Shown here piece after piece: positions 1 to 64,000 of a stretch of 64,000 nucleotides of DNA. The DNA is from Pseudochrobactrum asaccharolyticum (GTDB lineage: Bacteria; Pseudomonadota; Alphaproteobacteria; Rhizobiales; Rhizobiaceae), in assembly GCF_003314995.1 (NCBI RefSeq), contig NZ_QNRH01000002.1:310001-374000 (forward strand), written 5' to 3'. Both the position numbers and the translations under genes were made by a program. How positions within the stretch are numbered: position 1 is the stretch's first letter; each line of letters opens with the position of its first letter. Under the pieces are notes generated by a model. The model ran no database searches. It saw only the letters and a program-made list of their open reading frames with translations, and had not been told where the DNA came from.

Positions 1-1
1 C

Positions 2-379
2 GCAACACCGAACTACATCAAAAAGGCCAAGATTATCAAAACTGTTGATCTTGTTGACATGCTGAAAACTGAGAAAAACATCCTGCTGATTGATACTGGC
101 GGCTTACGGGAAACATTGCCGGAGGCCTATTCTCTGGTCGATGCCGGTACAGACGGCAGCACCACAGATCGTTTTCAGTCTGCACTGAATGAATGGCTGA
201 TGGATAAAACCAAAGGTCAGCGGGACGTGAAACTGGTCTTTTTCGGTCAGAGTATGCAGGAGCGCACCTCATTTAATGCTGCTTTGCGGGCAGGCACCTT
301 GGGCTGGCCGACCTATTGGTATCGCGGCGGTCTGGAAGCATGGCTCGCCAACGGCCTGCCGACAGTGACGCTGAAATGA
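2..379 (+). CDS. Rhodanese-like domain protein, 5' end outside window
   Basis: The reading frame is open to the left edge, so the first bases belong to a longer gene; 125 residues are visible. The C-terminal pattern (NAALRA, then WYRGGLEAW and a final GLP) is typical of rhodanese-fold proteins, notably the group that normally carries a CxxCW active-site motif. Here the matching stretch is GQSMQERTSF and the visible part has no cysteine at all, so sulfurtransferase chemistry of the usual kind is not possible from this part. It probably acts as a binding or structural module. The family assignment rests on the C-terminal motif only. The next gene starts 53 bases downstream on the same strand. 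Confidence 0.7.
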   Translation, partial: ATPNYIKKAKIIKTVDLVDMLKTEKNILLIDTGGLRETLPEAYSLVDAGTDGSTTDRFQSALNEWLMDKTKGQRDVKLVFFGQSMQERTSFNAALRAGTLGWPTYWYRGGLEAWLANGLPTVTLK

Positions 380-432
380 CCGGTTACTATGGGGCAAAGC
401 CGGATGATGCCGATATTCAGGAACAGCACATT

Positions 433-837
433 ATGAATAAAAACAAACAAAATTTCTCAGGCAAACTGGTGCTTGCGGCCGCTATCCTAAGCACAATGCT
501 GATGAGCAATACCGGTTTTGCGCAGGAAAAATCCATTGATTCATATTATGCACGGCTGAGCAAAAAAGATCATTACAACTCATCAGGTAATCTCCTGACC
601 AAAGTTGAAGGTATTATCCAGCAGGATCGTGCCAATGTTTATGCGCTTGGACATCGCGACCCGGAAGACAATCTGGATTTCTTTTTTGACATCAAAGAAA
701 ACCGCGCTTTGATTGGTAAACTGATAGCCAACAGCCAGATCAGTGATGAAACCAGTGCCGCAATTATTAACGGTACACCGCTGGTATTTGTGCAAATCTA
801 TAATGGCTATGTCAAAATCAAAGTCATGCCTGAATAA
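433..837 (+). CDS. Small exported protein of unknown function
   Basis: A 134-residue protein that I do not recognise. The N-terminus is a clear Sec signal peptide: a lysine-rich start, a hydrophobic core (KLVLAAAILSTMLM) and a probable cut after GFA, before QEKS. The mature part of about 105 residues is polar and mixed, without cysteines or evident repeats, so it is probably a soluble periplasmic protein. The ATG at 433 was chosen because it places the signal peptide at the very start and has AGGA upstream; longer in-frame starts run back into the rhodanese gene. It probably shares a transcript with that gene and is followed directly by a strong terminator. Confidence 0.65.
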   Translation: MNKNKQNFSGKLVLAAAILSTMLMSNTGFAQEKSIDSYYARLSKKDHYNSSGNLLTKVEGIIQQDRANVYALGHRDPEDNLDFFFDIKENRALIGKLIANSQISDETSAAIINGTPLVFVQIYNGYVKIKVMPE

Positions 838-838
838 G

Positions 839-870
839 AAAAGGCCGGTGAAATCACCGGCCTTTATGCT
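839..870 (+). terminator. Rho-independent terminator after the small exported protein
   Basis: A perfect 10-bp stem (AAGGCCGGTG at 841-850 with CACCGGCCTT at 855-864) and a 4-base loop lies right behind the stop codon at 837, followed by a short T-containing stretch. Confidence 0.8.
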
Positions 871-891
871 TTTACAGTGATTCCAGTTAAG

Positions 892-976
892 ATTGAATCG
901 TTGGAACCGCTGTAACTATTTGTTTTTACGCATTATCCATTGCCAAAACCGGTTCCCGCTTTTGCTGGAAATGCTA
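892..976. repeat. Degenerate copy of the TAGAGCG intergenic repeat
   Basis: The stretch contains TTGGAACCGCT, then TTTGTTTTTACGCAT, AAAACCG and a final GGAAATGCT. The same blocks occur in the same order at 56784-56887, and several recur at 61736-61872. The outer TAGAGCG arm is eroded here. Such elements are frequent between genes in Brucellaceae and relatives. Confidence 0.6.
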
Positions 977-988
977 TAAAGTCAAAAC

Positions 989-1729
989 TTATTTTCCGGC
1001 CAGATAGTCCGGCAGGTCTGCAATGGATGACAGCACAATATCCGCCAGCGGTTCCAGAACCTCACGCGGGCTGTTGCCTGTCAGCACACCAACCGCCAGA
1101 CCGGCCTTAGCTGCTCTGGCACATTCCATATCATGCGGATTGTCACCAACCATAGCCACTTGCGCCGGTGTAACACCAACCGTTTCAGCAAAATGCAGCA
1201 ACGGATCCGCATAAGGTTTGGCGCGTGCTGCCGTGTCATAGCCGATAAAGCCGGAGAACAGATTGCTGATCCCCAAAGCTTCTGCCGTTGCACGGGCACC
1301 GGCCTCGGAATCATTGGTGGCAATCCCTAAGATAAAACCTGCCTGTTTCAGCGCCTGCAATGTCTGGCTCAGAGCTTCAACGGCAACTGCCTGTTTTGCT
1401 CCTTCTTCAACACCATAGACATCATATTCCGCGACACGCGCACGGCGCTGTTCATCCGTATCCTGCGGATGCCAGAGCGCAACAATATCTTCAACCGTAC
1501 CGGCGGCAATCACAGAATTCGCGCGGAATTTCTCCGCTTCGGCATCATAGCCACCGGCATCCAGCAATGACTTTGCAAGCACATCATCACCGGCAGCAGA
1601 GCGTCTGGCCAGTTCACAGGAAATGGAATACCAGGTCCTGTTGAAATCAACCAGCGTGCCATCCTTATCGAAAAGAATAGCACGAATTGCTTTTTCAGAG
1701 CCGGACGGCGCTGCTACAGTTTCAGACAT
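989..1729 (-). CDS. HAD-family phosphatase, phosphoglycolate-phosphatase-like
   Basis: A 246-residue cytoplasmic hydrolase of the haloacid dehalogenase superfamily. Motif I is DKDGTLVD (residues 21-28) with the nucleophile aspartate; motif II is GIATND; motif III is the lysine in RAKPYADP; motif IV is VGDNPHDMECA with the acidic metal ligands. Length and cap arrangement fit Gph-type phosphatases, but the substrate cannot be read from the sequence. Its ATG overlaps the stop codon of the upstream deacylase gene by one base (TAATG at 1727-1731), which implies translational coupling and perhaps a shared pathway. Confidence 0.85.
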   Translation of the reverse strand: MSETVAAPSGSEKAIRAILFDKDGTLVDFNRTWYSISCELARRSAAGDDVLAKSLLDAGGYDAEAEKFRANSVIAAGTVEDIVALWHPQDTDEQRRARVAEYDVYGVEEGAKQAVAVEALSQTLQALKQAGFILGIATNDSEAGARATAEALGISNLFSGFIGYDTAARAKPYADPLLHFAETVGVTPAQVAMVGDNPHDMECARAAKAGLAVGVLTGNSPREVLEPLADIVLSSIADLPDYLAGK

Positions 1730-2790
1730 TATGCCTCCAGTGAACCGGCAGGTTTTGCTTGTGCTGACGGCTCATCGCCGATCAGTTTCATGACATCATC
1801 ACCGCGGCGCAAATAGCGCAGACTGCGATGGGTTAAAACGCGACCGGCCTGCGGCGCACATAACTGAATATCAGATTCCGGCTCGCCCGGAACCGGTACG
1901 ATCGTTGCCAGCAGGTCGCCTTTTTTAACAATATCGCCCAGTGCCACATGATACAGCACCATACCGCCCTGCGGTGCTCGGATCATTTCCACACGCGAGA
2001 AAGGCGCAATCGGCCCGCTGAACGGCTCGCCCAACTGGCTGGAAGCATCATCGACTACACCACGATGAACGAGGAATCGGTATAGCCCTTGCGCATCGGC
2101 AAGACCAGTGGCTGGATTAACATCATTGAGGCCGCGGAATTCAACCGTTGTCACAGCGCGGCGGCGCATATCGCGCTCACTCGCTTTCATGTGCAGCAGC
2201 GGATTAACGCAGGCCTCTTCAAAGGCAGCACTGACCGTTGAATCACCGGCCAGAATAGCAGTTGAACGCAGCGCCGTTGCCAGATCGCGCAAATCTTCCG
2301 CATAATTTTCATGCACATAGAGATAGTTTTCGCTCTCATCATCACAATGCAGATCAAGCACAATCTCATGCTTCAAAGCCAGACGAACCAGCATTGCCTT
2401 GATACGCTTGTCCAGCGATACCGGCGCATCCGGTTCCGGCAGCGCCGAGGTATCGAAATTTTCAAGCAGCGGGAAATTACGATTGAAATTCACGCCGGAG
2501 AAAAAGTCAAAGCGGCCGAGATGCTGATGGCTCTGCCACTGATTGGAAGCCACCGGATTGGCCTGCGGCACAAGGGTGATATTCCCTTTAATCCGGCCTT
2601 CATCAGCAGCTTTTTGCAGCATCGGGATCAGAAAATGTAGTGCTGCCTGCCCCGGCAATTCAGCACCGTGTAAAGATGATTGCAAATAAGCCGTTGGCGC
2701 TGTTGCATCTGTTCCTGCGAACCGCAGGACGCGCATTTCCACCTGAATGCCCGGTACATCACCGGCAAACTGTATCCGATCCGTTTTCAT
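1729..2790 (-). CDS. Succinylglutamate desuccinylase/aspartoacylase-family zinc deacylase
   Basis: A 353-residue protein of the M14-related AstE/AspA family. The zinc motif is HGAE (HxxE) early in the protein, followed by DLHCDD carrying the third ligand. The C-terminal part (from about RAPQGGMVLYHV) looks like the beta-barrel domain of the family, which resembles a biotinyl/lipoyl carrier fold. It would remove an acyl group from an amino-acid-like substrate; which one is unknown. The ATG at 2790 was chosen because GGAG lies five bases upstream; the longer frame begins with TTG. It is coupled to the HAD phosphatase gene downstream. Confidence 0.8.
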   Translation of the reverse strand: MKTDRIQFAGDVPGIQVEMRVLRFAGTDATAPTAYLQSSLHGAELPGQAALHFLIPMLQKAADEGRIKGNITLVPQANPVASNQWQSHQHLGRFDFFSGVNFNRNFPLLENFDTSALPEPDAPVSLDKRIKAMLVRLALKHEIVLDLHCDDESENYLYVHENYAEDLRDLATALRSTAILAGDSTVSAAFEEACVNPLLHMKASERDMRRRAVTTVEFRGLNDVNPATGLADAQGLYRFLVHRGVVDDASSQLGEPFSGPIAPFSRVEMIRAPQGGMVLYHVALGDIVKKGDLLATIVPVPGEPESDIQLCAPQAGRVLTHRSLRYLRRGDDVMKLIGDEPSAQAKPAGSLEA

Positions 2791-3013
2791 TGCTGCTCCA
2801 CCCAAAGCCTTACTATCAGCCAAGCCATTAGACTCCGGCTATCATTACAATCTCTACTACTGAAATTTCAATATTCCCGCTGCCCTCACAGCAGGGAACC
2901 ATCGCTTCAATCTCAGCACAAAACACCAATCCCGATAAATTGTCACGTACTTCCCGACGAAATACGCAAAAACAAAGGGATAGCTGCTTATCGATTTTCA
3001 GAAAACCGAAAAC

Positions 3014-4660
3014 TCAGAGAGACTGACGCAGATGCGCGATCAGACCTTGTGTTGAGGCATCGCGACCATCGGCACTCTGCTTACCGTTCACCACATCCAG
3101 CAATTCAGTTGCCAGCTCTTTGCCAAGCTCAACGCCCCACTGATCAAATGCATTGATGCCGAAGAGTTGTGCTTCAACAAAAACACGATGCTCATAAAGA
3201 GCAATCAAACGGCCAAGCGCAAAAGGCGTCAGCTTGTCATAGATAATCGTAACCGACGGACGATTACCGGAGAACACACGATGCGGGGCAATACGTGCCA
3301 CATCTGCTTCCGGCATTTTGCGCGCACGCAATTGCGCTTGCGCCTCTTCCAGCGTGCGGCCTTTCATCAGAGCTTCGCTCTGCGCCAGACAATTGGCCAG
3401 CAACATCTGGTGCTGTTCCGGCAGTTCCGTTTCATGGCTGTGCACAGCAATCATGAATTCCAGTGGGATCGTATCCGTGCCCTGATGCAACAACTGGAAA
3501 AATGCATGCTGACCATTGGTGCCGGGCTCACCCCAGACCACAGGGCCGGTTGTACCGGAAACCGGCGAGCCGTCACGCTTCACGCTTTTGCCATTGGACT
3601 CCATATCCAGCTGCTGGAAATAAGCAGGCAGACGCGCCAGATGCTGATCGTAAGGGATAATCGCACGGCTGTTAAAGCCGCAAATATCACGATGCCAATA
3701 GCCGATCACACCCAGCAACATCGGCAGGTTCTGCTCGAATGGTGCTGTCCGAAAGTGCTCGTCCATAACATGCGCACCGGCAAGAAATTCTTTAAAACGC
3801 TGTGCGCCGATCGCCAGCATCACCGGCAAACCAATGGACGACCAGACGGAATAGCGACCGCCGACCCAATCCCAAAAACCGAAAACACGCTCCGGTCGGA
3901 TGCCAAAAGCCGCCACCTTATCAAGCGCCGTGGATACCGCCACAAAATGAGCGCCGACAGCCTCTTCCCCCAAAGCATCTGCTACCCATTGACGGGCGGT
4001 TTTGGCGTTGGTCATCGTCTCAATCGTGGTGAAGGTTTTCGACGCAATAATGATCAGTGTGGTTTCCGGATCAAGTTCACGCAGCGTATCGGCAATATGC
4101 GACGGATCAATATTGGAAACAAAATGCGTATTCGGCCCGTCATGATAAGGAGTGAGTGCCAGCGTTGCCATCACCGGCCCGAGATCGGAGCCGCCGATAC
4201 CGATATTGACCACATCCGTAATGCTGCGCCCTGTCGCACCTGCCAGATCACCGGATCGGATTGCCTCACTGAACAGGCTCATACGATGCAGAACCTCCTG
4301 CACCTCCGGCACGACATTTTCCCCGCCGGTGACAATCACATCATCCGGCTTTGCACGCAGCGCCACATGCAGAACGGCGCGATTCTCTGTGTTATTAATC
4401 AGCTCACCGGCGAACATGGCATCGCGCTGCCCTTCGACATTGCAGGCCACCGCCAGATCTTTGAGCAGTACCATTGTCTGATCATTAATCCGGCACTTTG
4501 ACCAGTCGAGCAGAAGATCACCCATTTTAAGAGAAAAACGCTGAAAACGCTGCGGGTCACTGGCAAAAGCCATGCGCATATCCTGCTGCCCGGCAACTGT
4601 CTGCCAATGGGCCTTCAGTGCACGCACACCTGCTGCAATACCCGCTTCATTTCCTGCCAT
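3014..4660 (-). CDS. pgi: Glucose-6-phosphate isomerase
   Basis: A 548-residue cytoplasmic enzyme interconverting glucose 6-phosphate and fructose 6-phosphate, full length for the bacterial family. Both family signatures are present: [14 protein letters not shown] in the middle, and [16 protein letters not shown] near the C-terminus. The active-site block [18 protein letters not shown] lies between them. It is transcribed alone, divergently from the CoxG-like gene, with 223 bases between the two starts. Identification is secure. Confidence 0.97.
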
Positions 4661-4883
4661 GCTAATCTCTCCCTAATGAAGAATAACCGCTTCTCAAGTC
4701 ACAACCTATAACACTATAATTATGAACCGATTGAAGTGTTTTAAGGGCATGATAAATAAAAACAAAATTCAGCCGTTGTTTTCTTGTGATTAAAACCGAT
4801 ATCATGATCAGGAATGCAGTCTGCACTTAATTCTGCCTGCACTGCAAGCCCCCTCAGTAAGAGAGAAAATTTAAAGGGTAAAT

Positions 4884-5354
4884 ATGGATCTGACCGGTGA
4901 AGAACGCATCAATGCGCCCAGACAAGCCGTATGGAATGCCATGAATGATGTGGAAATGCTCAAACCCTGTATTCCGGGCTGCGAGACACTGGAACGCCTC
5001 TCTGACACCGACATTCAGGCAGCGATCCGCGTTAATCTCGGCATTATCAAAATCCGTTTTCACGGCTTGCTGATCCTCTCCAATCTCAATCCGCCGTTTT
5101 CCTATACTATCAGCGGTGAAGGTCAGGGTTCTGTCGCCGGTTTTGCCACCGGCAGTGCCGATGTGGAACTGATCGAAGAAAGCCCCGATGTCACTCTTCT
5201 GCGCTACACAATCAACGGCGATGCAGGCGGCAAGATCGCCCAGCTCGGCACTAAATTGCTTGGCAATGCAGCACGCAAAATTGCTGACCGCTTTTTCGCC
5301 AGCATCGGGGAAGAAGCAGCAAAATCAGTCCGTCAGGACAGCTCTATTTTATGA
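4884..5354 (+). CDS. CoxG-like SRPBCC protein (CO dehydrogenase subunit G family)
   Basis: A 156-residue single-domain protein of the START/SRPBCC superfamily, matching the CoxG group: an N-terminal INAPRQAVWNAMND block, the CIPGCE motif near residue 30, and GKIAQLGTKLLG before the C-terminal helix. CoxG proteins help mature or anchor molybdenum hydroxylases of the CO-dehydrogenase type. No such hydroxylase gene lies nearby, so here the role is unknown. AAAGGG precedes the ATG. It stands alone, 330 bases before preT. Confidence 0.85.
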   Translation: MDLTGEERINAPRQAVWNAMNDVEMLKPCIPGCETLERLSDTDIQAAIRVNLGIIKIRFHGLLILSNLNPPFSYTISGEGQGSVAGFATGSADVELIEESPDVTLLRYTINGDAGGKIAQLGTKLLGNAARKIADRFFASIGEEAAKSVRQDSSIL

Positions 5355-5684
5355 GTATTATCGTCATATTTTGACCATCTGATAAAAAATTTGACCTTCC
5401 GCAAAAATCTGTCATGCTGAAGTCACAGCAGCAAAAAAGCATGCGTACAAAAAATGCTTTGCTCTGACAGATTGCGGAACCGGCGTTTAATAAGGGAACC
5501 ACGCCGCTTCCTCACCATGCAGCAATGAATCATGCGGAGCGCATATCACATGCGTTCTGAGACAGCTTTCGCATAACCGGATTTGTCTGCACTTATTCGT
5601 ACAGCATCCGGCGACTCTGACATCTTGTTTTTAGTGCATTCTCGCGAACACAATTTGCGAAATGCCCGGGAGGAGTGAAAGGGC
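5355..5684. other. Intergenic region upstream of preT with candidate operator
   Basis: No gene is seen. The left part holds the candidate RutR-type site described separately. A 7-bp inverted repeat (AAAGCAT/ATGCTTT, 5436-5460) and a second short one (GCGCAT...ATGCG, about 5538-5555) follow. The promoter of preT must lie here, but I could not place it. Confidence 0.5.
5371..5386 (+). promoter_or_regulatory. Candidate RutR-type operator
   Basis: TTGACCATCTGATAAA matches the RutR consensus known from E. coli (TTGACCA, two bases, TGGTCAA) at all seven left positions and five of seven right positions. A second TTGACC lies 20 bases further (5391). The pyrimidine genes downstream and the RutR-like gene at 8617-9351 make the assignment plausible. 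It is inferred from pattern only. Confidence 0.45.
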
Positions 5685-7184
5685 ATGAGTGACCATAACG
5701 GGAAACCGGGTATGAACCGCAGTGCGGATACAACCGCACCGGATATCAGACCCAATCGTCTGAATGACTATCAGGATATATTTGCAGATCTGCATCCGCC
5801 GCTCGATAAGCATGAGGCATTGGTCGAGGCTGACCGCTGCTATTTCTGCCATGATGCGCCATGCATGACGGCCTGTCCGACCCATATTGATATTCCGCAA
5901 TTTATCCGCCAGATCGCCGGCGGCAATCCGCAAGGCGCTGCCCGCACCATTCTGAGCGAGAATATCCTCGGCGGCATGTGCGCCCGCGTCTGCCCGACGG
6001 AAACGCTTTGCGAAGAAGCCTGTGTGCGTGAGGCCGCTGAAGGCAAGCCGGTACGTATCGGGCTATTGCAACGCCATGCCACAGATCACCTGATGGACAG
6101 CGGCGTTCATCCTTTCACCCGTGCGCCGGTTACCGGTAAAAGCGTGGCCGTTGTCGGTGCGGGACCTGCCGGTCTTGCCTGCGCCCATGCGCTGGCACGT
6201 GAAGGCCATACGGTGACAATTTTTGAAGCCCGCCCAAAAGGCGGCGGCCTCAATGAATATGGTATCGCCTCCTATAAAAGCGTTGATAATTTTGCCGCGC
6301 GGGAACTGGAATTCATTCTGAAAATCGGCGGCATCACCATTGAAACCGGTAAAGCGCTGGGTAAAGACATCCAGCTGGATGCGCTACGCTCCGGTTATGA
6401 CGCCGTGTTTCTGGGGCTTGGCCTTGGCGGCACAAACCGGCTGCATATTGCCGGTGAAGATGCCGACAACGTGCTGGACGCCGTGCGTACCATTGCCGAA
6501 TTACGTCAAAGCTCTGACCTCTCCCGCCTGAATATCGGCAATGATGTTGTCGTCATCGGCGGTGGTATGACGGCCATTGATATTGCTGTGCAGATCAAGC
6601 GGTTAGGTGCGGAAAATGTAACACTGGCCTATCGCCGTGGTCGTGAGCATATGAATGCCAGCGTCTATGAACAGCAACTCGCGCAGATGGAAGGCGTGCT
6701 GATCCGCGATAATCTGCAACCGGAAGAAATTCTGCTCAATGATCAGGGACAGGCCATAGCCATACGCCTCGCCCAAACAGAGCAGCGTGACGGCAAACTG
6801 GTTGCAACCGGTGCCACACTCACTGTGCCGGCTGATCAGATTTACAAGGCCATCGGGCAAAAACTCGACGGCCAAGGCCTTGGTGCCAGCGGCATAGAAA
6901 TGAGCGGCGGCAGGATTAAAACTGACGCTGAAAACCGCACCAGTATGCAGGGCATCTGGGCTGGCGGCGACTGTGTGGCAGGTGGTCAGGACTTGACTGT
7001 TTCCTCCGTGCAGGACGGCAAAGTTGCAGCGCAATCCATCCATCAGCATCTGATGCAGCTGCCGGAAGCCGTCAGCGGTTTTGCTGAGGCCGTACTGGCA
7101 GCCAATCGCAAGGATCTGCCAAGCCTCTGGCCGCAAACTCCGTCCGTTCACACCCACGCGACCTCCTCGGCAAAGGATCACTGA
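5685..7184 (+). CDS. preT: NAD-dependent dihydropyrimidine dehydrogenase, subunit PreT
   Basis: A 499-residue flavoprotein, the electron-input subunit of the enzyme that reduces uracil and thymine to their dihydro forms. The N-terminal third carries cysteine clusters for iron-sulfur centres (CYFCHDAPCMTACP, then CARVCPTETLCEEAC). A first dinucleotide-binding motif follows (VVGAGPAGLACA, about residue 153), then a second one (VVVIGGGMTAIDIA) and a GDCVAGG near the end, as in the small subunit of glutamate synthase. A strong GGAGGAG precedes the ATG. The stop codon is one base before the preA start, so the two subunits are made together. Confidence 0.95.
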   Translation: MSDHNGKPGMNRSADTTAPDIRPNRLNDYQDIFADLHPPLDKHEALVEADRCYFCHDAPCMTACPTHIDIPQFIRQIAGGNPQGAARTILSENILGGMCARVCPTETLCEEACVREAAEGKPVRIGLLQRHATDHLMDSGVHPFTRAPVTGKSVAVVGAGPAGLACAHALAREGHTVTIFEARPKGGGLNEYGIASYKSVDNFAARELEFILKIGGITIETGKALGKDIQLDALRSGYDAVFLGLGLGGTNRLHIAGEDADNVLDAVRTIAELRQSSDLSRLNIGNDVVVIGGGMTAIDIAVQIKRLGAENVTLAYRRGREHMNASVYEQQLAQMEGVLIRDNLQPEEILLNDQGQAIAIRLAQTEQRDGKLVATGATLTVPADQIYKAIGQKLDGQGLGASGIEMSGGRIKTDAENRTSMQGIWAGGDCVAGGQDLTVSSVQDGKVAAQSIHQHLMQLPEAVSGFAEAVLAANRKDLPSLWPQTPSVHTHATSSAKDH

Positions 7185-7185
7185 C

Positions 7186-8499
7186 ATGGCTGATCTGACC
7201 ACGAATTTTCTCGGTATCCGTTCCCCTAATCCGTTCTGGCTGGCCTCTGCCCCTCCAACCGACAAAGCCTACAATGTGGAGCGTGCTTTCAAGGCCGGTT
7301 GGGGTGGTGTTGTCTGGAAAACACTGGGGGCTGAAGGCCCGCCGGTCGTCAATGTCAACGGCCCGCGCTATGGTGCCATCTGGGGCGCTGATCGCAGATT
7401 GCTCGGTTTCAACAATATTGAGCTGATTACCGACCGCTCACTGGAAATCAACCTGCGTGAAATGAAAGAGGTCAAAAGCCGCTGGCCTGACCGCGCGCTG
7501 ATTGCCTCTATCATGGTGCCTTGCGAAGAAGAGGCATGGAAAGCCATTCTGCCACGGGTGGAAGAAACCGGCGCCGATGGTATTGAACTGAATTTCGGTT
7601 GTCCGCACGGCATGAGCGAGCGCGGCATGGGTGCCGCTGTCGGTCAGGTGCCGGAATATGTGGCGATGGTGGTGAAATGGTGCAAACAATATAGCCGTAT
7701 GCCGGTGATCACCAAACTCACCCCGAATATCAGCGATATCCGTATGCCTGCACGGGCTGCCAAACATGCCGGTACAGATGCCGTATCGCTGATCAATACC
7801 ATCAACTCCATCGTGTCGATTGACCTCGACAATTTTGCCCCGCAACCAAGTATCGACGGACGCGGTTCCCACGGCGGCTATTGCGGCCCTGCGGTCAAAC
7901 CGATTGCGCTAAACATGGTGGCCGAAATTGCCCGCGATCCGGAAACACGGGGACTGCCGATGTCGGGTATCGGCGGCATCACCACATGGCGCGATGCGGC
8001 GGAATATATTTCGCTCGGCTGCGGCACAGTTCAGGTCTGTACGGCGGCCATGACCTATGGTTTCAAGGTTGTACAGGAGATGATTGACGGTCTGTCCGAC
8101 TGGATGGACAGCAAAGGCTATCATTCACTGGATGACTTCCGTGGTCTTGCTGCCCCACAGGTCACCGACTGGCAATATCTCAACCTCAATTACACCACCA
8201 AAGCGCGGATTGATCAGGATGCCTGCATCAAATGCGGCCGCTGCCATATTGTCTGCGAGGATACATCCCATCAGGCAATTACATCTATGGTCGATGGTGT
8301 GCGTCATTTTGAGGTGATTGATGAAGAATGTGTCGGCTGCAATCTCTGTGTGAGCGTCTGCCCTGTGCAGGATTGTATTACCATGGAGCAGGTTTCCGGC
8401 ATTGATCCGCGCACCAAAGAACCGATCAGCCCTGATTATGCCAATTGGACGACCCATCCGAACAATCCGATGGCGCGACACAAACAGGCTGCGGAATAG
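7186..8499 (+). CDS. preA: NAD-dependent dihydropyrimidine dehydrogenase, subunit PreA
   Basis: A 437-residue catalytic subunit with an FMN barrel like class I dihydroorotate dehydrogenase (NPFWLASAPPT near the start; ELNFGCPHGMSERGMGAA; GIGGI; CGTVQVCTAAM) followed by a ferredoxin domain with two 4Fe-4S motifs (CIKCGRCHIVCED and CVGCNLCVSVCPV). With PreT it performs the first step of reductive pyrimidine degradation. The ATG at 7186 was chosen because the protein then begins like its family (MADLTTNFLG); the longer frame overlaps preT. A hairpin follows. Confidence 0.95.
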   Translation: MADLTTNFLGIRSPNPFWLASAPPTDKAYNVERAFKAGWGGVVWKTLGAEGPPVVNVNGPRYGAIWGADRRLLGFNNIELITDRSLEINLREMKEVKSRWPDRALIASIMVPCEEEAWKAILPRVEETGADGIELNFGCPHGMSERGMGAAVGQVPEYVAMVVKWCKQYSRMPVITKLTPNISDIRMPARAAKHAGTDAVSLINTINSIVSIDLDNFAPQPSIDGRGSHGGYCGPAVKPIALNMVAEIARDPETRGLPMSGIGGITTWRDAAEYISLGCGTVQVCTAAMTYGFKVVQEMIDGLSDWMDSKGYHSLDDFRGLAAPQVTDWQYLNLNYTTKARIDQDACIKCGRCHIVCEDTSHQAITSMVDGVRHFEVIDEECVGCNLCVSVCPVQDCITMEQVSGIDPRTKEPISPDYANWTTHPNNPMARHKQAAE

Positions 8500-8548
8500 G
8501 AGCGGTCAACTGTGACAAGACAGACAGTCATCACAGCACATAACACAG

Positions 8549-8580
8549 ATAGCGGCAGCAATCTTTCTGCCGCTATTCCT
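8549..8580. terminator. Hairpin between preA and rutR-like gene
   Basis: A perfect 10-bp stem (ATAGCGGCAG at 8549-8558 with CTGCCGCTAT at 8567-8576) sits between the two convergent genes. The T-tract is weak, so efficiency is uncertain. Behind it, TTTAACCCC-type blocks recur at about 8587-8630. Confidence 0.6.
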
Positions 8581-8616
8581 CCCCGCTTAACCCCGTCTTG
8601 TTTAACCCCTCTCTGT

Positions 8617-9351
8617 TTAACGAGGACGGATACCATTAAGCAGAATAGCGCTCACAGCCTGCACCGTATTTTCACAACAATCCGGCGCATCAAATTTCTC
8701 GCCAAGCACGGCGCGCAATTGTGTTTCAAAGTCAGAATAATGCTGCGTCGTTGCCCAGATCGTAAAGATCAGATGATGCGGATCGGTTTTGGCCAGCCTG
8801 CCCTCATCCATCCATTGCCCGATTACCGCAGCCTTTTCATCCACCAGCCTGCGCATATCCTCTTGCAAGAAAGTGCCGATCGCCGGTGCGCCATGCATAA
8901 TTTCGTTGGCAAAGAGGCGCGATGCAGCGGGATTGCGAAACGCCATTTCAATCTTGTTACGGATGTAAGTGCCAAGCTCTTCCAGCGGTTCGCCCTGCGG
9001 ATCAATGGCCTGCATCGAAGCCAGCCATTCTTCCATCGTTTGCTGCAAAACGGTGGTATAAATCTCCTCCTTGCGGCGGAAGTAATACAGAAGATTGGGC
9101 TTCGACATGCCGGATTTCAGTGCAATCTGGTCGATGGTAGAGCCGCGAAAACCATAGGTGGAGAACACATCCAGCGCCGCTTCCAGAATGAGTTTGCGGT
9201 TCATCTCCTGAATACGCGACAGATTCTCCGGCGCGGGCTCCCCGTCCGTTTGCCATTGCGGCGAGAGTTTCAGAGAGCGCTTGGTACGAGCAAGCGTTTT
9301 ATCCTGCGGCATGTCGGAAGTCTCTTTGACCGCTTTCGGTTTCCGTTCCAT
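8617..9351 (-). CDS. TetR-family regulator, RutR-like
   Basis: A 244-residue regulator. After a charged, probably disordered N-terminus of about 45 residues comes a TetR helix-turn-helix (ILEAALDVFSTYGFRGSTIDQIA, ending SKPNLLYYF, about residues 55-100). The C-terminal part (WLASMQAIDPQGEPLEEL and beyond) resembles the ligand domain of RutR, which senses uracil and thymine in E. coli. It lies between preTA and the genes for the next two steps of the pathway, strong context for a pyrimidine-responsive role. A RutR-type box precedes preT. The ATG at 9351 is the first in frame. Confidence 0.85.
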   Translation of the reverse strand: MERKPKAVKETSDMPQDKTLARTKRSLKLSPQWQTDGEPAPENLSRIQEMNRKLILEAALDVFSTYGFRGSTIDQIALKSGMSKPNLLYYFRRKEEIYTTVLQQTMEEWLASMQAIDPQGEPLEELGTYIRNKIEMAFRNPAASRLFANEIMHGAPAIGTFLQEDMRRLVDEKAAVIGQWMDEGRLAKTDPHHLIFTIWATTQHYSDFETQLRAVLGEKFDAPDCCENTVQAVSAILLNGIRPR

Positions 9352-9667
9352 GCTGCTCTCCCCCGTCTCAGTATCCGCCCTGCAACGGCATCACGCCGCA
9401 GGCCTGCCCTATTACCACTAATTGCTTGTCCTGAACGGATTTTAGTGAATGATATACCAACCGGTTTTACGCACAAGCGATTAGCTCGTTTAACACGCAA
9501 GCGTTTGGCTGGTTTCAAAAACACTCCGCAACAGAACGGAGCAGTAATCAACGTTTTTTTGGGGAAACAATCAAGGCTCTTTTTACGCAAAGGCTTTGTA
9601 ACGGCGCTTACTCCGAAACAGAACCCGAACGGGTTTTGGGATATGCGCTGATGAGGAGGACATCCAC
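9352..9667. other. Divergent control region between the rutR-like and hyuC genes
   Basis: No gene is seen. It contains ACCAACCGGTT (around 9458), then two similar blocks, AAGCGATTAGCTCGTTT and AAGCGTTTGGCTGGTTT, beginning near 9475 and 9501 (14 of 17 bases equal). A third related ACGCAAAGGC lies near 9588. A short hairpin AACCC-GAAC-GGGTT with T residues sits near 9622. The repeated blocks could be operator half-sites. Confidence 0.45.
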
Positions 9668-9730
9668 ATGCCGTCTCCCCGCACCTCTATGAAACAATTC
9701 AATACAGACTGCATACGGAAACAGACATGA
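9668..9730 (+). CDS. 20-codon upstream ORF coupled to hyuC
   Basis: A short ORF of 20 codons preceded by a near-perfect ribosome-binding site (AGGAGGA, 9654-9660, seven bases before the ATG). Its TGA overlaps the ATG of the amidohydrolase gene (ATGA at 9727-9730), which itself has only a weak GGAAA. Translation of the short ORF would therefore bring ribosomes to the hyuC start. The peptide has no recognisable domain. It may be a leader peptide or just a coupling device; expression is inferred from the ribosome-binding site. Confidence 0.5.
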   Translation: MPSPRTSMKQFNTDCIRKQT

Positions 9731-10977
9731 ACACGCATCTGAACAGCAATCTCAAAACCAATGCTGACCGCCTCTGGGACACCCTGATGGATATGGCCAA
9801 AATCGGCCCCGGCATCTCAACTGGCAATAATCGCCAGACACTGACCGATGAAGACCGTGAAGGCAGGCTGCTTTTTCAGAAGTGGTGTGAAGATGCCGGC
9901 ATGACCATGAGCATCGACACGATGGGGAATATGTTTGCCCGCCGCGAAGGCAGCGATCCGTCCCTGCCGCCGGTAATGCTCGGCAGCCATCTCGACACCC
10001 AGCCGACCGGCGGTAAATTCGACGGTGTGCTTGGTGTCCTTGGCGGGTTGGAAGTGGTGCGCACCCTCAATGATCTCGGCATTAAAACCCGTCATCCGAT
10101 TGAAGTGGTCAACTGGACCAATGAAGAAGGCGCACGTTTTGCTCCTGCCATGCTGGCCTCCGGTGTTTTCGCCGGTCTGTTTGATGAAGCATGGGCAAAA
10201 TCCCGTACCGATGCGGAAGGTAAAACCGTTGGTGGCGAGCTGAAGCGCATCGGCTTTGAAGGTTCAGTGCCAACGGCCAAGCGCCCGATCAAAGCCTATT
10301 ATGAGCTGCATATTGAACAAGGCCCGATCCTTGAAGACGAAGGGCTAGATATCGGTATTGTTACCCATGGTCAGGGGCTGAAATGGTTGCAGATTACGCT
10401 GACCGGTAAAGAAGCCCATACCGGCTCAACGCCTATGCGCAAACGTGTGAATGCAGGACTTGGCATGGCACGCATTACCGAGCGCGTCGATGAAATCGCA
10501 TGGGAACACGCGCCGAATGGCGTGGGCGCTGTCGGCTATGCTCATATCAGCCCGAATTCCCGCAACATCATTCCGGGCACCGCTGTATTCGTCGCTGATT
10601 TCCGCAATCCGGACAAAGCAGAACTCGCCATTATGGTGCAGAAGCTGGAGAAATCCGTTGCAGAAATCTGCGAGAAAATTGGCCTGACCTATCAGATCGA
10701 AGAAGTCGGCGCTTTTGATCCGGTTTCTTTTGACGAGACCTGCCTCTCGACCATTCGTCAGGCAACAGAGCGTCTCGGACTGACACATCGCAATATTATT
10801 TCCGGTGCCGGTCATGATGCCTGCTGGATTAATCAGGTCGCACCATCGGCCATGATTATGTGCCCTTGCGTTGATGGCCTGAGCCATAATGAGGCCGAGG
10901 ACATCACCAAAGAATGGGCTGGCAACGGCGCGGATGTGTTGTTGCATGCGGCATTGGAGACCGCTGAAATCGTATAA
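9727..10977 (+). CDS. hyuC: Zn-dependent N-carbamoyl amidohydrolase (beta-ureidopropionase type)
   Basis: A 416-residue enzyme of the M20/AmaB/HyuC family. Metal ligands are seen in GSHLDTQPTGGKFDG (H88, D99), NWTNEEGARF (E133/E134), ELHIEQGP and the C-terminal GAGHDACW. In the reductive pyrimidine route it would hydrolyse N-carbamoyl-beta-alanine (or the isobutyrate form) to the beta-amino acid, CO2 and ammonia. Position between preTA/rutR and dihydropyrimidinase supports this over a hydantoin role. It begins at the end of a short upstream ORF and is followed by a hairpin before the dihydropyrimidinase gene. Confidence 0.9.
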   Translation: MNTHLNSNLKTNADRLWDTLMDMAKIGPGISTGNNRQTLTDEDREGRLLFQKWCEDAGMTMSIDTMGNMFARREGSDPSLPPVMLGSHLDTQPTGGKFDGVLGVLGGLEVVRTLNDLGIKTRHPIEVVNWTNEEGARFAPAMLASGVFAGLFDEAWAKSRTDAEGKTVGGELKRIGFEGSVPTAKRPIKAYYELHIEQGPILEDEGLDIGIVTHGQGLKWLQITLTGKEAHTGSTPMRKRVNAGLGMARITERVDEIAWEHAPNGVGAVGYAHISPNSRNIIPGTAVFVADFRNPDKAELAIMVQKLEKSVAEICEKIGLTYQIEEVGAFDPVSFDETCLSTIRQATERLGLTHRNIISGAGHDACWINQVAPSAMIMCPCVDGLSHNEAEDITKEWAGNGADVLLHAALETAEIV

Positions 10978-10983
10978 GAATCC

Positions 10984-11011
10984 GCTCCGGCATGAGCACT
11001 CATGCCGGAGC
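10984..11011 (+). terminator. Intercistronic hairpin between hyuC and dihydropyrimidinase
   Basis: An 11-bp perfect stem (GCTCCGGCATG at 10984-10994 with CATGCCGGAGC at 11001-11011) lies seven bases after the hyuC stop, with only a poor T-tract. It may be a partial terminator or a stabiliser of the upstream mRNA rather than a full stop. Confidence 0.6.
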
Positions 11012-11070
11012 CCTTAACCTTTTCGATCAATCCGCATCTGTTCGCAAAAAACCATAAGGGGAAACGAACA

Positions 11071-12567
11071 ATGTCACATACCGGATCACCTACCAAGTCA
11101 CAGACAGATAACAAAACCACACTGATTAAAGGCGGTAAAATCGTTACCGCAGACCGCTCTTACGATGCCGATATCTTGATCGCAGACGGCAAAATCGCCG
11201 CTATCGGCCATGATATGCAGGGCGATACCACAATTGATGCGCATGGCTGCCTGATTATGCCAGGTGGCATTGATCCCCATACCCATCTGGAAATGCCGTT
11301 TATGGGCACCCACAGCACCGACGATTTTGACAGCGGCACCGCCGCGGCACTGGCAGGCGGTACCACGATGGTGGTTGATTTTGTGCTGCCCTCACCGGAA
11401 GGCAATCTGCTGGAAGCACTGCAGGAATGGTTTCAGAAAGCCGGAAAAGCACGCACCGACTATTCCTTCCATATGGCTGTCACCGGCTGGAGCGAGCGCT
11501 GTTACAATGAAATGCCGGAAGTGGTGGCACGCGGCGTCAATACTTTCAAACATTTCATGGCCTATAAAGGCGCACTGATGGTCAATGATGACGAGATGTT
11601 TGCCTCGTTCCGCCGTTGTGCCGAAATCGGCGCCATGCCACTCGTACATGCGGAAAACGGTGATATTGTCGCTCAATTACAGCAAAACCTGCTGGCCGCA
11701 GGCAATACAGGACCAGAAGCGCACAGCTATTCCCGACCACCGGAAGTGGAAGGCGAAGCCACCAACCGTGCGATTATGATTGCCGATCAGGCAGGCGTGC
11801 CGCTTTATGTGGTGCATGTTTCCTGCGAACAGGCGCATGAGGCCATCCGCCGTGCCCGCCAGAAAGGCATGCGTGTCTACGGCGAACCGCTGATCCAGCA
11901 TCTGACACTGGATGAGAGCGAATATCAGAATAAAAACTGGGACTATGCAGCGCGGCGGGTGATGTCCCCGCCGTTTCGCGACAAGCTCAATCAGGATGGC
12001 CTCTGGGCGGGTTTAAGCGCCGGTAGTCTGCAATGTGTGGCCACTGACCATTGTGCTTTCACCACCGAACAAAAACGCCATGGTGTTGGCAATTTCACCA
12101 AAATCCCGAACGGTACCGCAGGGCTGGAAGAGCGTCTTCCGGTGCTCTGGACAACAGGGGTACGCACCGGCCGCCTGACCGAGAATGAATTTGTCGCGGT
12201 TACCTCCACCAATGCGGCGAAAATCCTCAATATCTATCCGCGCAAAGGCGCTGTGTTGGAAGGATCAGACGCTGATCTGGTGATCTGGGATCCGAATGCA
12301 ACCAAGACAATCTCAGCCAAAACGCAGCAATCGGCGATTGATTACAGCGTGTTTGAGGGGATGAAAGTTACCGGTCTGCCGCGTATGACCATCAGCGGCG
12401 GCCGTGTCGCCTATGCGCAAGGCAAGGTGTTGGCAGAACCCGGTGCCGGCCAATTCGTGGAACGTGCGCCGAATACGCCGCAGCAGCAGGCTTTGTCGGT
12501 CTGGAAAGATGTGGTGGCACCACGCAAAGTGGAACGCGATCCCGCACTGATGCCGATTGGCGTGTAA
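11071..12567 (+). CDS. hydA: Dihydropyrimidinase
   Basis: A 498-residue amidohydrolase that opens the ring of dihydrouracil and dihydrothymine. The metal motif HTH (residues 70-72, in GGIDPHTHLEMPF), the carboxylated lysine block KHFMAYKG (near 166), VHAENGD, VVHVSCEQA and the aspartate in CVATDHCAF (near 325) are all in place. Length and motifs fit dihydropyrimidinase rather than allantoinase. The ATG at 11071 was chosen for the AAGGGG 9-15 bases upstream. The second step (this gene) and third step (hyuC) are adjacent. Confidence 0.95.
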   Translation: MSHTGSPTKSQTDNKTTLIKGGKIVTADRSYDADILIADGKIAAIGHDMQGDTTIDAHGCLIMPGGIDPHTHLEMPFMGTHSTDDFDSGTAAALAGGTTMVVDFVLPSPEGNLLEALQEWFQKAGKARTDYSFHMAVTGWSERCYNEMPEVVARGVNTFKHFMAYKGALMVNDDEMFASFRRCAEIGAMPLVHAENGDIVAQLQQNLLAAGNTGPEAHSYSRPPEVEGEATNRAIMIADQAGVPLYVVHVSCEQAHEAIRRARQKGMRVYGEPLIQHLTLDESEYQNKNWDYAARRVMSPPFRDKLNQDGLWAGLSAGSLQCVATDHCAFTTEQKRHGVGNFTKIPNGTAGLEERLPVLWTTGVRTGRLTENEFVAVTSTNAAKILNIYPRKGAVLEGSDADLVIWDPNATKTISAKTQQSAIDYSVFEGMKVTGLPRMTISGGRVAYAQGKVLAEPGAGQFVERAPNTPQQQALSVWKDVVAPRKVERDPALMPIGV

Positions 12568-12573
12568 CCACAT

Positions 12574-12620
12574 ATAAAAATGGCGGGGATTCTTCTTGAA
12601 GAATCCCCGCCATTTTTGCT
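12574..12620. terminator. Strong bidirectional terminator
   Basis: A 19-bp perfect stem (12576-12594 with 12599-12617, loop CTTG) with A-tract on one side and T-tract on the other separates the convergent dihydropyrimidinase and RND permease genes and can serve both. Confidence 0.9.
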
Positions 12621-12622
12621 TC

Positions 12623-15600
12623 TTATTCCGGCTTCATCTCCAGCGTAGCCGCATGAGCCAGCTCACGGTCGAGGCGTTTTTCCTCATCGCTTTTCGGCTT
12701 TGTGAAACGGCCGAGCAGCAGATAGGCCACCGGTGTCACATAAAGCGTGGCAATGGTTGCCAGACCAAGGCCGCCAACGATAATCCAGCCCAGTGCGATA
12801 CGGGCTTCCGCACCGGCACCGGTTGCAATCACCAGCGGAATACCGCCGAGCACCGCACAGATCATTGTCATACAGACAGGACGCAGACGAATATTCGATG
12901 CTTCTTCCACGGCCTCCCGCAAAGACAGGCCACGGTCGCGCAACTGATCGGCGAACTCCACAATCAGAATACCGTTCTTCGCCATAATGCCGACCAGCAG
13001 TACCAACCCGATCTGACTGTAAACATTGAGACTGGTGCCGGTAAGGATCAGCGCCACGATAGCACAGCCAAGCCCCAGCGGCACGGTCGCCATAACGATC
13101 AGCGCACTGACGAAACTCTCAAACTGCGCGGCCAGTACCAGCAGAATGATCACCACCGCAAAACCGAACACCATGAACAAACCGGTCGAGGTTTCGCCCA
13201 GTGTGGCGGCTTCTGCAAGCGGCACCATTTGTACACCCGCAGGCAGCAGCGGTGCTGCCAGTTCCTGCACGGTTTTATAAGCATCGCCCAGAGCGAAATC
13301 ACTGCGCAGATTGGAGGTAATCGCAATGGAGCGCAGACGCTGCTCACGCGCCAATTGCGGCGGCACAGCAATTTCACGCACCGAAGCAATCGTTGCCATC
13401 GAAACATAGCGGCCGTCACCGGTACGCATGAAAACATTTTCCAAATCCGTCGGATCATTGATCGGATTGGAAGTCGCCATCATTTTCACATCATAGGAAC
13501 GGTCACCGATATAAACCGCACCAATCTTACGACCATCCAGCACCGACTGCACCGCATTGGCCAGACCGGTAATATCAATACCAAGATCGGATGCGCGTTC
13601 ACGGTCGATCTGCACCGATAGCTGCGGCTGCGTTGCATCCACCGACAAGCGCGGCTGCATGAAACGCGGATCTTTTTCCATCTCGGTCAGCAGCGCACGG
13701 GTTACCGGCTGGATCGTTGCATAATCATTGCCGACCAGTGTGAACTGCAAACCGTTACCCGCACCGCGAATACCCAGACTGTTTGACTGCAAGGTAAAGG
13801 CACGCACACCGGTAATCGGACGCAAACGCTGATTGATGTCGTTGACGATATCCTGCTGCTTGCGCTCACGCTCACTCCATGGCGCCAGTGTCAGCACCAT
13901 AAAACCATTATTGGAAGCACCGCCGGAACCGGCAATCGCATAGGAATTGATGATCTCGCCATTGTCGCGCAATGGTTTCAGACGTTCATCAATCTGCTCA
14001 AGCTGCGAACGCAGGAAATCAATACTGATGCCTTGCGGCCCCGAAATACGCAGCATCACGGAGGAGCGGTCTTCGTTTGGTGTCAGTTCCTGACGCAAGG
14101 TCGTATAGGCACTCAGCGAGAGAAACGCGAAGACAAGTGCAGCAGCAACCACAATCCATGGCGCATTCAGACACCAGTGCAAACTGCTACGATAGAATTT
14201 TGCCAGTCCCATGCTGATGCGGCCGACAATACCCTGTGGTTTATCTGTGGGCGCACCGTGATCTTTGACCTCGCCGGTCATAAAGCGGGAAGCCAGCATC
14301 GGGCACAATGTCAGCGCCACCACGCCGGACAGCAATACCGCAATCGCCAGCACGAAACCGAATTCGCGGAACAGACCACCCGCCTGCCCCGGCAGGAAAG
14401 AGATCGGTACAAACACTGCAACCAGTGTCAGAGTTGTGGCAATCACCGCGAAGAACACTTCCTTCGTGCCAAGCACAGCAGCTGCGCGCGGCCCCAGCCC
14501 CATTGCGCGGCGGCGAACAATATTCTCCAGCACCACAATGGCGTCATCCACCACCAGACCGGTTGCCAGAACCAACGCCAGAAGCGTCAGAATATTGATA
14601 GAAAAGCCTGCCAGATAAATTGCAGCAACCGTACCAACCAGCGCCACCGGAATGGAAACAGTCGGGATCAATGTCGCGCGGATATCGCGCAGGAACATAT
14701 AGATCACAGCAATAACGATCAGAATGGCTGCAATCAGCGCAATCTGTACCTCATGCATCGCGCCCCTGATGAAATTCGCATCATCACTGGTCACACGCAT
14801 AGTCATGCCTTCCGGCAATGTCTTGTTGAGGCGCTCCACTTCCGCACGGACACCGTCAGAAATATCCAGCGTATTCGACTGTGCCTGACGGATAATACCA
14901 AGACCGATACTGTTGCGGCCATTATTCAGTACCGCAGAGCTTTCAATATCCGGTCCGAGCGTGACATTGGCTACATCACGGATACGGGTTTGCCCCTTGA
15001 TGATAATGTTCTCAAAATCTGCCGGTGATGCAACGGAGGCCGTGGCACGTACAACAATTGCCTGCGAAGCACTGCGCAGCGATCCGGCAGGCTGATCCAG
15101 CGCCATCGAAGCCAATGCAGAACTGACATCAGCAAAGGTCAGGCCGTAGCTGGCAAGGCGCTTATGATCGATATCAATACGGAAAATCTTATCGCGGTCG
15201 CCATAGGTTTCAACATCGGCAACACCGGGAACGGCGGACAGCACATCGACGATCTGATCTTCAACAATCACCGTCATATCATCAACGCTGAGCGTTTCAG
15301 ACGCAATCGCCAGACGCATCACCGCATCGGCATTGGAATCCGCTTTGATGATACGCGAGGCATCTGCCTCTTCCGGCATCTGGTTGGCCACACGCGAGAT
15401 CGAGTCGCGCATATCAGCGGCAGCCACGTTGATGTCGACGCCGTCATTAAATTCAACCGTCACACGGCTGCGGCCGAATGAGGAGGTTGAGGAAATATTC
15501 TTCACGCCGGAAACACGTGCGACTTCGTTTTCCAGAACCTGCGTAACCTCGCGGTCAACCGTTTCAGCCGATGCACCGGTAAAGGTTGTACTGATCGAAA

Positions 15601-15847
15601 TAACCGGACGGTCAACATCCGGCAATTCGCGGATATCCACACCGGTCAGCGCGGCAAGACCTGCCACAACAATCAGCACGTTAAGCACAAAAGCAAAGAC
15701 CGGACGCCGGATAAACAGCGCAGTAAAGCCACCGTTTTGCGGATTGTTCTGCGCTTCAGCTTCTGCAGTTTTCGCAATCAGAGGTTCTTTATCCTGCTCC
15801 GGCAGGTTATTTTGACCGGCAGATGATGTATCGGAAGCCATAGTCAT
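12623..15847 (-). CDS. RND multidrug efflux permease (AcrB/MexF-like)
   Basis: A 1074-residue inner-membrane proton/drug antiporter. Typical features are the first membrane helix after about residue 45 (FIRRPVFAFVLNVLIVVAG), periplasmic porter domains, central helices (ALVLATGLVVDDAIVVLENI, carrying the paired aspartates of the proton relay) and a matching second half (GIMAKNGILIVEFADQLRD). About 40 residues precede the first helix. The start overlaps the stop of the adaptor gene (ATGA at 15844-15847), so the two are translated together. No outer-membrane channel gene is adjacent, so a shared TolC-like partner is likely. Substrates cannot be told. Confidence 0.93.
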   Translation of the reverse strand: MTMASDTSSAGQNNLPEQDKEPLIAKTAEAEAQNNPQNGGFTALFIRRPVFAFVLNVLIVVAGLAALTGVDIRELPDVDRPVISISTTFTGASAETVDREVTQVLENEVARVSGVKNISSTSSFGRSRVTVEFNDGVDINVAAADMRDSISRVANQMPEEADASRIIKADSNADAVMRLAIASETLSVDDMTVIVEDQIVDVLSAVPGVADVETYGDRDKIFRIDIDHKRLASYGLTFADVSSALASMALDQPAGSLRSASQAIVVRATASVASPADFENIIIKGQTRIRDVANVTLGPDIESSAVLNNGRNSIGLGIIRQAQSNTLDISDGVRAEVERLNKTLPEGMTMRVTSDDANFIRGAMHEVQIALIAAILIVIAVIYMFLRDIRATLIPTVSIPVALVGTVAAIYLAGFSINILTLLALVLATGLVVDDAIVVLENIVRRRAMGLGPRAAAVLGTKEVFFAVIATTLTLVAVFVPISFLPGQAGGLFREFGFVLAIAVLLSGVVALTLCPMLASRFMTGEVKDHGAPTDKPQGIVGRISMGLAKFYRSSLHWCLNAPWIVVAAALVFAFLSLSAYTTLRQELTPNEDRSSVMLRISGPQGISIDFLRSQLEQIDERLKPLRDNGEIINSYAIAGSGGASNNGFMVLTLAPWSERERKQQDIVNDINQRLRPITGVRAFTLQSNSLGIRGAGNGLQFTLVGNDYATIQPVTRALLTEMEKDPRFMQPRLSVDATQPQLSVQIDRERASDLGIDITGLANAVQSVLDGRKIGAVYIGDRSYDVKMMATSNPINDPTDLENVFMRTGDGRYVSMATIASVREIAVPPQLAREQRLRSIAITSNLRSDFALGDAYKTVQELAAPLLPAGVQMVPLAEAATLGETSTGLFMVFGFAVVIILLVLAAQFESFVSALIVMATVPLGLGCAIVALILTGTSLNVYSQIGLVLLVGIMAKNGILIVEFADQLRDRGLSLREAVEEASNIRLRPVCMTMICAVLGGIPLVIATGAGAEARIALGWIIVGGLGLATIATLYVTPVAYLLLGRFTKPKSDEEKRLDRELAHAATLEMKPE

Positions 15848-16989
15848 CCCGCCCGTTTATTATTGGCCTGTGCCGTTGCCGGTGCGGTCGGGCTGGCAGA
15901 ATTATCTGTCTTCTGCCCTTTGATCGTGACACTGCCGCCTTCACGCACATTCTGCACGCCTTCGGTTACAATCACGTCACCCTCGGCAAGTTCACTGTCC
16001 ACCAGCACAGAACTGGCATTGCGCTGAATGATACGGATAGCAACACGCTCGGCCATACCATCCGAGCCGATACGCCAGACATAGGAACCATCACCGTCCC
16101 ACTGCACTGACAAAGGATCAACTGCCAAATACTGATCGCCCGGAAACAGGATCGTCACAGTAAAGGACATGCCTGAACGCAACACATCACTCGGATTGGT
16201 GATTTCGGCACGCACCCGCATGGTACGGCTCGCCGCATCAATCATATTATCCAGTGCACTGATCTGTCCCTGAAAACTCTTGCCCGGCAAGGCAGTCGGC
16301 ACAGCGCTCACAGCCTGACCGATGCGTAATTGCGGTGCAAAACGCTCCGGCACCCAGATATCAATCAGCAATTTTGAACGGTCATCAATCGTCGCAATGG
16401 TGGTTGAGGACGTGACATAATTACCGGCATCCACCGGCAGAATACCGACAATACCGGCAATCGGCGCTTCAACAGAGCGGCGGCTCAATGCCAGTTCGGC
16501 ATCCTTCACCGCAAGTTTTGCATTGGCAAGAGCGAGATCAGCGGCAACCACCTGCACCTGTGTTGCCGTATTGGAAGCCCGCAAGGTCGTCATACGTTTT
16601 TGCGTAATTTCCGCATCTTTCAGCAGAACCTGTGCTTTTTCGACTGCAATCTGCTCGTTTTCCGCATCCAGCTCGGCAATGATCTGGCCTTTTTTCACCA
16701 CACTGCCGGCGCTGACCAGAAACTGACGGATCGTTCCGCTGGAATAAGGCATCAGCGCAACAGTATTCAGCGCCACACCGCTGCCGATCGCACTGAGCTT
16801 GTCGTTGACGATCTGCTTCTGTGCAGGCTTGGTCATAACCAATGGTGCACTGCGTCCGCCGCTATTGGCTCCGGCAACCGGTGCTGTTCCCGTTGCTGTG
16901 CCTGTGCGCTCAGCATTATACCAGCTCCAGCCCCCGAAGGCGGCGGCAGCGACGACCACACAAACCGCAATCTGTTTCCAGTTTTTCAT
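15844..16989 (-). CDS. RND efflux periplasmic adaptor (membrane fusion protein)
   Basis: A 381-residue adaptor that links the inner-membrane pump to an outer-membrane channel. The N-terminus is an uncleaved anchor or signal (WKQIAVCVVVAAAAFGGWSW); then come lipoyl halves (GTIRQFLVSAGSVVKKGQIIAELD and SRRSVEAPIAGIVGILPVDAGNYV) around a coiled-coil hairpin, a beta-barrel and a membrane-proximal domain. The ATG at 16989 was preferred because GGGA precedes it; the longer frame begins with TTG. First gene of the two-gene pump operon. No regulator lies next to it. Confidence 0.9.
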   Translation of the reverse strand: MKNWKQIAVCVVVAAAAFGGWSWYNAERTGTATGTAPVAGANSGGRSAPLVMTKPAQKQIVNDKLSAIGSGVALNTVALMPYSSGTIRQFLVSAGSVVKKGQIIAELDAENEQIAVEKAQVLLKDAEITQKRMTTLRASNTATQVQVVAADLALANAKLAVKDAELALSRRSVEAPIAGIVGILPVDAGNYVTSSTTIATIDDRSKLLIDIWVPERFAPQLRIGQAVSAVPTALPGKSFQGQISALDNMIDAASRTMRVRAEITNPSDVLRSGMSFTVTILFPGDQYLAVDPLSVQWDGDGSYVWRIGSDGMAERVAIRIIQRNASSVLVDSELAEGDVIVTEGVQNVREGGSVTIKGQKTDNSASPTAPATAQANNKRAG

Positions 16990-17227
16990 TCTATCCCGAT
17001 CTTGCCGCAACCTGAGTTTATTGCCCGCAGTCGCAGGCTCACACTATCATGCCCTTAAAATGCGTAATCTGCGCCCGCAGGTCTAATTAAATTTCTGTAA
17101 TCCTGCTGTGACGAAGCGCCCGAAACCCTATAAAACCGGCATTTACCGGATTTTAAACCGCTCTATTGGCTCTGACATGCGCCGATATGGTTAATAATAC
17201 TTAAACATGACCACCATCTGACAAAGC

Positions 17228-17266
17228 AAAACGGGCGGAAACATGATGTTTCCGCCCGTTTTTATA
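17228..17266. terminator. Terminator after psuG
   Basis: A 16-bp perfect stem (17228-17243 with 17247-17262, loop TGA) flanked by A and T runs lies just downstream of psuG on the minus strand; T residues on the plus strand too make it usable in both directions. Confidence 0.85.
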
Positions 17267-17283
17267 AGGAACGTAATTATATT

Positions 17284-18201
17284 TTATACGAGCGCCTTAT
17301 AGGCAACAGCCATACGTGCTGCCAGCTTGGCATTATTCAGCACCAGCGCAATATTGGCTTTGAGGCTGCGGCCTTCCGACAATTCATTGATGCGGGCGAG
17401 CAGGAATGGTGTCACATCCTTACCGCCAACGCCCTGATCAGCAGCCTCTTTAACAGCAGCTTCAATTGTGCCGTTAATGAATTCCGGTGTCAGTGCATCT
17501 TCTTCAGGGATCGGATTTGCAATCAGAATACCGGTGCCGGAACCAAGTGCATGATGAAGTGCCATTGCTTTTGCAATCTCTTCGGCGCTGTTCAGACGGT
17601 GATCAGCTTTACAACCGCTTGAACGGGTGAAGAATGCCGGAAAATCGTCGCTGCCATGAGCAATGATCGGCACGCGCTGGGTTTCCAGATATTCAAGGGT
17701 TTTAGGAATATCGAGAATGGATTTTACACCGGCGCAAACGACAGTGGTATTGGTCATACCCAGTTCGTTCAGATCAGCGGAAATATCAAAGCTGTCTTCC
17801 GCACCGCGATGCACACCGCCAACGCCGCCAGTGGCGAAAATTTCAATACCGGCAAGCGCAGCAATACGCATGGTTGCCGAAACAGTGGTACCGGCAGTCA
17901 GACCCTGCACCATATCTGCGGCCAGATCACGGCTCGATGTTTTAACGGCATCGGTTGTCTGTGCCAGCTGTTCCAGCTGCGCATCGCCGAGACCAACGTG
18001 AATTTCGCCCTTCAGCACCGCAATCGTTGCCGGTACAGCACCGTTTGCACGGATCACATCTTCAACCTTGCGTGCCATTTCCAAATTCTGCGGGAAAGGC
18101 ATACCGTGAGTGATGATTGTGGATTCAAGAGCAACAACAGGCGCACCTTTATCAAGGGCGTTACGGACTTCGTCGCTGAAATGCATGGTCAAACTGGTCA
18201 T
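17284..18201 (-). CDS. psuG: Pseudouridine-5'-phosphate glycosidase
   Basis: A 305-residue enzyme that splits pseudouridine 5'-phosphate into uracil and ribose 5-phosphate, working in the cytoplasm after the kinase. Family motifs are visible: ALESTIITHGMPFPQN near the start, GTTVSATMRIAALAGI, FATGGVGGVHRGAE, CAGVKSILDIPKTLEYLETQ and NPIPEEDAL. Length fits the family exactly. It follows the kinase gene on the same strand after 64 bases. The uracil released could feed the reductive pyrimidine pathway encoded at 5.7-12.6 kb; that link is inference. Confidence 0.95.
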   Translation of the reverse strand: MTSLTMHFSDEVRNALDKGAPVVALESTIITHGMPFPQNLEMARKVEDVIRANGAVPATIAVLKGEIHVGLGDAQLEQLAQTTDAVKTSSRDLAADMVQGLTAGTTVSATMRIAALAGIEIFATGGVGGVHRGAEDSFDISADLNELGMTNTTVVCAGVKSILDIPKTLEYLETQRVPIIAHGSDDFPAFFTRSSGCKADHRLNSAEEIAKAMALHHALGSGTGILIANPIPEEDALTPEFINGTIEAAVKEAADQGVGGKDVTPFLLARINELSEGRSLKANIALVLNNAKLAARMAVAYKALV

Positions 18202-18265
18202 AAGGAGCAGCCTTTCTGAGGGAGGTTATGTCTTAAAATCATTCGCTTACGCGATAGCTTTTTGA

Positions 18266-19429
18266 TTATTCGCTTATACGGTGGCGGTGTGCTTCCAGGA
18301 ATTGTGCGGATAAATCCGGATGCACACTGGCGTCGCTTTCGGTTGTCAATGTTGCCAGCAATGTGCCGGTGCGTACCGCTTCCGGCAATGGTTTCTGGTC
18401 AAGCAGGCAATAGAGCGTGCCGGAGATCAATGCGTCACCTGCACCGGTAATATCCACCGGCTGTGCAGGCACACTAGCAATATGACGGATACCGTTTTCA
18501 TCACCGATATGAACACCGGCAGCACCCATTGTCATCACGATCTTAGCCACACCGCGCTCACGCAGCGCACTGATCGCCTGATCTGCCGAAAGACGAGGCG
18601 TCCCCGCCGGATGACGCAACAGACTATGCGCTTCATCAAGATTGAGGAACAACAGGTCTACGCCGCTGAGATCCTGCGGCAGACGCAGTGCTTTCGGCGC
18701 GGAAACCGTATCAACGGCTAAACGGAAACGGCTACCGGATTTTTTCGCCAGCAAGGCTTCCAAGGTTGCCTGCGGCAGATTGCAATCGGCAAAGACCCAG
18801 TCAGCCGAAGCCAGCTGCGGCCAGACCGTTTCTAACATCTCCGGCTTCAGCAGATCGAAAATGCCCATGTCAGCAATACCGAGTGCCAGTTCATTATCAG
18901 GCCCCAGAATTGCAGCATATTCAGCGGTCGGTGCCTCATTAGTGACAATCGCGCGGCTGACATCAACACCAAGCAGGCGCAGATTATCGAGAATAGCACG
19001 ACCGGTTTCGTCATCGCCGAGAATGGAGACAAAACCGATATTCACACCCAAACGTGCCAGATTTTCCGTAACATTGCGCGCAACACCGCCATGGCTGCGA
19101 TAACCGCTGACCGGATTGGATGTCTCACTGATCAGAGGGGCATGTGCATGATATTTACGGTCAAAAACCGCACCGCCGATACAAACGATACGCTTGCTCA
19201 CCGGCAGATAATAGCCGCGCCCCAGTACAAAGCCCTTCTGGGTCAGTTGCACAATATGTGCAGCAACAGTTGAGCGCGCCAAACCTAAAGCATCGGCAAT
19301 CTGCTGCTGACCGACAAACGGATTGGCAATAATCATATCCAGAACAGCACGTTCCTGTGCCGAGAGATCCTGCAAGCTTTGTGTTCCGGCTTTTGCTGTC
19401 GGGTTCACATCCTGATCACTCTGCACCAT
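18266..19429 (-). CDS. psuK: Pseudouridine kinase with N-terminal DNA-binding domain
   Basis: A 387-residue two-part protein. Residues about 22-70 form a winged helix-turn-helix of the ArsR/Lrp-like kind (QQQIADALGLARSTVAAHIV, KGFVLGRGYYL). From about residue 80 a PfkB sugar kinase follows (CIGGAVFDRKYH; GGVARNVTENLARLG; the signature DITGAGDALISGTLYCLL). With psuG directly downstream it should phosphorylate pseudouridine and probably also control its own operon. The ATG at 19429 was chosen because GGAG lies eight bases upstream; the longer frame has no such site. Three operator-like AAAC/GTTT dyads sit about 65-105 bases upstream of the start. Confidence 0.9.
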   Translation of the reverse strand: MVQSDQDVNPTAKAGTQSLQDLSAQERAVLDMIIANPFVGQQQIADALGLARSTVAAHIVQLTQKGFVLGRGYYLPVSKRIVCIGGAVFDRKYHAHAPLISETSNPVSGYRSHGGVARNVTENLARLGVNIGFVSILGDDETGRAILDNLRLLGVDVSRAIVTNEAPTAEYAAILGPDNELALGIADMGIFDLLKPEMLETVWPQLASADWVFADCNLPQATLEALLAKKSGSRFRLAVDTVSAPKALRLPQDLSGVDLLFLNLDEAHSLLRHPAGTPRLSADQAISALRERGVAKIVMTMGAAGVHIGDENGIRHIASVPAQPVDITGAGDALISGTLYCLLDQKPLPEAVRTGTLLATLTTESDASVHPDLSAQFLEAHRHRISE

Positions 19430-19491
19430 TGCTATTCTCCGTATCAATCTTTGCGGGAGTGAGCCTTCTAGCACAGCAATTTACAACAATC

Positions 19492-19534
19492 AAAACATTT
19501 GTTTTATTTTAAACAACTGTTTTAAACTCTGTTT
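19492..19534. promoter_or_regulatory. Candidate operator array upstream of psuK
   Basis: Three AAAC-GTTT dyads lie in a row: AAAACATTTGTTTT (19492-19505), AAACAACTGTTT (19511-19522) and AAACTCTGTTT (19524-19534). They lie upstream of psuK, whose product has a helix-turn-helix, so autoregulation is an obvious idea. No binding data; inferred from symmetry. Confidence 0.45.
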
Positions 19535-19732
19535 AAGGTACGATTGCTCACACTCAAATTCAGAAAAATCACTTTTTCAATAAAGCGCACACGGAAATTT
19601 GAAATCCTGCATCAAAGCGCTTATATTAATGCTTTGCAGGATTTTAGCCTTTGTGGGGACAGGCTGGCAGTCAGGCATAGATATGCAACTTGACAGTCCG
19701 TGACCTGATCGGGTCCGTGGGTGGAAACGGGG

Positions 19733-19750
19733 GACAGGGAGAGACCTGTC
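19733..19750 (+). promoter_or_regulatory. Hairpin with Shine-Dalgarno-like loop before the sensor kinase gene
   Basis: GACAGG (19733-19738) pairs with CCTGTC (19745-19750); the 6-base loop is GAGAGA, the only purine-rich stretch near the ATG at 19761. It may limit translation of the kinase gene. Confidence 0.4.
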
Positions 19751-19760
19751 AGCCTGACGG

Positions 19761-21470
19761 ATGGATAAAATGACCTTTATGAAAAACAAGGATTTTCAAA
19801 GGCCTGCCGACACTGCATCTGCAGAATCAGAGAAACAGCGTGCTGAAAAATTGCAGCTTATCAATTCTGACCAGACTGACAGTCCTGTCACGCCATCCGA
19901 AATACTCCCCACTCCGCAGGCACCGGTAACAACCCTCGCTTCCGCAACACCACTTGGCGGCAGCACGGTCCCGCCGGTCTATGCAGATAATCAGCCCGAC
20001 TTCCCGCCGCACGATAAAGATGACTGGTACGTCCCGTTACGCCACCGGCTGTCCAGCAAATTATTGCTGATGATCATTCTGGCCGTGCTGATTGCGGAAG
20101 TCATCATTCTTGTACCGTCGATCGCCAATATGCGCACGCAATGGCTGACCACCAAACATAATATGATTGCGACATCGAGCCTGCTTTTGCTCGACAGCAA
20201 CCCCGGTGCCACGCTTGAACCGCAGGTTCAGGATCAATTGCTGCGCTCCAGCGGTGCAGAAAGCATTACAGTGACGCGCAACGGCACCAGCCGTGTTCTT
20301 GCTTCATCACCGGTAACACCGCCGGTGAGCGAATATATTGATCTGACAACGGCAACACCGCTGAGTGATTTTCTCGGCGCATTGCAGACACTGATCAGCG
20401 GCGGCAAGAAGGTCATGCAGATTTCCGGCCCGCCGGACTATACCGGGACAACAGTCGATATCGTGATGTATGACACCGCCTTACATGACCGGCTGATCCA
20501 GAACTCGCGCATTATTGCCACGATTTCTCTGCTGATCTCGCTGATTGCGGCAGCGCTGATCTATTTCATCATTCACCGTCTGCTGCTACGCCCTGTCGGC
20601 CATATGTACAGCAATATGTTTGCCTTCGGCCAGAAGCCCGAAGATCCGACCCTGATTATTGACGCCTCCTGCCGTAAAGATGAGCTTGGCTATGCCCAAA
20701 ACCGGCTGGCACAAATGCAAACCCATCTTCAGCATTTGTTTCATGAGCGCAAACATCTGGCAGATCTTGGCCTCGCAGTCTCCAAGATCAATCATGACAT
20801 GCGCAATATTCTGGCATCAGCACAGCTGATGTCCGACAGTCTGGCCGATACACAGGATCCGGTCGTACAGCGCTTTTCGCCAAAGCTGATCCGGACACTC
20901 AACCGCGCCATCACCTATTCAGAGACAGTAATCGCCTATGGCCGCACGCAGGAAGCGGTTCCGGTGCGTCAGCAACGTCTGTTGCGCCCGCTGCTGCATG
21001 AAGTCGAAGACATGCTGGTGATTCCGCCGAATGTGGAGATCACCTTCCGCAATATGATTCCGGTCGATTTTGAAGCCTATATCGACAAAGAACAGATGCT
21101 GCGTGTGCTGAATAATCTCTGCCGTAATGCCGTGCAGGCGATGAGTACACACAATACCGCGCCGGAAACCGAGAAAAGCCTGACCATTTCCGCATGGCGC
21201 ATGGGCAATCAATGCTGCATCGCCGTTGCCGATACCGGACCCGGTTTACCGAAAAAAGCGCGGGATAATCTCTTTACCGCGTTTCGCGGGTCTACCCGCA
21301 GCGACGGTACCGGCTTGGGGCTGGTGATTGCTCAGGAACTGGTGCGCGCCCATGGCGGCACCATCGAATTGCGCGAAGACTACACGGAAGGCGCTTTATT
21401 CGAGATTCGCATCCCCGATATGCCGGCCTATCCGCCGCAAATGCAGCGCAGCCAACGCAATATGGTGTAA
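19761..21470 (+). CDS. Orphan membrane sensor histidine kinase
   Basis: A 569-residue kinase. A long N-terminal cytoplasmic tail of about 95 residues, rich in proline, threonine and alanine, precedes the first membrane helix (LLLMIILAVLIAEVIILV). A periplasmic domain of about 130 residues, a second helix (IATISLLISLIAAALIYFII) and a linker follow. The phosphorylated histidine is in KINHDMRN (near residue 345); the ATP domain has NNLCRNAVQAM, VADTGPGLP and GTGLGLVIAQEL. No response regulator gene is adjacent, so its partner is elsewhere. In-frame ATGs at 19770 and 19779 leave the exact start open. Confidence 0.88.
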   Translation: MDKMTFMKNKDFQRPADTASAESEKQRAEKLQLINSDQTDSPVTPSEILPTPQAPVTTLASATPLGGSTVPPVYADNQPDFPPHDKDDWYVPLRHRLSSKLLLMIILAVLIAEVIILVPSIANMRTQWLTTKHNMIATSSLLLLDSNPGATLEPQVQDQLLRSSGAESITVTRNGTSRVLASSPVTPPVSEYIDLTTATPLSDFLGALQTLISGGKKVMQISGPPDYTGTTVDIVMYDTALHDRLIQNSRIIATISLLISLIAAALIYFIIHRLLLRPVGHMYSNMFAFGQKPEDPTLIIDASCRKDELGYAQNRLAQMQTHLQHLFHERKHLADLGLAVSKINHDMRNILASAQLMSDSLADTQDPVVQRFSPKLIRTLNRAITYSETVIAYGRTQEAVPVRQQRLLRPLLHEVEDMLVIPPNVEITFRNMIPVDFEAYIDKEQMLRVLNNLCRNAVQAMSTHNTAPETEKSLTISAWRMGNQCCIAVADTGPGLPKKARDNLFTAFRGSTRSDGTGLGLVIAQELVRAHGGTIELREDYTEGALFEIRIPDMPAYPPQMQRSQRNMV

Positions 21471-21658
21471 TTATTTCAACGCGCTGCACGGAAAACACTG
21501 CCGAGAAAGCCACGCAATCGCGTGGTTTTCTTGTTTTTATCCCCACGCTTCAAAAAAAATACAAATTTTTGAAAGTTTTCCGTTACAAACCCTTGCAATG
21601 CCAAACAGAACCCTTTAGAGAGCGCATACCGCACGGAAACGGCGCGGTTCTAGGGCAT

Positions 21659-21735
21659 GCACCCGTAGCTCAGCTGGATAGAGCACCAGACTACGAATCT
21701 GGGGGTCAGAGGTTCGAATCCTTTCGGGTGCGCCA
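21659..21735 (+). tRNA. tRNA-Arg (anticodon ACG), first copy
   Basis: A 77-base cloverleaf with encoded CCA. The acceptor stem GCACCCG pairs with CGGGTGC, the anticodon stem-loop CCAGA-CTACGAA-TCTGG gives anticodon ACG, and the T-loop is TTCGAAT. It reads CGN arginine codons once the first anticodon base is deaminated to inosine. Confidence 0.97.
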
Positions 21736-21817
21736 TTTTCTACTTTGATAAGATTTTATTTTAATACGAAATAAAGTTCTTAAGAGAGTGCCGTACCAAA
21801 CGAAGCACTCTAGGCAA

Positions 21818-21894
21818 GCACCCGTAGCTCAGCTGGATAGAGCACCAGACTACGAATCTGGGGGTCAGAGGTTCGAATCCTTTCGGGTGCGCCA
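21818..21894 (+). tRNA. tRNA-Arg (anticodon ACG), second copy
   Basis: Identical over all 77 bases to the copy at 21659-21735, separated from it by 82 unrelated bases. The two form a small tandem array, probably one transcript. Confidence 0.97.
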
Positions 21895-21985
21895 TTCCTT
21901 CTCTCACTGAGATAATATTTTCCTGAAATGAACAAAGAACACCTTCAAAAGCAAAGCTTTTGGCAGTGTCATATTCTCTCATCAT

Positions 21986-22624
21986 TCAAGTTTCCTGCAA
22001 CTGCTGCATCATCCGCACCAGCTCGGGTAAAGATGCAGCCTGCATTTTGCGCATTGCCTGTGCACGGCGTACTTTCACCGTAATTTCGCTGATACCAAGC
22101 TCCGCAGCAATCTGTTTATTAAGCAGGCCTGCAACCACATGAGTAACCACGTCACGCTCACCATCACTCAGGCCGGCATAATGATCTTTCAGTGATTTCA
22201 GGCTGTTGCGGGCGATACGGTTTTTACGGTCGAGTTCAATGGCCTGATGGATTGCATCCAGCAAATCCTGCTCGCGGAACGGCTTGGTCAGAAACTCAAC
22301 AGCACCCTGCTTCATCGCCTGCACGGACATCGGAATATCGCCATGACCGGTGATAAAAATAACCGGTAACTGCACATCCCACTTGTCCATCTCACGATGA
22401 AAATCCAGCCCGCTCATGCCGGGCATACGGATATCCAACACCAGACACGCCGGAGCATCATGACGTTCTGTGTCCAGAAAAGCCTGCACAGATGCAAAGG
22501 ACTGCGCTTGCCGACCCACAGAGTTCAGAAGATCTTCAATGGCCTCCCGCAAAGACTGGTCATCATCAATAATATAAACGACCGGTTCTTCTGTATTATG
22601 AGTATCACTGACCGGCTGTTTCAT
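21986..22624 (-). CDS. FixJ/NarL-type response regulator
   Basis: A 212-residue regulator. The receiver domain has the acidic pair in YIIDDDQS, the phosphorylated aspartate D64 in LVLDIRMPGMSG, the threonine in FITGHGD and the lysine in FLTKPF. The C-terminal LuxR-type helix-turn-helix contains DGERDVVTHVVAGLLNKQIAAELGIS. The gene overlaps the sensor kinase gene by four bases (ATGA), so they form a cognate pair. With mgtC 9 bases upstream of the kinase, the natural hypothesis is that the pair controls magnesium or acid-stress genes. No input signal can be read from the sequence. Confidence 0.92.
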   Translation of the reverse strand: MKQPVSDTHNTEEPVVYIIDDDQSLREAIEDLLNSVGRQAQSFASVQAFLDTERHDAPACLVLDIRMPGMSGLDFHREMDKWDVQLPVIFITGHGDIPMSVQAMKQGAVEFLTKPFREQDLLDAIHQAIELDRKNRIARNSLKSLKDHYAGLSDGERDVVTHVVAGLLNKQIAAELGISEITVKVRRAQAMRKMQAASLPELVRMMQQLQET

Positions 22625-23730
22625 GCTTTTGTTCCGCTGCCATTTAATGTGAATTCTACAACAAGACCGTGCGGGTGACGGGGATAGGCACGGATAGCCC
22701 CCTGATGCGCCTCGATAATACTCCGGCTGATCGCCAGACCAATACCGATACCGCCTGATTTGGTGGTATAAAACGCATCGAACATGGTTTTCAGCCGCTC
22801 TGCGGGCACCCCCTCGCCGGTATCAGACACCGCCACGCGAACAGAACCATCCGGCTCACCACGCGACAGGATCATGATCTCACGCGGCTCCACGCGCTTA
22901 CTGTCCCGCACCGCCTCCACCGCATTGCTGAACAGGTTGAGCAGCACCTGCTCAATCTCAATCCTGTCGCCTTGTATCACCGGCAAAGCCTCATCGAGAT
23001 CGAGCCGGATACTCACCCGCCAGCGTTCCAGATCACCGCGCACCAGTGCCAGCACGTCCAGTATCAGATTGTTCATACGGATATCTTCACGCGCAGCAGG
23101 CTGACGCTGCACCAAAGCACGCACACGCCCCACCACTTCCGCAGCACGCGTTGCATCTTTGCTGATCCGCTCAGCGGCTTGCCGCGCTTTTTCAATATTC
23201 GGCGGCTCAGTCGCCAGCCAGCGCGTGCATGCCGCCGCACTGGTGGTGACAGCTGCCAATGGCTGATTGACCTCATGCGCGATGGACGCTGTCAATTCGC
23301 CGAGTGTCATCACCCGCGCCATTTGCGCCATTTGTTTACGCGCTTCTTCTGCGGCCTGCTGTGCATTGCGGATTTGTAAAGCCAGCCATGTTGTGACGGC
23401 AATCGCCGCAACGCTGATAAAGCCGTTGACGACCCCTGACTCCGGCGAGCCGCTCAATGTCAGAAAATAGCTGACAATCGTCATCAGCACACAAAGCAGC
23501 GCAGTGGCGATCACCGCCTTAGGCTGTAACAGGCGCACGGCCAGCAACACCACAGCCACATAGAAGACAGCCGCCGCAATCTCGAGATCTGTCACCGTAT
23601 CCGCAATAAAAATTGCGATAATCAGCGCAAGACCAGCCAGAAGCTGCCAGAAACTGGCACCTTCCAGCATCATCGGCACAGAAAGTGCCGATTTGATCCG
23701 GTCTCCAAAAGGCTGCTTATCTGTCTGCAT
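22621..23730 (-). CDS. Membrane sensor histidine kinase, partner of the FixJ-type regulator
   Basis: A 369-residue kinase with several close-set hydrophobic helices in the first 125 residues (FWQLLAGLALIIAIFIAD; AAVFYVAVVLLAVRLL; AVIATALLCVLMTIVSYFL; a fourth near GFISVAAIAVTTWLAL) and no large periplasmic domain, so sensing probably occurs in or at the membrane. The histidine is in SIAHEVNQPLAAV (near 153); the ATP domain has LNLFSNAVEAV, VSDTGEGVP and GIGIGLAISRSI. It lacks the PAS and haem domain of true FixL. It starts nine bases after mgtC and overlaps the regulator gene, giving an mgtC-kinase-regulator order. Confidence 0.92.
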   Translation of the reverse strand: MQTDKQPFGDRIKSALSVPMMLEGASFWQLLAGLALIIAIFIADTVTDLEIAAAVFYVAVVLLAVRLLQPKAVIATALLCVLMTIVSYFLTLSGSPESGVVNGFISVAAIAVTTWLALQIRNAQQAAEEARKQMAQMARVMTLGELTASIAHEVNQPLAAVTTSAAACTRWLATEPPNIEKARQAAERISKDATRAAEVVGRVRALVQRQPAAREDIRMNNLILDVLALVRGDLERWRVSIRLDLDEALPVIQGDRIEIEQVLLNLFSNAVEAVRDSKRVEPREIMILSRGEPDGSVRVAVSDTGEGVPAERLKTMFDAFYTTKSGGIGIGLAISRSIIEAHQGAIRAYPRHPHGLVVEFTLNGSGTKA

Positions 23731-23739
23731 TATGCACTT

Positions 23740-24459
23740 TCAATAATCTTTATCGCCGTCATCGGATGTAACATAACGCCAGCGCACCGAAGTCACCAGC
23801 GGCTCCAGACTTAAGCGGCCGATAATCTGCTCCAGCAACGGATCCTGATTATTATCAGCGCGAAACAGCGCATTCACCTCAACGCGGTTGCTATCCTCAA
23901 TATTGGTGCTTTCAAGATCCTGAATATGCAGAACCGTACCAAGATCGCGCAGCAACAGCGAGCGCACATGCGCCTCCGCATCGCCCATACAAACAATGCT
24001 CACTGCATAGCGGCTGTCAAATTCTGACCCGCTTGCCGGTTGCCGGTCAATCAGATGCACCAGCGGACGCAAAAACAGGTTCACACTGATAATAAACAAC
24101 GTGGCAATGGCCGCATGAAGATAGAAGCCAGCGCCGCACATCACGCCGACAGCCGCAGAGCACCATAGTGTTGCAGCCGTATTCAGCCCGCGGACGTTAA
24201 AACCTTCTTTGAAGATAATCCCTGCGCCCAGAAAACCAATACCGGAAACAATCTGCGCTGCCACACGGGTCGGACTGGTATCACCATCAACCAATGAGGC
24301 AAACAAAACAAAGGTCGCCGCACCCACCGCGACCAGCGTATTGGTGCGCAACCCCGCAAGACGTTGACGCCATTGCCGCTCAAACCCGATAATACCGCCT
24401 AGCACAAAAGCTGCTGCCAGTGCTGTAAATGTATGTAAGAGACTTTCAACTGAAACCAT
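23740..24459 (-). CDS. mgtC: MgtC/SapB-family membrane protein
   Basis: A 239-residue protein. The N-terminal membrane part has the family pattern GGIIGFERQWRQRLAGLRTNTLVAVGAA, GIGFLGAGIIFKEG and NTAATLWCSAAVGV; a soluble C-terminal domain of about 95 residues follows (YAVSIVCMGDAEAHVRSLLLRDL), as in virulence-type MgtC rather than short SapB proteins. In other bacteria MgtC supports growth at low magnesium and survival in host cells, by inhibiting ATP synthase in Salmonella. The ATG at 24459 was chosen for AGGG upstream; the longest frame starts with TTG. It is divergent from the mgtA cluster and leads a possible three-gene operon with a two-component system. Confidence 0.92.
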   Translation of the reverse strand: MVSVESLLHTFTALAAAFVLGGIIGFERQWRQRLAGLRTNTLVAVGAATFVLFASLVDGDTSPTRVAAQIVSGIGFLGAGIIFKEGFNVRGLNTAATLWCSAAVGVMCGAGFYLHAAIATLFIISVNLFLRPLVHLIDRQPASGSEFDSRYAVSIVCMGDAEAHVRSLLLRDLGTVLHIQDLESTNIEDSNRVEVNALFRADNNQDPLLEQIIGRLSLEPLVTSVRWRYVTSDDGDKDY

Positions 24460-24601
24460 AATCTGCCCTGCCATTTTCGTCTGTATTCCGATAGCAGCTT
24501 TATTTCGCAACGATATGAAGATTTTCTAATACAATAAAAATCGTGCAATGCTGGCTGTTCCTGTCTCTTTTTGCTGCGTAAAACAAGCTTAACCTCTGAG
24601 A

Positions 24602-24617
24602 ATATACTTTAGTATAT
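24602..24617. promoter_or_regulatory. Palindrome in the mgtC/mgtA divergent region
   Basis: ATATACT-TT-AGTATAT is a perfect 7+2+7 dyad. It lies about 140 bases upstream of mgtC and about 40 bases before the structured leader on the other strand, near where a -35 region for the rightward transcript would be expected. A binding site for the neighbouring FixJ-type regulator is one possibility. Confidence 0.5.
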
Positions 24618-24654
24618 CCGCATAACACCTAATCATATTAAAACAGTCTTTGTT

Positions 24655-24923
24655 CATAGTTGAGGCGACAGACCATCTGTTTTAAACACAGGTCAGGACA
24701 GTTCAACTGTTCAGTCACCGGCTTCAGCGCCTGCTCTGATGAAATTCAGACAGGGGCTCTGAAACCACATCTCACGTGCATTCTTCCTGAATATTCAGGA
24801 TGCACCCGCAAGGATCGCGTTCCTAAATGCCAAGCGACAGTAGTCAACAAACCAAGCCGCAGCAGCAACCGGACTGAGCCTTTGCAGGTTTCACCCGTGC
24901 CGTTGCGGCTAATGAGGTGAAAC
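24655..24923 (+). promoter_or_regulatory. Structured leader RNA, riboswitch-like, class unknown
   Basis: Reading the plus strand as RNA gives these helices: P1 AGTTGA (24658-24663) with TCAACT (24703-24708), enclosing P2 (GAC and CTGT at 24671-24680 with ACAG and GTC at 24688-24694); P3, a long interrupted hairpin (about 24719-24767: TTC, AGC, CCTG, CTGA with their complements); P4 GTGCA (24776-24780)/TGCAC (24801-24805) with an inner CCTGAA/TTCAGG; and P5 GTTTCACC (24888-24895) with GGTGAAAC (24916-24923), which covers the ribosome-binding site of the gene at 24924. P5 has an inner GCCG/CGGC. A competing helix AGCCGCA (24855-24861)/TGCGGCT (24904-24910) would break that inner stem. This is an aptamer plus on/off switch layout. 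I cannot match it to a known class; M-box similarity is not convincing. Confidence 0.55.
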
Positions 24924-25154
24924 ATGACCTATCCAATTCTCAACATGGCGCAAATTCTGTGCGCATCCCCGCTCAATGGCGATACACGTCGTTTTGTCCG
25001 TTCCTCACGCCTGCCAAAACTGGCTGACGGGCCGGATGTTGTTGCCGTCATCGCTGACGGCGGTAACCGGCCGGTTGCCCGCTGGGTGCGTAATCCGCAA
25101 AACCGCAAACTGGAATGTATCTGGTCTGCAGCAACAGGCGGAGCACAGTCATGA
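24924..25154 (+). CDS. Small protein of unknown function, 76 residues
   Basis: I do not recognise it. The protein starts MTYPILNMAQILCASPLNGD, continues with a basic stretch (RRFVRSSRLPK), has DVVAVIADGGNRPVARWV in the middle, and ends polar. It has one or two cysteines (14 and near 67) and no membrane helix. A good GAGGTG lies five bases before the ATG but is paired in hairpin P5 of the leader, so translation is probably switched. Its stop overlaps the start of the next small gene (ATGA at 25151-25154), which argues that both are real. It is the first gene of the run that ends with mgtA. Confidence 0.65.
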   Translation: MTYPILNMAQILCASPLNGDTRRFVRSSRLPKLADGPDVVAVIADGGNRPVARWVRNPQNRKLECIWSAATGGAQS

Positions 25155-25321
25155 GTGTTCTCTTTGATGTTCTCATGGTCTTCGGCTTCACGCTGCTGAT
25201 GCTTGCCGTCAGCTTTATCCGTGTGCAGGCCAAAGCAGGTTTTTATGAGCCATTACTCAAAACCCAGACTGCAGAAGAACTGCCCCTTGATAACGGAGAG
25301 AACTATGGACGACGACAGTAG
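25151..25321 (+). CDS. Small single-helix membrane protein, 56 residues
   Basis: A 56-residue protein with one membrane helix at about residues 3-24 (LFDVLMVFGFTLLMLAVSFI), then a short basic/aromatic segment (RVQAKAGFYEPLL) and an acidic tail (TAEELPLDNGE). Unknown family to me. It overlaps the preceding gene by four bases and ends only 283 bases before mgtA, so a role as a small partner of the MgtA transporter (as MgtS or MgtR are in enterobacteria) is a fair guess, based on position and size alone. A short leader ORF for mgtA starts inside its 3' end, in another frame. Confidence 0.6.
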   Translation: MSVLFDVLMVFGFTLLMLAVSFIRVQAKAGFYEPLLKTQTAEELPLDNGENYGRRQ

Positions 25322-25343
25322 TCGGTGGCTGTGTGCGGTCTGA
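25305..25343 (+). CDS. 12-residue candidate leader peptide of mgtA
   Basis: ATG followed by three GAC codons encodes MDDDSSRWLCAV, then tandem stops TGA TAG. The ribosome-binding site GGAG (25295-25298) is six bases from the ATG. The ORF overlaps the 3' end of the 56-residue gene in another frame and ends inside the left arm of the hairpin at 25325-25387. An acidic run right after the start codon is the feature that makes ribosomes unstable at low magnesium in the enterobacterial MgtL peptide. The comparison is functional inference; there is no sequence similarity. Confidence 0.5.
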   Translation: MDDDSSRWLCAV

Positions 25344-25543
25344 TAGCGGGAACCTCCCCTTCCTGCTTTCAGACCGCATGCAGCCACTCCCCCACAAAAC
25401 CAGACAAGTTAAAGTCCGGCACAGAGCTTTGCGTCTTCCGCAGCATAATTCCTTAAACTTGAATCAGTTTAAGGGAAAATTATGCTGCATATATAAAGTG
25501 TTAGAGCGACCTTTATGCGCCCAATCGGGCGCACGGCGCTCTA
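25325..25543 (+). promoter_or_regulatory. Three strong hairpins in the mgtA leader
   Basis: H1 (25325-25387): GTGGCTG/CAGCCAC, TGCGGTCTGA/TCAGACCGCA, AGC/GCT and GGAA/TTCC stack around a 7-base loop. H2 (25440-25488): GCAGCATAATT/AATTATGCTGC and CCTTAAAC/GTTTAAGG around an 8-base loop. H3 (25502-25543): TAGAGCG/CGCTCTA enclosing TGCGCCC/GGGCGCA. None has a T-tract, so control would act through Rho, translation or RNA stability rather than a simple terminator. H3's ends match the TAGAGCG intergenic repeat and may derive from it. Confidence 0.65.
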
Positions 25544-25604
25544 TGCGCGGAGCGGCTCTGTGCTGCCATTTTTCAGCGATGATCCGTCATCGCGGGAGTA
25601 TCTC

Positions 25605-28316
25605 ATGAACAAGCCGCTCAAAAACACCGCCTTTCAGGCGGATAAAGACGACCGGAAACTTTCATCCCGTGCGATGAAAGAAGCCCGCAACAGCCTTGAT
25701 ACAACACTCGCCAATCTGCGCAGCGATCAGCAAGGGCTGACCAATGCCGAAGCAGCGCTGCGCCTGCAGGAAAACGGTGCCAATGAAGTCGCTCACGATA
25801 AGCGTCCTCATGCCCTGATCCAGTTGCTGCAGGCCTTCAACAATCCTTTCATCATGGTGCTTATGGCACTGGCTGCAATCAGCTCTGTCACCGATATCTG
25901 GCTGCCGATGCGCGACGGCGAAGAAGTCGATTATACCGGCGTGACCATTATCGTGACGATGGTCGTGCTCAGCGGCTTGCTGCGTTTCTGGCAGGAATAC
26001 CGCTCAGGCAAAGCTGCTGAAGCCCTCAAGGCAATGGTGCGCACCACAGCCACAGTTTTGCGCCGCAGCAGCGGCGGCAACACACCGGAACGCCATGAAA
26101 TTCCGATGCGTGATCTGGTGGCCGGTGATATCGTGCTGCTATCTGCCGGTGACATGATCCCTGCGGATATCCGCCTGATTGAATCGCGCGATCTTTATGT
26201 CAGTCAGGCTGTTCTGACCGGTGAAGCACTGCCGATTGAAAAATACGATACGCTGGGTTCCGTTGCCGAGAAATCTGCCGCCGCTACCGCTACTGACGAA
26301 GCAGATATGCTTGATCTGCCGAATATCTGCTTCATGGGTACCAATGTGGTGTCCGGCACAGCGACAGCCGCGGTTGTTGCCACCGGCGCACGCACCTATT
26401 TCGGCTCGCTGGCCAAAGCCATTGTCGGCTCCCGTGCAGAAACCGCCTTTGACCGTGGTGTAAACTCCGTCAGCTGGCTGCTGATCCGTTTCATGCTGGT
26501 GATGGTGCCGATTGTGCTGCTGATTAACGGCTTTACCAAAGGTGACTGGGCAGAAGCCTTCCTGTTTGCGCTCGCCGTTGCCGTGGGTCTTACACCGGAA
26601 ATGCTGCCGATGATCGTGTCTTCTAACCTCGCCAAAGGTGCGGTTGCGATGTCACGCCGCAAAGTAGTGGTGAAACGCCTCAACGCCATTCAGAATTTCG
26701 GCGCGATGGATGTGCTCTGCACCGATAAAACCGGCACGTTGACACAGGATAAAATTATCCTCGAACACCATGTGAACAGCAAAGGCGAACGCGACGACCA
26801 TATTTTCCGCCTCGCATGGCTGAACAGCTATCATCAGAGCGGCATGAAAAACCTGATGGATCAGGCCGTTATCCGGTTCTCCAGCGGTCTGGGCGATGTG
26901 CTGCGCTCTGCCTCATTCTACCGCAAGATTGATGAGCTGCCGTTTGACTTCATCCGCCGCCGCCTCTCCGTGGTTGTGGAAGGTATTCACGGTGATCACC
27001 TGCTGATCTGTAAAGGTGCCGTGGAAGAAATGCTCGCCATTGCCACACAGGTCAAAGAAGGCACGCAAATTCTGCCGCTGGATGATAAACGCCGTGCGGA
27101 ACTGACAGCGATTGCCCGTGCCTATAATCAGGATGGTTTTCGTGTTCTGGTGATTGCTACCCGTGATATTCCGCAAGGCTCGACCAAACCGCAATATAGC
27201 GAAAATGACGAATGTGAACTGACCGTTGAAGGTTTCCTGACCTTCCTCGACCCGCCAAAAGAAACCGCTGCTCCTGCCCTTGCCGCTCTGCGTGACAATG
27301 GTGTGGCTGTGAAAGTTTTGACCGGCGATAATGAGATTGTCACCACCAAAATCTGCCGTGAAGTCGGGCTGGAACCTGGCACACCGGTGATGGGACGTGA
27401 TGTCGAGAAAATGGACGACGCCACCCTGCGTGTCATCGTTGAAGACACCACTGTTTTTGCCAAGCTGACACCATTGCAGAAATCCCGTGTTCTCAAGGCA
27501 CTTCAGGCCAATGGCCATACGGTCGGCTTCCTCGGCGACGGGATCAATGATGCGCCGGCGCTGCGCGATGCCGATGTGGGTATTTCCGTCGACAGCGGTG
27601 CAGATATCGCCAAAGAATCCGCCGATATCATTCTGCTGGAAAAGAGCCTGATGGTGCTGGAGGAAGGTGTTATCAAAGGTCGTGAAACCTTCGGTAATAT
27701 CATCAAATATCTCAATATGACGGCCAGCTCAAATTTCGGTAACGTCTTCTCCGTACTGGTTGCCTCTGCCTTCATTCCGTTCCTGCCAATGCTGGCAATC
27801 CACCTGCTGATCCAGAACCTGATGTATGACATCTCGCAGCTGGCTCTGCCTTGGGACAAGATGGACAAGGAATTCCTGAGCAAACCACGCAAATGGGATG
27901 CGAAGAATATCGGCCGCTTCATGCTCTGGATCGGACCGACCTCTTCGATCTTCGACATCACGACTTTCGCGCTGATGTGGTATGTTTTTGCTGCCAATTC
28001 GCCTGAAATGCAGTCACTGTTTCAATCCGGCTGGTTCATTGAAGGCCTGCTGTCCCAGACCCTTGTCGTGCATATGCTGCGCACCCAGAAAATCCCGTTC
28101 ATCCAGAGCACCGCTGCTTTGCCGGTGATGCTGATGACCACACTGGTGATGGCAATCGGTATTTATATTCCGTTCTCGCCACTGGGTAATGCTGTCGGTC
28201 TCGTGCCGCTCCCATGGGAATATTTCCCTTGGCTGGCCGGTACGCTCATCAGCTACTGCATCGTCGCACAGGGTATGAAAGCCATCTATATCCGCCGCTT
28301 CGGTCAGTGGTTCTAA
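25605..28316 (+). CDS. mgtA: Magnesium-importing P-type ATPase (MgtA/MgtB)
   Basis: A 903-residue P3B-type ATPase, full length for the family, that brings Mg2+ into the cytoplasm. An N-terminal cytoplasmic part, paired helices (FIMVLMALAAISSVTD; VTIIVTMVVLSGLLRFW), the TGEALP motif (205-210), the phosphorylated DKTGT (374-378), the hinge [19 protein letters not shown], and six C-terminal helices ending with YIRRFGQWF are all visible. The ATG at 25605 was chosen for GGGAG six bases upstream and the family-typical N-terminus; the longer frame runs into leader hairpin H3. A long structured 5' region with a short ORF precedes it, and mgtC is divergent. Confidence 0.96.
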   Translation: MNKPLKNTAFQADKDDRKLSSRAMKEARNSLDTTLANLRSDQQGLTNAEAALRLQENGANEVAHDKRPHALIQLLQAFNNPFIMVLMALAAISSVTDIWLPMRDGEEVDYTGVTIIVTMVVLSGLLRFWQEYRSGKAAEALKAMVRTTATVLRRSSGGNTPERHEIPMRDLVAGDIVLLSAGDMIPADIRLIESRDLYVSQAVLTGEALPIEKYDTLGSVAEKSAAATATDEADMLDLPNICFMGTNVVSGTATAAVVATGARTYFGSLAKAIVGSRAETAFDRGVNSVSWLLIRFMLVMVPIVLLINGFTKGDWAEAFLFALAVAVGLTPEMLPMIVSSNLAKGAVAMSRRKVVVKRLNAIQNFGAMDVLCTDKTGTLTQDKIILEHHVNSKGERDDHIFRLAWLNSYHQSGMKNLMDQAVIRFSSGLGDVLRSASFYRKIDELPFDFIRRRLSVVVEGIHGDHLLICKGAVEEMLAIATQVKEGTQILPLDDKRRAELTAIARAYNQDGFRVLVIATRDIPQGSTKPQYSENDECELTVEGFLTFLDPPKETAAPALAALRDNGVAVKVLTGDNEIVTTKICREVGLEPGTPVMGRDVEKMDDATLRVIVEDTTVFAKLTPLQKSRVLKALQANGHTVGFLGDGINDAPALRDADVGISVDSGADIAKESADIILLEKSLMVLEEGVIKGRETFGNIIKYLNMTASSNFGNVFSVLVASAFIPFLPMLAIHLLIQNLMYDISQLALPWDKMDKEFLSKPRKWDAKNIGRFMLWIGPTSSIFDITTFALMWYVFAANSPEMQSLFQSGWFIEGLLSQTLVVHMLRTQKIPFIQSTAALPVMLMTTLVMAIGIYIPFSPLGNAVGLVPLPWEYFPWLAGTLISYCIVAQGMKAIYIRRFGQWF

Positions 28317-28338
28317 AGCCTCAAGCCAGAAGGCTAAA

Positions 28339-28370
28339 ATTACGGGCAGGTTGTCCTGCCCGTAATCTCT
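28339..28370 (+). terminator. Hairpin after mgtA
   Basis: A perfect 12-bp stem (ATTACGGGCAGG at 28339-28350, CCTGCCCGTAAT at 28355-28366, loop TTGT), 22 bases after the mgtA stop. The T-tract is poor, so some readthrough into the small downstream gene is likely. Confidence 0.65.
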
Positions 28371-28391
28371 TGTAACAACAGGATATGCCTC

Positions 28392-28682
28392 ATGACCTAT
28401 ATCAACCGGCTATCTCCCCTCTGCTTTCAGGCACCTCTGCCGCGAAACCAACCACCGCGCAAAGGGCGAAAATCCGCACCGCGATTTCAGCATAAACCAC
28501 CGAGAAAACTCGGCTGGTTCGCCCGTTTGCTCTGCCTGTTTCTGCTCAGCCTGTGCGGCCTTATTCAGACTGTCACCACATTTCTTCTGCGCAAAAAACG
28601 TCTGTCACCTAAACGACGGAAACAATTACTGGCCTATCATGCCACACTCAATGAAGCGGCAATCCGCATGCTAAGACGATAA
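28392..28682 (+). CDS. Small cationic membrane protein downstream of mgtA
   Basis: A 96-residue protein that I do not recognise. The first 45 residues are strongly basic and proline-rich (PRNQPPRKGRKSAPRF), followed by one membrane helix (WFARLLCLFLLSLCGLIQTVTTFLL, about residues 45-70) and a basic tail (RKKRLSPKRRKQLL). The shape suggests a protein that sits on the inner leaflet of the membrane. Only a weak AGGA lies upstream. It is separated from mgtA by a hairpin and followed by a clear terminator, so it belongs to the mgtA transcript if it is expressed. Confidence 0.55.
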   Translation: MTYINRLSPLCFQAPLPRNQPPRKGRKSAPRFQHKPPRKLGWFARLLCLFLLSLCGLIQTVTTFLLRKKRLSPKRRKQLLAYHATLNEAAIRMLRR

Positions 28683-28714
28683 AAAAACGGAGAGGTTGCC
28701 CTCTCCGTTTTTCT
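28681..28714. terminator. Bidirectional terminator
   Basis: AAAAACGGAGAGG-TTGC-CCTCTCCGTTTTT (28683-28712), a 13-bp stem with T-tracts in both directions, lies between the convergent small membrane protein gene and the aldehyde dehydrogenase gene. Confidence 0.9.
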
Positions 28715-28731
28715 TTGTCTTATCGGTTGTC

Positions 28732-30168
28732 TCAGCCAGCCAGTGTATAGGCGGTTTTAACAGTCGTGTAGAATTCCGCCGCATAACGCCCCTGCTCACG
28801 CGAGCCGTAGCTGGAACCTTTACGACCGCCAAACGGCACATGGAAATCCACGCCCGCTGTCGGCAGATTGACCATCACCATGCCCGCATCGGAATTGCGC
28901 TTGAAATGCGTTGCATATTTCAGGCTGGTTGTTGCAATGCCGGAAGACAGGCCGAATGCTGTATCATTGGCTGTTGCCAGCGCTTCTTCATAGTTTTTCA
29001 CGCGGATAACACTGGCCACAGGGCCGAAGATTTCCTCGCGGGAAATGCGCATCTGGTTGGTGGCCTCTGTGAACAAGGCAGGGCGGAGATAGAAGCCCGG
29101 TGTGCCGCGTTCCAGTTGCTCACCGCCAAAGGCCAGTTTCGCACCTTCCTGTGAACCAAGCGCAATATAATCCAGATCCTGTTTCAGCTGGCTGTCATCC
29201 ACCACAGGGCCGATGTGGGTGCCGGATTTCAGAGCATCATCAATCACCAGCGTCTTCATACGTGAAACCAGTGCATCCACAAAGCGGTCATGGATACCTT
29301 CCTGCACGATCAGACGGGACGATGCTGTGCAGCGCTGACCTGTTGAAAAGAAAGAGGAATTAAGCGCGGCATCAACGGCCACATCCAGATCGGCATCATC
29401 CAGAATGACAAACGGGTTTTTACCGCCCATTTCCAGCTGGAACTTGCGGTTATGAACGATCGAAGCCGCAGCGACACGCTGACCAGTACCGGTGGAACCG
29501 GTGAATGTCAGGGCATGTACATCCGCACTGTCCAGAATAGCCTGACCAACAACCGAGCCCTTGCCCATCACCAGATTGAGAACGCCTTTCGGCAGACCTG
29601 CGCGGTGCAGAATATCAACAATCGCATGAGCGCAGCCAGGCACCAGATCAGCCGGTTTGAATACCACGGTATTACCGTAGCAAAGTGCCGGTGCGATCTT
29701 CCATGCCGGAATGGCAATCGGGAAGTTCCACGGCGTAATAATACCGACCACACCAACCGGCTCACGGGTCACTTCAACACCGATATTCGGGCGAACCGAC
29801 GGCAGCACTTCACCGGCTAAGCGCAGGGCTTCATTTGCAAAGAAGTCGAAAATCTGCGCGGCACGCATGGTTTCGCCAATGGCTTCCGGCAGCGTTTTGC
29901 CCTCTTCCCGTGCCAGCAAACGACCGAGTTCTTCTTTGCGCGCCAGAATTTCATCAGAGGTTTTACGCAGGATCGCATGGCGCTCCATGATGCCGGAGCG
30001 GGACCATGCCGGAAATGCCGCCTTGGCTGCTGCAATCGCGCTCAGCGCATCGGCCTGTGTTGCGCGGGCATATTCCCCCACCACATCATTGGTATCAGAC
30101 GGACTGATATTCGGGATTGCCTCGCCGCCAACCCACTCACCGTTGATCAGATTTTTATGCAATGTCAT
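28732..30168 (-). CDS. NAD(P)-dependent aldehyde dehydrogenase, semialdehyde type
   Basis: A 478-residue enzyme of the ALDH superfamily. The cofactor loop GVVGIITPWNFPIAIPAWK, the catalytic glutamate in LEMGGKNPF and the catalytic cysteine in FFSTGQRCTASSRL are present. The whole-length pattern is like the alpha-ketoglutaric semialdehyde dehydrogenases (2,5-dioxovalerate) of sugar-acid pathways and related benzaldehyde/succinate semialdehyde enzymes. The substrate is uncertain because no pathway genes are adjacent. The ATG at 30168 was taken over a TTG three codons upstream; GGAG precedes both. Confidence 0.85.
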   Translation of the reverse strand: MTLHKNLINGEWVGGEAIPNISPSDTNDVVGEYARATQADALSAIAAAKAAFPAWSRSGIMERHAILRKTSDEILARKEELGRLLAREEGKTLPEAIGETMRAAQIFDFFANEALRLAGEVLPSVRPNIGVEVTREPVGVVGIITPWNFPIAIPAWKIAPALCYGNTVVFKPADLVPGCAHAIVDILHRAGLPKGVLNLVMGKGSVVGQAILDSADVHALTFTGSTGTGQRVAAASIVHNRKFQLEMGGKNPFVILDDADLDVAVDAALNSSFFSTGQRCTASSRLIVQEGIHDRFVDALVSRMKTLVIDDALKSGTHIGPVVDDSQLKQDLDYIALGSQEGAKLAFGGEQLERGTPGFYLRPALFTEATNQMRISREEIFGPVASVIRVKNYEEALATANDTAFGLSSGIATTSLKYATHFKRNSDAGMVMVNLPTAGVDFHVPFGGRKGSSYGSREQGRYAAEFYTTVKTAYTLAG

Positions 30169-30389
30169 ATCCTGCAAACTCCCCTTTGCGTGTCGTCCGA
30201 ATGTTTCATCTTATCGGCGGCACATACGTATATGATGCATCAAACTAATATGATTTTTCCATCGCTGACTATGGCTGAGGCCGTATCAAGCGATGATCAT
30301 TCGGAATGATGGTGATATATCAGTCATTATATTAAGTTATCTGCGCTGTCACTACACATTATTCATTTGAAAGCCGGATGATCCACTCT

Positions 30390-30418
30390 TTGATATACTG
30401 CGGACGAACCTATATAAT
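30390..30418 (+). promoter_or_regulatory. Sigma-70-type promoter of cueR
   Basis: TTGATA (30390-30395), 17 bases, TATAAT (30413-30418), 27 bases before the cueR ATG. Close to consensus. Confidence 0.65.
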
Positions 30419-30445
30419 AGCGAGTAAGACTGATCGGAGCGAAAC

Positions 30446-30889
30446 ATGATAATCGGCGAGGCAGAAAAAGCATCCGGCATCTCCGCCAAGATGATCCGCT
30501 ATTATGAATCCATCGGGCTGATTGATGCGGCCAACCGCACTGCATCCGGCTATCGCGTCTATTCGGACCGCGATGTGCAAAATCTGCGCTTTATCCGCCA
30601 GTGCCGTGATCTCGGCCTGTCGCTGGAGCGGATCAAATTACTGCTCAATCTCTGGCGCAATGATCAGCGTGCCTCGGCGGAGGTCAAACAGATCGCTCTG
30701 GCCCATGTGGCGGAACTTGAAACCAAAATTGCCGATATGCGCTCCATGGCTGATACCTTACAGCAACTGGCCGACCGCTGCCACGGCGATAATGATCCGA
30801 ATTGCGCTATTATTGATGCCCTGTCCCTGCAAAACCAGATGATTGCAGAGAATAAGCACAATTGCAGCAAAACCAGTGCCAAGAAATAA
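30446..30889 (+). CDS. cueR: Copper-responsive MerR-family regulator (CueR/HmrR)
   Basis: A 147-residue activator. The N-terminal MerR helix-turn-helix (IIGEAEKASGISAKMIRYYESIGL) is followed by a long dimerisation helix and the metal loop CHGDNDPNC, a C-x7-C spacing that binds a single Cu(I) ion in CueR proteins. Copper binding would twist a promoter with a long spacer into an active form. The likely target is the copZ-copA promoter at 37853, 7 kb away on the same strand, whose operator fits exactly. GGAG precedes the ATG. The 3' end lies four bases from the convergent HWE kinase stop. Confidence 0.93.
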   Translation: MIIGEAEKASGISAKMIRYYESIGLIDAANRTASGYRVYSDRDVQNLRFIRQCRDLGLSLERIKLLLNLWRNDQRASAEVKQIALAHVAELETKIADMRSMADTLQQLADRCHGDNDPNCAIIDALSLQNQMIAENKHNCSKTSAKK

Positions 30890-30893
30890 TGGC

Positions 30894-32933
30894 TCAGCCC
30901 TGTTCCTGTCCGTTTTCCTGCTCAGACAGGTCGGGCAACGGCAGCTGAATGATGCAAATAAGGCCTTCTTTCGCCCAGACTTCCTTAAAAGAACCCTGCA
31001 TCTGCACATCAATGCTCATCTGTTTCAGGCGCGAACCAAAACCGCGTTTGGACGGTTCCTGCGCAATTTCGGGTCCATGAATCTCGAGCCACTCGATTGT
31101 CATCACCGGCTTCTGTTTCGACAGCCGGATTTCAACATATCCTTGCGGCACGGATAAAGCACCATGCTTGACGGCATTGGTGACCAGCTCATGAAAAACC
31201 AGACTAATCGGCGTGACATGCCCGACAGGGCATAACAGCGCCTCCCCGGTAACACGGATACGCTCCTGATCTGCAAAACCATAGGGCTCGGCCAACCGGA
31301 TCAGCAAATCATTCAATGAAATATGTGTCTGCGTACTCAGCGCCGTCGTATTGCTCTGATAGGTCAGCGTAAATGCACTGGCGAGTGCCGTCATCCGCTC
31401 ACGCATCTGGCTGACATAATCCTGTACATCCGTTTTGCCCCGCGCCGACAAATTCATCAGGCTGATGATAACCGCAAACATATTTTTCAGCCGGTGGTTA
31501 AGCTCCTGTGCCACCACTTCCCGTTGCTGCAACGCCATTTGCTCTGCTGTGACATTGACGATCAGTCCGAGTACCGAAGGCTTGCCGCTATCGGTATAGA
31601 TACGGCGGCCAATGCCCGTCACCCAGAGCGGATGCGGCTGATCTTCATCGCGGATGCGGAAGGTTTCACGTACAATCTCACCGGATTGCAGCGCATTGCC
31701 CAGCGCGGTTTGCACACGCAGCTTATCCTCATCATGCACAAGCGGCATGAAATCGGTACCAAAATTGATTTTGTGCCTGTCCTGAAAAGCCAGCATATGA
31801 CTGGCGCGACCATCCAGTGTCACCTCGTCATCATCAGGATTATATTCCCACACACCGATATTACCGGCATCAAGCGCCATTTGCAGACGCAATTGCGCTT
31901 CCAGCAATCGCAGTTCCTTGGTGCGGTTACGCTTATCAGCTTCAGCCAACGCAACACTGACCACATCCAGTTCTTCAATGCCTGACTTCAGCGGCTTCAC
32001 TTCCGCTATGTCGCCCACAGCTTTGGCCTGTGCCGCCAGCTTTCGCACCGGCCGGGAAATTTTGCGTCCAAAAAACCCCGCCAGTACCACGCTCAGTAAA
32101 ACAGTTCCGGCAAGCAGGAAAACAAAATAAGCAAAAGCCAGCCAGACCGGCCGGCTCAATTCCGCACGATTAACACCAATTGCGGTTCGCCAGCCGCTGG
32201 CATCAGAACGGATATAATAGCCGAAAACCTCATTACCATCGAGAATTGTACCGCGCCAGAACCCCTCCGCATCCCGCGTTACGGCACGCAGATTATCCGG
32301 TATCAGCTTGCCGACGTAAGCCTTGCTATCACTGCTACGCGCCAGCACCCTGTCATCCGGATCGACAACAAAAGCAGTCCAGTTTTTATGCAGATCACGT
32401 ATATTCAAAATATCGCTGATCCGTTGCGCTTCCATCGACAAAGCAAGGTAATATTGCAGCCTGCCCTCAACGATAACCGGACGCAGTACCGTAAAGTAAT
32501 AGGGATCATCCGGACGGGCGCGCATGAGGCCGCTGACATAAGTAGGCTTCTCCAAAGAAACCTGTTTCAGATCTGCCTTTGTCAACAGCGGAATATCCGA
32601 AATATGTTCCGTATCCGACGACACCAGCAGCTTCGCTTCCGGATCATAGATCGTCATAACAATATTCAGTTCAGCCGCCATATCCCGCAATGTTGTTTGC
32701 AAAATATCAAAGCGGCCATTTCTTAAAATATTGGAATAGCTAATGATTTCAGCGGCGCGCTGTAATCCGTAAATCTCGCGGTCAATGGTAATGGAGAGAG
32801 CTTGCGTGACATCTAACGTCTGGTTTTCAATGCGCGTTCTCTCGTGCATGACCAGCAGCCACAGAAAAAAGCCTGACAGGAAAATCAGCGGAAGCAACAA
32901 GACCAGCGCAAACTGCGTAAGATGCCGCTTCAA
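30894..32933 (-). CDS. HWE-family sensor histidine kinase with PAS domain
   Basis: A 679-residue membrane kinase. An N-terminal helix (FALVLLLPLIFLSGFFLWLLV), a periplasmic double-Cache-like domain of about 230 residues (GYYIRSDASGWRTAIGV), a second helix (WLAFAYFVFLLAGTVLLSVVL) and a HAMP-like linker are followed by a PAS domain (ALDAGNIGVWEYNPDDDEVTL) and the kinase core. The histidine is in ELNHRLKNMFAVI (near 480), and WLEIHGP gives the WxE feature that names the HWE group. No regulator gene lies next to it. The start is TTG with GGGGGAAG upstream; no ATG fits. Confidence 0.88.
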   Translation of the reverse strand: MKRHLTQFALVLLLPLIFLSGFFLWLLVMHERTRIENQTLDVTQALSITIDREIYGLQRAAEIISYSNILRNGRFDILQTTLRDMAAELNIVMTIYDPEAKLLVSSDTEHISDIPLLTKADLKQVSLEKPTYVSGLMRARPDDPYYFTVLRPVIVEGRLQYYLALSMEAQRISDILNIRDLHKNWTAFVVDPDDRVLARSSDSKAYVGKLIPDNLRAVTRDAEGFWRGTILDGNEVFGYYIRSDASGWRTAIGVNRAELSRPVWLAFAYFVFLLAGTVLLSVVLAGFFGRKISRPVRKLAAQAKAVGDIAEVKPLKSGIEELDVVSVALAEADKRNRTKELRLLEAQLRLQMALDAGNIGVWEYNPDDDEVTLDGRASHMLAFQDRHKINFGTDFMPLVHDEDKLRVQTALGNALQSGEIVRETFRIRDEDQPHPLWVTGIGRRIYTDSGKPSVLGLIVNVTAEQMALQQREVVAQELNHRLKNMFAVIISLMNLSARGKTDVQDYVSQMRERMTALASAFTLTYQSNTTALSTQTHISLNDLLIRLAEPYGFADQERIRVTGEALLCPVGHVTPISLVFHELVTNAVKHGALSVPQGYVEIRLSKQKPVMTIEWLEIHGPEIAQEPSKRGFGSRLKQMSIDVQMQGSFKEVWAKEGLICIIQLPLPDLSEQENGQEQG

Positions 32934-33109
32934 ATTCGCTTCCCCCTGACCGGTTCCGTTTCAGGCCAAAAGGCCGCGCCTCTCAGCAGAAAAAAGAACG
33001 ATACGCGCAATCTTTGATCAAAGATAAAAAAATTATCAAATCATAGCAAGTACGTAAAAACCGGTAGTGAAGCCCGAACAGAACGGATGAGCAATCTTAA
33101 CGCAGCACT

Positions 33110-35194
33110 CTAGTATTTTGTCGATGTAACCTGTTCTTTATTATCGTGATCGCCCGCGGCATAAATACCGGCACTCAGAAACGGAAATATCTTTTCCTTG
33201 GAATAGGTATTACCAAACATCATGTCATATTGCACCTGACGATAATCCTGCAAAATCTGCGGAATGGACGGTTGCTGCATCCAGCCTGCATGCGGCGAAT
33301 AATCTTTATCCAGCAGCATATGGCCGTCAATCACGCTGTATTCCTGATGCACTTTACCGAGAAAGCCGGTGTAATAAGGATGCTGAAGTCCGGCCATTTC
33401 CAGTACATAGAGCGGCAGGAAAGACGGGCTGACCGTTCCCACACCCCGCAGGCTGTCAGTGCGGCTTGACCACAGAACCAGCGGTGTCTCATGCTGCGCC
33501 ATCATATGATCGGCAGTATCGACACGACTTGCCGTGCGGTTTTTCATGAACCCGCTTTCGACATAGACATCGCCCATCGGCGGCAGATGATCGCCGAAAA
33601 ACACAATAATGGTTTCCCGTTCGCGCTTCTTCGCCCAGTCCATTAACCGTGCCAGATTGATATCCGCATCCTGCGCACCTTGCGCATAAGAACGTACAGA
33701 ACCTTTTGACGCCTCGCTCACAGCGCTGCCTGCATCGGTTACAACTTTGATTTTGCTGTCCGGATAGCGGCTTGGCGCATAAGGACCATGCCCCTGCAGA
33801 GACACACCGAACAGGAAGAGTGGCTTTTCAGCCTCTTCGGCTGCGCGGATAATCTCATTGGTGAATTCTTCATCCGAAGCGAGATGACCTTTTTTCATCA
33901 GTTCCGGCAGGTTTTCCTCTGACAAGAATTTATCAAAGCCGAAATTCTCATAAACAGAGCCGCGGTTCCAGAACCATTGGCGATAAGGGTGCAAGGCACG
34001 TGTTTCATAGCCCTGCTCACCGAAGAAAGATGCCAGAGACGGAACAGGCCTGCGGACATATTGCTGATAAGGAATGCTGCCATAAGGCAAAAATGCGTTG
34101 GAGAAACCGGTCAGCGCCTCGAACTCGACATTCGCGGTCATACCGCCGAATTCCGGTGAAAACACATGGCCGGACTGGTTTGCGCGCACATTTTTGATCG
34201 GGTCTTCATCAAAGGCGACACCCGGCAGACGTGAGGGATCCCAGAAGGATTCACTCATAATCATAATCACATCCGGCTTGTCATCATTACGCACAGCAAC
34301 CGGAACGATCGCGTCCCCATGCGTACCGGCCACGCCGTTCAGGTCGCCATCAGCATCTGCAGGGAACAAATATTCCGCGATGCTTTCAATCCGTTCCTGC
34401 GAATAACCATTGGGCGCAGACACATTGGCCATCGGAATATTAAAGATAAAAGCCACAACCAGCCCGTTATGGGCATAGTTTTCTTTCTGATCCCACATCA
34501 TCGGCACAATGCCCATGCGGTCACGGATATAGGAAAAGCTTGAATAATCAGAAATGCTGCCGAACCAGATCAGTGCAGGTAAGGCAATTGCCAGCCGTGC
34601 GCCGCGTGCTGCCCAGCTCAGCTTCGGCATAGAGCGGCGGAAATAGCGCCAGCAAAAATACAGACCTGCAATCGCTGCAAGGGATGCCAGCACGATCAGC
34701 ACCGCATCCAGCGGACGGTCGCGTACCAGCAAAGGCATCAGATCAATCACCTGACGGGTATAAAGCAGATCACTCGGATAAAGAGGATCGCCGAGATACA
34801 TGCCTTTTTGCTGACTGAACCATGCAAAGCCGAGCAAAACCGGTGCAACCACCAAAACACTTTGCCACAACCGGCCAAACAGGCCATCGAGCAGCAACAT
34901 TGTCACGAATACCAGCGCCAATGTCGTCCAGAGCGGGCGGTGGGAAAGCGAGAAAAACAGCTGCCATGAGGCGACAGAACCACGCATCAACCATTCCGTC
35001 AGCATCAGAACGGATAAAGTGATTACTGCAGAACCGGTCGTTGCAATCACTGCCCGCCAGAACCAATGCCGGCGTCCGAAATAGGCGCGAAACCGCGCTG
35101 TTGCGGCCGCAGCAACAGGCTTTGCCTCTTCATGAATTTTATCTTCAGAAAAGGACGCTGCGTGCGGGGCACTATGGGTGGCAAGGTTGCTCAA
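33110..35194 (-). CDS. LTA-synthase-like sulfatase, probable phosphoglycerol transferase
   Basis: A 694-residue membrane enzyme. Five hydrophobic helices lie within about residues 45-240, followed by an extracytoplasmic sulfatase-fold domain with the metal and nucleophile region DVIMIMSESFWDPS (near 310), GGMTANVEFEALTGF, and the later FFGDHLPPMG. Proteins of this form transfer phosphoglycerol from phosphatidylglycerol to periplasmic glucans (CgmB and OpgB types) or to teichoic acids in Gram-positives. In a Rhizobiales cell, decoration of cyclic glucans is the most likely use; this is inference. The start is TTG with GGAAG six bases upstream. Confidence 0.82.
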   Translation of the reverse strand: MSNLATHSAPHAASFSEDKIHEEAKPVAAAATARFRAYFGRRHWFWRAVIATTGSAVITLSVLMLTEWLMRGSVASWQLFFSLSHRPLWTTLALVFVTMLLLDGLFGRLWQSVLVVAPVLLGFAWFSQQKGMYLGDPLYPSDLLYTRQVIDLMPLLVRDRPLDAVLIVLASLAAIAGLYFCWRYFRRSMPKLSWAARGARLAIALPALIWFGSISDYSSFSYIRDRMGIVPMMWDQKENYAHNGLVVAFIFNIPMANVSAPNGYSQERIESIAEYLFPADADGDLNGVAGTHGDAIVPVAVRNDDKPDVIMIMSESFWDPSRLPGVAFDEDPIKNVRANQSGHVFSPEFGGMTANVEFEALTGFSNAFLPYGSIPYQQYVRRPVPSLASFFGEQGYETRALHPYRQWFWNRGSVYENFGFDKFLSEENLPELMKKGHLASDEEFTNEIIRAAEEAEKPLFLFGVSLQGHGPYAPSRYPDSKIKVVTDAGSAVSEASKGSVRSYAQGAQDADINLARLMDWAKKRERETIIVFFGDHLPPMGDVYVESGFMKNRTASRVDTADHMMAQHETPLVLWSSRTDSLRGVGTVSPSFLPLYVLEMAGLQHPYYTGFLGKVHQEYSVIDGHMLLDKDYSPHAGWMQQPSIPQILQDYRQVQYDMMFGNTYSKEKIFPFLSAGIYAAGDHDNKEQVTSTKY

Positions 35195-35688
35195 TGATAA
35201 CTTCCGGAATGAGCAGGAACATTTTCATCCCTGCAGCGTTACCCCTCCGCACACACCATTTCACTCTGATTAAGCGGCACTTTTACCGATTATCGTAATT
35301 TGTCCGGCGGTCACTGAAGGTTCATAAAAACGTCACACAAGGCATAGCTTTTAGGTAAAGCAGCAACATGAAGCAAGATGGCGGGACGGCACCGAGAGCC
35401 GAATTTCACAGCCGGATGTCTTTCAGGGCATTTTGATGGTAACAAAAGGCAACATGGTAAATAATCTGCATATTACGACAAAAATTTATCGAAAAAATAC
35501 ATAAGTATTTTCAATGAGATATCAATTTAAGCACCTGTACGCTCCTCTGAAAACCTTAAAAACAGTATCGCGACGCTGTAATGTGGTTTTAAGATTTGTG
35601 ATGAGTAGTATAGGCTCGGATTTGTGTAAATACGCCCGCCCGGCACCGTCCGGCGTGCGATTTACGGGTTAAAAGCCACGGAGCCTTT
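35195..35688. other. Intergenic region upstream of the GGDEF-EAL gene
   Basis: No gene is seen in these 494 bases. AT-rich sequence fills the centre. A hairpin lies close to the downstream gene: GTAAAT (35626-35631) with ATTTAC (35660-35665), CGC/GCG, and CCGG/CCGG around a 6-base loop. It looks like a structured 5' leader, but does not match the c-di-GMP riboswitch pattern. Confidence 0.5.
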
Positions 35689-37788
35689 ATGACAACTGTT
35701 CCTTTGTCTCATCAGACCGACTCCTGGCCCTTCATTAAGGCGCCGCTCTCGGAGAGCGATTTTCGGTTGTTATTCACCCAGCACCCGATACCGATGTGGC
35801 TTTATGATCCGGTTTCACTAAAATTCTTACTGCTCAATAATGCGGTCTATGATTTTTACGGCTATACGGCAGAACAAATGGCCGGAATGACCATGTTCGA
35901 TATCCGGCCGGAATGTGAATATGAGCGCATGCGGGCGGCAATTGATGCAGATATTGATTTCGGCAAGCCCCAGCTCTGGAGACATCTGAAAGCCAGCGGC
36001 GAGACTGTCGAGGTTGTCACCTATGGCAGACACACTGTTTTTGACGGCAAGCCCGCGGTTCTTGTGATCATTCAGGATCAAACAGAAATCGCTCAGGCAC
36101 GCCATGAGATCAACCAAACCCGCTCTCTGCTGGACAGTCTGATTAAGAACCTGCCGGTCGGTGTATTCATTAAAGACATGCAGGATGACGGTCGTTACAT
36201 TCTGTTTAATCAGGCTGCAGAAGCGATAACCGGCAAAAATGCTCTTGAGGTGATCGGTAAAACAGATAGCCAGATTTTCGATGAGGACTATACGCAGCGC
36301 TTCGTCAGTGAAGATCGCGATGTCATGGAAAATGACACAACGCTCACTATTGAAAACGATATTCCCCTGCCTGATAATTGCCGCCATGTCAGGGTCGTCA
36401 AACGGGCAATTCCCGCGCAAATCGGTGGTAATTCGCGCTACCTTATCGGCCTGATGGAAGACATTACCGAGAAACAGGCATTACAGACACATCTGACACA
36501 TGCCGCATTGCATGATGCCCTGACCAATCTGCCAAACCGGGTTTATTTCTCACAACATACCAGTAAGCTGTTTTCAACGAGCCAGCCACAGCAGGGTCAT
36601 GCGCTGTTATTTCTGGATGTCGATCACTTCAAACATATTAATGACAGTATCGGCCATGCTGCCGGTGATGAATTACTCAGTCAGGTGGCACGCCGTCTGC
36701 GCACCTATTTAAGACCCGAAGATTTCATTGCCCGTCTCGGCGGAGACGAATTTGCCATCATCCATTCTTTTGACATGAACAATCCTGATTACCGGCAGGA
36801 AATCAGCCTGTTTGCCGAAGAAATTACTGAACTGTTTCAGCAACCCTATCTGCTGGAAGACAATTCAGAATATATCGGCTGCACCATCGGCGTGGTTCTC
36901 GCCCCGCATGACGGACAGGATATTGATACGCTGTTGCGCAATGCAGATCTCGCACTCTATGCCGCCAAAGCTGACCTTCGCGGGACTTACCGTTTTTATG
37001 AAAAATCCATGCGTGACGCCGTTGAAAAACGCCATCGCACCGCCATGGAATTGCATAAAGCCCTGCAGAATGATGAATTTGTTCTGTTCTATCAGCCGAT
37101 TTTCTCGCTGACGACAGACCAGATCACCGGTTGTGAAGCCCTGCTGCGCTGGCAACATCCGACCCGCGGGCTGATCACACCCGACGATTTTATTCCGATT
37201 GCCGAGGATACCGGCATTATCGCCGCGATTGGCGCATGGGCTTTGCAACAGGCCTGTCAGGATGCCACACGATGGCCGGAGAAGATCAGGGTGTCCGTCA
37301 ACCTGTCACCGGTGCAATTCAACAGCCGTAATATGCTGGATATTGTCAAATCCGCTCTTGCCACCAGCGGATTGCAGGCGAACCGTCTGGAATTGGAAAT
37401 AACCGAAACCGTTCTGCTCTCCAATACTGCCTATAATACCGAGCTGCTGTTTGAATTGCGTAAGCTCGGCGTGCGTATCGCAATGGATGATTTCGGCACC
37501 GGCTATTCATCCCTCAATTACTTACGTACCTTTCCCTTTGATAAGATCAAAATTGACCGCAGTTTCGTCTCCGATATTGATAGCGACAAACGCAATCTGG
37601 CAATTTTGCAGGCCGTGGTTTCGCTGGGCAGCGCCTTCAATATTACAACCACTGCTGAAGGTGTGGAGACTCAGGAACAACTGACCCGCCTGAAGAGTGA
37701 ACATTTCGGCGAAGTGCAGGGATTTTTCACCGGAAAACCGATGCCACAGCCTGAAGTTTGTGACTTCATTGCCAGCCATGATTACTAA
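35689..37788 (+). CDS. PAS-PAS-GGDEF-EAL c-di-GMP signalling protein
   Basis: A 699-residue cytoplasmic protein. Two PAS domains (FTQHPIPMWLYDP, and NLPVGVFIKDMQDDGRYILFN) come first. The GGDEF cyclase domain follows with an intact RLGGDEFAII (about 348-357), then the EAL phosphodiesterase domain with CEALLRWQHP (near 483), LELEITET, DDFGTGYSSL, IKIDRSFV and GVETQEQL. Both catalytic motifs are complete, so it could make and degrade c-di-GMP, with the PAS domains setting the balance. No membrane helix is seen. GGAG lies five bases before the ATG. It is a single gene. Confidence 0.93.
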   Translation: MTTVPLSHQTDSWPFIKAPLSESDFRLLFTQHPIPMWLYDPVSLKFLLLNNAVYDFYGYTAEQMAGMTMFDIRPECEYERMRAAIDADIDFGKPQLWRHLKASGETVEVVTYGRHTVFDGKPAVLVIIQDQTEIAQARHEINQTRSLLDSLIKNLPVGVFIKDMQDDGRYILFNQAAEAITGKNALEVIGKTDSQIFDEDYTQRFVSEDRDVMENDTTLTIENDIPLPDNCRHVRVVKRAIPAQIGGNSRYLIGLMEDITEKQALQTHLTHAALHDALTNLPNRVYFSQHTSKLFSTSQPQQGHALLFLDVDHFKHINDSIGHAAGDELLSQVARRLRTYLRPEDFIARLGGDEFAIIHSFDMNNPDYRQEISLFAEEITELFQQPYLLEDNSEYIGCTIGVVLAPHDGQDIDTLLRNADLALYAAKADLRGTYRFYEKSMRDAVEKRHRTAMELHKALQNDEFVLFYQPIFSLTTDQITGCEALLRWQHPTRGLITPDDFIPIAEDTGIIAAIGAWALQQACQDATRWPEKIRVSVNLSPVQFNSRNMLDIVKSALATSGLQANRLELEITETVLLSNTAYNTELLFELRKLGVRIAMDDFGTGYSSLNYLRTFPFDKIKIDRSFVSDIDSDKRNLAILQAVVSLGSAFNITTTAEGVETQEQLTRLKSEHFGEVQGFFTGKPMPQPEVCDFIASHDY

Positions 37789-37852
37789 AAATTCAAATAA
37801 TATAGCATTATCAATTAGATAAATTATTATTTGTTTTCTCATATTTTCAACC

Positions 37853-37883
37853 TTGACCTTCCCATAATGGGAAGCCCTATCTT
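37853..37883 (+). promoter_or_regulatory. CueR-controlled promoter of copZ-copA
   Basis: -35 TTGACC (37853-37858), a 19-base spacer, and -10 TATCTT (37878-37883). The spacer holds the perfect dyad CTTCCCAT-A-ATGGGAAG (37858-37874), the classic CueR/HmrR box. The over-long spacer is the mark of MerR-family promoters. Confidence 0.88.
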
Positions 37884-37986
37884 TCTTTCAACATCAATCA
37901 ACGCGGACAATCCGCGCCTGAAACTGACAAGAAAGGCAGGGCTCACGACGGAATGTTTTTCCATCGGGCAGGCTCTGAAAACCACT

Positions 37987-38214
37987 ATGACAAATTCTGC
38001 TTCTTCCACTGTTCTGCTCTCGGTTGATGGTATGGGCTGCGGCGCATGTGTGGCCAAAATCGAGAAAACCGCCAAAGCCGTTGAAGGCGTCAGCACCGTC
38101 AGTGTTGATCTGGTCAATAAACAGGCCAGCATCGGTTTCTCAGCGCCCGCAGATACAGCAACAATTGCCAAGGCGATTGATGCTGCCGGTTATGAAACCA
38201 CAATCCTCGGCTAA
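37987..38214 (+). CDS. copZ: Copper chaperone, heavy-metal-associated domain
   Basis: A 75-residue single HMA domain that carries Cu(I) to the exporter. The metal motif is [10 protein letters not shown] (CxxC) near residues 14-20, and the domain ends in the usual AIDAAGYE. The ATG at 37987 was chosen because longer frames would run back through the promoter and operator. It is 17 bases before copA and shares its copper-controlled promoter. Confidence 0.9.
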
Positions 38215-38231
38215 AGAGGGGAGCTTCAACG

Positions 38232-40742
38232 ATGACCAAACATAGCAATCCCGAGCAGATACGCTCCGGCCTGCCCGTTGTTACGCTCGAAATTGACGGC
38301 ATGACCTGTGCATCCTGTGTCGGGCGTGTGGAAAAGGCATTGCTTGCCTTGCCCGGCGTCAACAGCGCCTCTGTCAATCTGGCAACCCAGCAGGCAACAG
38401 TGCGCTTTGATGACAAGCCCGATGCCAATCTGGCAGCAGAAGCGGTTAAAAAAGCCGGTTATACCGCCCATATTCCGCAACCGGCATCGCAGGTGGTGCT
38501 GGAAGTGGATGGCATGACCTGCGCATCCTGCGTCGGGCGTGTGGAAAAAGCTTTGCAGGCCTCAACCGGTGTTGCTGCGGCTTCCGTCAATCTGGTGACC
38601 AAACGCGCCAATATTACGCTCAGCGATCCGTCGGTCACCCCGCAAATGCTGGCTGATATCGTCACCAAGAGCGGTTATCCGGCACAGCCTGTGGCAAGCA
38701 CAACGCCTGCCAGCGGGGCAGAGCGCCGTGCAGAAAAAAATGACGCCGAGATTAAAATCCTCAAGCGCGATGTGCTGATTGCCGGTGCGCTGGCATTACC
38801 GGTTTTCCTCGCCGAGATGGGCTCGCATCTGATCCCCACACTGCACCATATTATTGACAGCACAATCGGTATGCAGAACAGCTGGCATCTCCAGTTTATC
38901 CTGACCACGCTTGTATTGTTCGGCCCTGGCTTGCGCTTTTTCCGTATCGGCATTCCCGCATTGCTGCGCGGCGGACCGGATATGAACTCACTTGTGGCTG
39001 TCGGTACATTGGCAGCATGGGGCTTCTCGGTTGTTGCAACTTTCATGCCTGCCGTCCTGCCGGCGCAAACCGTCAATGTCTATTATGAAGCCGCAGCAGT
39101 TATCGTTACGCTGATCCTGATCGGCCGCTGGATGGAAGCCCGTGCCAAAGGTCGTACATCCCACGCCATTGCTCATCTGCTCGGACTACAGGCTAAAACC
39201 GCCCGCGTGGTGCGTGATGGTGTTACGCAGGATATTCCGCTGGAGGATGTGCGTGCGGGGGATCTGGTACTCGTGCGTCCAGGCGAGAAAGTGCCGGTAG
39301 ACGGTGAGATCACTGAGGGTACATCTTATATTGATGAATCCATGATTACCGGCGAGCCGGTGCCAGCGACTAAAAATGTCGGTGATACGGTTGTCGGCGG
39401 TACGGTCAACAAAACCGGTGCTTTCACCTATCGCGCCACCAAAGTCGGCTCAGATATGGTGATTTCGCAGATCATCCGTATGGTTGAAGATGCACAGGCC
39501 GACAAGCTGCCGATCCAGAACCTGATCGACAAAGTGACAACATGGTTTGTGCCTGCGGTCATGCTGGCAGCTTTTGTCACCTTCCTGATCTGGTTTATCT
39601 TCGGCCCTGAACCGGCCTTCACCTTCGCGCTGGCCAATGCCATTGCCGTGCTGATTATCGCCTGTCCTTGTGCCATGGGTCTGGCCACGCCAACCTCAAT
39701 CATGGTTGGTACCGGTCGTGGTGCGGAAATGGGTGTCCTGTTCCGTCGCGGTGATGCGCTGCAAAGTCTGCGTGATGCCGATATTATCGCCTTCGACAAA
39801 ACCGGCACGCTGACGATCGGCAAGCCTGTTCTCTCGCAGTTCTTCAGCTTTGTCGGCAATCAAGATGATGAAATGCTGGCTTTGGCAGCAGCATTGGAAT
39901 CCCGCTCGGAGCATCCGATTGCCACAGCGATTGTACAGGCAGCAGAAGAGAAAGGCTTGCAACAGCCGGAAGTGAAGGAATTTGAAGCCGTACCGGGCTT
40001 TGGTGTCAGCGGTATGGTTGATGGTCAGGCTGTCCATGTCGGTGCAGAGCGCTTCATGAAAAAGCTCGGCATTGATGTTGCCACTGGTGCGAAAGCCGCA
40101 GCACTGATGACGGCCAAAGCACAATCCGTGCTCTATATGGCACGGGGCGGTGTGCTGGTCGCAGCCTTCTCCGTGGCTGACGAACTGAAACCGACAACAA
40201 AAGCCACCATTGATGCCCTGCATAAGCTTGGCCTGAAAGTGGCGATGATCACCGGTGACAGTAAAGTTGTGGCCAATGCCATTGCCAAAGAACTGGGCAT
40301 TGACGAAGTGTCCGCTGAAGTTCTGCCGGATGGTAAAGTGGAAGCACTGAAGCGCCTTGCAGGCTCTGGCCGCAAGATCATCTTTGTCGGTGACGGTATC
40401 AATGATGCTCCGGCACTGGCAGCAGCCGATGTGGGCGTGGCTGTCGGCACCGGTACGGATATCGCTATTGAAAGCGCCGATGTGGTGCTGATGAGCGGCG
40501 ATCTGACTGCTGTTGTGGATGCCATTGCTTTGTCCAAAGCGACAATCCGCAATATCCGTCAGAACCTGTTCTGGGCGTTCTCCTACAATACCGCGCTTAT
40601 TCCGGTGGCGGCAGGTCTGCTCTATCCGTTTTACGGCATCCTGCTCTCGCCGGTACTGGCTGCGGCAGCTATGGCACTGTCGAGCATCTTCGTGCTGACC
40701 AATGCCTTGCGCCTGCGCAGCTTCACCAGCACACGGACATAA
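38232..40742 (+). CDS. copA: Copper-exporting P1B-type ATPase
   Basis: An 836-residue Cu(I) exporter. Two HMA domains with MTCASC at residues 24-29 and 95-100 come first, then eight membrane helices including the transport motif CPC (478-480). The TGEPVP actuator motif, the phosphorylated DKTGT (522-526), the SEHPIA histidine motif and [10 protein letters not shown] complete the pump. It moves excess copper from cytoplasm to periplasm. GGGGAG precedes the ATG. It forms an operon with copZ under a CueR-type promoter and ends at a strong terminator. Confidence 0.97.
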
Positions 40743-40779
40743 AGCTCCATCCTCCCAAGGCTGATGCTTTTAACTAAAA

Positions 40780-40810
40780 ACGCCGCCCTCAACGGGGCGG
40801 CTTTTTGTTT
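40780..40810 (+). terminator. Terminator of the copZ-copA operon
   Basis: GCCGCCC (40782-40788) pairs with GGGCGGC (40795-40801), followed by TTTTTG. Classic rho-independent form. Confidence 0.88.
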
Positions 40811-40989
40811 AACTCTTTATAATATTGATTTAATTATTATTTTACAGAAATAACAGCTCTACCTCCTGTCAGAATTAACTGTATCTGCGCCGATTCATTT
40901 ATTCTATCTTCAAATAAATGTGACGCAGCACTTCCCTATATGCTTTGCTGATCTATATTTTTCCCCATCAAATAAAGAAGGGGTGCACT

Positions 40990-43347
40990 ATGTTAGTTTC
41001 CTTAACGGCCATCCTCTTTGCGTTCATCGGTATCGCACTTGGCTATGGTGGTATAAAACTCGCCCTGCTGGGCGGCAGCCTTTATTACATTATTATCGCG
41101 GCCGGTTTTTTACTGACCGCCTTTTTGCTTTTTACCCGCCGCGCTGCGGCGCTGTGGGTCTATGCCCTGATCATTCTCGGTACACTCGGCTGGGCGATCT
41201 ATGAGGTTGGCTTTGACTGGTGGCCGCTCGGTTCGCGCGGCGGCATTATTGTGCTGCTCGGTCTGTGGTTGTTGCTGCCGCCGATCCGCAAAGCGCTGAG
41301 CCCTGCCAGCAGAGAAATTGCACCCACTGTTGAAGAAGCCCGTGCTGGCAATGCCAGCCCGTTGCCCTTGCTGGCGGCGATTGCTGCTGCACTGATTGTT
41401 GCCGGTGTTGCAATCTCAAAAGACCCGCATAATCTTGACGGCTCCCTGCCGACAGAAGAAGTGGCGGCTGCGCCCGATACCGGCAATGCTGTGCCGGATG
41501 GTGAATGGCATCAATATGGCCGCACGCAATATGGCCAGCGCTACTCTCCGCTCACGCAAATCACACCGGAGAACGTGGCCAAGCTTGAACTGGCCTGGCA
41601 ATATCGCACCGGCGATGTGCGCCAGCCGCAGGATGTGACGGAAACAACCTATCAGGTCACACCGCTCAAGATTGAAGACACGCTCTATCTCTGCACCCCG
41701 CATAATATTGCCATTGCACTGGATGCGGATACGGGCAAGGAAAAATGGCGTTATAATCCGGAGGTTAGCGCCAATACACAGCGCCAGCACCAGACCTGCC
41801 GTGGCGTGACCTATTGGAAAGACCAGACCGTTGCCGCAGATCAGGCCTGCTATGAGCGGGTTTATCTGCCGACATCGGATGCGCATCTGATTGCACTGGA
41901 TGCCAAGACCGGCCAGATCTGCGAGAGCTTTGCCGACAAAGGCGTGCTCGATCTGACCCGTGGCATGAAATATAATCCGTCCGGCTATTATTATTCCACC
42001 TCTCCGCCAACCGCGATTGACGGCAAGATTATTGTCGGCGGCGCCGTGAATGATAATTTCTCGACTGAGGAACAGTCGGGCGTTATCCGCGCCTTCGACA
42101 TTCTGACCGGTCAGTTGTTGTGGAACTGGGATTCCGGCAATCCCGATGTCACCACACCGATTGCCGAGGGCGAACATTACACAACCAACTCACCAAACAG
42201 CTGGTCAGTTTTCAGCGCCGATGAAAAGCTTGGTCTGATTTATATACCGCTCGGCAATCAGGTGCCGGATCAGCTCGGTATGGGACGCAGCGAAGCGGTG
42301 GAGAAATATTCCTCATCCATCACCGCTCTTGATGTGAATACCGGACAGGTGCGCTGGGTGCGCCAAACCGTGCATCATGACCTGTGGGATATGGATGTGC
42401 CTGCACAGCCGGTACTGCTCGACATTACCAAAGACGGACAGGCTGTGCCTGCACTGGTAGGGCCAACCAAGCAGGGCGATATTTATGTACTCGACCGGCG
42501 CACCGGCGAGCCGATCATTCCGGTGACAGAAGTTGCAGCGCCGAAAGGTGCAATACCGGAAGATTTCTCGGCTCCGACACAGCCGCTTTCCGGCCTGACA
42601 TTCAACCCGCCCCCCTTGACGGAAGCTAATATGTGGGGAGCGACGATGTTCGATCAGCTCGCCTGCCGCATCCAGTTCCGCTCATTGCGCTATGAAGGCC
42701 GCTACACCCCGCCTTCCCTGCAAGGCACAATTGTCTATCCCGGCAATTTCGGGGTGTTCAACTGGGGCAGTGTAGCGGTTGATCCGAAACGTCAGGTGAT
42801 GTTCGGCATGCCGACCTATCTGGCCTTTACCTCGCGCCTTGTGCCTGCGGATCAGATTCCGCCGAAAGGTGAAGATGAAAAAGCCAGCGAACAAGGGCTG
42901 AACCGCAATGACGGCGCACCTTACGGCGTATTTATGGGGCCGTTCCTGTCGCCGCTCGGCATTCCGTGCCAGTCGCCGCCATGGGGTTATGTGGCAGGTG
43001 TCGATCTGCGTACCGGCAAGATCGCCTATAAGCATAAAAACGGTACGGTTGAGGATATGGCACCGGTGCCAATTCCGCTGAAACTCGGTGTGCCGGGTAT
43101 CGGTGGCCCGATGATCACCGCAGGCGGCGTTGCCTTCCTCGGTGCGGCTGTGGATGATTATCTGCGTGCCTATGATCTCACCACCGGCAAGCAGCTCTGG
43201 CAGACCCGCCTGCCCGCTGGCGGCCAGTCCACACCGATGAGCTATACCGGCAAAGACGGCAAACAATATGTGCTGATCGTGGCTGGTGGTCACGGTTCAG
43301 TCGGCACCAAAGCCGGTGATTATGTGATGTCCTATAAATTGCCATAA
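40990..43347 (+). CDS. gcd: Membrane-bound PQQ-dependent glucose dehydrogenase
   Basis: A 785-residue quinoprotein that oxidises glucose (or another aldose) in the periplasm and passes electrons to ubiquinone. Five membrane helices fill about residues 1-140, then an eight-bladed propeller with PQQ-type repeats: WHQYGRTQYGQRYSPLTQI, LDADTGKEKW, LDAKTGQICESF and others, and DMDVPAQPVLLDI. Length fits Gcd. No PQQ synthesis genes are in the window, so the cofactor comes from elsewhere in the genome or from outside. The ATG at 40990 has GAAGGGG upstream; the longer frame starts at CTG. Confidence 0.93.
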   Translation: MLVSLTAILFAFIGIALGYGGIKLALLGGSLYYIIIAAGFLLTAFLLFTRRAAALWVYALIILGTLGWAIYEVGFDWWPLGSRGGIIVLLGLWLLLPPIRKALSPASREIAPTVEEARAGNASPLPLLAAIAAALIVAGVAISKDPHNLDGSLPTEEVAAAPDTGNAVPDGEWHQYGRTQYGQRYSPLTQITPENVAKLELAWQYRTGDVRQPQDVTETTYQVTPLKIEDTLYLCTPHNIAIALDADTGKEKWRYNPEVSANTQRQHQTCRGVTYWKDQTVAADQACYERVYLPTSDAHLIALDAKTGQICESFADKGVLDLTRGMKYNPSGYYYSTSPPTAIDGKIIVGGAVNDNFSTEEQSGVIRAFDILTGQLLWNWDSGNPDVTTPIAEGEHYTTNSPNSWSVFSADEKLGLIYIPLGNQVPDQLGMGRSEAVEKYSSSITALDVNTGQVRWVRQTVHHDLWDMDVPAQPVLLDITKDGQAVPALVGPTKQGDIYVLDRRTGEPIIPVTEVAAPKGAIPEDFSAPTQPLSGLTFNPPPLTEANMWGATMFDQLACRIQFRSLRYEGRYTPPSLQGTIVYPGNFGVFNWGSVAVDPKRQVMFGMPTYLAFTSRLVPADQIPPKGEDEKASEQGLNRNDGAPYGVFMGPFLSPLGIPCQSPPWGYVAGVDLRTGKIAYKHKNGTVEDMAPVPIPLKLGVPGIGGPMITAGGVAFLGAAVDDYLRAYDLTTGKQLWQTRLPAGGQSTPMSYTGKDGKQYVLIVAGGHGSVGTKAGDYVMSYKLP

Positions 43348-43360
43348 GCAAAACAGACAC

Positions 43361-43393
43361 GTAAAAAAGGGCGGAAATTCCGCCCTTTTTTAC
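43361..43393. terminator. Bidirectional terminator between gcd and the DUF779 gene
   Basis: GTAAAAAAGGGCGGAA (43361-43376) pairs with its complement at 43378-43393, with A and T runs on both sides; it serves two convergent genes. Confidence 0.88.
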
Positions 43394-43430
43394 GTCACAC
43401 GGTTTTACAAAGTGTCTTGGGAGAGAAAAT

Positions 43431-43796
43431 TTAAATTTTACAAATTGTTGAGCGGGTCAGAAAACGCACTTCACGGCCATTATCCAGCGAGAACATACCG
43501 CCCCGTCCCGGCACAACATCAATAATCAGATCGGTATGTTTCCATGCTTCATATTGCGAGCGACTGATATAAAACGGCGCACCGCCAATCTCACCCAGTT
43601 GCACATCCTGATCACCGATCAGAAAGTCCCCCTGCGCATAACACATCGGCGATGAACCATCACAGCAACCGCCGGACTGATGAAACATCACCGGCCCGTA
43701 TTCGCTCTGTAATTCGGCAATCAGTTTGAGGGCGTCAGGTGTCGCAGTCACCTTGTTCAACGATGCAGTCTCGGCATTACGATCTGCTTCAGTCAT
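43431..43796 (-). CDS. DUF779 family protein
   Basis: A 121-residue cytoplasmic protein of the DUF779 family, known for being encoded beside acetaldehyde and alcohol dehydrogenases. A cluster of cysteines and a histidine (MFHQSGGCCDGSSPMCY, near residue 40-55) suggests metal binding. The rest is beta-rich (FYISRSQYEAWKHTDLIIDVVPGRGGMF). It follows adhP after 20 bases and so is probably co-transcribed with it. The molecular role of the family is not established. Confidence 0.85.
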   Translation of the reverse strand: MTEADRNAETASLNKVTATPDALKLIAELQSEYGPVMFHQSGGCCDGSSPMCYAQGDFLIGDQDVQLGEIGGAPFYISRSQYEAWKHTDLIIDVVPGRGGMFSLDNGREVRFLTRSTICKI

Positions 43797-43816
43797 GACA
43801 CCCTCCTATTTATGGT

Positions 43817-44851
43817 CTACTTGGTCATATCCATCACGATACGACCTTCGATTTCACCTTTGCGCATCTTGTCGAAAATCGCGTTGATATTCTCCAGCCG
43901 GTCAGTGCTGATTGTCGCCTTCACTTTACCATCAGCGGCAAAATCAATCGACTCCTGCAAATCCAGCCTTGTGCCGACAATCGAACCGCGCAGCGTTACG
44001 CCATTGAGCACCATATTGAAAATCGACACCGGAAACTCACCGGCAGGCAGACCGTTGAAAGCGATTGTGCCGCCGCGCGACATCATCCCCAGCGCCTGTT
44101 GGAAAGCTTTTGGTGAAACCGCTGTTACCAATGCGCCTTGGGCACCGCCATCGGTCAGTTTCTTCACTTCCGCTGCCGGATCATTACTGGTTTTGGCATT
44201 GACTGTTGCCACCGCCCCAAGCCGTCGTGCCAGATCAAGTTTGGCATCATCAATATCGACAGCCACAACATTCAGCCCCATGGCCTTGGCATATTGCACC
44301 GCCATATGGCCAAGCCCGCCGATACCGGAAATTACCATCCAGTCACCGGGTTTGGTATCGGTAACTTTCAGCCCTTTATAGACAGTCACACCGGCGCAGA
44401 GTACCGGCGCGATTTCATTAAACTCAATATTCTTCGGCAAATGACCAACAAAATTCGGATCGGCCACCACATAATCAGCAAAACCGCCATTCACCGAATA
44501 GCCGGTATTTTCCTGAGATTCACACAAGGTCTCCCAGCCGCCGAGACAATGACGACAATAGCCGCAAGCAGTGTAGAGCCACGGAATACCAACACGGTCA
44601 CCTTCCTTGACATTTTTAACACCGGCACCGACAGCGGAAACAAAGCCCACACCTTCGTGACCCGGTATAAACGGCGGATTTGGTTTTACCGGCCAGTCGC
44701 CTTCTGCGGCATGTAAGTCCGTGTGACAAACACCGGAAGCCTGAATGGCGACCTGAATTTGCCCCGGGCCCGGCACCGGTACCGGCACTTCATCAATTGT
44801 CAGTGGTTTTCCGAATTCCCGCACCACAGCGGCTTTCATCGTCTTTGCCAT
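43817..44851 (-). CDS. adhP: Zinc-dependent alcohol dehydrogenase (AdhP type)
   Basis: A 344-residue medium-chain dehydrogenase. The catalytic zinc ligands are in GVCHTDLHAAEGDWP and GHEGVG, the four-cysteine structural zinc site in CGYCRHCLGGWETLC, and the NAD-binding motif is GIGGLGHMAVQYAKAMG. Size and motifs fit ethanol-preferring propanol dehydrogenase, AdhP. It would interconvert ethanol and acetaldehyde, which the neighbouring aldehyde dehydrogenase oxidises to acetate. A terminator-like hairpin separates it from that gene, so it may also have its own promoter. Confidence 0.94.
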   Translation of the reverse strand: MAKTMKAAVVREFGKPLTIDEVPVPVPGPGQIQVAIQASGVCHTDLHAAEGDWPVKPNPPFIPGHEGVGFVSAVGAGVKNVKEGDRVGIPWLYTACGYCRHCLGGWETLCESQENTGYSVNGGFADYVVADPNFVGHLPKNIEFNEIAPVLCAGVTVYKGLKVTDTKPGDWMVISGIGGLGHMAVQYAKAMGLNVVAVDIDDAKLDLARRLGAVATVNAKTSNDPAAEVKKLTDGGAQGALVTAVSPKAFQQALGMMSRGGTIAFNGLPAGEFPVSIFNMVLNGVTLRGSIVGTRLDLQESIDFAADGKVKATISTDRLENINAIFDKMRKGEIEGRIVMDMTK

Positions 44852-44918
44852 AACATTCTCCTATTGCAGAAAGAGGGCACTCTTTCTGCTCCATTTATGA
44901 AGTCAGCATTGCGAAAGG

Positions 44919-44947
44919 AGGATGATCCGAATGCCTCGGATCATCCT
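44919..44947 (-). terminator. Terminator-like hairpin between aldehyde dehydrogenase and adhP
   Basis: AGGATGATCCGA (44919-44930) pairs perfectly with TCGGATCATCCT (44936-44947), ten bases downstream of the aldehyde dehydrogenase stop; T residues follow on the minus strand. Confidence 0.7.
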
Positions 44948-44957
44948 TTAGATATTA

Positions 44958-46475
44958 TCAGAAGAAGCCCAGTTTTTTAGGGCTGTAGCTCACCAGCATA
45001 TTTTTGGTCTGCTGATAATGATCGAGCATTTTCAGGTGGTTTTCACGCCCGATACCGGACTGTTTGTAACCACCGAAAGCCGCATGTGCCGGATAAGCAT
45101 GGTAGCAGTTTGTCCAGACACGGCCTGCCTGAATACCACGGCCAAAGCGGTAAGCGCGGTTGCCATTGCGTGTCCAGACACCGGAACCAAGGCCGTAAAG
45201 CGTGTCATTGGCGATCGACAGTGCTTCTTCATCCGTTTTGAAGGTCGTGACCGAAACCACAGGGCCGAAGATTTCTTCCTGAAAAATCCGCATCTTATTG
45301 TGGCCTTTGAAGACCGTCGGCTTCACATAGAAACCACCGGCCAGATCACCGCCAAGCTGGTTACGCTCACCGCCGGTCAGCACTTCCGCACCTTCCTGAC
45401 GACCGATATCCATATAGCTGAGGATTTTTTCCAGCTGTTCCTGCGAGGCCTGTGCGCCGATCATCGTTGCCGGATTAAGCGGATCACCCTGCACAATAGC
45501 TTCCACCCGCCTCAGTGCTTTTTCCATGAATTTATCGTAGATTTTCTCATGGATCAGCGCACGGCTCGGGCAGGTACAGACTTCGCCCTGATTGAGCGCA
45601 AACATCACAAAACCTTCAATGGCTTTGTCGAGATAATCGTCGTCCTCCGCTGTCACATCTTCAAAGAAGATATTCGGCGATTTACCGCCCAGTTCCAGCG
45701 TCACCGGAATGAGATTCTGGCTGGCATATTGCATAATCAGACGGCCGGTGGTGGTTTCACCGGTAAAGGCGATTTTGGCAATACGTGGGCTGGAAGCCAG
45801 AGGTTTACCGGCTTCGAGGCCAAAACCGTTGACAATATTTAACACACCGGCCGGCAGCAGATCACCGATCAGTTCTGCCAGCACCAGAATCGAGGCCGGT
45901 GTCTGTTCAGCCGGTTTCAGCACCACGCAGTTACCGGCAGCCAGTGCCGGTGCCAGCTTCCACACGGCCATCAGGATCGGGAAGTTCCACGGAATAATCT
46001 GCCCGACCACACCCAGCGGCTCATGGAAATGATAGGCAACCGTATCATGATCAATCTCGGAAATACCGCCTTCCTGCGCACGGATCGCACCGGCAAAATA
46101 GCGGAAATGATCAATTGCCAGCGGCATATCGGCATTGGTGGTTTCGCGGATCGGCTTACCGTTATCCCAGGTTTCAACTTCAGCCAGTAGTGCCAGATTG
46201 TCCTGCATGCGGTCAGCGATTTTATTGAGGATCAATGCGCGTTCTGCGGCGCTGGTTCGTCCCCATGCGTCTTTCGCTGCGTGAGCTGCATCCAGTGCCA
46301 GCTCGACATCGGCAGCATCAGAGCGGGCAACCTCACAGAGAACCTGCCCGTTAACCGGTGAAATATTCTCAAAATAACGTCCGGATTTAGGTTCAACCCA
46401 TTTGCCGCCGATAAAATTACCATAGCGTTTGGCAAATTTCGGATGAACAGTACGGCTTACTTCAACCTTGTTCAT
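44958..46475 (-). CDS. Aldehyde dehydrogenase (acetaldehyde type, ExaC/AcoD-like)
   Basis: A 505-residue NAD-dependent enzyme. The cofactor loop [19 protein letters not shown], the glutamate in LELGGKSPN and the catalytic cysteine in [16 protein letters not shown] are present; the CTCPSR context and the length are those of the ExaC/AcoD/AldB group that oxidises acetaldehyde and other short aldehydes. With adhP, DUF779 and the GAF-Fis regulator it forms an ethanol/acetaldehyde utilisation cluster. The region before its start holds a direct repeat that may bind the regulator. Confidence 0.92.
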
Positions 46476-46629
46476 TATCTCTCTCCCTGTTTTCCTTCGG
46501 TCATCGCTTTCGCATCTCTCCTCAGATGCGAATGCCTGAACTCGAAGATAGTGTTGCGGGAAACACCCCGCTTGTCATGAGGCCAGCGGTGCCTGCACAA
46601 CAAACTCTTGCCGGTTATGTCGCAAGAAT

Positions 46630-46651
46630 GAGACAGTTTAAGAGACAGTTT
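46630..46651. promoter_or_regulatory. Direct repeat in front of the aldehyde dehydrogenase gene
   Basis: GAGACAGTTT occurs at 46630-46639 and again at 46642-46651, a 12-bp period. It lies between the regulator's 3' end and the aldehyde dehydrogenase start, where an activator site would be expected. Confidence 0.45.
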
Positions 46652-46708
46652 TCAATGCCGCGCATGCTGGCCGAGACCACATCATGTTTTACGCGTGTGC
46701 TTACAGGC

Positions 46709-47710
46709 TCAGTCGTTGCGTCTGATCTGCAAACGGTTGAGCTTGCGGTGCAAAGTTGCACGGCTCATACCCAAAATCTTAGCTGCGAGGGAAATTTTTC
46801 CCTCAGAGCGGGCAAGTGCACGGATAATCACACCGCGTTCAGCCTCGGCCATATCGGTTGTTTTCTCGGTCAAAACACCAAAGAAATCGGCTGCGGGCAC
46901 CGGATCTTTCAACCCGTCTTCGCCCAAGCCCAGCGCCAATCGTGCTGAGCGGCTGGCACCGATCACCATATCATCACGATCAATTGCCAGTAATGCGCCG
47001 CTATTATGCTCGGCAACAGGCGCCAGCACGATACGGGCTTTCTGGAAATGATAACGGAAATAATCTGTCTCAATCTTGCGTGCCGCTTCATTCACTGCGG
47101 CAAATATTAATCCTGCATAGCCCTCTGTCAGATCGGAACGGCAGGACGATACATCAAGCACGGCAACCAATCGTCCTGTATGATCATGGATTGGTGCGAC
47201 CGAACAGGACAGCCCTGAATTTCTGGCATGAAAGTGCTGATCACGGTGAATTGTCACCGCACGCTGCTCAACAATACAGGTACCGATGCCATTGGTGCCT
47301 TCACAGGCTTCACTCCAGACAGCACCCGTCCACAAACCCCATTGATGAAACACATCATCATCGGCAACAGCACCACGCCGTTCGACGGGAACACCCTGAC
47401 TGTCGGCCAGCAAAACACAGCAACCGATACCGCCGACAGACTGAAACAACCGATCCAGCACCGGCTGTGCCAGATGGGTCAGCGGTTCAACATGCTCCTG
47501 CACTTCCCGTAATCTCTGTGCGGTGATGGTTTGAGGTCTGCCGGAATCCTGCGGCTTCAGACCATGCAAACGGGCAGAGCGCTGCCATGAGGCGACTAGC
47601 GCGGATCGTGCCGCACCACTGCCACGAATGGCAGAGTGAACCCGCTCCGCATGAGCGCTAAAGACTGACTGACCTGCCGCGGCGGATATTTCGCCTGACT
47701 GAATGCTCAT
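46709..47710 (-). CDS. GAF-Fis regulator of the AcoR type lacking the AAA+ domain
   Basis: A 333-residue regulator. The N-terminal part with SWQRSARLHGLKP and the GAF-like sensor domain (WTGAVWSEACEGTNGIGTC; FHARNSGLSCSVAPIHDHTGRLVAVLDVS) is as in AcoR-type sigma-54 activators. The AAA+ domain is absent: an unassigned stretch follows, then the Fis-type helix-turn-helix (ISLAAKILGMSRATLHRKLNRLQI). It could therefore not drive sigma-54 open-complex formation itself and must act as a conventional regulator. It lies upstream of the aldehyde and alcohol dehydrogenase genes on the same strand, its likely targets. GGAG precedes the ATG. Confidence 0.85.
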   Translation of the reverse strand: MSIQSGEISAAAGQSVFSAHAERVHSAIRGSGAARSALVASWQRSARLHGLKPQDSGRPQTITAQRLREVQEHVEPLTHLAQPVLDRLFQSVGGIGCCVLLADSQGVPVERRGAVADDDVFHQWGLWTGAVWSEACEGTNGIGTCIVEQRAVTIHRDQHFHARNSGLSCSVAPIHDHTGRLVAVLDVSSCRSDLTEGYAGLIFAAVNEAARKIETDYFRYHFQKARIVLAPVAEHNSGALLAIDRDDMVIGASRSARLALGLGEDGLKDPVPAADFFGVLTEKTTDMAEAERGVIIRALARSEGKISLAAKILGMSRATLHRKLNRLQIRRND

Positions 47711-47832
47711 TGCTTGCTCTCCTCCAGAGCTTCACTCAGAGTCTGCACAGAGAATGGTAGTCCAGATTTATGCTGCTGTGAAGAGCATTAGGATGAGACT
47801 GAAAGGAGGAGAAACTATGACCGCAAAAGCAA

Positions 47833-47864
47833 ACACCGCAGCCTGATTTATCAGGCTGCGGTGT
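47833..47864 (-). terminator. Terminator of glpD
   Basis: A 14-bp perfect stem (47833-47846 with 47851-47864, loop TTTA), 30 bases after the glpD stop, with T residues following on the minus strand. Confidence 0.8.
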
Positions 47865-47893
47865 AAACTTAATTCAAAGGAAGAGAGCCGGTT

Positions 47894-49420
47894 TTATGCT
47901 GCTTTCTCATCAAATCCGGTTTCAGTTTTCATGAACTGATCCAGCACAGCGATCTCGTTTGCAGTCAGCACCAAGCCGCGCTTGCTGCGACGCCAGACAA
48001 TATCTTCTGCCGTCAGCGCCCATTCCTGCACCATCATATAACGCACTTCAACTTCATAAAGATCGGCGCCGAAGTGCTGGCCAAGGTCTTTATAATCCGT
48101 TGCATTACCCAAAATCCATTGTGCGCGCGTCCCGTACATACGGAACAGACGTGCCGCATGGGACGGCGTCAGAAAAGGATAATGTGCAGCAAATTTTGCA
48201 CTCATCCGGCTAAAATCCTGTACCGGAAAATCACCGCCAGGCAGCGGTGCTTTATGTGTCCAGGGTGCGCCTTTTTTGCCGAGAAAATGCTCGATCTTTT
48301 GCATCATGTGCTCGGACAAACGGCGATAGGTTGTGATTTTGCCGCCGAAAATATTAATCAGCAGTGCTTTGCCCTCACCGGCATCGTCTTTCAGCACATA
48401 ATCGCGTGTTGCTTCCTGTGCTTTATCCGCACCGTCATCATAGAGCGGACGAACGCCGGAATAAGCCCAGACGATATCCTCACGCTTAACCGGCTCACGG
48501 AAATATTCGCTGGCAGCCGAACACAGATAATCGCTTTCGGCCTCGGTGATTTCCACTTTCGCCGGATCGCCGTGATAGTCCTGATCCGTGGTACCGATCA
48601 GCGTGAAATTATTTTCATAAGGAATAGCGAAAATGATACGGCCGTCATTATTCTGGAAGAAATAAGAGCGGTCGCCGTCAAATTTCTTACGCACGATAAT
48701 ATGGCTGCCCTGCACAAGACGCACATTATGCACCTCGGACAGACCTTCCATCCCCGCCAGAACACGATCCACCCACGGGCCTGCCGCATTAACCAGCAGG
48801 CGTGAGGTCACTTCATTGGTTTTGCCGGTACGCAAATCCTGCAATGTAATATGCCAGACATCGCCGGCGCGGCGTGCGGCGGTAACTTTGGTGCGGGTAC
48901 GGATTTCTGCGCCGCGTTCTTTGGCATCCATCGCATTGAGCGCGACAAAACGTGCGTCATCAACCCATGCGTCAGAATATTCGAAAGCTTTGGTGAACAG
49001 GTCTTTGAGCGGTGCCGCAGCCTTATCCGTTTTCATATTCAGCGTGCGTGTTGCAGGCAGAAGCTTGCGCCCGCCAATGTGGTCATAAAGGAACAGCCCC
49101 AACCGCAACAACCATGCCGGACGCACACCGCCGCGATGATAAGGCAGAATGAAGCGCATCGGTTTCACCAGATGCGGGGCATTGGCCCAGATCACCTCAC
49201 GCTCCATCAGGGCTTCACGCACAAGGCGAAATTCATAATGTTCCAGATAGCGCAAACCGCCGTGAATCAGCTTGGTAGCGCGGGATGATGTGCCGCTGGC
49301 CAGATCTTTCATTTCGGCAAGGCCGGTGCGAAAACCACGCCCGACCGCATCACGCGCAATACCACAGCCGTTAATACCGCCGCCAATAATGAAAATATCA
49401 TAGTCCGTATTTGCAACCAC
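47894..49420 (-). CDS. glpD: Glycerol-3-phosphate dehydrogenase, FAD-dependent
   Basis: A 508-residue membrane-associated enzyme that oxidises glycerol 3-phosphate to dihydroxyacetone phosphate and feeds electrons to the respiratory chain. The FAD motif is YDIFIIGGGINGCGIARDA at the start; DLASGTSSRATKLIHGGLRYLEHYEFRLV follows, with AGPWVDRVL and the C-terminal DAO-associated domain (RRSKRGLVLTANE). GTG at 49420 was preferred because GGAG lies eight bases upstream and it gives the usual length; an ATG at 49444 with a poor site would add eight residues. It is followed upstream by the repressor gene glpR on the same strand. Confidence 0.94.
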   Translation of the reverse strand: MVANTDYDIFIIGGGINGCGIARDAVGRGFRTGLAEMKDLASGTSSRATKLIHGGLRYLEHYEFRLVREALMEREVIWANAPHLVKPMRFILPYHRGGVRPAWLLRLGLFLYDHIGGRKLLPATRTLNMKTDKAAAPLKDLFTKAFEYSDAWVDDARFVALNAMDAKERGAEIRTRTKVTAARRAGDVWHITLQDLRTGKTNEVTSRLLVNAAGPWVDRVLAGMEGLSEVHNVRLVQGSHIIVRKKFDGDRSYFFQNNDGRIIFAIPYENNFTLIGTTDQDYHGDPAKVEITEAESDYLCSAASEYFREPVKREDIVWAYSGVRPLYDDGADKAQEATRDYVLKDDAGEGKALLINIFGGKITTYRRLSEHMMQKIEHFLGKKGAPWTHKAPLPGGDFPVQDFSRMSAKFAAHYPFLTPSHAARLFRMYGTRAQWILGNATDYKDLGQHFGADLYEVEVRYMMVQEWALTAEDIVWRRSKRGLVLTANEIAVLDQFMKTETGFDEKAA

Positions 49421-49634
49421 GTCGCAAGCTCCGCCGAAAATCATGCCAATTCAATACTTAAACACTTCAAGCACGGTAAATTGACACGGCTGTGACACAT
49501 AAAAACGGCGCACCGGAATCGTTTTCAATCCGGCGATTTTCGCCATATGAAAGCAATATAGTAAAAAACGAAACTAAATCGAGCGAAAAAACGAAACTCA
49601 ACATAAATAAGGACGCATAAAAAACTGCAAAGCC

Positions 49635-50402
49635 TTAGCGTTTAACAGCCTCGATCAGTTGCACATCATGGTCAGCACAAATCTGGCGCAGTGACGGCTC
49701 AATACATTGATCAGTGATGAAGGTATCAATTTGCGACAAGTGCCCCATGCGTACCGGCGCGCTACGCTCCATTTTGGTGGAATCCGCCACCAGAATAACA
49801 TGGCGGGCATTGGCAATAATTGCCTGTGCGACCTTCACTTCACGATAGTCAAAGTCGAGCAATGCGCCGTCTGCATCAATGGCAGACACCCCGATAATTG
49901 CATAATCCACTTTGAACTGGCGGATAAAATCAACCGCGGCCTCACCGACAATACCGCCGTCACTGGCACGCACCACACCACCGGCAATGATAACTTCAAG
50001 CCCTGAATAAACCCGTAAGCGACTAGCAACATTGATATTATTGGTAATTACCATCAGCTGGTTATGCGACAGCAAATGCTGGCTCACAGCTTCAGTGGTG
50101 GTGCCGATATTGATAAAAAGCGAGGCACCTTCAGGGATCAGTTCGGCTGCGGCCTGACCGATGGCCTGTTTTTCCGAGGCTGCAATCTGCCTGCGCGCTT
50201 CATATTCCAGATTTTCCACACCGGATGGAAACAGTGCGCCGCCATGGGTACGTGTCAGCAATTGAGCGCGGCACAAATCATTGAGATCTTTACGGATTGT
50301 CTGCGGGCTGACCTGAAACTGCTCTGCCAGATCATCAACCAGCACCTGCCCTTTCAGCTTGGCCTGTTCCAGAATCGCACGGTGACGCGGAGAGTGCTGC
50401 AT
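49635..50402 (-). CDS. glpR: DeoR-family repressor, GlpR-like
   Basis: A 255-residue repressor. The N-terminal DeoR helix-turn-helix (LVDDLAEQFQVSPQTIRKDLNDL, then RTHGGAL) is followed by the sugar-phosphate sensor domain (LFINIGTTTEAVSQHLL; VIAGGVVRASDGGIVG; YAIIGVSAIDADGALLDFDY). It should respond to glycerol 3-phosphate and control glpD, which lies downstream after about 215 bases. The ATG at 50402 matches the family start (MQHSPRHRAIL); another ATG at 50426 would add eight residues. Confidence 0.9.
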   Translation of the reverse strand: MQHSPRHRAILEQAKLKGQVLVDDLAEQFQVSPQTIRKDLNDLCRAQLLTRTHGGALFPSGVENLEYEARRQIAASEKQAIGQAAAELIPEGASLFINIGTTTEAVSQHLLSHNQLMVITNNINVASRLRVYSGLEVIIAGGVVRASDGGIVGEAAVDFIRQFKVDYAIIGVSAIDADGALLDFDYREVKVAQAIIANARHVILVADSTKMERSAPVRMGHLSQIDTFITDQCIEPSLRQICADHDVQLIEAVKR

Positions 50403-50627
50403 AAAGATCTGCCTGAATTTACCCATGAACCGGACAACGTGCTGCGTCCGGATATATCCTCCGCGCCCGCTTTGATTATTTTAAACCGTCTCAGGAAAAC
50501 CGGTTTTCGCTTTTCCTGAAGCAGTTTTGTATATCAGGATAACTAATCACCGGCTGAACACAAGCAGATGAACATCAGATTCAAATAAGTTTGTTTCGTA
50601 TCAGCACAATTCCACAGACAATTGATC

Positions 50628-52970
50628 TCAGATCGGCATTGCTATCCGCTCTGCCACGTTGCGTTTATTCACCCACTTCTTCACTTCCGGCTTTTCGGCA
50701 TGCTGCAAATACAGGGTAAGCGCACTGACCAGATGATAGAGAATAGAAGCTGGCACATGGTCTGAACAATTTGCACCATGGGCATCAAGACGATCAAACC
50801 ACAAGCCTTCTGGTGCCGGATGAAGATGCCAGCGAAATAAAGTGGCAATCCTCGCCTCAATTTCCGGCTTCAGATCCTGCTCATTATAGCCATCAAGCAT
50901 GATCGCCGCTTTAATTGCCTCACATTGCTGCCAACTGCGGCTGCCGCGATCAACCGGCCTGCCCTCACGCGAAACAACATTATAGGTCAGACCGGTTGTC
51001 CGGTTGATACCCGTTGACAGTGCGCAGCTATAGAGCCGGTGCGCCATCCGGCGGGTTTCATCACAATCAGTGCGGTTGGCATAGTCACTCAGTAAAGCAG
51101 CCCATTCGAAATAATGGCCGGGTTCCGTATGCTCACCGCGTACACCGGACATATCCCGCCAACCACGGTGGAAAAATTCTTTCAGACACCAAAAATCACG
51201 GTCGAAGAAATAGTCCTTACACAGTTCAACAATCTCATCGGCACGGCTCAAATAAACACCATCTCCGGTCACCTCATGCCATGCAAGGCAGGCTTCCAGA
51301 TAATGCATATGCGCATTACTTGTCAGCAAGGCCTGCGGGCGATCACGATCATTGCGGTTTTCGTAAAAACCGCCTGCAATATGTGCAAGTTTGCTATCCA
51401 GAAATGCGAATGTTTCCTGTCCAAGCTGTAAAGCCTGATTATGCCCCGCCTGATGTGCATAGCTGAGCGCCAGCAACATGCATGTCTGATCGTAAAAATT
51501 CTCCCGAGCCTCCACAATCGTACCATCCGCAGTGAAAGATTGCGCCCAACCGCCGCTCCTGTTGCGTCCTTTCTCCTGCATGAAGAGTAGACCATGTGAA
51601 ACCAAATCAGCCGATGTGCCTGACCATCCGGCAAGCTGACCTTTAGCGAAAGCATAGATTTGCCGTGCCATCGTTCGTGTCCGGCGCGGCCCTGCGACCG
51701 GCAGTCCCTGCAATGAAAGGCTCTCATAAAAACCGCCATGCCGGTGATCTGTGCCCTTGATCGCCCAATAGGGCAGCGCCTTTTCAAACAACCAGTCTTT
51801 GATATGCTGACGATGGATATCCGGCACATAGACCGGTTGCTCATAGTATAATTCTGCACGCTTGCGCTGTATCAGCTCTTTGACAATCGCCTGCACCTGA
51901 TGGCTTTGTGTAAGCGGTGCAATGAATGTTGCGTCTTTCAAAGCAATGACAGCCATATCCTTCAAACCGGAAATAGTAAGCAGCCCTGCTTCGCTGCGGA
52001 TATAGCTATTACTGCAATCATGCGCGATAACATCACCGATCAGAACATTACCGCAATCATCCTGATTATCGTGCTGTTGCTCAAGCTTGCACAGAGATTG
52101 CCACGACCCCAGATCACTCCAGATAAATGAAGCCGGTATCAACACTCGCCTGTCAGCTTTTTCCATAATCGCATGGTCAAACGAAATCGCAGGCACCGAT
52201 TGATACAGGTCCTCTGGCAGAGTGACTGCCTCCGCCGAACAAATAGCATGCTGTAAAGCTCGCTCTGTATGGTGCCAGATATCCGGTGCAAATTGCAGAA
52301 ATATCTCCCGCATGATACGCGCCCGAAACAGAAAGATACCGGCGTTCCAGAAAAAATTCCCTTGCCGGATAAAGGCTAAAGCCGTTTCATGATCCGGTTT
52401 TTCGACGAAACGGGTGATTTTATAGCCGTTACACTCCGGTTCTCCCGCTTCGATATACCCGTAACCGGTTTCCGGACGTTCGGGCAAAAGCCCGAATGTT
52501 ACGATTGCCCCGCTATTGGCAGCAGGGATGCCCTGCACCACGCTCTGGCAGAATTGTGCCGTAGTCGAAATATCATGATCGGCCGGACATAATAAGATCA
52601 GTGCATCATCATAATCCGCCAAGGCTGACAGAGTGGCCAGAGCCGCAACCGCAGCCGTATTCCGCGCCACCGGCTCCAAGATCATGCTGCTGTCAGAACG
52701 GGCAGAGATCGTTTTTGCAATCTGCATCTGATGGTTTTGTGCGCCGATCACTGTAATTCTGCTGTTCAAATCAGGCGCAGATTGCAGGCGTTTTAAAGTC
52801 GCTGATAACAAGCTGTCTCCACCCGACAACCGGTGGAATTGCTTTGGCTTATCCATGCGTGACAGCGGCCATAAACGTGAACCGCTGCCACCACACATAA
52901 CAAAACTCAACAAAGGCAAATCTGTGCCGCGCGATGCATTGAGTTTCCGGTTTTCCAGATCAAATGCCAT
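50628..52970 (-). CDS. Fused mannose-1-phosphate guanylyltransferase / AGE-type isomerase
   Basis: A 780-residue two-domain enzyme. The N-terminal half is a GDP-mannose pyrophosphorylase: MCGGSGSRLWPLSRMDKPKQ (25-44), LCPADHD, FVEKP and FWNAGIFLF. From about residue 392 (ALPYWAIKGTDHRHGGFYESL) an alpha/alpha-barrel of the AGE epimerase/mannose isomerase family follows, with the histidines expected of that fold. The usual bifunctional form carries a cupin isomerase at this place. The protein could thus turn fructose or mannose 6-phosphate and mannose 1-phosphate toward GDP-mannose together with the phosphomannomutase gene, which overlaps its start by 11 bases. Confidence 0.9.
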   Translation of the reverse strand: MAFDLENRKLNASRGTDLPLLSFVMCGGSGSRLWPLSRMDKPKQFHRLSGGDSLLSATLKRLQSAPDLNSRITVIGAQNHQMQIAKTISARSDSSMILEPVARNTAAVAALATLSALADYDDALILLCPADHDISTTAQFCQSVVQGIPAANSGAIVTFGLLPERPETGYGYIEAGEPECNGYKITRFVEKPDHETALAFIRQGNFFWNAGIFLFRARIMREIFLQFAPDIWHHTERALQHAICSAEAVTLPEDLYQSVPAISFDHAIMEKADRRVLIPASFIWSDLGSWQSLCKLEQQHDNQDDCGNVLIGDVIAHDCSNSYIRSEAGLLTISGLKDMAVIALKDATFIAPLTQSHQVQAIVKELIQRKRAELYYEQPVYVPDIHRQHIKDWLFEKALPYWAIKGTDHRHGGFYESLSLQGLPVAGPRRTRTMARQIYAFAKGQLAGWSGTSADLVSHGLLFMQEKGRNRSGGWAQSFTADGTIVEARENFYDQTCMLLALSYAHQAGHNQALQLGQETFAFLDSKLAHIAGGFYENRNDRDRPQALLTSNAHMHYLEACLAWHEVTGDGVYLSRADEIVELCKDYFFDRDFWCLKEFFHRGWRDMSGVRGEHTEPGHYFEWAALLSDYANRTDCDETRRMAHRLYSCALSTGINRTTGLTYNVVSREGRPVDRGSRSWQQCEAIKAAIMLDGYNEQDLKPEIEARIATLFRWHLHPAPEGLWFDRLDAHGANCSDHVPASILYHLVSALTLYLQHAEKPEVKKWVNKRNVAERIAMPI

Positions 52971-54525
52971 AGCTACCGCCCCCGCTTAAAGCCCCTTCAA
53001 AATCAGGAAGTTGTCCTGCCTCAAACCGTGCCAAAACATCATTGACTGCTTGGAGCATGGCGTTGCGCCGCTCAAGTGAGACCGGACTTTCTGCCACCAC
53101 CACTAAATCGGGCTTGTTTGAAGATGCACGGATCAGCCCCCACGTGCCGTCATCAACCGTAACCCGCACACCATTAATGGTAAGAAGCTCACGGATGCTT
53201 TGACCTGCAAACACTCCGCCGGTACTGGCCAGCTCAGAAAAATAGCTCTGTATCCGGCCGATAATCCCGTATTTCTCATGATCGCAGCAGGGAATATTCA
53301 GTGTCGGCGTTGCAAAGCTTTGCGGCAATTGTCGGTTTAAAGATGCCAGTGTCTGATCCGGATGCGCTGCCAGCATTTCACAAACCGCAATCGCAGTGGC
53401 CAGACCGTCATCATAACCCAACCCCAACGGCTGATTCAAAAACACATGCCCCGACTTCTCAAACCCTGCCAGAGCACGGGTCTCTCCCATCCGCCGCTTG
53501 ATATAAGAATGGCCCGTTTTCCAATAGTCCACGGTTGCATTATTGGCTTGCAAAACCGGATCTGTGTGAAACAGGCCACTGGATTTCACATCGGCAATAA
53601 AATGCGCATCACGATGCTGGTGTGAAAACTCCCGTGCTAACAGCAGTCCGATGCGGTCAGCATAGATAATGTTGCCCTCATGATCTGCCACACCACAGCG
53701 GTCACCATCGCCGTCAAACCCGAATGCCAAATCTGCGCCAAAGACCTGCACGGCTTCAGCCATCGCGTTTTGCATCGGAGCCGCTTCCGGATCGGGATTA
53801 TATTTTGGAAAATTCCAGTTCGGCGTGCAATCGACCTCGATAACCTCACAACCAATCCGGCGCAAAATCTGAGGCGCGAATAATCCCGCTGTTCCATTGC
53901 CGCAAACCACCACAATTTTCAGCCGTCGCTTTAAAAATCGCCCTTTTGTTAAAGCCGACGCATAGAGCTTCTCAACATTAGTGATGAAACTATAGTGCCC
54001 ACCTGTGGCAGATACGGCCTGTTGTCCCAGCACGATGGCTTTCAGTTCCGCCATATCCTCAGCCCCGAAAGTATAAGGGCGTTCGCAACCCATTTTCACA
54101 CCCGTCCAGCCATTCTCATTATGGGACGCAGTGACCATCGCAACAGATTGAATATTCAATGCAAATTGCGCGTAATAGGCCATAGGCGACAGGGCAAGAC
54201 CAATATCGCAGACATGCGCGCCGCCGGAAACCAGCCCTTTAACCAGTGCAGTTTTGACTTCAAAAGAATAACTGCGCAGATCATGCCCGACAATAATCGC
54301 CGGATCGACACCACGTTGCCGCATCAGATGCGCCAGCGCTGCCCCGACAGCCGTGATACCGGCAAGATTAATCTCCTGCGCACGATCCGATCCGGAGAAA
54401 CCATACCACCACCGTGCATCATATTCGCGAAAACCTTGCGGAGAGAGAAAAACTGAATCGTCAGTGACAGACTCATCTGTAAAACAGGAAAGCAATTGCT
54501 TCATATTGATCGCAGTCGATTGCAT
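52960..54525 (-). CDS. manB: Phosphomannomutase / phosphoglucomutase family
   Basis: A 521-residue alpha-D-phosphohexomutase that converts mannose 6-phosphate to mannose 1-phosphate. The active serine loop is VTASHNENGWTGVK, the metal loop is FGFDGDGDRCGV, the sugar loop FEKSGH, and the phosphate-binding part lies in the C-terminal domain (TWGLIRASSNKPDLVVV). The ATG at 54525 was chosen for AGGAG six bases upstream; the longer frame adds 24 unrelated residues. It overlaps the guanylyltransferase gene, so the pair makes GDP-mannose, probably for lipopolysaccharide or exopolysaccharide. Confidence 0.93.
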   Translation of the reverse strand: MQSTAINMKQLLSCFTDESVTDDSVFLSPQGFREYDARWWYGFSGSDRAQEINLAGITAVGAALAHLMRQRGVDPAIIVGHDLRSYSFEVKTALVKGLVSGGAHVCDIGLALSPMAYYAQFALNIQSVAMVTASHNENGWTGVKMGCERPYTFGAEDMAELKAIVLGQQAVSATGGHYSFITNVEKLYASALTKGRFLKRRLKIVVVCGNGTAGLFAPQILRRIGCEVIEVDCTPNWNFPKYNPDPEAAPMQNAMAEAVQVFGADLAFGFDGDGDRCGVADHEGNIIYADRIGLLLAREFSHQHRDAHFIADVKSSGLFHTDPVLQANNATVDYWKTGHSYIKRRMGETRALAGFEKSGHVFLNQPLGLGYDDGLATAIAVCEMLAAHPDQTLASLNRQLPQSFATPTLNIPCCDHEKYGIIGRIQSYFSELASTGGVFAGQSIRELLTINGVRVTVDDGTWGLIRASSNKPDLVVVAESPVSLERRNAMLQAVNDVLARFEAGQLPDFEGALSGGGSYGI

Positions 54526-54936
54526 TATTTGCTCCTGAAAAGAATCAAAGCACATGCATGACCTGAACGGATGGCACTCCGAACGGTTGAAATTCACTCA
54601 AAATCATATTTGCAGTTATGAACCGAGCATAAGATCGAAAAATTCTTTTTGCCAAGTGATATTTTGTAAAAACCGGAGAAATCCAATAGATTTTAATCTG
54701 AAAATTTAGATATTAAATAATTGATTATATTGATTTATTTATAAATTCATAATCAAGATCATTACATGAAAACTGTATTAAATGACTGTGTTTTTCCGCC
54801 TGAAACCCTACTTCTGAAACCGGCATTTAACCGGCAAAAAGAGCTTTAAAATCAATAATGAACAGTTGTTTTGATTTTTTTGCATAATTCGCTTGCAGAG
54901 AGCAAAATGCAGCGCTATAAGCCGCCTCACGGTCAA
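54526..54936. other. AT-rich intergenic region between manB and tRNA-Pro
   Basis: No coding frame is convincing in these 411 bases. An 8-bp hairpin AAAATCAA (54848-54855)/TTGATTTT (54871-54878) followed by T residues looks like a plus-strand terminator although no known gene ends there, so a small RNA gene in front of it is possible. The manB promoter must lie at the left end. Confidence 0.4.
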
Positions 54937-55013
54937 CGGAGCGTAGCGCAGCCTGGTAGCGCACCTGATTTGGGATCAGGGGGTCGGAGGTTCGAATCCT
55001 CTCGCTCCGACCA
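54937..55013 (+). tRNA. tRNA-Pro (anticodon TGG)
   Basis: A 77-base cloverleaf with encoded CCA. The acceptor stem CGGAGCG pairs with CGCTCCG, the anticodon loop TTTGGGA gives TGG, and the T-loop is TTCGAAT. Reads CCN proline codons. Confidence 0.97.
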
Positions 55014-55299
55014 TCACACCACAAGTGATGGTCTTTAAATTCTCTTTAAAATTCAATATTTTGAACGTGGATGATTTTTCATCTCACGTTATTTTTGTTT
55101 ATAAATCCGGCTTCACATATTAACCGGCGATTAACTACGCCAGCAAACTTAGCCGCTCAAAACCCGTTTGCACCACATTTTGTCAAAATTCTTCACGCTA
55201 TGCTTTTCAGCATTATCACTTGTCGTTCTGTAGCGTTTTTTCGTTGCAAAACGAGATGAGTGTTTCGTCTATAAAGTACCGGCCTGAAAGATTGCGTAA

Positions 55300-55878
55300 A
55301 TGAAAAAATTCCTTCTTATTTTTGCTGTTTTTCTGGCTGGCTGTGCCTCCGCGCCAAAATCCGTCAACAATGCCTGTGCGATTTTTGATCAGCGTGATGG
55401 CTGGGTCAATAACTGGCATAAGGATGCAAAAAAGGCAGAACGTGACTTCGGCGTGCCGATCCCGATCATGATGGCGACGATTTACACAGAATCAAGCTTC
55501 CAGCCTTATGCCCGACCGCCACGTACAAAGCTGCTTGGCTTCATCCCGTGGAAGCGTCAGTCCTCGGCCTATGGCTATTCTCAGGCGCTTGACGGCACAT
55601 GGGCGCGCTATATGCGTGAAACCGGACGTCATGGTGCAAGCCGTACCAATTTCGGCGATGCTATTCATTTTGTCGGCTGGTATCACAAACAGAGCAATGT
55701 CAGTAACGGCATCTCACTGAACGATCCGTATAATCTGTATCTGGCTTATTATTCCGGCCATGGCGGCTACGCCAAAGGCAGCTGGCGCGGCAATGCGATG
55801 GTGCAGCGCGCTGCACGCAAAGCCACCAACATCTCCCAGCGTTATGCGGCACAAATGCGTAGCTGCGGTCGCCTGTAA
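55300..55878 (+). CDS. SLT-domain lipoprotein (lytic transglycosylase-like)
   Basis: A 192-residue lipoprotein: signal peptide MKKFLLIFAVFLAGC with lipobox LAGC (cysteine 15). The catalytic domain starts with FGVPIPIMMATIYTESSFQP, where the glutamate of YTES is the expected catalytic acid, then SAYGYSQALDGTW and YLAYYSGHGGYAKGSWRGN, as in SLT-type transglycosylases. It would cut peptidoglycan from the inner side of the outer membrane or the periplasm. It stands alone, facing cysQ. Confidence 0.85.
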   Translation: MKKFLLIFAVFLAGCASAPKSVNNACAIFDQRDGWVNNWHKDAKKAERDFGVPIPIMMATIYTESSFQPYARPPRTKLLGFIPWKRQSSAYGYSQALDGTWARYMRETGRHGASRTNFGDAIHFVGWYHKQSNVSNGISLNDPYNLYLAYYSGHGGYAKGSWRGNAMVQRAARKATNISQRYAAQMRSCGRL

Positions 55879-55890
55879 CCATAAACCGGC

Positions 55891-56709
55891 TCAGGCCGGT
55901 TCTGTTCCACCATAGGCGATAAAAAACGGATTGGCATAATCGCTTTCAGGCTGCTGGTTCCTTTTGCCATAAATCAGCGGCTGATTATCCAGTGTCAGGG
56001 TCTTACCGCCTGCGGCGCGCAGTACCGCATCACCGGCCGCTGTATCCCACTCCATTGTCCGGCTGAAGCGTGGATAGACATCCGCCTGCCCTGAAGCAAC
56101 CAGACAGAATTTCAGGGAAGAACCAACACTCACGCAAGAAACAATGGCCTGCTCACGCAGATAGGCATCCGTTTCCGGTGTATTATGCGAGCGGCTGGCC
56201 ACAGCTGTTTTTTGCTCACCGCATTCACGCACGGACAAGCGGGTTTCGGCCGCCAACAGATCCGGCTGCACATCATATTGCCATGCACCGGCCGGTGATC
56301 CGCAGTACAGCCTGCCGCTGACCGGCGCATAAACCACGCCACTGACCGGCACACCATTTTCAATCAAAGCAATATTGACGGTGAAGTCACCATTGCGCAG
56401 CACAAATTCTTTGGTACCGTCCAGAGGATCGACAAGGAAAAAACGCTCGCGGATTTCAACGGGGCCGTCACCGGCTGCCATCTCCTCTTCTGCAACCACG
56501 GAAACTTCCGGCAGGAAGGCACGCAACTGTTTCAGAATAATCGCTTCTGCCACATGGTCTGCCTCACTGACAGGAGATGCATCCGGCTTCAGACTGATCT
56601 CACAACCCGTCTCGTAAAACCGCATAATCGCATGGCCGGCATCCAGTGCTGCCTGCTGCATCACTGCCATCAGAGCATCCGTGGCGAGTGATGTCTTTTC
56701 CGTTGTCAT
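55891..56709 (-). CDS. cysQ: 3'(2'),5'-bisphosphate nucleotidase
   Basis: A 272-residue metal-dependent phosphatase of the inositol monophosphatase fold that hydrolyses PAP, the by-product of sulfate activation. Motifs: VAEEEMAAGDG (first metal site), DPLDGTKEFVLRNGDFTVNIALI, and EWDTAAGDAVLRAAGG. The ATG at 56709 was chosen over a GTG five codons upstream because AGGA precedes it. It lies downstream of cysD-cysNC, from which it is separated by an intergenic repeat, and its function fits that pathway. Confidence 0.94.
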   Translation of the reverse strand: MTTEKTSLATDALMAVMQQAALDAGHAIMRFYETGCEISLKPDASPVSEADHVAEAIILKQLRAFLPEVSVVAEEEMAAGDGPVEIRERFFLVDPLDGTKEFVLRNGDFTVNIALIENGVPVSGVVYAPVSGRLYCGSPAGAWQYDVQPDLLAAETRLSVRECGEQKTAVASRSHNTPETDAYLREQAIVSCVSVGSSLKFCLVASGQADVYPRFSRTMEWDTAAGDAVLRAAGGKTLTLDNQPLIYGKRNQQPESDYANPFFIAYGGTEPA

Positions 56710-56783
56710 TCCGATATTCCTCACACCCGTTCAGGGCGACATATACCATTTCCCCCATCGAAGGAACATGGATATCTGGGAGT

Positions 56784-56887
56784 TAGAGCGGTTCCAGATA
56801 AGTCTGAAGCATTGGAACCGCTCTATCTGTTTGTTTTACGCGCATCTTAATCCGAAAACCGCTTCACACTTTTCGGGCTGCGCTCTA
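56784..56887. repeat. TAGAGCG intergenic repeat, best copy
   Basis: The left half is a hairpin, TAGAGCGGTTCCA (56784-56796) with TGGAACCGCTCTA (56813-56825). Then come TCTGTTTGTTTTACGCG, AAAACCGCTTCACACTTTT and a closing GCGCTCTA (56880-56887). The closing CTA, read on the minus strand, is the TAG stop codon of cysNC. Similar elements lie at 892-976 and 61736-61872. Confidence 0.75.
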
Positions 56888-58834
56888 AATCGACCAGCCT
56901 TCATCGACCAGACTATAAATCAAACCACGCTGATTGAGATAATGCTCTATCTGATCGGCCAAATCATCCACACTCGCCGTCGCCCCCCGCAAATGCAGTT
57001 CCGGTGCTACCGGTCGCTCATAGGGTGCATCAATACCGGTAAAATCGCGAATTTCACCGGCGCGGGCTTTCGCATACAGTCCTTTCACATCTCTGGCTTC
57101 GCAGACCTCCAGCGGCGTATCGACAAAGACTTCAATGAAATCATGATCACCGGCAAGATGACGCCCCAAAGCGCGATCCTGTGCCAGCGGTGCAATTACC
57201 GACACCAACACGATCAATCCCGCATCCAGCATCAAACGCGATGTTTCAGCCACGCGCCGGATATTCTCACTGCGTTCCTCTGCGGAGAAACCCAGATCAC
57301 TGTTGAGGCCATGACGCAGATTATCGCCATCGAGAATGAATGTATGTTTCGCCGCCAGATGCAGACGTTGCTCCAGCACTGTGGCCAAGACCGACTTACC
57401 GGAACCAGACAGGCCGGTGAACCATAGCAGCGCCGGTTTTTGATATTTCTGCTCAGCCCGCTCTGCCGGTGTGACTTTTGCTGCCTGCACATGAATATGC
57501 GAAGCTTTGCGCAGTGAATGATCAATCAAGCCGGCTGCAACGGTTGCATTGGTCAGGCGATCAATCAGAATGAAAGAACCGGTGGCACGGTTTTGCCCGT
57601 AAGGATCAAAGGCCAGCGGCGCGGAAAGCTGAAACGCTACCTGCCCAATTTCATTCATCTGCAACTGGTCAGCCGGTTCCTGCGCGAATTGCTTTTGCGT
57701 ATTTTCAATATCAATCCGGTAATTAAGCGTATTCACGGTCACGCTGACCTGATCTGTCTGACTACGCAGCCAATATTGCCGCCCTGCCCGTAACGGCTCC
57801 TGTGTGAACCACACCAATTTGGCTGCCAGACGATCGCTCACCTGCGGTCGCGATTGCGGATGCGCCAGCATATCGCCGCGGGAAATATCGCGCTCATCTT
57901 CCAGTACCAGCGTCACCGCTTGTCCGGCCTGTGCCGTTTCCAGTTCGCCGTCTGCGGTTACAATATAGCGGATCGCAGAGCTTACACCAGAACGAGCCAC
58001 CGTAATTTCATCGCCGACGCTAATCCTCCCCGATGCAATCGTGCCTGCGAAGCCACGAAAATCCGCGTGCGGGCGGCTGACATATTGCACAGGAAAGCGG
58101 AAATCCGGTTCCGCAGCATCCGCGCTGTCTGTCGCCACAGTCTCCAACCACTCCAAGAGTGCTGGCCCCTGATACCAGGGCATCTTCTCTGAAGATGAGC
58201 GAATATTATCGCCAAAGCGTGCCGATACCGGAAGAGCCTGAATAGTAGTGAAACCAAGCTCCCGCGCAAAGGCCTGATAATCCTGCACAATCTGATTAAA
58301 TACCGCCTCATCATAGCCAATCAGATCAATCTTATTCACTGCCAGCACGATGTGGCGAATGCCTAATAGTGAAGCGATAAAACTATGGCGGCGCGTCTGT
58401 TCCAGCAGCCCTTTGCGGGCATCGACCAGCACAATGGCAAGGTCTGCAGTGGAGGCTCCCGTTACCATATTGCGGGTATATTGCAGATGCCCCGGCGTAT
58501 CCGCCACGATAAAGCGCCGCTTCGGTGTTGCGAAAAAGCGATAGGCCACATCAATGGTAATCCCCTGCTCACGCTCGGCTTCCAGCCCGTCAACCAGCAG
58601 TGCAAAATCAATATCTTCGCCTGCTGTGCCATGATTACGGCTATCCTGATGCAGTTGCGATATCTGATCTTCAAACAGGGTTTTGGCATCATAGAGCAGC
58701 CGTCCGATCAGCGTGGATTTTCCGTCATCGACAGAGCCGCAGGTGAGAAAACGCAAATGCGATTTATGCTCCTGCGCCTCCAGATAATCCGCAATTATTG
58801 TATCCGGCTGCTCGCGGGTCAGTGTCTCCGTCAT
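56885..58834 (-). CDS. cysNC: Bifunctional sulfate adenylyltransferase subunit 1 / APS kinase
   Basis: A 649-residue fusion. The N-terminal part is the GTPase CysN: GSVDDGKSTLIGRLLYD (33-49), DTPGHLQYTRNM, NKIDLIGYD, then beta-barrels. The C-terminal part (from about residue 455) is the APS kinase CysC with its P-loop GLSGSGKSVLATVLEQRL, DGDNLRHGLNSDLGFS and FVDTPLEVCEARDVKGLY. With CysD it makes APS from sulfate and ATP and then PAPS. In the GTPase motif the residue after DTPGH is leucine, where E. coli has glutamate. Its start overlaps the original cysD stop by one base. The stop codon is supplied by an intergenic repeat. Confidence 0.95.
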   Translation of the reverse strand: MTETLTREQPDTIIADYLEAQEHKSHLRFLTCGSVDDGKSTLIGRLLYDAKTLFEDQISQLHQDSRNHGTAGEDIDFALLVDGLEAEREQGITIDVAYRFFATPKRRFIVADTPGHLQYTRNMVTGASTADLAIVLVDARKGLLEQTRRHSFIASLLGIRHIVLAVNKIDLIGYDEAVFNQIVQDYQAFARELGFTTIQALPVSARFGDNIRSSSEKMPWYQGPALLEWLETVATDSADAAEPDFRFPVQYVSRPHADFRGFAGTIASGRISVGDEITVARSGVSSAIRYIVTADGELETAQAGQAVTLVLEDERDISRGDMLAHPQSRPQVSDRLAAKLVWFTQEPLRAGRQYWLRSQTDQVSVTVNTLNYRIDIENTQKQFAQEPADQLQMNEIGQVAFQLSAPLAFDPYGQNRATGSFILIDRLTNATVAAGLIDHSLRKASHIHVQAAKVTPAERAEQKYQKPALLWFTGLSGSGKSVLATVLEQRLHLAAKHTFILDGDNLRHGLNSDLGFSAEERSENIRRVAETSRLMLDAGLIVLVSVIAPLAQDRALGRHLAGDHDFIEVFVDTPLEVCEARDVKGLYAKARAGEIRDFTGIDAPYERPVAPELHLRGATASVDDLADQIEHYLNQRGLIYSLVDEGWSI

Positions 58835-59826
58835 CAGAAATATCCTTCCCGTTTTTTCTTCTCCATGGAACCGGCTTCATCGCGATCAATCAGTCGCCCC
58901 TGCCGTTCCGAGGTGCGCGTCAGCAGCATTTCTTCGAGAATTTGCGGCAGTGTTTACGCCTGCGATTCAATCGCTGCCGTCAGCGGATAACAGCCCAGCG
59001 TTCTGAACCGCACCATACGGGTTTCAATCTTTTCACCCGCGCGTAATTGCAGTCGCTCATCATCGGCGAGAATGAGCATATTATCGCGCTCAACCACCGG
59101 ACGAGGTGCCGCAAAATACAGCGGTACAATCGGGATATTTTCCTGATGGATGTAATGCCAGATATCAGCTTCCGTCCAATTGGACAGCGGAAAGACGCGG
59201 ATCGACTCGCCTGTCTGAATACGTGTATTGTAGATATTCCACATTTCAGGACGTTGATTTTTCGGATCCCAGCTATGGGTCGCATTGCGGAAGGAAAACA
59301 CCCGTTCCTTGGCGCGGGATTTCTCCTCATCGCGCCGCGCCCCGCCAAAGGCAGCATCAAAGCCGTATTTATCCAATGCCTGTTTCAAGGCTTGCGTCTT
59401 CATCACATCCGTATGCACATTTGATCCGTGAATGAACGGATTGATACCAGCCTCAACGCCTTGGCTATTAATATGCACCCGCAGATCCAGCTTATAGGCT
59501 TTGGCCTGCGCATCGCGGAAAGCGATCATCTCCTTGAACTTCCATGTCGTATCGACATGCAGAAACGGAAAAGGCGGCGGTGCCGGATAGAAGGCCTTGC
59601 GCGCCAGATGCAGCATCACACTTGAATCTTTGCCGACAGAATAAAGCATGACCGGCTTTGCAAAACTGGCCGCCACCTCCCGAAAAATATGGATGGCTTC
59701 TGCTTCCAGCCGTTGCAGATGGGTCAGCGGTGCAACAGACCGGCCGAAATGCGGGTTGCTCTGATGGTCAGAGGTTAGCGGTACAAGATCCGCCACATGC
59801 AGTGCAAGGCTCATACTCAATTCCAT
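58834..59826 (-). pseudogene. cysD: Sulfate adenylyltransferase subunit 2 with in-frame stop
   Basis: The PP-loop ATP pyrophosphatase that forms APS together with CysN. The open part (59826 to a TAA at 58956-58954) gives 290 residues: [19 protein letters not shown] (63-81), [25 protein letters not shown] and [16 protein letters not shown] are all normal. After the TAA the same frame continues for 39 codons, [19 protein letters not shown] and on to the conserved end [11 protein letters not shown], then TGA overlapping the cysNC start. E. coli has glutamine at the stop position, so CAA to TAA would explain it. Either the gene is broken, the stop is read through, or the base is wrong. Without the tail the protein lacks a conserved region. 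Confidence 0.85.
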
Positions 59827-60103
59827 ATTTTGTCCGGCACTTCATTCCACTCAGAGAAACGCTGTTCCGGCGATAAAACATGCCCATCATCATGCCGAAA
59901 GACTGCATAAGTGAGAAAGGATGATATGGTGAAGTTTGCCTGCGAATGTGATTTTCATTGCGCAAGGCGTTGTCTGCGTGGAATGCCGTTCCGCAATTGA
60001 TTTCAGGATGGTTCTGAGAGCTTGCCTGAGGACGCTTTGATCTTGCGCTGCATCCCTTCATCAGCATATCCTCCGCCGATAAAAATCAGAGGGTGGAGCG
60101 GGA

Positions 60104-61231
60104 ATGGAAAAGACAGCTTGTGTGGTTGCCGGAGCCGGTGTGGTCGGGCTGGCAATCGCGCGCGAAATGGCAATGCGCGGTTTTGAAACTCTGGTGCTTG
60201 AAGCCGAGCATATGATTGGCACACATACATCGTCGCGAAATTCCGAAGTCATCCATGCAGGCATCTATTATGAACCGGACAGTCTGAAAGCCCGCTTCTG
60301 TGTTGAAGGCAAAGAGCGCCTTTATGCCTATGCCGCGGCACAGGGCATTCCGCATAAACGCTGCGGCAAACTGATTGTTGCGACCTCTGAAGCGCAACAT
60401 GCCGCACTGGACAAAATTGTGGCGCGTGCAACAGCCTGCGGTGTGCATGATTTGCAACGACTGAGCGCAGAAGAAGCACAGGCACTGGAACCAGCTATTC
60501 GCTGCACTGCCGCTTTATTCTCCCCCTCTACCGGCATTATCGACAGTCACACCCTGATGCTGAGCCTGCAAGGCGATGCGGAAAATCATGGTGCGGCGGT
60601 TGCTTTCAACACTGAAATTCTGCGTGTTGAGCAGCATGCAGACGGATTTACTATTACTACCCGCGACCGTGAGAGCGGCGAAGAATTCACTCTGCGAGCC
60701 GAACGCTTCATCAATGCCGCCGGTATCGGCGCGCAGGCGATTGCCTCCACAATCAACGGACTGGCACCACAGCACATACCGGCACAGCATCTTGCCAAAG
60801 GCAATTATTTCTCAGCTTCCGGTAAAACCCCGTTCTCACATCTGATTTATCCGGTACCGGAAGATGGTGGCTTGGGCGTGCACTTGACCCTCGATCTCAA
60901 CGGGCAGATGCGCTTCGGCCCTGATGTCGAATGGCTCGGCAAAGTGATATCTCCCGCCAACCTCGATTATTCCGTTGATCCGCAACGTGGTGACAGTTTC
61001 TACGCTGCGATCCGTAACTATTGGCCGGATTTACCGGATGGCGCCTTGCAGGCCACCTATAGCGGCATCCGCCCGAAATTAAGTGGCAGTGGTGAAACCG
61101 CAGCAGATTTTTATATTTCCGGCAGTGACGAACACGGTATAGCGGGACTGGTCAATCTGTTCGGCATTGAAAGTCCGGGGCTGACATCCAGCCTTGCCAT
61201 TGCAGCTTATGTGAACACGTTCATCAAATGA
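60104..61231 (+). CDS. FAD-dependent oxidoreductase, LhgO-like
   Basis: A 375-residue flavoprotein of the DAO family. The FAD motif [20 protein letters not shown] opens the protein; [30 protein letters not shown] is the typical following block of L-2-hydroxyglutarate oxidases, and RPKLSG and [14 protein letters not shown] near the end agree. The most likely reaction is oxidation of L-2-hydroxyglutarate to 2-oxoglutarate, but related enzymes act on other hydroxy or amino acids. GGAG precedes the ATG. Divergent from cysD, with 277 bases between them. Confidence 0.85.
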
Positions 61232-61233
61232 AA

Positions 61234-61266
61234 AAGGCATAAATACCTTACCGGTATTTATGCCTT
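61234..61266. terminator. Terminator after the LhgO-like gene
   Basis: AAGGCATAAATACC (61234-61247) pairs perfectly with GGTATTTATGCCTT (61253-61266), three bases after the stop codon. Confidence 0.8.
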
Positions 61267-61321
61267 ATATCTCAGACTGTGCCAGTGCCGGACGGGAACT
61301 CCGGCATGAGCGCAGCTCAGA

Positions 61322-61540
61322 TTATTTTTTAACGTGCTTCGGAGCAGCTTTTTTCACAGCGTGCTTGGAAGACTTGTGCATGCCGGTTGACTTAGCTTTC
61401 ACAGTTTTGTGGGCAGCAACTTTATGGGCAGCTGGTGCCTGGGTCTGCACAGCAGCAGTTTTATGGGCCGCAGGAGCAGCCTGAGCTGCTACCGGAGCGA
61501 TCATACCAAGAGCAGCAATTGCGATAATAAAGCGTTTCAT
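61322..61540 (-). CDS. Small His/Lys/Ala-rich exported protein
   Basis: A 72-residue protein. The signal peptide (MKRFIIAIAALGMIAPVAAQA, cut before APAA) is followed by about 50 residues made almost only of Ala, His, Lys, Val, Thr and Pro, with AAHK units recurring (PAAHKTAA, PAAHKVAAHKTVKAK) and a Lys/His-rich end (KSSKHAVKKAAPKHVKK). The mature part would be strongly positive, more so at low pH. The composition recalls the acid-shock protein Asr of enterobacteria, without clear homology. AAAGG lies upstream. Role unknown; the clear signal peptide argues that it is real. Confidence 0.65.
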   Translation of the reverse strand: MKRFIIAIAALGMIAPVAAQAAPAAHKTAAVQTQAPAAHKVAAHKTVKAKSTGMHKSSKHAVKKAAPKHVKK

Positions 61541-61869
61541 AATGAGTGACCTTTTAAGCTGCAGACATCGGCATCCTGTTGAAACAACTCAACAATATCT
61601 ATGCCGGTGAATCTGGTGCAATCCGTTGATTGCGCGTTTTGAATATCGCGCAATTAATCTGAACGGCACATGAACAAGTTTTGTAAAAATACGCAACAAA
61701 TTGCGAGCCAGATATTTTTTATAAGATCACACACCAAAACCGCTTCACCCTTTTGGGAAACCTCTCTAGAGCGGCTTACGTTCATATTGGATCATAACGC
61801 TCGCTCTAGATTTTTTAGTTTGTCGCATTATCCCAACGTCAAATTGATCCAACTTGACTGTGAAATGCT
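61541..61869. other. Intergenic region with repeat sequences
   Basis: No gene is seen. The right half is repeat material (61736-61872). The left half must carry the promoter of the His/Lys-rich protein gene, and is otherwise unremarkable. Confidence 0.5.
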
Positions 61870-61872
61870 CTA
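61736..61872. repeat. TAGAGCG intergenic repeat, composite copy
   Basis: A partial right half (AAAACCGCTTCACCCTTTT to CTCTCTA, 61736-61768) abuts a fuller element starting TCTAGAGCG (61765-61773), with its partner CGCTCTAGA at 61802-61810, and ending GAAATGCTCTA (to 61872). The last CTA gives the TAG stop of metH on the minus strand, as in the copy after cysNC. Confidence 0.65.
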
Positions 61873-63999
61873 AGCTTGCGGGATGTAATTGAGAATTGGT
61901 CCAAGCCAACGCTCCACCTCTGCAACCGGCATAGTCTTACGCGCTGCATAATCCTCCACCTGATCGCGCTCGACTTTCGCCACGCCGAAATAATAGCTGT
62001 CGGGATGCGAGAGATAGAGACCGGAAACCGATGAACCGGGCCACATCGCATAGCTTTCCGTCAGTTCCACACCTGTGGTTGCCGTGGCATCCAGCAGGCG
62101 GAACAGCGTGGTCTTTTCCGTATGGTCAGGCTGTGCCGGATAGCCCGGTGCCGGACGGATACCCGCATAAGGCTCGCCCACCAGCTGATCCGGCGTGAAA
62201 GTCTCATCTGCGCCATAGCCCCAAAACTCTTTGCGCACCCGCTCATGCATTGCCTCGGCAAAGGCTTCTGCAAAACGGTCAGCCAGTGCTTTAACCAGAA
62301 TGGAGGAATAATCATCATTGGCACGTTCAAAGCGCTCGGCAATCGCCACTTCCTCAATACCGGCAGTGACCACGAAACCGCCGATATAATCGGCCTTGCC
62401 ACTATCCTTTGGGGCCACAAAATCCGACAGTGCTACATTCGGACGACCGTCGCGCTTCGATAATTGCTGGCGCAACGTGTAGAATGTATCCGTATGCTCG
62501 AGACGGGCTTCATCCTTATAGAGATGAATATCATCACCCACCACATTGGCCGGCCAGAAGCCGATGACCGCACGCGGTGCAAACCATTTCTCGTCGATGA
62601 TCTTCTTCAGCATAGCCTGCGCATCTTCATAAAGTTGACGCGCGGCAGGCCCCTGTTTCTCATCATCGAGAATGGCTGGGAACCTGCCTTTTAGCTCCCA
62701 TGTCTGGAAGAAAGGTGTCCAGTCAATATAACGTGCCAGTTCTTGCAAATTATAGGTTTCAAAGACCTTGGTGCCGAGGAAGGACGGCTTCGGCGGGGTA
62801 TAATTTTCCCAATCAAGTTTTTCGCCATTCTCACGGGCACGTGCCAGTGGCAGGCGTTTTTTCTCCGCCTCGCTCCGCTCATGGGCAGCGGTTACCTTGG
62901 CGTATTCCGTGCGAATATCGGCAACATAGCCGTCTTTCTGCTCCGGCGATAGCAGCTGTGACACAACACCAACGGCGCGGCTGGCATCCAGCACATAGAC
63001 GGTCTGGCCACGCTGATATTTCGGATGAATTTTCACCGCCGTATGCACACGGCTGGTCGTAGCGCCGCCAATCAGCAATGGCAGGTCAAAGCCTTCGCGC
63101 TCCATCTCGGCGGCCACATGCACCATTTCATCCAGCGACGGTGTGATAAGACCGGACAGACCAATAATGTCCACCTTCTCGTCTTTTGCCACCTGCAATA
63201 TCTTGGCCGCAGGCACCATCACGCCGAGATCGATGATTTCATAATTGTTACAAGCCAGCACAACACCGACAATATTCTTGCCGATATCATGCACGTCGCC
63301 CTTCACCGTCGCCATCAGGATTTTTCCGGCACTCTGGCGCTCCTCACCGCCATTCTGCGCCTTTTCTTCTTCCATATAGGGCAGCAAAACTGCCACGGCC
63401 TGTTTCATCACACGGGCGGATTTCACCACCTGTGGCAGAAACATTTTCCCCGAGCCGAACAGATCACCCACCACATTCATACCGGCCATCAGCGGACCTT
63501 CAATCACATGCAGCGGACGCTCGGCACTCTGACGGGCCTCTTCCGTATCGGCCTCAATATATTCGGTAATACCGTTGACCAGCGCATGTTCAATCCGCTT
63601 CTCAACGCTCCACTCACGCCAGCTTAAATCTTTCTCTTTGGCTTCCTTGCCGGCAGTCCCGCGAAAACGCTCCGCAATTTCCAGCAGGCGTTCAGTTGCA
63701 TCCTCACGACGGTTCAACACCACATCTTCGCAGGCTTCTCGCAATTCCGGATCAATGGATTCGTAAACTGCCAGCTGACCGGCATTGACGATCCCCATAT
63801 CCATGCCGACCTGAATAGCATGATAAAGAAACACCGCATGCATCGCTTCGCGCACCGGCTCATTACCACGGAACGAGAAAGACAGGTTAGAAACACCGCC
63901 GGAAATATGTACATGCGGCAGAGTCTCAATGATTTCCTTGGTCGCTTCAATGAAATCATTGCCGTAATTATTATGCTCTTCGATCCCTGTCGCCACGGC
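61870..63999 (-). CDS. metH: Cobalamin-dependent methionine synthase, C-terminal part
   Basis: About 709 residues are visible; the frame is open to the right edge, so the N-terminal homocysteine domain lies outside. The visible part begins in the pterin domain ([24 protein letters not shown]). It continues through the cap ([21 protein letters not shown]) and the B12-binding domain with the cobalt-ligand motif [14 protein letters not shown] and its partner sequences ([23 protein letters not shown]). The SAM-binding reactivation domain is at the end ([25 protein letters not shown]). It transfers methyl from methyltetrahydrofolate to homocysteine. A GTG at 63996 is internal, not the start. The stop codon comes from an intergenic repeat. 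Confidence 0.96.
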
Positions 64000-64000
64000 A

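Follow-up and report, generated by a model that had tools for sequence, protein, structure and literature searches.

A 12-codon open reading frame (ORF) just upstream of the gene for a Mg2+-transporting P-type ATPase in Pseudochrobactrum asaccharolyticum is probably a translation-aborting upstream ORF of the MgtQ type, controlling this MgtB-type pump in cis, a reading to which we give a probability of roughly two in three. We infer the translation of this ORF (leader 2), its response to Mg2+, and the direction of control from a comparative analysis of the window, the 64,000-nucleotide stretch of DNA that contains it, and of related loci. From left to right, the neighborhood holds a divergent mgtC, leader 1, the small ORFs p76 and p56, leader 2, hairpin H1, a repeat, and the 903-aa pump, with the following features.

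23740-24462, divergent: mgtC (Pfam MgtC)
24827-24877, + strand: leader 1, MPSDSSQQTKPQQQPD and a stop, a second, intergenic leader peptide (sequence and relatives)
24924-25154, + strand: p76, a small ORF with the motif RWVRNPQNRKLECIW, which resembles ORFs upstream of mgtB elsewhere
25151-25321, + strand: p56, a small hydrophobic ORF that overlaps p76 by ATGA and leader 2 by 17 nt
25295-25298, + strand: GGAG ribosome-binding site of leader 2, 6 nt from the ATG and in the same place in loci L033 and L034 (sequence)
25305-25343, + strand: leader 2, MDDDSSRWLCAV plus TGA, the 12-codon, putatively MgtQ-type upstream ORF (sequence and relatives)
25317-25321, + strand: AGTAG core of leader 2 (codons 5 and 6; AGT at codon 5 in 56/69 and at codon 6 in 50/69 relatives)
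25325-25387, + strand: hairpin H1, 28-nt arms (86% complementary) and a 7-nt loop, starting at +20 of leader 2
25400-25419, + strand: weak counterpart of hairpin H2, CCAGAC..GTCCGG, found by eye, the support for H2 coming from relatives
25417-25427, + strand: 5' strand of predicted helix P3, CGGCACAGAGC (folding)
25442-25543, + strand: dispersed two-hairpin repeat of ~102 bp, inside the P3 loop and outside the conserved leader (own-genome search)
25555-25565, + strand: 3' strand of predicted helix P3, GCTCTGTGCTG, then CCATTTTT (folding, terminator scan)
25576-25598, + strand: predicted hairpin GCGATGA..TCATCGC with the mgtB ribosome-binding site GGGAG at 25594-25598 (folding)
25605-28316, + strand: MgtB-type Mg2+ P-type ATPase, 903 aa (best NCBIfam model, PRK15122)

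Leader 2 reads ATG GAC GAC GAC AGT AGT CGG TGG CTG TGT GCG GTC TGA (25305-25343). An in-frame TAG (25344-25346) directly follows the TGA, and both of these tandem stops fall within the left arm of the inverted repeat 25325-25352/25360-25387. A preliminary description of this DNA had given the same ORF, GGAG site, and tandem stops inside a hairpin arm, and the sequence bears these out; the hairpin of about 24 bp that it placed after the ORF is H1, which is real and has the longer arms listed above. Among the 38 ORFs on either strand of the window that start with ATG, have 8 to 60 codons, and follow a Shine-Dalgarno (SD)-like motif, leader 2 alone has three acidic residues at codons 2 to 4. A search of its own genome for ATG-N3-9-GACAGTAGTCG recovered only leader 2 (leader 1, with GTCAAC, lies outside this pattern), and the sole own-genome match of 25295-25430 was itself.

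We named the pump MgtB-type because PRK15122, which we take to be MgtB, is its best NCBIfam model and because it is 75.6% identical to Serratia MgtB versus 53.1% to E. coli plasmid-collection entries, some of them annotated mgtA. PRK15122 is also the best model for the annotated Serratia MgtB and for the Phyllobacterium pump, and the earlier label mgtA does not hold. About 11 kb downstream of this gene lies a second P-type ATPase, with matching stretches at ~39072-40652 in an 848-aa open frame. Two tRNA genes (21659-21732 and 21818-21891), 85 nt apart and with the same Rfam score (67.9), are perhaps a duplication.

Leader 2 is conserved well beyond its own lineage. In the syntenic loci L033 and L034 (96% and 91% DNA identity), the sequence between the leader-2 ATG and 25352 is unchanged at all positions, Asp2-4 included, and the p56 codons directly before the ATG are variable; the same-genus copy (G002/L063) is uninformative, its contig ending there. 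A family-wide pump search gave hits in 38/346 genomes at an E value of ≤1e-150, nine of them with a pump of ~73% identity or more, and all nine carry an M-D-D leader ORF at the matching place: MDDDSSR in three (the window lineage) and MDDYPSR, MDDDPSR, and MDDPDS in two each. One of these (L176) has the ORF in its sequence with no SD-like motif and was missed by our scripts. Leader 2 also occurs in four Phyllobacterium, Brucella rhizosphaerae, Ochrobactrum teleogrylli, and a Rhizobiales isolate; the annotation of one Phyllobacterium plasmid lists this leader as a hypothetical protein. The exact pattern ATGGACGAYKAYYCNAGTAGG, which does not cover the window's own variant, had five hits in 394 family genomes, all five just before an MgtB-type pump gene.

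Class-wide, 5/385 genomes, our own included, had a pump at an E value of ≤1e-290. A scan of genome contigs contributed the best 80 of 575 loci, 61 of which were Pseudomonas. With these best 80 of 575 as its scan rows, the set of 88 nonidentical upstream regions of pumps with ≥70% identity contained leader 2 in 71 (the pattern picked 73, of which L158, L162, and L166 are not leader 2, and L114 was added by eye). Among the same best 80 of 575 listed loci, 57/60 informative Pseudomonas loci have it. The 17 regions without leader 2 are the uninformative L063 and L117, three Pseudomonas, one Rhizobium, seven Enterobacterales, two Mycolicibacterium, and two Sphingomonas. It is also missing from three of six further plasmid loci (L204, L206, and L210), the Shinella, Paracoccus, and Cronobacter ones.

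For codon counts, L158, L162, L166, and L149 were dropped, leaving 69 leaders. An acidic residue (Asp or Glu) stands at codon 2 in 48, of which 34 are Pseudomonas; 20 leaders have Asn there and 1 has Gly. Just over half of the Pseudomonas leaders (29/57) are of the type M-[DE]-[DE]-x-[SP]-[SR]-R (for example, MDDASSR and MDEASRR; that of P. aeruginosa PA7 is MDEPPSR), and 22/57 are MNxSSSSPLRxS-like, with 12 codons and, like the window's leader 2, a stop that falls in the hairpin. Farther away, among the six plasmid loci, that of Burkholderia multivorans encodes MNADDSSR, again with GACGACAGTAGTCG and followed by a long hairpin, the mgtC-mgtB spacer of Serratia marcescens has MDDDPGRKMIPAWLTG (MDDDPGR) after AAGGAGG, and that of Enterobacter soli encodes MDVPRRLK. 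The first 21 nt of the window's leader 2 agree at 14 positions with the Serratia spacer ORF, at 16 with B. rhizosphaerae, and at 19 with a Pseudomonas leader; the Serratia ORF and the B. rhizosphaerae leader share 19/21. This conservation, distant relatives included, rules out leader 2 as a chance ORF, and the combination of acidic codons after the start with a hairpin before the pump gene, first noted in the window alone, recurs in relatives.

The preliminary description had held one case against a leader peptide, namely relatives that keep the hairpins and have lost the ORF. No such case occurs in the nine family genomes with a close pump, but three Pseudomonas (L115, L120, and L140) and seven Enterobacterales loci lack the leader-2 ORF, and by eye the leader-2-less Pseudomonas and Enterobacterales loci that we inspected keep the downstream leader sequence.

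These losses bear on the reading that RNA alone is conserved, with H1 and the AGTAG stretch serving as a structure or binding site (for stability, a protein, or a small RNA) and the ORF incidental. Besides relatives without the ORF, it is favored by the 15/69 leaders (L097 among them) that have no SD-like motif from our list, by the very strong covariation of H1, and by the AGT codons, which across the 69 loci are steadier than the acidic ones. Against it, an SD-like motif precedes the ATG in 54/69, and codons 2 to 7 vary mostly at the third position, with Asp and Glu replacing each other and every one of the four Pro codons used at codon 5. The additional nucleotide states at codon positions 1, 2, and 3 of codons 2 to 7 number 2, 0, and 5 in nine Hyphomicrobiales loci and 1, 1, and 6 in 25 Pseudomonas loci, the latter having been picked by peptide pattern, so that their conservation, especially at codons 1 to 3, is partly built in. 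In codons 8 to 12, which form H1, the states number 5, 5, and 7 (Hyphomicrobiales) and 4, 5, and 7 (Pseudomonas). This distribution fits selection on the peptide at codons 1 to 7 and on RNA pairing at later codons, and we regard an RNA element with an incidental ORF as very improbable, the least probable of the readings considered here.

H1 itself is strongly supported by covariation in relatives, though not in the three near-identical sequences of the window lineage. Its common register, with arms meeting at +19/+20 and +57 to +59, gives the best stem in 50/69 loci; the window lineage has a longer stem (+19 to +83), and H1 is missing at this register from several Asn-type leaders. For the test we used 38 of the 69 loci, 37 of them distinct, which were chosen by peptide and not by pairing and from which the window lineage was left out. 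In these, 96.2% of 444 cells were paired versus 80.6 ± 1.1% in shuffles (0/500 as high), and covariation was 0.544 versus 0.222 (0/500), counts that relatedness among the loci inflates. Two-sided changes occurred in 9 of 12 pairs versus 6.6 in shuffles (2/500 reached 9), and helices slid from this register were 25.5 to 49.1% paired.

Downstream of H1, support varies by element. Fifty-three start regions were prepared, four more having no recognized start and twelve loci having been left out beforehand, and 38 of the 53 were aligned. The consensus fold of these 38 leaders contains H2 as its sole helix (7 pairs, two with two-sided changes) and does not contain P3. P3 and the start-site hairpin come from folds of subgroups, the all-leader consensus fold being poor for Pseudomonas. 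In the window, the stretch 25285-25610, which includes the dispersed repeat, folds with a z score of -12.6 against shuffles (0/100). The two further hairpins that the preliminary description saw before the pump ATG are present (25442-25543), but they are a copy of the genome-wide repeat of ~102 bp. Searching the own genome with this repeat gave 41 matches, namely the copy itself, its inverted half, and other places numbering at least 39, since 40 of 81 first-look candidates were scored. All six other genomes searched within the genus have the repeat, and a few other genera have it more weakly. As a dispersed repeat, the two hairpins are ruled out as parts of a switch.

In the mechanism that we propose, ribosomes would load at the GGAG of leader 2, perhaps also from termination on p56, and begin M-D-D-D. 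At low Mg2+, the acidic nascent chain would destabilize the ribosome, as we suppose by analogy with MgtQ and MgtL. The folding of H1, H2, and P3 would then depend on the fate of the ribosome, which may fall off, pause at the Ser-Ser-Arg codons, or continue as far as the stop in H1. Since predicted P3 would compete with the hairpin that covers the mgtB ribosome-binding site, MgtB synthesis should increase when translation of the leader is aborted. Asn occupies codon 2 in 20/69 leaders, and acid-driven drop-off is therefore not universal; one Pseudomonas clade has lost the acidic codons.

Folding predictions bear on this competition in part. The mgtB start site is mostly paired (mean openness, 0.34 in 60 leaders). 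Blocking the 5' strand of P3 lowered the predicted openness in 32, raised it in 10, and left it unchanged in 17 of 59 leaders. In a scan of 57 leaders, with the window lineage left out, a block at -100 to -85 (approximately the 5' strand of H2) raised openness in 28 and lowered it in 14, and a block at -80 to -65 (approximately the 5' strand of P3) lowered it in 33 and raised it in 9; the effects are small (mean, ~0.06), and a control block at -140 to -125 also lowered openness in 26/57. Such a pattern would be expected if P3 were in competition with both H2 and the start-site hairpin. An early ribosome lowered the predicted openness in 29 and raised it in 14 of 60 leaders. In the window lineage, blocking P3 barely shifts it (0.20 to 0.23), and with an early ribosome it falls from 0.2 to 0.0, contrary to what the model predicts.

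Leader 2 might instead act on transcription in the manner of MgtL, its translation exposing or hiding a Rho site or a terminator made of P3 plus TTTTT and so altering read-through into mgtB. A C-rich stretch follows H1 (from 25386), the 3' strand of P3 runs into CCATTTTT at a terminator-like site (25545-25563) that is kept in L033 and L034, and MgtL itself acts through Rho (PMC11282234). Yet Rfam gave no gathering-score match for the window and 14 loci from relatives, no TTTTT followed P3 by eye in the Phyllobacterium and Pseudomonas rows that we viewed, and the pairing predicted at the mgtB ribosome-binding site is common (the mean openness given above), all of which leads us to consider control of transcription unlikely. 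This terminator-like stem and the TGCCATTTTT after it (25545-25572) stand just before the mgtB ribosome-binding site. A trp-type attenuator does not fit, there being no T-run after H1 and the nearest + strand terminator sites lying at 25545-25566. A known riboswitch or leader family was ruled out by the Rfam searches: the window gave only unrelated weak matches up to an E value of 5, and the 14 relatives' loci no match to an Mg2+ leader family.

The arrangement of the upstream ORFs suggests a further alternative, in which leader 2 is a mere translational bridge: ribosomes from p56 would reinitiate on it, open H1, and couple the upstream ORFs to mgtB without any sensing. The leader-2 start lies inside the end of p56, whose stop, the TAG of the AGTAG core, falls 14 nt within leader 2, and the overlaps between p56 and leader 2 (17 nt) and between p76 and p56 (ATGA) would suit such coupling. 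However, leader 2 is kept where p56 is reduced (L096) or absent (L097, both by eye), the upstream ORF ends 47 to 66 nt before leader 2 in L092, L093, L094, and L170 and 171 nt before it in L174, and a bridge needs no conserved acidic codons. We consider it improbable that leader 2 only bridges. As a query, p56 matched in 2/297 family genomes and 3/9 relatives, and against NCBIfam and Pfam it had nothing at the curated cutoff; p76 has no family in Pfam or NCBIfam. Small ORFs with a W-x-V-N-P-x-x-G-R-L-E-x-x-W-like motif stand before mgtB in alpha- and gammaproteobacteria: p76 itself and upstream ORFs in L092 to L097, L204, L206, L214, L160, and L167.

The best reading in our analysis, an ORF of the MgtQ kind, can be set beside the known system. 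In the mgtQ report, mgtQ is an 8-aa upstream ORF between mgtC and mgtB of Salmonella whose translation controls that of mgtB; Asp2 and Glu5 matter, the acidic codons lower mgtQ translation and raise that of mgtB, and L31 modulates the effect (PMC8092293). Orthologues are shown there for five Enterobacterales species, and the Discussion turns to Brucella, with an mgtQ-like ORF before mgtB in Brucella melitensis, where mgtC lies elsewhere (PMC8092293). The position of mgtC was evidently not decisive for those authors, because they counted this ORF, and with it the kind was already known (PMC8092293).

Like MgtQ, leader 2 is a short, SD-preceded ORF just before an MgtB-type pump, with Asp at codon 2, an overlapping hairpin, and predicted competition for the mgtB start. 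As for stem-loops that hide the mgtB site, H1 is firm and H2 partly so in relatives, and the competition between P3 and the start site is predicted, with the contrary prediction in the window lineage. Leader 2 differs in its 12 codons, Asp2-4, and Ser-Ser-Arg motif without Pro4/Glu5; its H1 starts after codon 6 or 7 and has 28-nt arms, the 102-bp repeat sits in the P3 loop, and p76 and p56 precede it, not mgtC, which is divergent (23740-24462).

The preliminary description had proposed an independently evolved version of MgtL. MgtL, the mgtA leader peptide (EPDP), shares acidic codons near the start of a leader peptide of an Mg2+ P-type ATPase, with ribosome drop-off as its proposed sensor, and leads to Rho-dependent termination before mgtA (PMC11282234). 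Leader 2, in contrast, has another motif and lies not in the 5' leader of an mgtA but after two small ORFs, p76 and p56, and before an mgtB-type gene; it has no gathering-score Rfam match, and its 21-nt start resembles the Serratia, B. rhizosphaerae, and Pseudomonas leaders. We thus read leader 2 as of the MgtQ kind and not as an independent MgtL. Tandem short regulatory ORFs are also known from mgtCBRU, and leader 1 upstream of leader 2 recalls MgtM and MgtP, although their signals, ATP and charged tRNA-Pro (PMC8092293), are not indicated here. Among open-licence titles and the beginnings of abstracts, we found no mgtA or mgtB leader peptide for Pseudomonas, Rhizobium, Brucella, or alphaproteobacteria; a P. 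aeruginosa mgtA study uses a Salmonella leader as a sensor (PMC11218974). The range, the common motif, and the H1 register are apparently new, as is a second leader (MPSDSS..) that also occurs before a corA.

That second leader, leader 1, shares the stretch CGACAGTAGTC with leader 2 and has a weak SD-like AAGGA 12 nt upstream of its ATG. Its region is possibly a second translational switch, judging from sequence features. As to pairing, codons 10 to 14 (24855-24867) can pair with 24898-24910, and GTTTCACC/GGTGAAAC (24888-24895/24916-24923) covers the ribosome-binding site of p76. The leader-1 pattern ATGCCNAGCGACAGTAGTCG occurs in 4/394 family genomes: before the same type of operon (G217 and G273), ahead of a p76-like ORF close to the end of a contig (L214), and, as MPSDSSRQHTPLRPSGRA, before two small ORFs and a gene for a CorA-family Mg2+ transporter (L215; ORF at 3-893 on the minus strand, cut by the end of the locus; Pfam CorA E value, 5.7e-36). 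A looser search of 94 upstream regions found leader 1 in seven (four Brucella-like, two Sphingomonas, and one Shinella) and in no Pseudomonas.

Tentatively, and with somewhat less than even confidence, we suggest that a single ancient family of leader peptides responding to Mg2+, present in alpha-, beta-, and gammaproteobacteria, includes both leader 1 and leader 2. Its members would share a start followed by acidic residues and [S/P]-S-R encoded by AGT/AGG/CGG, with a covarying hairpin coming next at a constant spacing in the case of leader 2; one operon would hold two sensors in series, and leader 1 would also serve before the CorA gene.

The comparison gives the MgtQ kind a sequence signature, a covarying hairpin, a common register, and a wider range, and because this range includes 57/60 informative Pseudomonas loci, the role of the acidic codons versus that of the Ser-Ser-Arg codons becomes testable. 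Clades in which the acidic codons have been lost, the ORF shortened, or the repeat taken into P3 offer natural experiments. If the suggested family is real, the Ser-Ser-Arg motif would be a second, so far unrecognized part of the sensor. With two sensors in one operon and leader 1 also before a CorA gene, Mg2+ sensing by ribosomes on leader peptides would then be a general proteobacterial device and not an enterobacterial speciality.
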